IMG/VR virus record: IMGVR_UViG_3300046812_000088
Location: 1-27,866 of that record
DNA: 27,866 bases
Origin: a virus
Direction: 5' to 3' (one strand)
The notes beneath the pieces are model-generated. The model worked only from the letters and a program-made list of their open reading frames with translations. It did not search any database and was not told where the DNA came from. The position numbers were made by a program, and so were the translations under genes. Below are positions 1 to 27,866 of this stretch, piece by piece; within the stretch, counting starts at the first letter, position 1; the number at the start of each line of letters is the position of its first letter.

Positions 1-1
1 T

Positions 2-904
2 CTTAGCGCCATCAAAGACCTTCTGCTCCCCGGCCTCCGTGGGATCGAGGGCAAGTACGAGATGATCCCGTCTCAGTACGACAAGATCTTTACCAAGCAC
101 AACTCAAAGATGGCGCTGGAGCGCACGGCTGAGATGCGCTACCTGGGCCTCGCCGCCCTCAAGACTGAAGGCGGGCAGACCCAGTTCGACAACGGCGCCG
201 GCGAGCGTTACGTCTACAACCAGGAGCACGTCGAGATTGGCCTGGGATATGCGATGACCCGCAAGGCCATCGACGACAACCTCTACAAGACCCAGTTCCA
301 TCCCTCCAACCTCGGCCTGATCGAATCCTTCCAGCAAACGAAGGAAATCTACGGCGCCAACGTCCTGAATACGGCCCAGGCCTATAATCAGACAATCGGC
401 GGCGACGGCAAGGCGCTCTGCGCGGTCGATCATCCCATCGACAGCGGCCTCGTCGGCAACACGCCGGCGGTGCAAGTCGATCTCGGTGAATCGACCCTGC
501 TCAACGCCATGATCGGCGTCCGGACCAACTTCAAGGACCAGGCGGGTTTGAAAGTTTTCGCTCGCGCGCGGAAGCTTATCATCCCGCCGCAATTGGAACC
601 GGTAGCAATTCGTCTTCTCAAGACAGAATTGCGGCCAGGCACGGCAGACAACGACGTCAATGCCATCCTCTCGACTTCGGGTGGACTGTCTGAAAGCTTC
701 ATGGTCAATGACTTCTTGACCTCGCCCTTCGCCTGGTTCCTTCTCACAAATATCGATGGTCTTTCCTTCATGGAAAGAATAAAGTTCGAAACGGATATGC
801 AAGTCGATTTTGTGACCGATAACCTGCTCGTGAAAGGTTACGAGCGGTATTCGTTCGGTTACTACAACTGGCGAGCAGTCTACGGCAACTTCCCGACCTC
901 GTAA
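2..904 (+). CDS. Major capsid protein (HK97-fold, Mu gpT-like type), 5' end cut by window
   Basis: Builds the icosahedral shell. The frame stays open to the left edge: codons from position 2 read LSAIKDLLLPGLRGIEG directly before the first in-window ATG at 62, and this stretch looks like normal capsid N-terminus. The gene therefore almost certainly starts outside the window, and ATG 62 is internal. Features typical of this capsid type are the central DHP segment (AVDHPIDSG), the KLIIPPQLEPVAIRLL segment matching the usual 'lvvPp.le..A..ll' helix, and the C-terminal RYSFGYYNWRAVYGNF ending. At least 300 residues are present, close to the usual length, so only a short piece is missing. It precedes small head genes and the head-tail adaptor, the expected order. 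The family call comes from sequence resemblance and context; the fold is inferred. Confidence 0.85.
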   Translation, partial: LSAIKDLLLPGLRGIEGKYEMIPSQYDKIFTKHNSKMALERTAEMRYLGLAALKTEGGQTQFDNGAGERYVYNQEHVEIGLGYAMTRKAIDDNLYKTQFHPSNLGLIESFQQTKEIYGANVLNTAQAYNQTIGGDGKALCAVDHPIDSGLVGNTPAVQVDLGESTLLNAMIGVRTNFKDQAGLKVFARARKLIIPPQLEPVAIRLLKTELRPGTADNDVNAILSTSGGLSESFMVNDFLTSPFAWFLLTNIDGLSFMERIKFETDMQVDFVTDNLLVKGYERYSFGYYNWRAVYGNFPTS

Positions 905-915
905 TACTGGCTCAG

Positions 916-921
916 AAGGAG
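916..921 (+). promoter_or_regulatory. Strong Shine-Dalgarno site
   Basis: AAGGAG lies seven bases before the ATG at 929. It is the most canonical ribosome-binding site in this part of the window and fixes the start of the small protein after the capsid gene, which would fit a protein needed in many copies. Confidence 0.6.
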
Positions 922-928
922 AAAGCAC

Positions 929-1393
929 ATGGGTGCGACACACTTCACGGGGCCGGTTATCGTAGGCGACCCCGCTGTTTCTCAGGGTGAGCTTGAATTG
1001 TATCAAGACACCATGATTACGTTTGCGCAGACGCCTGCGTCTTCGACGCTCAACTTCCCGCTCAACATTCCGGCTGGCTCCACCATCATGGGGTTTGAAG
1101 TCGCCTTGCTGACATCGTGGGTTGGCCCCGCCACGGCGGTGCTCACTATCGGCACCGACACCACTACGAACAAGGCCTCGCTCGTCGGCGCGACCGATCT
1201 GAAGGCGGCGGCGCCGTTCCCGGCCATGACGCAGTCGGCGGCGAACATCGCCGCCCAGCGCGGATACACGCTGCTTGGCGTTCCCGCGCCAAATCCGTCG
1301 GCGCTCAACATCCAGATCGTCACGGGCGCGGGCGCTCCGAGTGCCGGCGCCGCGCTGGTGTCCGTCCACTACATCCAAAATCCGTCACCTTGA
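929..1393 (+). CDS. Small putative head-decoration or capsid-associated protein
   Basis: A 154-residue protein that I do not recognise as a named family. It has no signal peptide or membrane segment. It is rich in Ala, Thr, Gly and Pro, with alternating hydrophobic residues suggesting beta strands (for example TAVLTIGTDTTTNKASLVG), and it ends in a strand-like VSVHYIQNP. Its place directly after the major capsid gene and its strong ribosome-binding site are what a capsid decoration or cement protein would show; that role is inference only. It could instead be a minor structural protein of the neck. Confidence 0.6.
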   Translation: MGATHFTGPVIVGDPAVSQGELELYQDTMITFAQTPASSTLNFPLNIPAGSTIMGFEVALLTSWVGPATAVLTIGTDTTTNKASLVGATDLKAAAPFPAMTQSAANIAAQRGYTLLGVPAPNPSALNIQIVTGAGAPSAGAALVSVHYIQNPSP

Positions 1394-1403
1394 GGGGGCT
1401 TCG

Positions 1404-1646
1404 ATGGGCAAGTTTGAGAAGGGCAAGAAGCCTGCTTTCGGCGGCGGCAACGAGGATGTTAAGGAAGAGGCTGAAGAGAAGGGCGGCAAGAAAAAGCGTG
1501 TAGGCGGGCCGGTTGGCGCGTCTGCTCACTCGCACGGTGGTCGAGCGGCTCGCAAGAGCGGCGGCGCCTGCGAGAGCCACCTGTTCTCGTCAGCCGCTGC
1601 GGGTACGCATGCGCCTGGGCGGAAGCTGATGTCGAAGAAGGATTGA
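1404..1646 (+). CDS. Small basic Lys/Gly-rich protein
   Basis: An 80-residue protein starting at ATG 1404, preceded by GAGGGGG; an in-frame upstream ATG at 1275 would overlap the previous gene and is not used. Charged residues are clustered: an acidic stretch (NEDVKEEAEEK) is followed by GGKKKRVGG and then by GGRAARKSGG, with His-containing low-complexity sequence between. No hydrophobic core is apparent, so it is probably disordered. The ARKSGG-type element occurs in small phage proteins of alphaproteobacterial phages (from memory). Nucleic-acid or scaffold binding is possible but unproven. Confidence 0.6.
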   Translation: MGKFEKGKKPAFGGGNEDVKEEAEEKGGKKKRVGGPVGASAHSHGGRAARKSGGACESHLFSSAAAGTHAPGRKLMSKKD

Positions 1647-1650
1647 CGCC

Positions 1651-2316
1651 ATGCGGCCAGTCACCGTCTCCGCTGCGCCTCTGGCCGCCGCCAATACGAC
1701 GGCTGTTTGCGCGTCACAAGTGCCGCCGGCGGCTCCCGGCGGCGCTCTGGTCCTGACTTCATATCCGGTCGTCCTTGACCAGGCGCGCCAGCTTGCTTTC
1801 ACCTCGACCGGCAGCAATGTCGCCACCACATTCACGATCAACGGCACCGACGCCTTTGGCGCCGCCCAGAGCGAAACTCTCGTCGGCGGCAATAACAGCA
1901 CGGTCGTCACCACCAAAAACTACAAGACAGTCACCTCGATCACCAGTTCAGTGACGAGCGCGGGAAGTGTGATTGTCGGCACCAATTCCAGCCCGGCGAT
2001 CACGTCCTCGGCGTGGGTGCGCTTCGACGATTCCGGCGATCCGGGGGTTGCGATCCAGATCAATTCGGCTGGGGCCACCAATATTTCGATCCAGCAGACC
2101 CTCGACGATCCCAACAGCCCGACCAATCCGGTTGCGCCCGCCAACGTGAGTTGGGCGCCGCATCCCGACGCCACTTTGGTCGCCGCCGCCATGGCCACTG
2201 GCGCGGTGTTGCAGGGCAACTACGCCTTCAAACCAGTCTTCGCGCGCCTCCTGCTCAACAGCGGCGCCGGAACGGCGACGGCAACTTTCTGTCAAGCTGG
2301 CGGGGCTGATTACTGA
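1651..2316 (+). CDS. Putative beta-rich virion protein
   Basis: A 221-residue protein, four bases after the previous stop. It is dominated by Thr, Ser, Ala, Gly and Val with a strong strand-like alternation (FTSTGSNVATTFTINGTD, TVTSITSSVTSAGSVIVGTN) and very few Lys or Glu, which is typical of beta-sandwich virion proteins. No catalytic motif, membrane segment or signal peptide is seen. Its position between capsid and adaptor genes suggests a head or neck surface component. Function is unknown. Confidence 0.6.
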   Translation: MRPVTVSAAPLAAANTTAVCASQVPPAAPGGALVLTSYPVVLDQARQLAFTSTGSNVATTFTINGTDAFGAAQSETLVGGNNSTVVTTKNYKTVTSITSSVTSAGSVIVGTNSSPAITSSAWVRFDDSGDPGVAIQINSAGATNISIQQTLDDPNSPTNPVAPANVSWAPHPDATLVAAAMATGAVLQGNYAFKPVFARLLLNSGAGTATATFCQAGGADY

Positions 2317-2702
2317 TGCCTCCCCCCGGCCTATCAAACGGCCACAACAAGCTGGCCTCCCATCCTGGACTAGCCAAGCCTGGAGGCCTCGGCGGCAGTA
2401 TCGGTTTGGGGCCGCTCGACGCACCGCTGCTCCGCGATCAAACCCTGACCGTCAACCTTCCTGTTTCCATAGACGAGAAGATCGGCCAGGCGCGGAACTG
2501 GGGTGATATTGCCGACAAGTTCACCATCGTCTCGATTGAGCCGCCCGTCGCCGGCGGCTATTTCAGCATCAATAAAGCAGGCGAGCTTCACGTCACGCGC
2601 CTCGGCGTTTTGCACCTCCGCAGGCGCGAGTATCGCTTGACGGTCGAAGCTGATAATGTCGTCGGGTCAGGGCGCGCGGTCATCACGATCAAGGTGGTGT
2701 AG
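2316..2702 (+). CDS. Small protein with Ig/cadherin-like C-terminal domain
   Basis: A 128-residue protein whose ATG shares one base with the preceding TGA (TGATG), so it is translationally coupled. The first 40 residues are Gly/Pro-rich and probably flexible. The remainder has the layout of a bacterial Ig- or cadherin-like sandwich: paired strands around FSINKAGELHVTRLGVL, then REYRLTVEADNVVGSGRAVITIKVV at the very end, where the 'Y.LTV.A.D..G....' pattern is a recognised signature of such domains. It may be a surface-exposed decoration; the target is unknown. Confidence 0.6.
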   Translation: MPPPGLSNGHNKLASHPGLAKPGGLGGSIGLGPLDAPLLRDQTLTVNLPVSIDEKIGQARNWGDIADKFTIVSIEPPVAGGYFSINKAGELHVTRLGVLHLRRREYRLTVEADNVVGSGRAVITIKVV

Positions 2703-2725
2703 CTGCCCCATCGTAGGGGGTTCGC

Positions 2726-3409
2726 ATGACTTACAGCGACAAGTTCAACTTCGCCCTGGGACTTAGCGACGTCACCCTCTATGCGTTCGGTCTGTGCGGC
2801 ATCAGGCGCACCGCGATTCTCCAGGAGCATATGGCCGACGCCTATATCGCGGCCAATCTCCTCCTGGCCGACTGGTCAACCAAGGGCGTTAATCTCTGGC
2901 AGGTTTCCCAGATCTCGATCATCCTGGGCCAGGATGTCGGGATCTACGATGTGCCGAACGAGGCCATCGTCATGCTCGACACCTTCGTGACGGTCGATGG
3001 CAGGGATCGCATCATGATGCCGGTCAGCCGCACCGAATATGCGAGCTACCCCAACAAGAACCAGCAGGGCGTCCCAAGCGTGTTCTGGATGGACCGCCAG
3101 CTTCCAGGGCGCGGCGGCATTCACATCTGGCCGGTGCCGGATCGCGACGGTTACGTCCTGACCTACCACTATCTGACGCAGTCGATGTCCTCGAATTTCA
3201 CCAACGATCAGCAGCCTCCCGTCCCGCCAGAGTGGCTTTACGCCTTCGCTACCGGCCTGGCCGAGAAGCTGGCGATGTCCTGGGCGCCAGAGCGCCTGGC
3301 CTTTCTTTCGCCCATTGCCGAAAAGGCCTATGATACCGCCTCGCGCAGCGGCGTCGAAACCGCCCAGCAATACATCAGCCCGCAGATCGGCGGCTACTTC
3401 AGGAATTGA
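2726..3409 (+). CDS. Head-to-tail adaptor, P22 gp4-like (tail accessory factor)
   Basis: A 227-residue connector protein expected to form a ring beneath the portal. Recognisable features in order are an N-terminal helical part with ANLLLADWSTKGVNLWQVSQ, the DVPNEAIVMLDTFV segment, a middle with SRTEYASYPNKNQQGVPSVF, then the strand IHIWPVPD, and the helix PPEWLYAFATGLAEKLA. This succession (many-helix bundle, 'tkG.nLW', 'R.eY..ypnK...G.P...w') is familiar from podoviral gp4-like packaged-DNA stabilisation proteins. Length fits the family. It follows the head genes and precedes the zinc-ribbon protein. In some P22 relatives gp4 has been described as having muralytic activity; nothing here shows that for this protein. 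Confidence 0.8.
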   Translation: MTYSDKFNFALGLSDVTLYAFGLCGIRRTAILQEHMADAYIAANLLLADWSTKGVNLWQVSQISIILGQDVGIYDVPNEAIVMLDTFVTVDGRDRIMMPVSRTEYASYPNKNQQGVPSVFWMDRQLPGRGGIHIWPVPDRDGYVLTYHYLTQSMSSNFTNDQQPPVPPEWLYAFATGLAEKLAMSWAPERLAFLSPIAEKAYDTASRSGVETAQQYISPQIGGYFRN

Positions 3410-3419
3410 GGAGTGAGCC

Positions 3420-3968
3420 GTGGGCTACGCATCGAAGCTCGGTCGAGCCAGGATCAATTCCCGCAATCCGCAGGCGGCGGCGATCTGCGACCGATGCGGC
3501 TTCGTCTATAATCACGTCGATCTTCAATTCCAGTTCGACTGGGCCGGCGCGACGACAGTCAACAAGCAGATCTTGGTCTGCAACAATTGCCTCGATACGC
3601 CACAGCAGCAGCTTCGCGCCATCGTCATTCCCGCCGATCCGATGCCGATCAGCAACCCGCGCCCGCAGGAATATCGCGTAGCGGAGGCGAACGTGCGCGT
3701 GACGACCAATCGCTACGTGCCAGACGGCAAGACCGGCATTCCGGTTCCGGATCTCAATCCGCCGCCCACGGCGAGCGGTCAGCCTACCCAGCCCGCAGGG
3801 ACGACGCGCACCACGCAAGTTAACGACACCCGCGTCACCCAGCAAACCGGCGCACCCAACGGCACTCTGAACCAGCAGCCCGGCACCGATCCGAATGCGC
3901 CTGGCAACGATGATCCGGGTCTGCCTTACCGCAACGTGGATGTTCCAAACACGGGGCCGCTCAAATAA
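3420..3968 (+). CDS. Zinc-ribbon virion-associated protein with disordered tail
   Basis: A 182-residue protein with a GTG start at 3420, just after a GAGGAG purine-rich site. The N-terminal 65 residues hold two Cys pairs (C23-x2-C26 and C54-x2-C57) in the segments AICDRCGF and VCNNCLDT, about 27 residues apart, as in a zinc ribbon or treble clef. Phage proteins with the same 'NP.A...CdR.GF' opening are common next to gp4-like adaptors, sometimes with the cysteines lost; here all four are kept. Residues from about 110 onward are Pro/Thr/Gln/Asn/Gly-rich and likely unstructured. It probably belongs to the connector or tail. Metal binding is inferred from the cysteines. Confidence 0.7.
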   Translation: MGYASKLGRARINSRNPQAAAICDRCGFVYNHVDLQFQFDWAGATTVNKQILVCNNCLDTPQQQLRAIVIPADPMPISNPRPQEYRVAEANVRVTTNRYVPDGKTGIPVPDLNPPPTASGQPTQPAGTTRTTQVNDTRVTQQTGAPNGTLNQQPGTDPNAPGNDDPGLPYRNVDVPNTGPLK

Positions 3969-6265
3969 TGGCAAACATCCAGATCCCCAATCTCCCCGTC
4001 GCCGTTGCGCTGTCAGGCGACGAATCGCTCGAAATCGTGCAGGCCGGCGTTTCGGTGCGCGCCACCACCAAGCAGATGGCGCAACTGGCTGCGGTGGGAG
4101 AAGAAGGCCCGCCTGGGCCTCCTGGGCCTGTCGGCCCTCCTGGGCCAGCCAGCACGGTTCCAGGTCCGCAAGGCCCGCCAGGCACTGCCGGCAATCCTGG
4201 CGGCGCCGCCAATCAGATCCAGTACAACAACGGCGCGGGCGGCTTCGCCGGCTTCACGATGAGCGGCGATGGCACTCTGGTCGCCTCGACCGGCGCCATC
4301 ACGATCACCAAGACCAATGGCGTGAATTTCGGCCCCTACGCCACGGCGACGACGCTCCCCCAGTTCAGCAGCACTGTCGCGGGCATTGTTCCGGCGTCAG
4401 GCGGCGGATCGACCAAATTCTTGTGCGCGGATCAGACTTGGGCGATTCCTCCAGGCACTGGCGGCGGGGGAACAGTCACGACCCCCGGCGGCCTCAACGG
4501 CCAGCTTCAGTATAACAATGCAGGCGCTTTCGGCGGCATATCCACGAACGGCACGGGCGTTCCGCTCGGCACGACTGGTTCAACCGGCGTCAGCCACATC
4601 ACCGATGTCACCGTGACTGGAGTTGGATCTGGCACGGGAGCGAGCGTAACCCTCAATAAAACAGTGGGAAACACCAGCGCCATCTATGCCGAGACTGGCG
4701 GCGCCCTGCGCTGGCAATTGAGCCTTGGCGACAATGTGGCGGAAAGCGGCAGCAACGCAGGATCTAATTTTTCTCTTGCTCGCTTCACCGATGCGGGCGC
4801 GTGGGTGGACAACCCGATCAGCATCACTCGCTCCAATGGCGACACGACGCTGGTTCACAATCTTACGCTAGGTGGGAATGTCTACAGCAACGGCGGGCAA
4901 CTCTCGGCAAGCGGCGCGAACGCCAATGTGTGGTTGAATAAGCCAGCTAGTGGAAGCGTGTGCGCGTTATACGGGGCTATGAACGGCAAGGCGCGCTGGC
5001 AAGTGACGGTTGGCGACAGCGCCGCCGAAAGCGGCAGCAACGTCGGATCTGATTTTGGCCTATACCGTTTCAACGATGCCGGGGCATACCTCGACACCTC
5101 ACTCGCCATCAGTCGTTCCAGCGGCGTCGCTACATTCTCACAGCAAGTTTACGCTACTGGATTTAGGGTTGGCACAGGTACGGCTATCGCCGGCGATTCC
5201 ATAGAACTCGGCAGGCCGGGGCAGAATGCGGCGGCTTTCATCGACTTTCACTCCGGTGCGAGCAGCACTGATTATGATTGCCGCATCATATCCGCTGGAG
5301 GCACGGCGTCGGCGGGTGCTGGCGCTCTTAGTCTGATTGGCGCCACTACGGGCGTAAGTGGAAATTTTAGCGTAAATGGGGCGTCAAATATTAACGCTCT
5401 GAATTGCGGTACGATTAATTCTAACAGCAGCGATTACAGGTGGGTCACTGGTGTTCAACCAAATACGCTTACGCTGTCTGATGCGTCATTCAATGGCGGT
5501 CAGTACCGTGATTTTCACATTCGTGGCGTTGATTCTGGCTACACGGTGGAAGTTCCGCTAAACGCCATATACCTCACTGCTCAAACTGTTCAGTGTGCTA
5601 ATAACGTAAATGCCGCTGGCACCATCACTGGCGGAAATGTTACGGCAACCAGCACAGTTTCGGGAGCTTACGTAACTTCATCTGGAACTGTGAACGGGCA
5701 GACTGTTCAGGGAACTTATCTGTATTCGGCTGGAAATGTTAATTGCGCTGGAAACATGGGGGCCTCTGGCTCGGTTGATGGCGCTCAAGGCATCGTCGGT
5801 CGTCAAGGATCAGGCGGCGCGGCTGGACAGAATGTGTGCCAGTTCTGGGATGGCGCCCACATGAACCAGTATGTCGGCGGCACCTTCGTCGGCTACGTCC
5901 AATATATTTCCGACTACCGCGTCAAGGAGAACGTCGCGCCGCTGATGTCGGTGTGGGACCGCGTCAAGAACCTGAACCCGATCAAATACAGCCTCAAGGA
6001 TTTCTCGCCAGAAGGTTTCAGGAACACGGTGGACGAGGCCGTGCCGCTGGTCATAGGCGATGAAAAGGAACGCTGGGGCTTTCTTGCGCACGAGCTTCAG
6101 GCGGTGCTGATCGAAGATGCAGCGAGCGGCGTCAAGGACATCCCTAATCACATTCAGACGCCCAACCCGTGGACAGTGATCGCGGCGTTGACCAAGACGC
6201 TGCAAGAGGCAATGGCGCGCATCGAAGACCAGGACGCCCGCATCAAAATCCTGGAGGGGGCATGA
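3968..6265 (+). CDS. Tail fibre 1: anchor module, collagen stalk, repeats, S74 chaperone
   Basis: A 765-residue receptor-binding fibre whose start overlaps the previous stop by one base (TAATG). Residues 1-40 form an anchor (IQIPNLPVAVALSG...LEIVQAGVSVRAT) shared with the next two genes. Residues 44-79 are Gly-X-Y collagen-like triplets. Two QYNN-containing segments (around 4210 and 4505) and two copies of a 94-residue repeat follow, then an AT-richer distal part. The C-terminus is an intramolecular chaperone of the endosialidase/Peptidase S74 type: catalytic-type Ser648 and Lys653 lie in SDYRVKEN, followed by GFLAHELQ and a terminal coiled coil (LQEAMARIEDQDARIKIL). In this family the chaperone helps trimerisation and then cuts itself off just before the Ser. 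The mature fibre would then end near residue 647. Confidence 0.85.
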   Translation: MANIQIPNLPVAVALSGDESLEIVQAGVSVRATTKQMAQLAAVGEEGPPGPPGPVGPPGPASTVPGPQGPPGTAGNPGGAANQIQYNNGAGGFAGFTMSGDGTLVASTGAITITKTNGVNFGPYATATTLPQFSSTVAGIVPASGGGSTKFLCADQTWAIPPGTGGGGTVTTPGGLNGQLQYNNAGAFGGISTNGTGVPLGTTGSTGVSHITDVTVTGVGSGTGASVTLNKTVGNTSAIYAETGGALRWQLSLGDNVAESGSNAGSNFSLARFTDAGAWVDNPISITRSNGDTTLVHNLTLGGNVYSNGGQLSASGANANVWLNKPASGSVCALYGAMNGKARWQVTVGDSAAESGSNVGSDFGLYRFNDAGAYLDTSLAISRSSGVATFSQQVYATGFRVGTGTAIAGDSIELGRPGQNAAAFIDFHSGASSTDYDCRIISAGGTASAGAGALSLIGATTGVSGNFSVNGASNINALNCGTINSNSSDYRWVTGVQPNTLTLSDASFNGGQYRDFHIRGVDSGYTVEVPLNAIYLTAQTVQCANNVNAAGTITGGNVTATSTVSGAYVTSSGTVNGQTVQGTYLYSAGNVNCAGNMGASGSVDGAQGIVGRQGSGGAAGQNVCQFWDGAHMNQYVGGTFVGYVQYISDYRVKENVAPLMSVWDRVKNLNPIKYSLKDFSPEGFRNTVDEAVPLVIGDEKERWGFLAHELQAVLIEDAASGVKDIPNHIQTPNPWTVIAALTKTLQEAMARIEDQDARIKILEGA
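4652..5215 (+). repeat. Two copies of a ~94-residue fibre repeat
   Basis: The copies begin at 4652 and 4934 (282 bases apart). Each runs LNK..., then RWQ..xGD..AESGSN.GS, F.L.RF.DAGA, and ends with a SRS.G..T motif. The same unit occurs four times in the third fibre gene. It is part of fibre 1. The right boundary is approximate. Confidence 0.7.
6198..6225 (+). repeat. 28-base direct repeat with 11161-11188
   Basis: A 28-base sequence encoding the end of the S74 chaperone coiled coil (reading LQEAMARIE) is identical at 6198-6225 in fibre 1 and 11161-11188 in fibre 3. The flanking chaperone DNA is also similar. It could serve as a homologous-recombination site between the two genes; that use is inference. 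Confidence 0.75.
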
Positions 6266-6969
6266 GCGCCGCAGACATCCTCAACCTTCCTGTCGCCATT
6301 GGCCTTTCAGGCGAGGAGTATATCGAGGTCGTCCAGGGCGGCACTCTCCATCGCGCCACGGTGAAGCACTTCAGCAAGCGGCTGCTGGAGGGCGAGATCC
6401 CCAATGGCGTCCTCGTGCTGGATGGCAAGGAGGGGCCGCCGGGAGGCGCGGGTCCGCCTGGTCCGCCGGGGCCTGATGGTCCGCCTGGCCCGCCGGGGCC
6501 ACGGGGAGGGCAGGGTGAGCCTGGCCCGTTCGGGCCGACCTTCACGCCGATGTCTGGCGCTGTCATCCGCTCGTGGTCCGTCTACGACAACAATACGCAC
6601 TTGTTCAAGGAACGCTACATTCTGGGGGCCGACTTCCAGAAGAAGAACTTCTACCCGCAACTGATGCTCGCGCCCGCCGTGTCGGCGCTCGGCAACCGGC
6701 TGCGGCTGCGGGCCAAGGTCTGGTGTGTGGGCGCCGCCCACGATTGCGCGATCAACGGCGGCATGTTCGTGAACGGCGAGAAGGCGGTGAGCGTCGCGCG
6801 CGCCTTTGCCGATTCGCCGCTGCTGTTCGACTATGAGTGCATCCCGACTGTTCTGACGCCGCAGATGTTCTCCTTCTGTATCGGCCCGTCAGACGTCGGC
6901 GTCGATTGCATTGTCAACGTGGGCCGACTGGTTCAGAGTTGCCTCGTCATCGAGGAGATCCAGGCGTGA
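6262..6969 (+). CDS. Tail fibre 2: short collagen-stalked protein with globular head
   Basis: A 235-residue protein whose ATG overlaps the previous stop by four bases (ATGA) and is preceded by GGAGGGGG. Residues 1-35 repeat the anchor module of fibre 1 (ILNLPVAIGLSGEEYIEVVQ, then RAT). Residues 55-92 are Gly-X-Y collagen-like triplets. The remaining ~140 residues form a compact domain with strand-like segments (LRLRAKVWCVG, CIVNVGRLVQSCLVI) and four cysteines. There is no S74 chaperone. The build of short anchor, collagen stalk and ~140-residue head resembles collagen-C1q/TNF-like proteins in size, but I cannot assign the head fold. It is probably a short side fibre or a receptor-binding tip. 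In-frame codons upstream of 6262 lie inside fibre 1 and are not used. Confidence 0.75.
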   Translation: MSAADILNLPVAIGLSGEEYIEVVQGGTLHRATVKHFSKRLLEGEIPNGVLVLDGKEGPPGGAGPPGPPGPDGPPGPPGPRGGQGEPGPFGPTFTPMSGAVIRSWSVYDNNTHLFKERYILGADFQKKNFYPQLMLAPAVSALGNRLRLRAKVWCVGAAHDCAINGGMFVNGEKAVSVARAFADSPLLFDYECIPTVLTPQMFSFCIGPSDVGVDCIVNVGRLVQSCLVIEEIQA

Positions 6970-9900
6970 GCAATGTCCAGATCCCGAACCTGCCCGCCGC
7001 CGGCGCCCTGACTGGCACAGAGCAATTGGAGCTTGTGCAGGCTGGCGTCTCGGTGCGCGCTACGATTGCGCAAATTGTCACTGACGCGCAAGTTCCGACA
7101 GCATCTGACACCCTGCCAGGGATGGACGGCGGGGCCTCGGCGGGCGTCGAGGTGACCTATTCGCGCGGCGATCACATCCACCCGACCGACACCTCGCGCT
7201 ATGCGGCGTCGAATCCGGCGAATTATGTGACGGCGGCTGCGCTGGGGCCTTATGCCCTGATCGACAGCCAGGCGTTCACGGGGACGCCCTCGATGCCGAC
7301 AGGCGCCACGGGCGTCACGCAGGCGGCGGCGGATAGTTCGACTAAGCTGGCGACCACCGCCTTCGTTAAGGCCCAGGGTTACCAGGTGGCGTCCGCGCTC
7401 GGCACGATGTCCACCCAGAACGCCAATAGTGTGGCGATCACCGGCGGCGCCATCAACGGGACGACCGTCGGGGCCACCACGCCTAGCACCGGCGCCTTCA
7501 CTAATCTGTCGGCGTCGGGGACGGTGTCCGGAGCGGGGTTCACCGCGCTGCTCGCGCCCTATGCGCTGACGGCGAATGTTCCTGTTGCTTCCTCGACCAA
7601 TCCCTCGATGGACGGGACGGTGGCGATTGGCGTAGGGACGACGTGGGCGCGCGCCGATCACGTCCACCCTTCCGATACTTCGCGCTATGCGGCGTCGAAC
7701 CCAGCCGGCTATCAGACGGCGGCGCAAGTCACAGCTTCCCTGGGGCCTTACGCCCTGATCAATTCTCAGGTGTTCACGGGGACGCCCTCGCTGCCGACCG
7801 GCACGATTGGCGTGACGCAGGCGCCTGGCGATAGCTCGACCAAATTGGCGACCACGGCTTTCGTCGGGGCGGCGACCACCGCCTTGGGCCTCGGCACGAT
7901 GGCGGCGCAGAACGCCAACAGTGTCGCGATCACGGGCGGCGCCATCAACAACACGGCGATTGGCGCGACGACGCGCAGCAGCGGCGCTTTCACCACGCTG
8001 GCGGCCAACGGCGCGGCGACCTTCACATCCTCGCTGACGGCCTCGCCAGCCAGCGCCAATGTCACTCTGTCGCCCACCGGCACCGGCACGGTCATCATCA
8101 ACCCGGCGACGGCTGGCTCCATCGACAATACGGCGGTGGGCGCGACGACGCCCAGCACCGGCAAGTTTACCACGCTGTCCGCGACGTCGATCAACAGCAC
8201 CCCGATTGGCCCCACGACGCCCAGCACGGGCGCCTTCACCACTTTGAGCGCCAATGGCGCGGCGACGTTTACAGGCTCGCTGACGGCCTCGCCAGCCAGC
8301 GCCAACGTCACGTTTTCACCGACCGGCACCGGCACGGTCACCATCAACCCGGCGACGCTCGGCCATGTCGATAACACGGCAGTGGGCGCGACCACGCCCA
8401 GCACGGGCGCCTTTACCAATTTGTCCGCGACCGGCACGGTGTCGGGCGCCGGCTTCACCACGCTGCTGAACCCCTATGCGCTGGTCAATTCTCAGGTGTT
8501 CACCGGGACGCCATCGTTGCCGACTGGCACCATTGGCGTGACGCAGGCGACGGCCACCAACAACACGACGTTGGCGACTACCGCCTTTGTCAAGGCGCAG
8601 GCTTATCTGACCGGCAATCAGACCATCACCCATACGGGCGACGCCACCGGATCTGGCACCACCAGCATCCCGATGACGGTCGTCCAGCTTCAGGGCAGGC
8701 CGCTCGCCGCCACCGCGCCTGCCACCGGCAACCTGATGGGCTGGAACGGCTCGACGTGGGGGCCGGTTGCGGCTGGCGCGGCGGCGGCTGGCGGCACCAA
8801 CGGCCAGATCCAGTACAACAATGGCGGCGTCCTCGGCGGCTTGACGCTCAACGGCACCGGCAATCCAGTCGGCACGACCAGCCCCACCTTGGCAGGCTCG
8901 GTGGTCATCAACGGCACGGCGCTCGGCAGTGTCGCGGGCAACTCGCAGATCGTCTTCTCGCCGGGTTCAACCGACACCAATGGCGAGTCGCTGCGCACTG
9001 AAATCCAGCGCAAGTCGGCGGGATCGGATTGGAGCACCGCCGCTTGGCAGATCTACCGTCAGGTAGACAGCACCAAGATGGGCTATATCGAATTTAACAG
9101 CGGAAGCTCCAAGCCAATAGCTTTCGGTAATGGCGTCACTGAACATGCCTATTTCGACAGCGGTAAAAACCTGACCATTTTCGGCAATGTGGCGGCGACT
9201 GAAGTTTCTTACACCAATGGTGTAAACCCAGCGGTTGTTCTGAGTAAAAGCGCGTCAGGTGGCACGTCTCGCATCGTCGGCTCGATGGCGGGTAGCCCCA
9301 GATGGCAGGAAATGCTTGGAGATGCATCAGCCGAAAGTGGCAGCAATGCTGGATCAAATTATGGTCTGCAAAGATACACTGATGCTGGGGTTCTTATCGA
9401 CGCGCCGTTTGCTATCAATCGCGCTTCTGGCATCGCCACGTTTTCGCAGGGGGTTGCTGCTGCGAGTTACACGGTAAATGCCTTAGCCGCTACCGATGCC
9501 GCTTTATACCTCAACAAGCCCGCATCTGGTCGAGCTTCAACTGTGTACGGCCAGATGGCTGGCTCGACTCGTTGGGGCATGAATTTTGGCGATTCTGGGG
9601 CTGAAGCCACAGGCAACGTCGGTTCTGATTTTGGCCTCGCCAGATTTGACAACACGGGCGCGTTTATCGACAACCCGCTAACTATTAACCGTGCAACTGG
9701 CGCGGTGACGCTGAACCAGACCAACTCTAGCGGTGTGCTAAACCTCACTGCAACAGCGGGCGTGTGGCCGCAGATTTCGCTCAATAAAGCGGCCAGCGGC
9801 GTGGGCGCTGTTGTAACTGGCACTAAGGCTGGCGTCGCTCGCTGGCAGGTGTCGCTGGGCGATCAGACCGCTGAAGGCACTGCCAATGCCGGGTCAAATT

Positions 9901-11210
9901 TCACAATATCCACTTTTTCCGATGCAGGCGCGTACGTAGGCAGTCCGTTTCTTATTGAGCGCGCCTCTGGTTACCTCCGGTTGAACGGCAACGGAGCCAC
10001 TCCTACCACAGCATCCCCTGCGCCTTTTGGTCACAGTCAGGTTGTGCTCAACAAGGCTGGATCGACAAAAGCATGCAATATTGTTGGTCAAAACAATGCT
10101 TTGCCTAGATGGGAAATTGATATTGGAGACACCACCGCAGAGAGTGGCAGCAATGCCGGATCTAATTTTGGCATAGCAAGGTTCAATGATGCTGGTGCAG
10201 GCATAGACTATCCGTTCTCCATACTTCGTTCATCTGGGATTGCCACTTTTTCTAAAGCCGTAGTCGTACAAAGCTTCGACAATCTAGGTCAGCTTCGCCT
10301 TGTTGGCGGCAACTATGGCGCTGGCATACGCAATGATGGCGCAAGCTGCTACCTCTTGCAGACTGCGGTGAGCGACCAGTATGGGGCGTTCAGCACTGCC
10401 CGTCCGTTCTCGTGGAACCTGTCCAACGGCGCTGTTAATATCGATGGCGGCGCTGCTGGAACTACATTTGGCGGCGCAATATCTACATCAGGTCAAATAT
10501 ACACTAGCGGAAGCATAATAGGCAGCGGTATTTATGCTTCTGGCGGTCAGATGACCGTACAAACTAGCGGCGCTAACGGGTACATCAATCAATGCGACGC
10601 TTCTGGCAATGGCGGGCAGTTCAGAAACCTTACCATACGCGGGTTGGACGCTGGCTATTCTGGGCAAGTCAACTTGAGCGCGATAACCCTCGCTACGGCT
10701 CTTGTTACGTCCAACGGGATTATTGACGCTACGAATGGTTTTCGGTGCCGCCTTGGCGCTCCCGGCGGCGCGCTGGGCGCAAACGTGTTCAGCTACTTCT
10801 GGAACACCGACAACCATCTCTACGGCTCTGTGGACGCCACCAATCTGGGCTGGATCGCGTGGTCTTCCGACTACCGCATCAAGCGGGACATTGCGCCGCT
10901 GCCGTCGATGTGGGACCGCGTCAAGGCGCTGAAGCCGATCAGCTATTTCCATAAGGATTGGACGCCAGAATGGGAGGCGCCGAAAGAAAATGGCGATGCG
11001 CCCGATCCACTGTTCAGGGACGATGGCGTAGAGAACTGGGGCTTCGTCGCGCACGAGCTTCAAGAGACGCTGATCCAGAGCGCGGCGACCGGCGTCAAAG
11101 ATGAAGCCGGTCTGGTGCAGGCGCCCAACCCGTGGACGGTGATCGCGACGCTGACCAAGGCGCTGCAAGAGGCAATGGCGCGCATCGAGGCGCTGGAGGC
11201 AAGGCCATGA
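6966..11210 (+). CDS. Tail fibre 3: 1414-residue repeat-rich fibre with S74 chaperone
   Basis: The start is GTG 6966, overlapping the previous TGA (GTGA) and reading VSNVQIPNLPAAGALTG, so the anchor module sits at the very N-terminus. An in-frame ATG at 6837 would lie deep inside fibre 2 and is rejected. In order: anchor (1-40); three copies of a SRYAASNP/TGTPSLPTG/TTAFV block with PSTGAFT.L connectors, of the kind seen in shaft regions of long fibres; an exact tandem 82-residue duplication; a QIQYNNGG segment; four tandem 90-residue repeats; an AT-richer tip; and an S74 chaperone with Ser1301 and Lys1306 in SDYRIKRD, then FVAHELQ and a terminal coiled coil. There is no collagen segment. Self-cleavage before Ser1301 would release about 114 residues. 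Role: main receptor-binding long fibre (inferred). Confidence 0.85.
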   Translation: MSNVQIPNLPAAGALTGTEQLELVQAGVSVRATIAQIVTDAQVPTASDTLPGMDGGASAGVEVTYSRGDHIHPTDTSRYAASNPANYVTAAALGPYALIDSQAFTGTPSMPTGATGVTQAAADSSTKLATTAFVKAQGYQVASALGTMSTQNANSVAITGGAINGTTVGATTPSTGAFTNLSASGTVSGAGFTALLAPYALTANVPVASSTNPSMDGTVAIGVGTTWARADHVHPSDTSRYAASNPAGYQTAAQVTASLGPYALINSQVFTGTPSLPTGTIGVTQAPGDSSTKLATTAFVGAATTALGLGTMAAQNANSVAITGGAINNTAIGATTRSSGAFTTLAANGAATFTSSLTASPASANVTLSPTGTGTVIINPATAGSIDNTAVGATTPSTGKFTTLSATSINSTPIGPTTPSTGAFTTLSANGAATFTGSLTASPASANVTFSPTGTGTVTINPATLGHVDNTAVGATTPSTGAFTNLSATGTVSGAGFTTLLNPYALVNSQVFTGTPSLPTGTIGVTQATATNNTTLATTAFVKAQAYLTGNQTITHTGDATGSGTTSIPMTVVQLQGRPLAATAPATGNLMGWNGSTWGPVAAGAAAAGGTNGQIQYNNGGVLGGLTLNGTGNPVGTTSPTLAGSVVINGTALGSVAGNSQIVFSPGSTDTNGESLRTEIQRKSAGSDWSTAAWQIYRQVDSTKMGYIEFNSGSSKPIAFGNGVTEHAYFDSGKNLTIFGNVAATEVSYTNGVNPAVVLSKSASGGTSRIVGSMAGSPRWQEMLGDASAESGSNAGSNYGLQRYTDAGVLIDAPFAINRASGIATFSQGVAAASYTVNALAATDAALYLNKPASGRASTVYGQMAGSTRWGMNFGDSGAEATGNVGSDFGLARFDNTGAFIDNPLTINRATGAVTLNQTNSSGVLNLTATAGVWPQISLNKAASGVGAVVTGTKAGVARWQVSLGDQTAEGTANAGSNFTISTFSDAGAYVGSPFLIERASGYLRLNGNGATPTTASPAPFGHSQVVLNKAGSTKACNIVGQNNALPRWEIDIGDTTAESGSNAGSNFGIARFNDAGAGIDYPFSILRSSGIATFSKAVVVQSFDNLGQLRLVGGNYGAGIRNDGASCYLLQTAVSDQYGAFSTARPFSWNLSNGAVNIDGGAAGTTFGGAISTSGQIYTSGSIIGSGIYASGGQMTVQTSGANGYINQCDASGNGGQFRNLTIRGLDAGYSGQVNLSAITLATALVTSNGIIDATNGFRCRLGAPGGALGANVFSYFWNTDNHLYGSVDATNLGWIAWSSDYRIKRDIAPLPSMWDRVKALKPISYFHKDWTPEWEAPKENGDAPDPLFRDDGVENWGFVAHELQETLIQSAATGVKDEAGLVQAPNPWTVIATLTKALQEAMARIEALEARP
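7958..8449 (+). repeat. Tandem 246-base (82-residue) duplication inside fibre 3
   Basis: Two abutting copies start at 7958 and 8204. Both encode the order AIGATT/PIGPTT, GAFTTL.ANGAATFT, SLTASPASANVT, PTGTGTV, INPAT, DNTAVGATTPSTG. The copies are very similar in DNA as well as protein, indicating a fairly recent duplication. Confidence 0.8.
9240..10316 (+). repeat. Four tandem ~90-residue repeats in fibre 3
   Basis: Units begin at 9240, 9510, 9780 and 10047 (spacings 270, 270 and 267 bases). Each opens with L(S/N)K.AS or LNKAGS, then a RW motif, GD..AE...N.GS, a DAG- or NTG-containing turn and an (I/N)RA(S/T)G or RSSG ending. The DNA of the copies has diverged much more than the protein pattern. 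The same unit is present twice in fibre 1. The end of the last copy is approximate. Confidence 0.8.
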
Positions 11211-11812
11211 CAATCGACAGAGAGTTTTTCTTCGACGCCGTCCGCGACGAACTGTTCAGCGGCGGGATGGCGCAGTCTCAGGTGGACGGCATGAACAATC
11301 TGCTCAACATCTGGGAAGCCGACTATGCCGCCGCCAACCCGCGCGACGGCAAGATGTGGCTGTCCTACGGGCTGGCGACCGTGTACCACGAGAGCGCGCA
11401 GACCATGCAGCCCATCGAGGAGTATGGCAAGGGCGAGGGCCACAGCTACGCCGACCCGGACGGCCCCTACGGCCAGTCCTATTACGGGCGCGGCCACGTC
11501 CAGTTGACGTGGTTCGAAAACTACGAAAAGGGCGAGGCTGTCTTCAAGGAAAAATTCGACCGCAATGTGCCGATGGTCAAATACCCGCACCGCATGCTCG
11601 AGGAAGAGACGTCGGCGGTGATCCTGTTCGAAGGCATGATCGACGGCTGGTTTACCGGCGTCGGCCTGCCCGACTTCTTCAGCGCCGAAGAGGGCGAGGA
11701 AGATCCCTACAACGCCCGCAAGATCATCAACGGCCTCGACAAGGCCTCGACCATCGAGGGCTATTATTGGGTGTTCAAAGAGGCGATTCGAGATGCGGAA
11801 AGCAGTGTTTAA
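11207..11812 (+). CDS. Endolysin, GH19 chitinase/lysozyme-like
   Basis: A 201-residue cell-wall hydrolase starting at an ATG that overlaps the fibre 3 stop (ATGA). GH19-type features: His61-Glu62 in VYHESAQT (expected general acid), Glu71/Glu72 in QPIEEYGKG (expected second carboxylate), and the hallmark SYYGRGHVQLTWFENY at residues 91-106, which is the substrate-cleft signature of GH19 chitinases and phage lysozymes of that fold. The expected reaction is cleavage of the glycan strand of peptidoglycan. There is no signal peptide, so it would need the holin-like protein encoded directly downstream. Its place between fibre and nozzle genes is unusual but seen in some podoviruses. Confidence 0.8.
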   Translation: MTIDREFFFDAVRDELFSGGMAQSQVDGMNNLLNIWEADYAAANPRDGKMWLSYGLATVYHESAQTMQPIEEYGKGEGHSYADPDGPYGQSYYGRGHVQLTWFENYEKGEAVFKEKFDRNVPMVKYPHRMLEEETSAVILFEGMIDGWFTGVGLPDFFSAEEGEEDPYNARKIINGLDKASTIEGYYWVFKEAIRDAESSV

Positions 11813-12017
11813 TGGATCGGTCATCGTCGCCGTCCTGACTGCCGCAGCCAACGGCTCCATCGAGTGGCCGGGGGTTCTCGTCACGCCTGAACATATCGTG
11901 CAGATCCAGAAGGTGCTGTTCGCCGCGCTCAGTATTTGGGCGGTCGCATTGCCATTCATCTTGAAGGCGAGCAATGCTATTGATGATGCTGCCGTTAAAA
12001 AGGGACCGCCGTCATGA
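11793..12017 (+). CDS. Small membrane protein, candidate holin
   Basis: A 74-residue protein overlapping the endolysin by 20 bases. There is a clear hydrophobic segment at about residues 41-59 (VLFAALSIWAVALPFILKA) and a weaker one at about 8-20 (GSVIVAVLTAAAN), with Arg/Lys at the N-terminus and a charged tail ending in KKGPPS. Size, two possible membrane segments and coupling to the endolysin gene fit a holin that lets the endolysin reach the wall. No family is recognised, so the call rests on topology and neighbourhood. Confidence 0.6.
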   Translation: MRKAVFNGSVIVAVLTAAANGSIEWPGVLVTPEHIVQIQKVLFAALSIWAVALPFILKASNAIDDAAVKKGPPS

Positions 12018-12790
12018 CGGGGATCAGCGAACCGCTCACCTATAACAGCTACGTCTCTGCCATCGCGACCCTTGCTGTCGTCCCGACGCAGGGAGACAGC
12101 GGTGGCGTGATGCATTTCACCGAGCCGAATCTCGATGGCGTCGTCCCACAGATGCTGAATTACGCGGAGCTTCGCATCCAGCGCGACCTTAATCACCTGG
12201 CGTCGCAGAAAATGCGCTCCTACGCGCTGGCGGATGGCTCCTGGGAATTGGACATCCCCTTCGATGATCTCGTCACCGTCCAAAACATCACTCTCGCGGG
12301 GGTGACCGACACCACTGTTTTCTCCGCATTGACGCCGGTGTCGAAAGAGTTTTGGCAAACCGTTTACATTGATCCCGACTATACCGCCGTCCCGAAATAT
12401 TTCACGCCTGTCGGCGGCGAGTTAAATCCGGCGGGCGCCACATATCACATTTACTCCATTATGCCGAAGCCAGATCAGCCGTATAAGGCTTATGTCACAG
12501 GCACCGCGCGCATGCCCTCGCTGTACATGAAAAAGAACTCTGAGCCTAACAGCGGAACAACCTTCATTTCGAGCCAGATGCCTGATCTTTTGCTGATGGC
12601 GAGCATGGTGTTTTTGAGCGCGTACCAGCGCAACTTTAGCTCGGCAGGCTCCGATCCGCAGATGCCGATCAATTACGAGACGCAATACCAGACCCTGCTG
12701 AAGGGCGCGATGGTGGAGGAAATGCGGCGCCGCTTCTTGATGGTGCCAGGGTCGAGCGATGCGCCGTCGCCGGCGAATATGAAGGGCTGA
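12014..12790 (+). CDS. Second adaptor-like neck protein (phiSU10 adaptor-like)
   Basis: A 258-residue protein with its ATG overlapping the previous stop by four bases (ATGA). Features: an N-terminal helix pair with VVPQMLNYAELRIQRDLNHL, a strand-rich middle with ALADGSWELDIPFDDLVTVQNI, a YHIYSIMPKPDQPYKAYVTGT core, and a C-terminal helix around PDLLLMASMVFLSAYQRNF, ending in a Tyr/Arg-rich helix. The layout (helices, then 'lP.d...v..i', then a long C-terminal helix) matches connector-type adaptors such as those of phiSU10-like podoviruses. It directly precedes the nozzle gene, as expected for a ring between portal and nozzle. It differs from the gp4-like protein at 2726, so the phage has two adaptor-type genes. 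Confidence 0.65.
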   Translation: MTGISEPLTYNSYVSAIATLAVVPTQGDSGGVMHFTEPNLDGVVPQMLNYAELRIQRDLNHLASQKMRSYALADGSWELDIPFDDLVTVQNITLAGVTDTTVFSALTPVSKEFWQTVYIDPDYTAVPKYFTPVGGELNPAGATYHIYSIMPKPDQPYKAYVTGTARMPSLYMKKNSEPNSGTTFISSQMPDLLLMASMVFLSAYQRNFSSAGSDPQMPINYETQYQTLLKGAMVEEMRRRFLMVPGSSDAPSPANMKG

Positions 12791-12793
12791 CCC

Positions 12794-14980
12794 ATGCCGC
12801 ACCAGGTTCTCAAAGTCCAGCCCGGCGTCAACACCAACGAGACGCCTGTCCTGAACATGGCCGGCATTTCGGAATGCGACAAAATCCGCTTCAGGCAAGA
12901 TCCAGCCGGCTTGGGCCTGGTCGAGAAGCTGGGCGGCTGGACGCGCTTCTACACCGGCGTTTTCGATTACGCCGTGCGCCATCTCTTCGTGTGGCAGGAA
13001 ATCGACATCGACAAGTTCGTGGCTGTCGGGATGGCTGGCCTGGGCGGCGTCGAGCTTTTGCGGGCGCAGGATGAGCTTAATCCGATCACCGGTCTGCCCA
13101 CGGGTTTCTCGACAGCGACGCCCAGCGGCGCCCTGCCTCTCACGCCGCTGTTCAGGAATACGGACGCTCCGAACACTACGATCCTGGTTTCGACCGTGGC
13201 CGGCAGTCCGTTCGTCTCCATAACCGATCCATCGCTCGACCAGATCCACACCACGGATTCGGTCTATTTCGCCACCCATGTCGCCGTCGGCGGCCTTGTC
13301 CTGTTCGGGCAATATGCGGTCTACGCGACGACGTCTTTCACCAGCTATCAGATCGTCGCGCGCACGGTGCTCGGCGCGCCGCAGGCGGCATCTACGACTG
13401 CGGGTTCGACAACCGCTGTTCCGCCGCTCTTCACCACGGCGACCAACAGTTATGAAATTACTGTCACGCTGCCGAAACACGGCTACGTGGTTGGTGATGT
13501 CTTCCCGCTGCTGATCGCCACCGCCGTCGCCAACATCACGCTCGCGCCGCGCGAGTACGAGATCCAGCGGATCACCGACGTGGATCACTTCGTCATCCTG
13601 GCGAACGAGATCGCGACGTCAGGCGCGTCGGCCTATCCGAACGGCGGCAACTTCCGCCTGATTTATAATATCGGCGGCGCCCCCAGCAACATCATCAGCG
13701 GCTACGGCGCCGGCATTTACGGCGGCACGGCTGGAGACGGCGGCTATGGCCGAAACAGTGGCGGCGCGCCGACAGCGCCAGGAACGCCGGCCTCGGCCAC
13801 GGATTGGAACTTCGACAACTGGGGCAGCATCCTGCTCGCCAGCCCCAGGAACGCCGTCGTCGATGGCATTCCGGTGTCTGGCATCTACCAGTGGGAGGAT
13901 GAGACAGGCGCCAAGGTGCTCGCGGTGATCGCGGAGGCGCCGCCTTGCAATGATGGCTTTTTCGTCGGCATGCCGCAGCGCCAGATTATCACTTGGGGTT
14001 CCAGCTTCACCGGCATCCCAGACCCGCTGCTCGTCCGCTGGTGCGACGTCAACGATTACACCGTTTGGGCGGCGACGATCACCAACCAGGCCGGATCTTA
14101 CCGCATCCCGAAAGGCTCCAAGATCGTCGGCGCCCTCCAGGCCGCGCAGCAAGGCATCCTCTGGACCGATATCGGCGTCTGGTCGATGCAGTATATCGGC
14201 CAGCCCTACATCTACAGCTTCAATGAACTCGGCACTGGCTGCGGCATGCTTGCGCAGAAGGGGGCGGGGGCGGTCAATGGCGTGGTCTACTGGATCAGCC
14301 ACCGCCAGTTCTTCATGCTGTCGGGGGCCGGCGTTCAACCAGTCCCGTGCCCCGTCTGGGACATCGTCTTTCAGAGCATCGACCGCCGTTATTATGACAA
14401 CGTCCGGGTCGCGCCCAATTCGATGTTCAATGAGATCTCCTGGTTCTTCACCTCGGTCAATTCCCCAAATCACGAGAACGATTCCTACGTCAAGTTCAAC
14501 TACGTGCTGAACGCCTGGGACTACGGCACGATTGCCCGCTCGGCATGGGTCAACCAAAGCGTCCTCGGCTCTCCGATGGGCGCGGGCGTCAGCCCGGAGG
14601 ATGGTCAGATCCGCCTGTTCCAGCATGAGCGGACGCCCGACGCCGACGGTCAGCCAATGCACTCGTGGTTTGCGACCGGCTATTTTGCGATGGCGGAAGG
14701 CGACAGCAAGATTTTCGTCGATGAGATCTGGCCCGACATGAAGTGGGGCGCCTATGGCGTCACCAAGAATGCGACGGTCGATCTGACGTTCACGGCCAAG
14801 GATTTTCCCGCTCAAGACCCGCTGATGACGAACAGTTTTTCCTTCACGGTGGGATCGACTTACGTCACGCCGCGCCTTCGCGGGCGCTTGATGCAGGTGA
14901 CCCTTGGGAGCAATGATCGCGGATCGTTCTGGCGCCTCGGCGGCATGCGGTATCGCGCAGCGCCAGACGGGAAATACTGA
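12794..14980 (+). CDS. Tail nozzle / P22 gp10-like DNA stabilisation protein
   Basis: A 728-residue structural protein. The opening KVQPGVNTNETPVL (residues 7-20), then CDKIRFR (28-34) and EKLGGW (44-49), is the characteristic start of podoviral nozzle or packaged-DNA stabilisation proteins ('PG.n...t........d..k.RFr.g..eklGGW'). The rest has repeated strand-rich segments and aromatic motifs (QIITWGSSFTGIPDPLLVRW, RIPKGSKIVGALQA, GAVNGVVYWISHRQFFML), compatible with a beta-propeller-like body. Length suits the family. It follows the adaptor gene by three bases. It is expected to form the lower end of the tail tube and to hold the packaged DNA until ejection. Confidence 0.8.
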   Translation: MPHQVLKVQPGVNTNETPVLNMAGISECDKIRFRQDPAGLGLVEKLGGWTRFYTGVFDYAVRHLFVWQEIDIDKFVAVGMAGLGGVELLRAQDELNPITGLPTGFSTATPSGALPLTPLFRNTDAPNTTILVSTVAGSPFVSITDPSLDQIHTTDSVYFATHVAVGGLVLFGQYAVYATTSFTSYQIVARTVLGAPQAASTTAGSTTAVPPLFTTATNSYEITVTLPKHGYVVGDVFPLLIATAVANITLAPREYEIQRITDVDHFVILANEIATSGASAYPNGGNFRLIYNIGGAPSNIISGYGAGIYGGTAGDGGYGRNSGGAPTAPGTPASATDWNFDNWGSILLASPRNAVVDGIPVSGIYQWEDETGAKVLAVIAEAPPCNDGFFVGMPQRQIITWGSSFTGIPDPLLVRWCDVNDYTVWAATITNQAGSYRIPKGSKIVGALQAAQQGILWTDIGVWSMQYIGQPYIYSFNELGTGCGMLAQKGAGAVNGVVYWISHRQFFMLSGAGVQPVPCPVWDIVFQSIDRRYYDNVRVAPNSMFNEISWFFTSVNSPNHENDSYVKFNYVLNAWDYGTIARSAWVNQSVLGSPMGAGVSPEDGQIRLFQHERTPDADGQPMHSWFATGYFAMAEGDSKIFVDEIWPDMKWGAYGVTKNATVDLTFTAKDFPAQDPLMTNSFSFTVGSTYVTPRLRGRLMQVTLGSNDRGSFWRLGGMRYRAAPDGKY

Positions 14981-15390
14981 TGACAGCTTCTCTTGGCGAC
15001 CTCCTCTCCGCAGCCAAAAACATCGCGCAGGCGATCAATGACGCGGCGCGGGCCTATGTCGGCGTCCAGGGTTCCCAGGTGTCGCTCACGCTAACGGCTC
15101 CTACGCAGGTCGTTCATGGCGCGGGACGGGTCGCCATGCTCAATGTGCATGCGGCGGGATCGACTTCAGGCAACCTTTGCGACACTACCGATGTCGGCAA
15201 CAGCAACAACCCCAAGCACATCATCGCCACGATTCCGATGAGCGTCGGCTTTTATTTTGTCAACACCACCTTCAACGATGGACTGCTCGTTTTGCCTGGG
15301 ACGGGCCAGTCGGTCACCGTGACCTATTCGACCGGATCGGCGGCGGGCAACCAGTCGTCCTCCGCTGCCAACCAGGCGAGAGGACGCTGA
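14980..15390 (+). CDS. Small putative tail-associated protein
   Basis: A 136-residue protein coupled to the nozzle gene by a one-base overlap (TGATG). An N-terminal helix (LGDLLSAAKNIAQAINDAARAYVG) is followed by a beta-rich domain (QVSLTLTAPTQVVHGAGRVAMLNVHAAG, then AGSVTV-like strands near GQSVTVTYSTG) and a Ser/Ala-rich end. Phage proteins with this helix-plus-sandwich layout are often found between nozzle and ejection genes; I know no specific function. Confidence 0.6.
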   Translation: MTASLGDLLSAAKNIAQAINDAARAYVGVQGSQVSLTLTAPTQVVHGAGRVAMLNVHAAGSTSGNLCDTTDVGNSNNPKHIIATIPMSVGFYFVNTTFNDGLLVLPGTGQSVTVTYSTGSAAGNQSSSAANQARGR

Positions 15391-15391
15391 C

Positions 15392-16081
15392 ATGCCACTG
15401 ATCAAATCCGGATCCAAGGAGGCCGTCAGCCAGAATATCAGGACGGAGATCGGCGCCGGCAAGCCGCAGAAACAGGCGGTCGCCATCGCCCTCGATGTCG
15501 CGAGGCGCGCACGGGACGCCGGCGGCGGCATGCCGACGCTCTCAAAACTGGACACGCCGCCTGATGTTCCGAGCACGGTTCACGCGCACCTGTCGGCCAA
15601 GGTCCACACCGGCCCGATCCACAGCGCGGTCGCGGGCCGCACCGATCACCTGCCCGTCCATGTTCCGAGCGGCAGCTATGTCATTCCCGCCGACGTCGTC
15701 AGCGGCATGGGCGAAGGAAACACTAATGCCGGATTCAAGAACATCAAGCGGATGTTTGGTGGCCTGCCTCGTGGGGCCGGCGAGCAACCCTATGATCATA
15801 AAGGCGGACCTTATGGCGCTGGGTCTGCTCCCTATAACATCGATCCCAGCAAGCCCTATGGCGAACCGCTACCTAGTGGGCATGCTGCTGGCGGGAAAAC
15901 CGGTAAGGATGTCAAGGTCGTTGTGGCAGGCGGCGAATACACGCTGACGCCTGAAGAGGTGATGGCGGCGGGCGACGGCGACCTGGATCGCGGCCACCGC
16001 GTTCTCGATGATTTTGTCAAACAAATGCGCGGCCACATCGTCAAGACGATGTCAAAGCTGCCTGGACCGAAGCGAGACTAG
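15392..16081 (+). CDS. DUF6496-like phage protein, unknown function
   Basis: A 229-residue protein starting one base after the previous stop, with GAGAGGA upstream. The first ~35 residues (IKSGSKEAVSQNIRTEIGAG, then KPQKQAVAIALDVAR) match the short DUF6496-type module common in phage structural regions ('kKGkSk..i..Ni..e...GkP..QAvAIal..ar'). The middle holds VPSGSYVIPADVVSGMGEGNT and the C-terminal third KDVKVVVAGGEYTLTPEEVM, which look like a small processing or binding domain and recur in alphaproteobacterial phage genomes (from memory). A virion or assembly role is inferred from its position. Confidence 0.6.
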   Translation: MPLIKSGSKEAVSQNIRTEIGAGKPQKQAVAIALDVARRARDAGGGMPTLSKLDTPPDVPSTVHAHLSAKVHTGPIHSAVAGRTDHLPVHVPSGSYVIPADVVSGMGEGNTNAGFKNIKRMFGGLPRGAGEQPYDHKGGPYGAGSAPYNIDPSKPYGEPLPSGHAAGGKTGKDVKVVVAGGEYTLTPEEVMAAGDGDLDRGHRVLDDFVKQMRGHIVKTMSKLPGPKRD

Positions 16082-16085
16082 AGCA

Positions 16086-16589
16086 ATGAGCGACATACGA
16101 GTGAGATACGGCGTTCCAGCCGACGTGCATAATTTCATGGACCTGACATCCATGTGCGCGGAAGAGAACGGGCTGCTCGCGGTGAACACCAGGAAAGTGC
16201 TGGAAGAGGTGTGGGCCAGCCTGAACTGGGACCACGGCGTGATCGGCGTGATCGAGGGTGACGAAGGCATGCTGGAGGCCGGCATCCTGCTCCGCGTGGA
16301 CACCACGCCTTATAGCGTCGAGGAAGTCCTGTGCGAACGCGCGATCTACGTGCGGCCAGAATTTCGCAAAGTGCAGCGCAGCCTTTATCAGGGCGGGCGC
16401 GCCAGCTATCTGTGCGAGTTCGCCAAGAACGCCGCCATGCGCCTCGAATTACCCCTCCTAATCAGTATTTTGTCAACGCACCGCGCTGCTGGTAAGGTGA
16501 GACTTTACGAGCGGCATTTCGGGACGCCGGCGGGCGCCTATTGGCTTTGGAACGCGAAGACGGGCCATAAGCAAGAAGCTGCGGAGTAG
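16086..16589 (+). CDS. GNAT-family N-acetyltransferase
   Basis: A 167-residue protein. The start at 16086 is chosen because it begins with a typical GNAT strand (IRVRYGVPADV); the in-frame upstream ATG at 16008 lies inside the previous gene. The order fits the GNAT fold: beta 1 (IRVRYG), helix (VHNFMDLTSMCAEENG), a central pair (GVIGVIEGDEGMLEAGILLRV), the ERAIYVRPEFRK motif A region (residues 84-95) that normally binds acetyl-CoA, a helix, and LLISILS followed by LYERHFGTPAGAYWLWN. The usual Q/RxxGxG/A loop is degenerate here (VQRSLYQGGRA). It sits within the structural operon, where such genes recur in podoviruses. The substrate is unknown; a virion or host protein is possible. Confidence 0.75.
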   Translation: MSDIRVRYGVPADVHNFMDLTSMCAEENGLLAVNTRKVLEEVWASLNWDHGVIGVIEGDEGMLEAGILLRVDTTPYSVEEVLCERAIYVRPEFRKVQRSLYQGGRASYLCEFAKNAAMRLELPLLISILSTHRAAGKVRLYERHFGTPAGAYWLWNAKTGHKQEAAE

Positions 16590-16594
16590 GCGTC

Positions 16595-19500
16595 ATGGGC
16601 GGCAAGACACAGCAGGCTTCGTCTCAGGTCACGATACCGCCGGAAGTCCTGGCGCGCTATAACGCGGTCAACGCCAATGCGCAGCAAGTGGCGCAAACGC
16701 CCTTCCAGCAGTATTCGAGCGATCCGAACGCCTTCGTCGCGCCGATGACCACGGCCCAGAACATGGGCCTCCAACAGACCGCGAACTATGCCAACGCCGC
16801 GCAGCCCGGCTTGCAGACGGCGATGGGCATGACGCAAGGCGCGATGGGGTCAGCGAATCCGTGGGATCTGAACTCCGATCAGATCAACAAATACATGAAC
16901 CCGTACACTCAGAACGTCACCAATCAAATGGGCGCTCTGATGAACCAGCAGGCCCAGACGGCGCAGTCGGGCCAACTGGGCAACGCCATCAAGACCGGCG
17001 CCTTTGGCGGCGACCGCAGCGGCATTGTGGCGGCGAACCTTCAGCAGCAGAATGCGCTGGCCTATGGCAACGCCATGGCGCCGGTGCTCCAGCAGGGCTA
17101 CAACACGGCGCTCCAGACCGCCACGGGGCAGCAGGCGCTCGATCTGCAAGCGCAGCAGGCCAACCTGGCGCGGCAGATGCAGGGTGCGGGCCAGTACGGC
17201 CAATTGGCCGGCGCGCAGCAGCAGGCGGGCCTCGCCGGCGCGCAGGCGATGATGGGCGCGGGCCAGGTGCAGCAGCAGACCCAGCAAGCGGGCCTCACTT
17301 CGCTCTACAATCAATTCCAGCAGCAGCAGTCTTATCCGTTCCAGACGGCGCAATTCATGGCGAATATTGCGGAGGGCACCGGTTCGCTGTCGGGCCAGAC
17401 GACGAACTCCACCCAGCAGGCGCCGTTCTTCTCCGACCGCAAGTTGAAGGAAAACATCAAGCGAATCGGCACCGCCAAGAACGGTCTGCCGATCCACAGC
17501 TTCAACTACAAGGATGATCCGGAAAAGCTCACCCGCCTCGGCTTCATGGCCGACGAGGTCGAGAAGAAACATCCGGAGGCGGTGGGCCTGGCCGGCGGCT
17601 ATAAGACCGTCGATCACGAGAAGGCGATGAAGAGCGCCGGCGGCAGCGTCACTGACTTCGACCAGGGTCGAGCCTATGATCGCGGCGGCTTCGACCTCGG
17701 CGGCGCTGCCAGCACCTATGACCCGTCCTGGCAGTCTGTCGCCCAGCGGCACATGGCGGGGTTGCAGGGTCAGCAGCAGGGCAGCGGCAGCACTTTGTAC
17801 GGCGGCAAGAGCCGTCACGTTCCAACGACGTCTGGCGCTCGCTACAGCCTGCCGAATGCGCCTGGCATGCCGGCGGCAAAGCCGTCAGGTCTGAACCAGG
17901 CTGTCGGAACGGCGCAGGCGACCGTGGGCCTCGGCCAATCGCTTGGCGACGCCTATAATAAGTACACCGGCAAGGATCAGCCTGCCGCCACGACCACCGC
18001 GCCTGCTGCTGGCGGTGCGCCTGCCACGCCTGCCGCGCCTGTGGTGGCGAACAAAGCGCCTGGCACACCCGATCAACCCGACGTCACATATTTGCGCCGT
18101 GGCGGGTTGGCCACCGGCGGCAGCGAGCCTGTCGTCATCGCTGCGGCGCCGCCTGCCGCCGTCGCTTCATCTCAGGGCCTCGCGGCGCCTGGCGTTGCCG
18201 ATGTCGTTACGCCGACGGCTCAGTACCAAGAAGGATTGGGCAAGGCCCAAGATGCGCAAGTGCGCGCGAACGACATTCAGCAGGCTGACCGCGACGCAGC
18301 AGCGAAGGCTGGCATGTCGTTCAAGCCCGACTGGGACAATGGTTTCCTGGCGCAAGCCGATCTGGCCCGTTCGATGGGCGTCTATGGATCGCTGAACGGC
18401 TATCACGACCCAACCCATGGCGGGTCGTATCTCGGTTTCGCGGATGGCGGCGCGGCCAGCACGGATGAATACAAAGCCCCCGATCCGAACGCCACTCAGG
18501 ACACGACGAAGCAAAACATTCCGGACGTGCATTCAACCTACAAGTTGCCCGATCCGCCCAAGCCGCCAGGCGGCAGTGGAAAGAGCGGAGCCGGCCAGGC
18601 GCTGGGCGCCGCCAAATCGCTTATGGGCCTCGCTTCCCTCATTCCCGGCGTCGGCGCCGTCACTGCTCCCCTTGGCGCCGTAATGGGCGCGGGCGAGGCG
18701 TTGGCCGGCGCCAGCGGCGGTCTGATGGTCGCTGGCCGGCGCCGCAAGCGCAAGGGCCTGGCCGCTGGCGGTCAGGGCGAGGGCGTCGATTACATGAGCG
18801 AAGGTGCGCAGGGGCGTACATACGATGACCCAGAGCAGCAAACTGCCCTTAATCTGGATCGCATTAAGGATCTTGAGGGCGAGAACAGTCAAACCGGTCT
18901 GGGCGGTAAGGGCAATAGCGTAGACAACATGAGCGAGGCCAATCAAGGTCGCATGGCCCCGAATGATACAGAAGCGCAAGACGCATGGCGATTGGAGCAT
19001 ATTCCGCGCGAAGATTTGCACAAGGAAGTACCGCCGGAAAGGTTGGCAAAACTATTCCCGCCGACGCAGGAAACGCCGCCTCCAGGTGTGCTTGGCCCGT
19101 GGTCGAGCCAATCCGCGTCTGCTTCTGTTCCTAATTCGGGCGAGCGGCTGCTCAACACGCAGCCAACTACGCGCGATGCCCAGACTGGCGCGGCGCCGGT
19201 CGAAGGGTCTGGTTTCGACAAGCCGCTCAATCTCGGAAGCGGGCAGCTATATCAAAGGCCACCGGATGTTCCGGCCACGCCTGAACAGGCTGCGGCGGCG
19301 AATGCGTTGCGCAGATCTCCTGAAGCTGCCGCGCTTGCAGGCGCGGAGGAAGCGCGTCAAGGCAAGGCGGCGGATGCTGTAGCACGGGAGAAGGATTATC
19401 AGGCGCGTCATGCGCAATCGTGGACGGATTCGCTGACGGGCGTGAAGCCTGATCTGGCGCCTGAAACACCTGAAGAAGAGAAGGCCCGCTTCGCCCGCTA

Positions 19501-21202
19501 CGATTCGACCACGCCGACGACACGCGAGGAAGCTACTGCTGGTCCGATCACGCAGCCTGGTCTTAGGCCGTCAGACGTCGCCGCGCTCGCTGACAAGCCG
19601 GCAAATCTCGCGACCGCCACGGCTCCTGCTGCGGTTCAGGCTGAAGTCCCCGCAACTCACGAAGCGGGCCTGGTGCTTCCGCCCGAAGCCAGAGGCGCGC
19701 CGCCTCCAGGGGTGACCGACGCCCGCACGTTCCCGCTGTCGCCGGCGCCGCTTGGCGGCGATGTCGCGCAGCCTGCGGCTCCTGCCCCCGTTGTGAAGCC
19801 TGCGGCCCCTGCGGCTCCCGCAAGGGTGGCGCCGACGCCTGTGGCGCATCCCGCCGCCGGCGCTGGCGTTGCGCCTGCCGGCGCAGCGGCCAGGGCGCCG
19901 ACCGACGCCAACGGCAATCCCATCGAGCAGTTCTTTGGGGGCCTCGGTCGCGGTGTGGGCGATTTCTTCCACGGCGTCGGCAACATCTTCACCGGCGGCG
20001 CCCAGCAAGTCGGCAACGTCGTCAACAGCGCGGGCCAGACGGTCAACAGGGCCGGCCAGGCTGTCGGTAGCGCGGTCAGCAATACAGCCCAGGCTTTCGG
20101 CAATGAGATTGGCGGGCGCTACAACGAACTGATGAACGGTTCGCCAAAGATGATGTCGCCTGGTGGAAGATTTAACGCCCAAGGCGTCGATCCGCGCCTG
20201 CTCAATAACATCACGGAAGCTACGAGAGGTCTGCCACAAGGTTGGCATGCGCAACTCGAATCCGGCTTCCGCAATAACGATCCGCGCCAGCACGGCAAGG
20301 GCGCGGCGGTCGATGTCGCGCTCTACAACGAGAAGGGCGAGAGGCTTGCTAATTACCAAGACCCGACCACCTTCCGCGCCTACGAGAAATTTGCACAGGA
20401 TTTCAGGGCGGCGCAGCAGCACAACAATCCCGAACTGGACAAGGCTACGCGCTGGGGCGGCTACTTCAGCGGCAAGGCGGTCCAGCCTGGTCAAAAATAC
20501 GATGCCGAGCATCCCTACGGCGCCGTCGATCTGATGCACTTCGACCTCGGCGGGCGGGAAGGCCTCGGCATGCTTGGCGGCTCGTGGGAAGGCGGCATGA
20601 CAGCGAAGCAGCATGCGCTGTTTCCCGGCGCCACGTCTGTCGGCATGGGTCAGCGCCCGTCTGGCGGATATCCGACGGCAGTCGCTACCGGCGCCGATGG
20701 CTCCAGGACCAGCGCGACGGGGCAGATCCAGCCGGGCTATCACAATGGCGTTCAGGGCATCCTCTCGCAGGAGGAATCCTTCCGCGACAAGCCGTACTGG
20801 GACAAATCTGCCGGCGGTGGGGGCGCGTGGGCTATTGGCTACGGCACTCACCAGATCGCGGGCGCCGACGGCAAGATGCGCCCCGTGCAGCAGGGCGATA
20901 CCATCACGCCACAAGGCGCCGCGCAGAATATGGTGCAGCGTCTGCAAACGGAGTTTCTGCCGAGAGCGGTGCAGAAAGTCGGGGGCCTCGATACCTGGCG
21001 CGCTCTGCCGCGCAATGTCCGCGACGGCCTCGGCTCGACCATTTGGAACTACGGCAACCTGCCTGATCGGGTCGCTTTCGTGATCCGGAATGGCGGCGGT
21101 CCCAACGAGATTGCGAACGCGGTGTTGCAACTCGGCGGCAGGACGGAGGCGGCCCGCGAGCGCCGCGCGCGTGAAGCGGCGCACATTCGTGGTGGAGGTT
21201 GA
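16595..21202 (+). CDS. 1535-residue ejection protein: S74-like, M15-like and GH24-like modules
   Basis: A putative internal virion protein. Residues 1-275 are a Gln/Ala/Gly-rich helical region (VTIPPEVLARYNAVNANAQQ, GAFGGDRSGIVAANLQQQ). A short S74-like module follows with Ser280 and Lys285 in FFSDRKLKENIK, then GLAGGYKTVD. Residues ~662-725 are a Gly/Ala-rich hydrophobic stretch ending in RRRKRKG, and ~1112-1173 a second glycine-zipper-like region; both could insert in membrane. Next is an M15-like peptidase module with zinc-ligand pattern H1233-x6-D1240 in QHGKGAAVD and His1315 in LMHFDLGG. The C-terminus is a T4-lysozyme-type GH24 module with Glu1394 and Asp1403 but Ala1413 where the catalytic Thr is expected. 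Together these suggest a protein that opens the wall during DNA entry. Long Pro/Ala linkers separate the parts. Confidence 0.75.
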   Translation: MGGKTQQASSQVTIPPEVLARYNAVNANAQQVAQTPFQQYSSDPNAFVAPMTTAQNMGLQQTANYANAAQPGLQTAMGMTQGAMGSANPWDLNSDQINKYMNPYTQNVTNQMGALMNQQAQTAQSGQLGNAIKTGAFGGDRSGIVAANLQQQNALAYGNAMAPVLQQGYNTALQTATGQQALDLQAQQANLARQMQGAGQYGQLAGAQQQAGLAGAQAMMGAGQVQQQTQQAGLTSLYNQFQQQQSYPFQTAQFMANIAEGTGSLSGQTTNSTQQAPFFSDRKLKENIKRIGTAKNGLPIHSFNYKDDPEKLTRLGFMADEVEKKHPEAVGLAGGYKTVDHEKAMKSAGGSVTDFDQGRAYDRGGFDLGGAASTYDPSWQSVAQRHMAGLQGQQQGSGSTLYGGKSRHVPTTSGARYSLPNAPGMPAAKPSGLNQAVGTAQATVGLGQSLGDAYNKYTGKDQPAATTTAPAAGGAPATPAAPVVANKAPGTPDQPDVTYLRRGGLATGGSEPVVIAAAPPAAVASSQGLAAPGVADVVTPTAQYQEGLGKAQDAQVRANDIQQADRDAAAKAGMSFKPDWDNGFLAQADLARSMGVYGSLNGYHDPTHGGSYLGFADGGAASTDEYKAPDPNATQDTTKQNIPDVHSTYKLPDPPKPPGGSGKSGAGQALGAAKSLMGLASLIPGVGAVTAPLGAVMGAGEALAGASGGLMVAGRRRKRKGLAAGGQGEGVDYMSEGAQGRTYDDPEQQTALNLDRIKDLEGENSQTGLGGKGNSVDNMSEANQGRMAPNDTEAQDAWRLEHIPREDLHKEVPPERLAKLFPPTQETPPPGVLGPWSSQSASASVPNSGERLLNTQPTTRDAQTGAAPVEGSGFDKPLNLGSGQLYQRPPDVPATPEQAAAANALRRSPEAAALAGAEEARQGKAADAVAREKDYQARHAQSWTDSLTGVKPDLAPETPEEEKARFARYDSTTPTTREEATAGPITQPGLRPSDVAALADKPANLATATAPAAVQAEVPATHEAGLVLPPEARGAPPPGVTDARTFPLSPAPLGGDVAQPAAPAPVVKPAAPAAPARVAPTPVAHPAAGAGVAPAGAAARAPTDANGNPIEQFFGGLGRGVGDFFHGVGNIFTGGAQQVGNVVNSAGQTVNRAGQAVGSAVSNTAQAFGNEIGGRYNELMNGSPKMMSPGGRFNAQGVDPRLLNNITEATRGLPQGWHAQLESGFRNNDPRQHGKGAAVDVALYNEKGERLANYQDPTTFRAYEKFAQDFRAAQQHNNPELDKATRWGGYFSGKAVQPGQKYDAEHPYGAVDLMHFDLGGREGLGMLGGSWEGGMTAKQHALFPGATSVGMGQRPSGGYPTAVATGADGSRTSATGQIQPGYHNGVQGILSQEESFRDKPYWDKSAGGGGAWAIGYGTHQIAGADGKMRPVQQGDTITPQGAAQNMVQRLQTEFLPRAVQKVGGLDTWRALPRNVRDGLGSTIWNYGNLPDRVAFVIRNGGGPNEIANAVLQLGGRTEAARERRAREAAHIRGGG
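21194..21198 (+). promoter_or_regulatory. Shine-Dalgarno deciding the start at 21205
   Basis: GGAGG ends six bases before ATG 21205. A TTG at 21199 in the same frame lies directly against this site and so is too close to be the start. Confidence 0.6.
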
Positions 21203-21204
21203 CA

Positions 21205-22809
21205 ATGGCTGACCCAACGACTGACGACGTCATGCTGGGCACTAATGCCGGCGCTCCTGCACCCGTGGCGCCGGCTAAGATCGATTCAGATCCTGTCGTC
21301 GCCAAGGCCTTGCCCGTGGCCAGGGACGCAGTGTCGCCGCCCTTGCTCGCGCGCAAGCCTGCTGATGCGGCGCCTGCGGACGATAAGGGCGGTGGCCAGA
21401 AGGGCGGCGATTGGTTCGGGCAGAACCGAAGCTGGCTGATCCCGCTGTTGAGCGGCGTTGGCGGCATGGCCTCTTCGAACAGTCCCTACCTCGGCACCGC
21501 CCTTCTGCAAGGACTGGGCAAGGGCGCGGAGGCTTATGCCGGCGAACAGCAGGCGGAAGGCAACCTGGAGCACACCCAGGCCGGCAATCGCGGCATGAAC
21601 ATCGAAAACCAGCAGCGGGCTGTGGATCTCGGAAAGAGCGGCATTTGGACAGACAATGCCGGCTTTGATCGGGTCACCACGGCAGATGGCCGTTCCATGC
21701 TTTTTGCTACGTGGCTTCAGAAGGACAAAGCAGGAGAACATATCCCGCTTGTTGGCGAAGACGCGGTGCGCAGTTCACGGAAATACCTGGGCGAAACCAA
21801 GACGCCTGACGTATATGGCGGCGGCGCGAAAATCGCTGGCGCTCCTGATGCGCCGGTCGCCCCCAGCGCGCCGGTCGCCCCCAACGCGCCTGGCCCAGCA
21901 GGCGGCGCTGATAACGCCGGCGCTCCTGGCCCAGCAGGCGGCACTGACGGTGGCGGCGGCAGTTTTCTTCCCACAGCCAAGCCCCTTCCGCCGAAGACGG
22001 AAGAGGAAGCCGCGACAGCCGTTGGCGACAAGGGCCGCGCGATCATGGCCGATGCGCAAGATCGCTACATGAGCAACACCAAGGACTACAATACTGCAAA
22101 AGCAGGGTCGCAAAAACTTGCCGATCAGGTGTCCGCAGAAGCGGATTTCGCCAAGGGCCAGCGCAGCAATGTGTACGCCCTGGGCGATAAGCTTCTTTCG
22201 CTGCCCGAAGAAGGCTTTTTGAAGCCTGACATTGCGGGCGATGTGACCAACAGGGTTGGAAATTACTGGAACGCGGCGATGGACCGTTTCAGCAAATTGT
22301 ATCCTGATTTGGCGCAATACAAATTTGATGAGCATGACTTGGGGACTAAAATAGCGGCTGATAAATACTCGAAAGGGCTGGCGTTTCTCCAGGCCCATGG
22401 CATGGGTCAGCAGTCTCTCGGCGGTCTTCAGGAGGCTATCGGCATTGTCCCCAGCGGCGGCATGACCAGAGACGCTGCAATTCAAGTGCTCTCAGGAATG
22501 GCCAAGGGCCAGCAGCGAGCCATCGACCGCGATGCCTACCTCAATGATTGGGAGAAGACGTCGCAGCATGATAATGCGGGGATGCCACGTTGGACCGCTA
22601 AAGACGCCATGCGCGCTTTCGAGGCCGAGCACGGAGATCGCTACGGCAAAGAGGGTGCGGCGTTTGAAAAAGTGCTCCGCATAAAGCACAACACCACGAA
22701 GAAGAGCATGTTCTCCGACATTTACAGTGGCGCGACGCCTGCGTCGGAAGCGGACAAGGCGACAGGCATCAAGGCCATGTCTCGTTGGTTCAAAAACTAT
22801 TCGGGGTAA
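21205..22809 (+). CDS. Putative internal virion (DNA-ejection) protein, 534 residues
   Basis: No family is recognised with confidence. The N-terminus is Pro/Ala/Asp-rich. A hydrophobic Gly/Ser segment follows (SWLIPLLSGVGGMASSNSPY, then LGTALLQGLGKGAEAYAGEQQ), a layout common in podoviral ejection proteins. A low-complexity Ala/Pro/Gly linker lies at about residues 212-254, with short DNA direct repeats around 21855-21945. The C-terminal half is helical and charged (RAIMADAQDRYMSNTKDYNT, KLADQVSAEADFAKGQ, FAFLQ-type helix near GLAFLQAHGMGQQSLGGLQ), ending in MSRWFKNYSG. Its place between two other large ejection-type proteins supports the role, as does the lack of any enzymatic motif. Confidence 0.6.
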   Translation: MADPTTDDVMLGTNAGAPAPVAPAKIDSDPVVAKALPVARDAVSPPLLARKPADAAPADDKGGGQKGGDWFGQNRSWLIPLLSGVGGMASSNSPYLGTALLQGLGKGAEAYAGEQQAEGNLEHTQAGNRGMNIENQQRAVDLGKSGIWTDNAGFDRVTTADGRSMLFATWLQKDKAGEHIPLVGEDAVRSSRKYLGETKTPDVYGGGAKIAGAPDAPVAPSAPVAPNAPGPAGGADNAGAPGPAGGTDGGGGSFLPTAKPLPPKTEEEAATAVGDKGRAIMADAQDRYMSNTKDYNTAKAGSQKLADQVSAEADFAKGQRSNVYALGDKLLSLPEEGFLKPDIAGDVTNRVGNYWNAAMDRFSKLYPDLAQYKFDEHDLGTKIAADKYSKGLAFLQAHGMGQQSLGGLQEAIGIVPSGGMTRDAAIQVLSGMAKGQQRAIDRDAYLNDWEKTSQHDNAGMPRWTAKDAMRAFEAEHGDRYGKEGAAFEKVLRIKHNTTKKSMFSDIYSGATPASEADKATGIKAMSRWFKNYSG

Positions 22810-22815
22810 AACACC

Positions 22816-24924
22816 ATGGCGCAGGCGTCAGAATACAGCATCGATCCTGTGGCGCCGGCTCCCGTTGACGCTCCTGCGAATGTGACTGCGACTGCTCCGA
22901 AACCTGGCGGCAACACTGCCGCTGACTACGGCGACGATCCTGTCGATTCCTCGAAATCGGGCGCGAATGCAAAGGTTGCGACGCCCCAGCCGCCGCCCGA
23001 TTACGCCAATATGTCTGGTTGGGATGTCGCCAAAGGCACCGCCAAAGCTCTTATTCCGTCAGCAGCCGCGAAAGTGGGCGACGTAGTTTCAGGCTTGGGC
23101 AGCGCGGCCAAGCATGTCTATGACACGCATGAGCTTCCCGGCAAAGATCTGGTTCAAGGCGCCGATGCATGGGTTAACAGGAAGCTTTCGGACTATGCTC
23201 CCGAAACCATGAAGATGGTCAATAAGGCGATAGGCTACACGCCGCCTTCAGACGCGGAGTACGAGGCGAAGGTGAAGCCGGCGACCGAAGCCGCTTCTGC
23301 TGCTTACCACAGCACCGTGGACCCCTTCACATCGTGGCCTAAGTTTGCTGAAAAGATGACCACAGATCCTATAGATCCGCTGCTCAACGCCGCCAGCGTG
23401 GCGATGCCGGTTCTGCGCGTGGCCAGAACTGGAGCCGAAATGGCTGGCCTAGCCAAGGGCGCTGGAGCCGCCGCCGATCTCACCAAGGTGACGACCCCCG
23501 GCGAGCTAGGCCAGGCTGTCCACGGCGCCGCGTCTGAGGCGCTCGCCGCGAAAGATCTCGCTTATAAGAAAGCTTTCAGCCACACCGCTACGTTTGATCC
23601 TGCTGCGGCTCAACCCATCATGAGCGAAGTGCAGGCCAACCTTGCGAAGACGCCGAACTTCCCAGGCTTGAACCGTTTCGACAAGAACCCGCACCTCGCG
23701 GACGCCAAGGCGGCGTATGACCACCTGGACAACAGTCTCAAGACCATAGATCCGAATGACTTCACCATGCCGAATATGGAGAACATCCGGCGTGACCTCC
23801 AGCAGAAGGCGATGGAGACAGAGAGCGGCCCCGCTCGATACATGATCGGCCAGATGATCGACGGGATCGACAGCGGCATCAGCAAGGTGGCGACGAAGCC
23901 GGGAATGTACGCGGGCGACGGCGCTGCGGTGGCGAGCGATATGGCCAACGCCCGTAAGCTGAACGTCGATTGGATCAAGCAATTCGGCAATGAAGCGCCA
24001 TCGAGCTTCAAGCCCACGATGAACACGCTCCCGAAAGACTTGGCGACGGCTGATGACAGCCATTTCCACGCCGCCGGCACGGGCCTCGGCAATGCGCTGA
24101 TGAACGAGGGCAAGGGCGGCGTTCTCTACAATCACCTCAAGCAATTTGTGCCGAAGGAAACGCTCGACAATTACCTGCGTCAGCCGATGCTGGCGGGCGA
24201 TTCGGCAACCGTGATGAAGCGGCTGAACACGCCCATCGCGCAAAACGTCTTTGGCTCCGATCTCGACAGGGCCAAGCGGCTGGCCGCTTCGCAGGACACC
24301 AAGACGCTCATGGGCAAGGTGGCCCCGGTCGCTAAGTGGGGATTGGAGGCAGCGGCGCCTTTCGTTGGCCACGCGCTGCTTCCGGGTGGCGGCGGCGCCT
24401 TGGCTGGAGCAGCAGTGAGTGCTGCCGGGGAGCTTGCGAGCAGGAAGTTTTTCCCGCACGGCGTCGGCAACAGAGCGCCGCTCTTTGAGCGTTACGCGGG
24501 CAAGCCGGCGCCTGCGGTGGCCCTGCCAGATAAAGGGTTGCGCGCTGCGCTCCCGCTGGTGAGGCCAAGCAGTTACACGCAATTCCTCAAGCCTTCGACC
24601 TACAAGGGCGGGAGGCTTCCCGTTGCAGCCATCGCCGGCCATCGCCCGCCTGTCGGCGCCACCGCCACGGCGCCAGGAGAACCGACCGCAGACACGGCGC
24701 CGAGCGTCAATCCGCTGGCGGGGATGTCCTATGGCTACGACCCCACCGGGCAAAACCGATACGCCAGCGGCGGCGCTGTGAAAGGCCACCAGCATCTGGT
24801 AGATCGGCTATTCGCCGCGCATGAGCGCGCCAAGCGCGAGGAAAAGGCGCATACTGCGGGCATCCTGCACCAGCCTGACGAGGCGGTCGCAAAAGCCCTT
24901 CATGTCGCGCAGGCGGCTATCTGA
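22816..24924 (+). CDS. Putative internal virion (DNA-ejection) protein, 702 residues
   Basis: The N-terminus is Pro/Ala-rich and flexible. A helical region follows (GTAKALIPSAAAKVGDVVSG, then SAAYHSTVDPFTSWPKFAEK), and then a long charged helical core (FPGLNRFDKNPHLADAKAAY, IRRDLQQKAMETESGPARYM). Residues ~500-545 hold an Ala/Gly-rich hydrophobic segment (WGLEAAAPFVGHALLP, GGGGALAGAAVSAAGELASR) that could insert in membrane. The last ~55 residues (YASGGAVKGHQHLVDRLFAA, then LHQPDEAVAKALHVAQAAI) match a C-terminal motif I recall from ejection-region proteins of Rhizobiales phages and prophages. Expected to be packed in the capsid and expelled ahead of the DNA; inferred from context and composition. 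Confidence 0.65.
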   Translation: MAQASEYSIDPVAPAPVDAPANVTATAPKPGGNTAADYGDDPVDSSKSGANAKVATPQPPPDYANMSGWDVAKGTAKALIPSAAAKVGDVVSGLGSAAKHVYDTHELPGKDLVQGADAWVNRKLSDYAPETMKMVNKAIGYTPPSDAEYEAKVKPATEAASAAYHSTVDPFTSWPKFAEKMTTDPIDPLLNAASVAMPVLRVARTGAEMAGLAKGAGAAADLTKVTTPGELGQAVHGAASEALAAKDLAYKKAFSHTATFDPAAAQPIMSEVQANLAKTPNFPGLNRFDKNPHLADAKAAYDHLDNSLKTIDPNDFTMPNMENIRRDLQQKAMETESGPARYMIGQMIDGIDSGISKVATKPGMYAGDGAAVASDMANARKLNVDWIKQFGNEAPSSFKPTMNTLPKDLATADDSHFHAAGTGLGNALMNEGKGGVLYNHLKQFVPKETLDNYLRQPMLAGDSATVMKRLNTPIAQNVFGSDLDRAKRLAASQDTKTLMGKVAPVAKWGLEAAAPFVGHALLPGGGGALAGAAVSAAGELASRKFFPHGVGNRAPLFERYAGKPAPAVALPDKGLRAALPLVRPSSYTQFLKPSTYKGGRLPVAAIAGHRPPVGATATAPGEPTADTAPSVNPLAGMSYGYDPTGQNRYASGGAVKGHQHLVDRLFAAHERAKREEKAHTAGILHQPDEAVAKALHVAQAAI

Positions 24925-24934
24925 GGATCTGGCC

Positions 24935-25960
24935 ATGACTGAATTTACACCAGGCAAAGGCCTTAACGTACCGGCTGCAGGGACGCCGAACTGGGACGTG
25001 CCGGTGAACACCGACTGGCGCTCCATCGATCAGGCCATTGCGGGAGTGCAATACGTTAATGCCGCTGGCTTCACCGGCAACGTCAACCTGTCCAATGCAT
25101 ATCCAACTGGTTCATCCGATCCCGCCACTACGCTGTCCTGCTTGCCCTCCACGATTGTCATTTACGGAGCTATTGCAGGGGCGGTCAATCTGGTGTTTCC
25201 AGACGGCCTTGTGGGCCACTGGATCATCAGAAACGCAACCGGCGGGAATTTTGCAGTAAACGTCGTCACGTCTACCGGTACATATAACTATATGTCTGTT
25301 CCGCAGGGTGTCTTATCTCACGTCCATAGCGACGGCCACACTTTTTATTTTGTCGGCGCGAGCGGCACCACGTCGCAGCTTGCGATGATTGGTGAGATCA
25401 AAGCCTGGTCTGGCGGCTGGGTGCCGACGCAGTGGATGGCTTGCGATGGCCGCTGGCTCGACAGGTTTGCCAACGGAGGGCAGTACGGGCCGCTCTATAA
25501 CGTTTTTGGCTTCGCCTATGGCGGCAACGGCTCCAATGCATTCGCCATTCCCGATTTGCGAGGGCGCGTGGTGGCGGGCGCAGACAACATGGGGACGCTA
25601 GGCAGCGCCAATCGCCTGAACGGGTGGGGGATGACGGCTGTCGGCGGCGTGGCGAATCTGGCCTTGACCACCGATCAGTTGCCGTCGCACACGCATTATG
25701 ATTATGGCCACGGGCACAGCGTGGCCCAGAACCCGCATCACCACACTATCACCATTCCTGACAATAGCGTCGGGGGACAGCCAGGCGTGGGCTACAGCGG
25801 CCAAGGCTGGCCATGGGCTGGAAAACCGACGACCGACGAGACTGTCCCCTTGGGGATCTATGCCGGCTACGCCAGCCTCACGAACACCGGCAACGGCAAC
25901 GCCTTCTCGATCCTGCAGCCGACGCTCGTCCTGCAATACATCATTTACACGGGCGTCTAG
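24935..25960 (+). CDS. Tail-collar domain short fibre protein
   Basis: A 341-residue protein. ATG 24935 is chosen because MTEFTPGKGLNVPAAGTPNW begins a standard fibre N-terminus and GAGG lies about nine bases upstream; the in-frame ATG at 24821 is inside the previous gene. Residues ~1-140 form an N-terminal attachment domain (PNWDVPVNTDWRSIDQAIAG). Residues ~150-215 are a phage tail collar domain (MIGEIKAWSGGWVPTQWMAC, DGR, NAFAIPDLRGRVVAGAD). Residues ~251-271 carry the His-rich SHTHYDYGHGHS and HHH cluster that in related short fibres coordinates metal along the trimer axis. The end (FSILQPTLVLQYIIYTGV) is the usual collar-type finish. Host binding or base attachment is inferred. It is the last plus-strand gene. 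Confidence 0.85.
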   Translation: MTEFTPGKGLNVPAAGTPNWDVPVNTDWRSIDQAIAGVQYVNAAGFTGNVNLSNAYPTGSSDPATTLSCLPSTIVIYGAIAGAVNLVFPDGLVGHWIIRNATGGNFAVNVVTSTGTYNYMSVPQGVLSHVHSDGHTFYFVGASGTTSQLAMIGEIKAWSGGWVPTQWMACDGRWLDRFANGGQYGPLYNVFGFAYGGNGSNAFAIPDLRGRVVAGADNMGTLGSANRLNGWGMTAVGGVANLALTTDQLPSHTHYDYGHGHSVAQNPHHHTITIPDNSVGGQPGVGYSGQGWPWAGKPTTDETVPLGIYAGYASLTNTGNGNAFSILQPTLVLQYIIYTGV

Positions 25961-26373
25961 GCGGCTCTCGTCTGGTAACAAGCGATCATGTGCTTGGGGC
26001 AGTAGATGGTCACGCCGGGTCTATCGACCGTCTCGCAGCAATAGGTGACGCCCGCCGGCGAGCGCGGATCTCCGAACGGATAACGGCAGGTGAAAGCCGT
26101 CAGGCCCATGATCGTCCGATCCTGGACAGGCGGCGCAATGGGCGCGGCGATTGTCTTCATCTTGGGCGTCCTCGGCGGTCTGGGTTTACGAGGCGCCAGA
26201 ACGCTCGCGGCCCGACTGACGTCGAATCCGCGAGCGCGGAGCCTGGATATGACACCGATGATCGCGTTCTTGGTTTTACCCAATTTTTCGCCAGCCTCCG
26301 TTCCACTGAAGCCGGCTTTCCACAGGGCCAGGATCGCGACTTCGTCGCTGTTCATTTCAGTTCGTTTGGTCAT
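25957..26373 (-). CDS. GcrA-like cell-cycle transcription regulator
   Basis: A 138-residue protein. Residues 9-50 form the GcrA N-terminal helix-turn-helix (VAILALWKAGFSGTEAGEKL, then TKNAIIGVISRLRARGF), matching the family's 'l..LW.eGlS..qIA..LGg.trNAVIGkvhRLgl'. Residues 51-90 are a Pro/Lys/Arg-rich linker. The C-terminus carries TCRYPFGDP (95-103), CC at 112-113, and CPKHMIACYQ (125-134), corresponding to GcrA's sigma-70-binding end ('C.wPiGdp....FCg......YC..H...AYqp'). In Caulobacter, GcrA binds sigma-70 and activates promoters methylated at GANTC. A start at 26373 overlaps the previous gene by 17 bases; a second ATG at 26355 is possible. Its 3' end overlaps the convergent tail-collar gene. 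Confidence 0.8.
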   Translation of the reverse strand: MTKRTEMNSDEVAILALWKAGFSGTEAGEKLGKTKNAIIGVISRLRARGFDVSRAASVLAPRKPRPPRTPKMKTIAAPIAPPVQDRTIMGLTAFTCRYPFGDPRSPAGVTYCCETVDRPGVTIYCPKHMIACYQTRAA

Positions 26374-26584
26374 CTGCCTTTTTCTCGTATCTCACGCCGC
26401 AGAACGGGCAGTATGTCGGAACGATGAGCGGCATCTTGCTGCGCATGCTGGTGATGATTTTTTCGCTCGCGATCAGCGTGGGGATCACGATCAGATGACC
26501 ATCGATAACACGAAAGGCGGTCGTCAGCCTGGCGTTGTTGTCGGCAATCATCTTGTTCATGTCGTCGGCGCAATTGCAGGTCAC
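26357..26584 (-). CDS. Small CPFCG zinc-motif phage protein
   Basis: A 75-residue protein. GTG 26584 is chosen because it overlaps the previous stop in a GTGA junction, has GGAG shortly upstream, and puts TCNCADDMN at the start, as in small phage proteins of this type known to me. Cys3 and Cys5 near the N-terminus and Cys59/Cys62 in YCPFCGVRY form a probable four-Cys metal site. Between them is a strand-rich stretch (AFRVIDGHLIVIPTLIASEK). Such proteins are frequent in phage accessory or early gene sets; function unknown. Confidence 0.65.
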   Translation of the reverse strand: MTCNCADDMNKMIADNNARLTTAFRVIDGHLIVIPTLIASEKIITSMRSKMPLIVPTYCPFCGVRYEKKADDQTN

Positions 26585-26742
26585 GGCGTTCTCCACGTCG
26601 CGAGGGGTTTCGGGTTGAAAAGCATCGAGGCCTCCACCGTGGCGTTGTGACGGGCCTTGACGCGATGCAGGACATAGGGTGCGGCGAGCGTCGAGGCGCT
26701 CCACATTGCTACAGCCAAGCTTAAGCTTAATTTCTTCACCAT
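26581..26742 (-). CDS. 53-residue protein with signal-peptide-like N-terminus
   Basis: Starts at ATG 26742 with KK, then a hydrophobic run (LSLSLAVAMWSASTLAA) and a possible signal-peptidase site after STLAA; the remaining ~30 residues (RVKARHNATVEASMLFNPKP) are basic. There is no lipobox Cys. It overlaps the gene before it by 7 bases and the gene after it by 4 bases. It could be exported, or a single-pass membrane protein. No function can be assigned; a longer reading from 26805 would cover the upstream small gene and is less likely. Confidence 0.5.
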   Translation of the reverse strand: MVKKLSLSLAVAMWSASTLAAPYVLHRVKARHNATVEASMLFNPKPLATWRTP

Positions 26743-26819
26743 AGCGCCACCAGCATCGCAAAGGCGCACACCCCTGATACGGCGCCGATCACATACCCTT
26801 TCCAAAAGTCACCGCTCAT
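26736..26819 (-). CDS. 27-residue membrane peptide
   Basis: Reads MSGDFWKGYVIGAVSGVCAF, then AMLVALW and stop. GGGAG lies about six bases before the ATG. After a short polar start there is one hydrophobic segment with small residues (GxxxG-like GAVSG). It overlaps the upstream 126-residue gene by 11 bases and the downstream gene by 7 bases, so it sits in a chain of coupled genes. It is too short for usual gene finders. A real product is supported by the ribosome-binding site, the overlaps at both ends and the clear membrane profile; function unknown. Confidence 0.5.
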   Translation of the reverse strand: MSGDFWKGYVIGAVSGVCAFAMLVALW

Positions 26820-27189
26820 CTTGATCTCCCAAATTGTCGATGTTGAATACGGCGTTGTCGATTTTCCTGTCGAGGATCGCCAGAATCTCCGCGTATTCCT
26901 GCTGGAGCGCGAGGCGCAGCGCCCGATAGGCGTCCGCTTTGCTGGCGTACCAGGGACCGCCGGTGCCCTGGGCGTCGGTCCTGTCGGTCCTGCTGTAGCT
27001 GTGGGCGCCGGCCCTAAAGCAGCCTTGGTTGACTTTTCGGCTGTATGCGTCGAAGTTCCAGCCGGTCTGATTTAGATCGCTGGGGACCAGCCTGTGCAGG
27101 ACGAAATCGCGAAAGCGCATGGCGCGCGCTTCGTCCAATTGTTTGACGATGAGGTCGAACGCCGCTTTTTCGGCCTTGGTCATGGCCAT
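26809..27189 (-). CDS. Conserved-looking phage protein of unknown function
   Basis: A 126-residue protein coupled to the MazG-like gene by a one-base overlap (TGATG at 27189); a second ATG two codons on is also possible. An N-terminal charged helix (TKAEKAAFDLIVKQLDEARA) and a C-terminal helix (KADAYRALRLALQQEYAEIL, ending in DRKID) flank a middle with aromatic and Gly residues (WNFDAYSRKVNQGCFRAGAH, then GTGGPWY). No catalytic or metal motif is clear. It resembles small accessory phage proteins in layout; function unknown. Confidence 0.6.
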   Translation of the reverse strand: MAMTKAEKAAFDLIVKQLDEARAMRFRDFVLHRLVPSDLNQTGWNFDAYSRKVNQGCFRAGAHSYSRTDRTDAQGTGGPWYASKADAYRALRLALQQEYAEILAILDRKIDNAVFNIDNLGDQDER

Positions 27190-27647
27190 CAGCGCAGCCT
27201 CGCTCTGAACCCCAGCTTTTTGCTGGTGGCGTTGAACTTATCGACGGTCGCCCGCTTCAAATCGATGCCGGCTTTGATGGCGATCAGCGAAACGTAGACT
27301 TCCACGTCAGCCAATTCTGTCGCCAGATCGGCAACGGTGGCGCGCGAGCCATCGAGGCCCAGGCGTTCGCGCTCCAGCTTTTTGATCACGTTGCAGGCTT
27401 CGCCCATTTCGCCGGCGGCGGCGTTGCCGTAATAGGACAGATCGAGCTTGTCGCTGTTCGTCCACTCAAGCTGGCGGGCGATGTTGGCCTCTTCCAGCGT
27501 GTCATAATAGATGACAGGCTGGGCCTTTCTGGGTATGGGCTGCACCTTTTCGAGCACCCCGGTAATCAAGTTGTGGGCGACTGTTTGATCCATGCAAGCT
27601 TTATGAGCAAGCAACACGCTCATGGCTTCGATTTCTTCAGGGGTCAT
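27189..27647 (-). CDS. MazG-like nucleotide pyrophosphohydrolase
   Basis: A 152-residue protein with GAGGAA before the ATG. From residue ~58 it follows the phage MazG-like pattern: RQLEWTNSDKLDLSYYGNAA, GEMGEACNVIKKLERERLGL, DLATELADVEVYVSLIAIKA, GIDL, VDKFNATSKKLGF. The metal-binding carboxylates of the family (ExxE then ExxD) are Glu80/Glu83 and Glu111/Asp114. The expected reaction is hydrolysis of (d)NTPs to monophosphate and pyrophosphate, possibly affecting nucleotide pools or (p)ppGpp signalling. The N-terminal ~55 residues are extra to the minimal domain and of unknown role. It heads the coupled minus-strand series inside the window. Confidence 0.85.
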   Translation of the reverse strand: MTPEEIEAMSVLLAHKACMDQTVAHNLITGVLEKVQPIPRKAQPVIYYDTLEEANIARQLEWTNSDKLDLSYYGNAAAGEMGEACNVIKKLERERLGLDGSRATVADLATELADVEVYVSLIAIKAGIDLKRATVDKFNATSKKLGFRARLR

Positions 27648-27671
27648 GCTTGGGTTCCTCGTTTTTTGAGC

Positions 27672-27693
27672 GGGGGCGGATCTAGCCGCCCCC
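27672..27693. other. Perfect 8-bp GC stem-loop between minus-strand genes
   Basis: GGGGGCGG (27672-27679), a six-base loop ATCTAG, and CCGCCCCC (27686-27693) pair perfectly. It lies in the ~50-base gap between the edge-cut peptidase gene and the MazG-like gene. In minus-strand RNA the stem is followed by GCTC and six A residues rather than U residues; on the plus strand the T run lies before the stem. It is therefore not a standard intrinsic terminator in either direction. It may be a processing or stability element for the minus-strand transcript. Confidence 0.55.
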
Positions 27694-27698
27694 TGGGG

Positions 27699-27866
27699 TC
27701 AGACGGGTTGACGAAAAGCGACGATGCGGCGGATCGACACCATGCCGTAGCCGACATTGTGCCGGTGGTTGCCCGACAGCAGCAGGATCGACGAGGGATA
27801 GACTTTGGCGACGATCCCGATGTGATGGGGCAGGACGGCGACGGCGCCGACCCTGGGTGCGCTAGG
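27699..27866 (-). CDS. C-terminal end of a TIGR02594/CHAP-like cell-wall peptidase, cut by the right edge
   Basis: 55 codons plus TGA are in the window; the frame is open to the right edge. The visible part reads GAVAVLPHHIGIVAKVY, then ILLLSGNHRHNVGYGMVSIR and IVAFRQPV. This is the ending I know from TIGR02594-type proteins, a papain-like (NlpC/P60 or CHAP-type) peptidoglycan amidase/peptidase family in which the HHIGIV His is catalytic and the Cys lies further N-terminal, here outside the window. Probable role: a second wall hydrolase for lysis or entry. The catalytic Cys cannot be checked. Confidence 0.6.
   Translation of the reverse strand, partial: PSAPRVGAVAVLPHHIGIVAKVYPSSILLLSGNHRHNVGYGMVSIRRIVAFRQPV

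Follow-up and report, generated by a model that had tools for sequence, protein, structure and literature searches.

A divergent GcrA-family protein kept in a phage lineage, with a predicted sigma70-interacting domain and an altered DNA-binding half

GcrA is a protein that helps the host RNA polymerase to switch on genes. A gene of this kind lies in a 27,866-bp IMG/VR virus record (the window, meaning the whole stretch of DNA analysed), and the question it raises is whether a phage copy acts through GANTC sites methylated by CcrM or in some other way. Phage GcrAs have repeatedly been annotated, and an effect on the host cell cycle via CcrM methylation has repeatedly been proposed for them; no direct test of such an effect was found in the literature searched. 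The idea of a phage-borne GcrA is not new – gp222 of phiCbK is a phage GcrA homologue proposed to alter host transcription (PMC3556154), and GcrA has been reported in Agrobacterium phage Atu_ph08 (PMC6630229), a coral Rhizobiales phage (PMC11309003) and Pam5 (PMC9382816). GcrA was found in 26 Caulobacter phage records and in other Agrobacterium, Brevundimonas and Rhizobium phages, and a single pattern located 51 GcrA loci in IMG/VR.

The gene and its surroundings in the window are as follows.

25957..26373, minus strand: gcrA-like gene, 138 aa, the last gene of a leftward operon
24935..25960, plus strand: tail-collar gene (Pfam Collar, 8e-15), convergent with gcrA, the two stop codons overlapping
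26357..26584, minus strand: 75-aa ORF with a CPFCGVRYE motif, the upstream neighbour, overlapping the gcrA start
26809..27189, minus strand: conserved phage protein (phrog_28248) of the gcrA operon, 48% identical to its orthologue in the related record G010
27189..27647, minus strand: candidate MazG-like pyrophosphohydrolase of the gcrA operon (phrog_229, 4e-5; Pfam MazG below cut-off), with orthologues in the related records G010 and G011

Over its full length, the window matches positions 108449-136314 of the 138,254-bp record G003 (IMGVR_UViG_3300046559_000446; L022-L028) with 100% identity. By BLAST, G003 contains two phages, A and B, that are related (71-94% identity in matching blocks) and follow one another head to tail. 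The record is probably an assembly chimera, and the reading of it as one phage with two GcrA paralogues was rejected. Another record, G002, spans the ends of phage B and gives a closed map of 68,857 bp; phage B corresponds to G003 69398-138254, and positions 1-27866 of the window form part of it. The 94 genes called in phage B with a simple codon-usage caller include those for a DEAD-type helicase, a DUF2800/PD-(D/E)XK nuclease, an Enc34-type ssDNA-binding protein, a family-A DNA polymerase, an SU10-type portal, an Sf6-type small terminase and a C5-cytosine methylase. The first-pass annotation had called the gene phage-encoded, and this holds: the genome that contains the identical segment is that of a phage, with genes for a portal protein, a terminase, PolA and a helicase. 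A tyrosine integrase was looked for in the phage and not found. A search for a T7-type RNA polymerase gave no match, while the search controls stayed silent too. The large terminase is closest to that of an uncultured phage (58% identity), followed by those of phages of Paracoccus, Roseobacter, Aeromonas and Sinorhizobium. The best 80 of at least 448 cellular GcrA relatives are titled Alphaproteobacteria or genera thereof, a few just Proteobacteria. From the terminase relatives and the taxonomy of these 80, we infer that the host is an alphaproteobacterium.

The ORF is as it had been described from the sequence, with an ATG start, an N-terminal helix-turn-helix (HTH) and a C-terminus that reads CRYPFGDP...CPKH...CYQ, and it encodes a genuine GcrA-family protein. 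Pfam PF07750 (GcrA) matches residues 16-137 over profile positions 13-149 of 155 with 48.7 bits (E=1.4e-12), against a gathering cut-off of 26.9 bits. Two unnamed PHROGs also match the ORF, and Caulobacter GcrA (7ye1) matches the protein with a phmmer value of 3.7e-7. The earlier family call is borne out by the Pfam score, by a fold match and by the dN/dS ratio of the gene, both given below. The score against the NCBIfam equivalog for the cell-cycle GcrA and sigma70 cofactor (NF050816) is 34.9 bits, where the cut-off is 280; the phiCbK protein is likewise below it, at 82.6 bits. The phage GcrA is a divergent member of an already established kind of protein.

Three parts can be distinguished in the protein, all on the minus strand.

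26230..26349, minus strand: predicted DNA-binding domain, residues 9-48 (AlphaFold model; alignment to 79 cellular GcrAs)
26116..26229, minus strand: Pro/Lys/Arg-rich, low-confidence linker, residues 49-86, probably disordered (pLDDT 57-71; sequence)
25963..26115, minus strand: predicted sigma70-interacting domain, residues 87-137 (Foldseek match to 5yix_B; invariant columns)

The AlphaFold model, built with a 58-row alignment, has a block-mean pLDDT of about 87-94 for residues 11-50 and 91-130, with lower values between. Its DNA-binding domain has three predicted helices (H9-19, H24-31 and H35-47; pLDDT about 90) that can be aligned to cellular GcrAs, with TKNAIIGVISRL as the recognition helix. 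The top PDB match of the model is 5yix_B, the GcrA sigma70-interacting domain in complex with domain 2 of sigma70, with a TM of 0.80 by target length, an rmsd of 1.5 and 35% identity over 49 columns; its Foldseek E-value is a modest 0.038, for a target of only 48 residues. C96, C112, C125, H128 and the CRYPFGDP motif all fall in this predicted domain. At E <= 0.001 there are seven BFVD matches: six GcrA cell cycle regulators from uncultured phages and one unnamed protein. GcrA of Caulobacter crescentus (7ye1, 5yix, 5yiu) has the same arrangement – an N-terminal HTH, an unstructured linker and a C-terminal sigma70-interacting domain, of a fold similar to that predicted for the phage protein, with a C-P-G-D-C-C-H core. 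However, the two proteins are only 32% identical, the phage linker has 38 residues instead of about 60, the conserved N-terminal Trp is missing from the phage protein, as are K, H and R in its DNA-binding half, and its sigma motif has W-to-Y and I-to-F changes.

The cellular proteins used for comparison were the best 80 of at least 448 matches to a C-terminal pattern, 79 of which were aligned; an earlier cellular scan with N-terminal patterns gave no GcrA match. In the HTH, the phage protein keeps W18, G21, N36, A37, G40, R44 and L45, with T, N, A, G, R and L retained in the recognition helix. In the sigma domain it keeps C96, P99, G101, D102, P103, C112, Y124, C125 and H128; the conservation of the CRYPFGD columns is partly by construction, because the cellular set was picked with a pattern in that region. 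All or nearly all of the aligned homologues have the C, P, G, D, C, C, H core.

Eleven positions that are invariant or nearly so in the cellular proteins are changed. In the DNA-binding half, the N-terminal W common to cellular GcrAs is missing and the changes are K41V (K in 79 of 79 cellular GcrAs), H43S (H in 78 of 79), R50F (R in 79 of 79) and L47A. In the sigma domain they are H94F, W98Y, I100F, F109V, F111Y and G113C, and the first three of these could weaken sigma binding. As judged from the alignment to cellular GcrAs, the predicted sigma-binding half is well kept and the DNA-binding half divergent. The first-pass annotation expected the protein to depend on CcrM methylation supplied by the host or by a gene outside the window. 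This dependence is not to be assumed, because several residues that are invariant in the sampled cellular GcrAs, the K and H of the recognition helix among them, have been replaced.

We lean, by a small measure, towards a reading of the phage GcrA as a sigma70 cofactor in which the sigma half was kept and the DNA half diverged. Its C-terminal domain would bind domain 2 of host sigma70 on RNA polymerase, and the flexible linker would join this domain to an N-terminal HTH that selects DNA. During infection, the protein would steer the host RNA polymerase through DNA contacts other than, or looser than, methylated GANTC. Steering at such sites is the most likely action because the sigma-binding half is kept and the DNA-binding half diverged; host transcription may be redirected, and the genes controlled may be the host's own.

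The same imbalance between the halves would also fit a decoy, in which the phage GcrA, its DNA half being unable to use host sites, takes the place of GcrA on domain 2 of sigma70, so that host GcrA is displaced and the GcrA regulon shut off. We consider this clearly unlikely, as the HTH is strongly conserved in the sister phages, whose GcrAs are 84-88% identical overall and have an identical recognition helix. DNA binding therefore appears to be selected for.

The gene is also maintained, as a syntenic part of the phage family. It is intact in every relative found, it is syntenic in three phage lineages, and dN/dS among the four closest orthologues is 0.22-0.44, which indicates purifying selection. 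The divergence from cellular GcrA might be accounted for if gcrA were the remnant of a captured gene that now decays or moonlights and plays no part in regulation, but in light of the intact copies, the dN/dS and the synteny this is highly improbable. More distant relatives are found in the records G010 and G011, which match 57 and 52 phage B genes, respectively (tblastn). The genes of their GcrAs (L131 and L132) adjoin the tail-collar gene in the same place and are convergent with it, and the two proteins also lack the K and H of the recognition helix. Their identity to the window protein is 35-36%, and they are far more diverged than the gene 66 capsid (88-89%) or the large terminase (63-66%) of the same phages. 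The gcrA gene evolves faster than most of its neighbours. In a quick tree, with long branches and limited support, the window GcrA clade has the proteins of G010 and G011 as its sister group (support 92) and falls outside the cellular clades.

Other phage GcrAs are less close. The phiCbK gp222-type protein is also a phage-encoded PF07750 member, but it is 31% identical, belongs to a large siphophage of another kind, keeps the K of the recognition helix and falls in another clade of the tree. Rhizobium phage RHph_X2_24 (29% identity to the window GcrA) and the Agrobacterium phages OLIVR4, Milano, 7-7-1 and Atu_ph08 likewise have GcrA-like genes of alphaproteobacterial phages, but these are on separate branches or were not reached by tblastn with the window protein.

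No CcrM-like methylase had been seen in the window, and the absence extends well beyond it. PF01555, the CcrM-type N6-adenine methylase family, had no match in G000, in G001-G009 (including the closed 68.9 kb map) or in G010 and G011, so that the complete map and nine related records are without a CcrM partner for gcrA. The only methylase found in the phage genome is the C5-cytosine DNA methylase (L025:18814-19818, Pfam 5.6e-36), which possibly serves counter-restriction. N6/N4 MTases are present in 7 of 22 other GcrA-bearing viral records (G014, G016, G017, G020, G024, G025 and G029); the four ORFs inspected by eye resemble ParB-MTase fusions or general phage MTases and are not evidently CcrM.

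Strong promoters of the sigma70 type (TTGACA-N17/18-TATAA) are present in the phage and are conserved between phages A and B. The set is small and consensus-based. A near-consensus family is found in the early region (L025:19815; L026:2201, 2874, 12059 and 12125), and its three plus-strand members have in common an element near to CGAACACG in the spacer and an imperfect inverted repeat over the -10 box, TGTCC-TATAA-GGG(G/T)(A/T)CA, also conserved in phage A, which looks like an operator. A candidate late promoter is located upstream of the terminase genes (L026:13146-13247) in a near-perfectly conserved block of ~45 bp; a 12-bp perfect palindrome, CTTGCCGGCAAG, lies over its -35 box and occurs once each in A, B and G6. 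These elements raise a further reading, that GcrA was turned, in this phage lineage, into an activator of the phage's own promoters, tethered to sigma70 and independent of methylation, with a DNA half that reads a phage element such as CTTGCCGGCAAG or CGAACACG / TGTCC-TATAA-GGGGACA; we regard this as very doubtful.

The first-pass annotation had also suggested that the protein could drive phage promoters. There are 71 GANTC sites in phage B, 4 of them intergenic where 4.4 are expected, and the site statistics give no support for binding that depends on m6A-GANTC. Neither the recognisable sigma70 promoters nor the conserved late-promoter candidate has a GANTC between its boxes, and nothing here points to action on phage promoters via GANTC; one GAATC is located 28 bp upstream of one -35 box. 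Given the rarity of GANTC, the lack of intergenic enrichment, its absence from the recognisable promoters and the loss of cellular-invariant residues from the DNA-binding half, canonical driving of phage promoters via methylated GANTC is unlikely. Of the earlier interpretation, the GcrA family, both end domains and the lack of a CcrM-type gene are supported, and control of phage promoters via methylated GANTC is not supported.

The scarcity of GANTC was itself considered as a signature of GcrA function. The window has 31 sites, compared to a shuffled mean of 108, and depletion is strongest for GAGTC, at 0.20 of expectation in phage B and 0.73 in cellular loci. This was rejected: with 151 and 101 sites, the GcrA-carrying phages G010 and G011 of the same family have about twice the density of the window lineage, so depletion does not go with GcrA. 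Nor are the sites better conserved, with an A/B conservation of 0.45 compared to 0.38-0.61 for other gapped palindromes.

A mimic of the canonical kind would bind GANTC methylated by host CcrM and, with sigma70, boost the promoters of the GcrA regulon (replication, division), giving a replication-competent cell, as proposed for phiCbK gp222 (PMC3556154). Membership in PF07750, the sigma-domain fold, the phiCbK precedent and the recognition-helix residues that are retained all agree with this. It is nevertheless rather unlikely – residues that do not vary in the sampled cellular GcrAs are gone from the DNA-binding half, the equivalog score is far under its cut-off, and GANTC in the phage shows neither intergenic bias nor extra conservation, a point that bears on phage targets only.

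The lineage keeps the sigma-binding half, while its DNA-binding half and GANTC landscape speak against the usual CcrM story. It is a clean test case for a phage GcrA as a lever on the host cell cycle versus a generic sigma70 adaptor, and its gcrA is a stable, syntenic gene of a phage family and not a one-off capture.

Three other features of the phage were observed. Several hexamers have zero copies in the 68.9 kb of phage B: CGATCG (106 expected, both strands), GTCGAC (96), CGGCCG (97), CCGCGG, GGGCCC, AGCGCT, GAATTC and GCACGC. Phage A retains GTCGAC and CGATCG, and this looks like strong lineage-specific restriction-site avoidance. At 16595-21202, the window encodes a protein of 1535 aa whose Peptidase_S74 (endosialidase chaperone) domain occupies residues 280-330, a long way from the C-terminus where this domain usually sits. 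Lastly, an AT-rich intergenic region of 363 bp (L026:9799-10161), which adjoins gene 36 (958 aa, no Pfam match), has many GGGGTTTTA / AAACCCCTAA repeats and is likely a replication origin.
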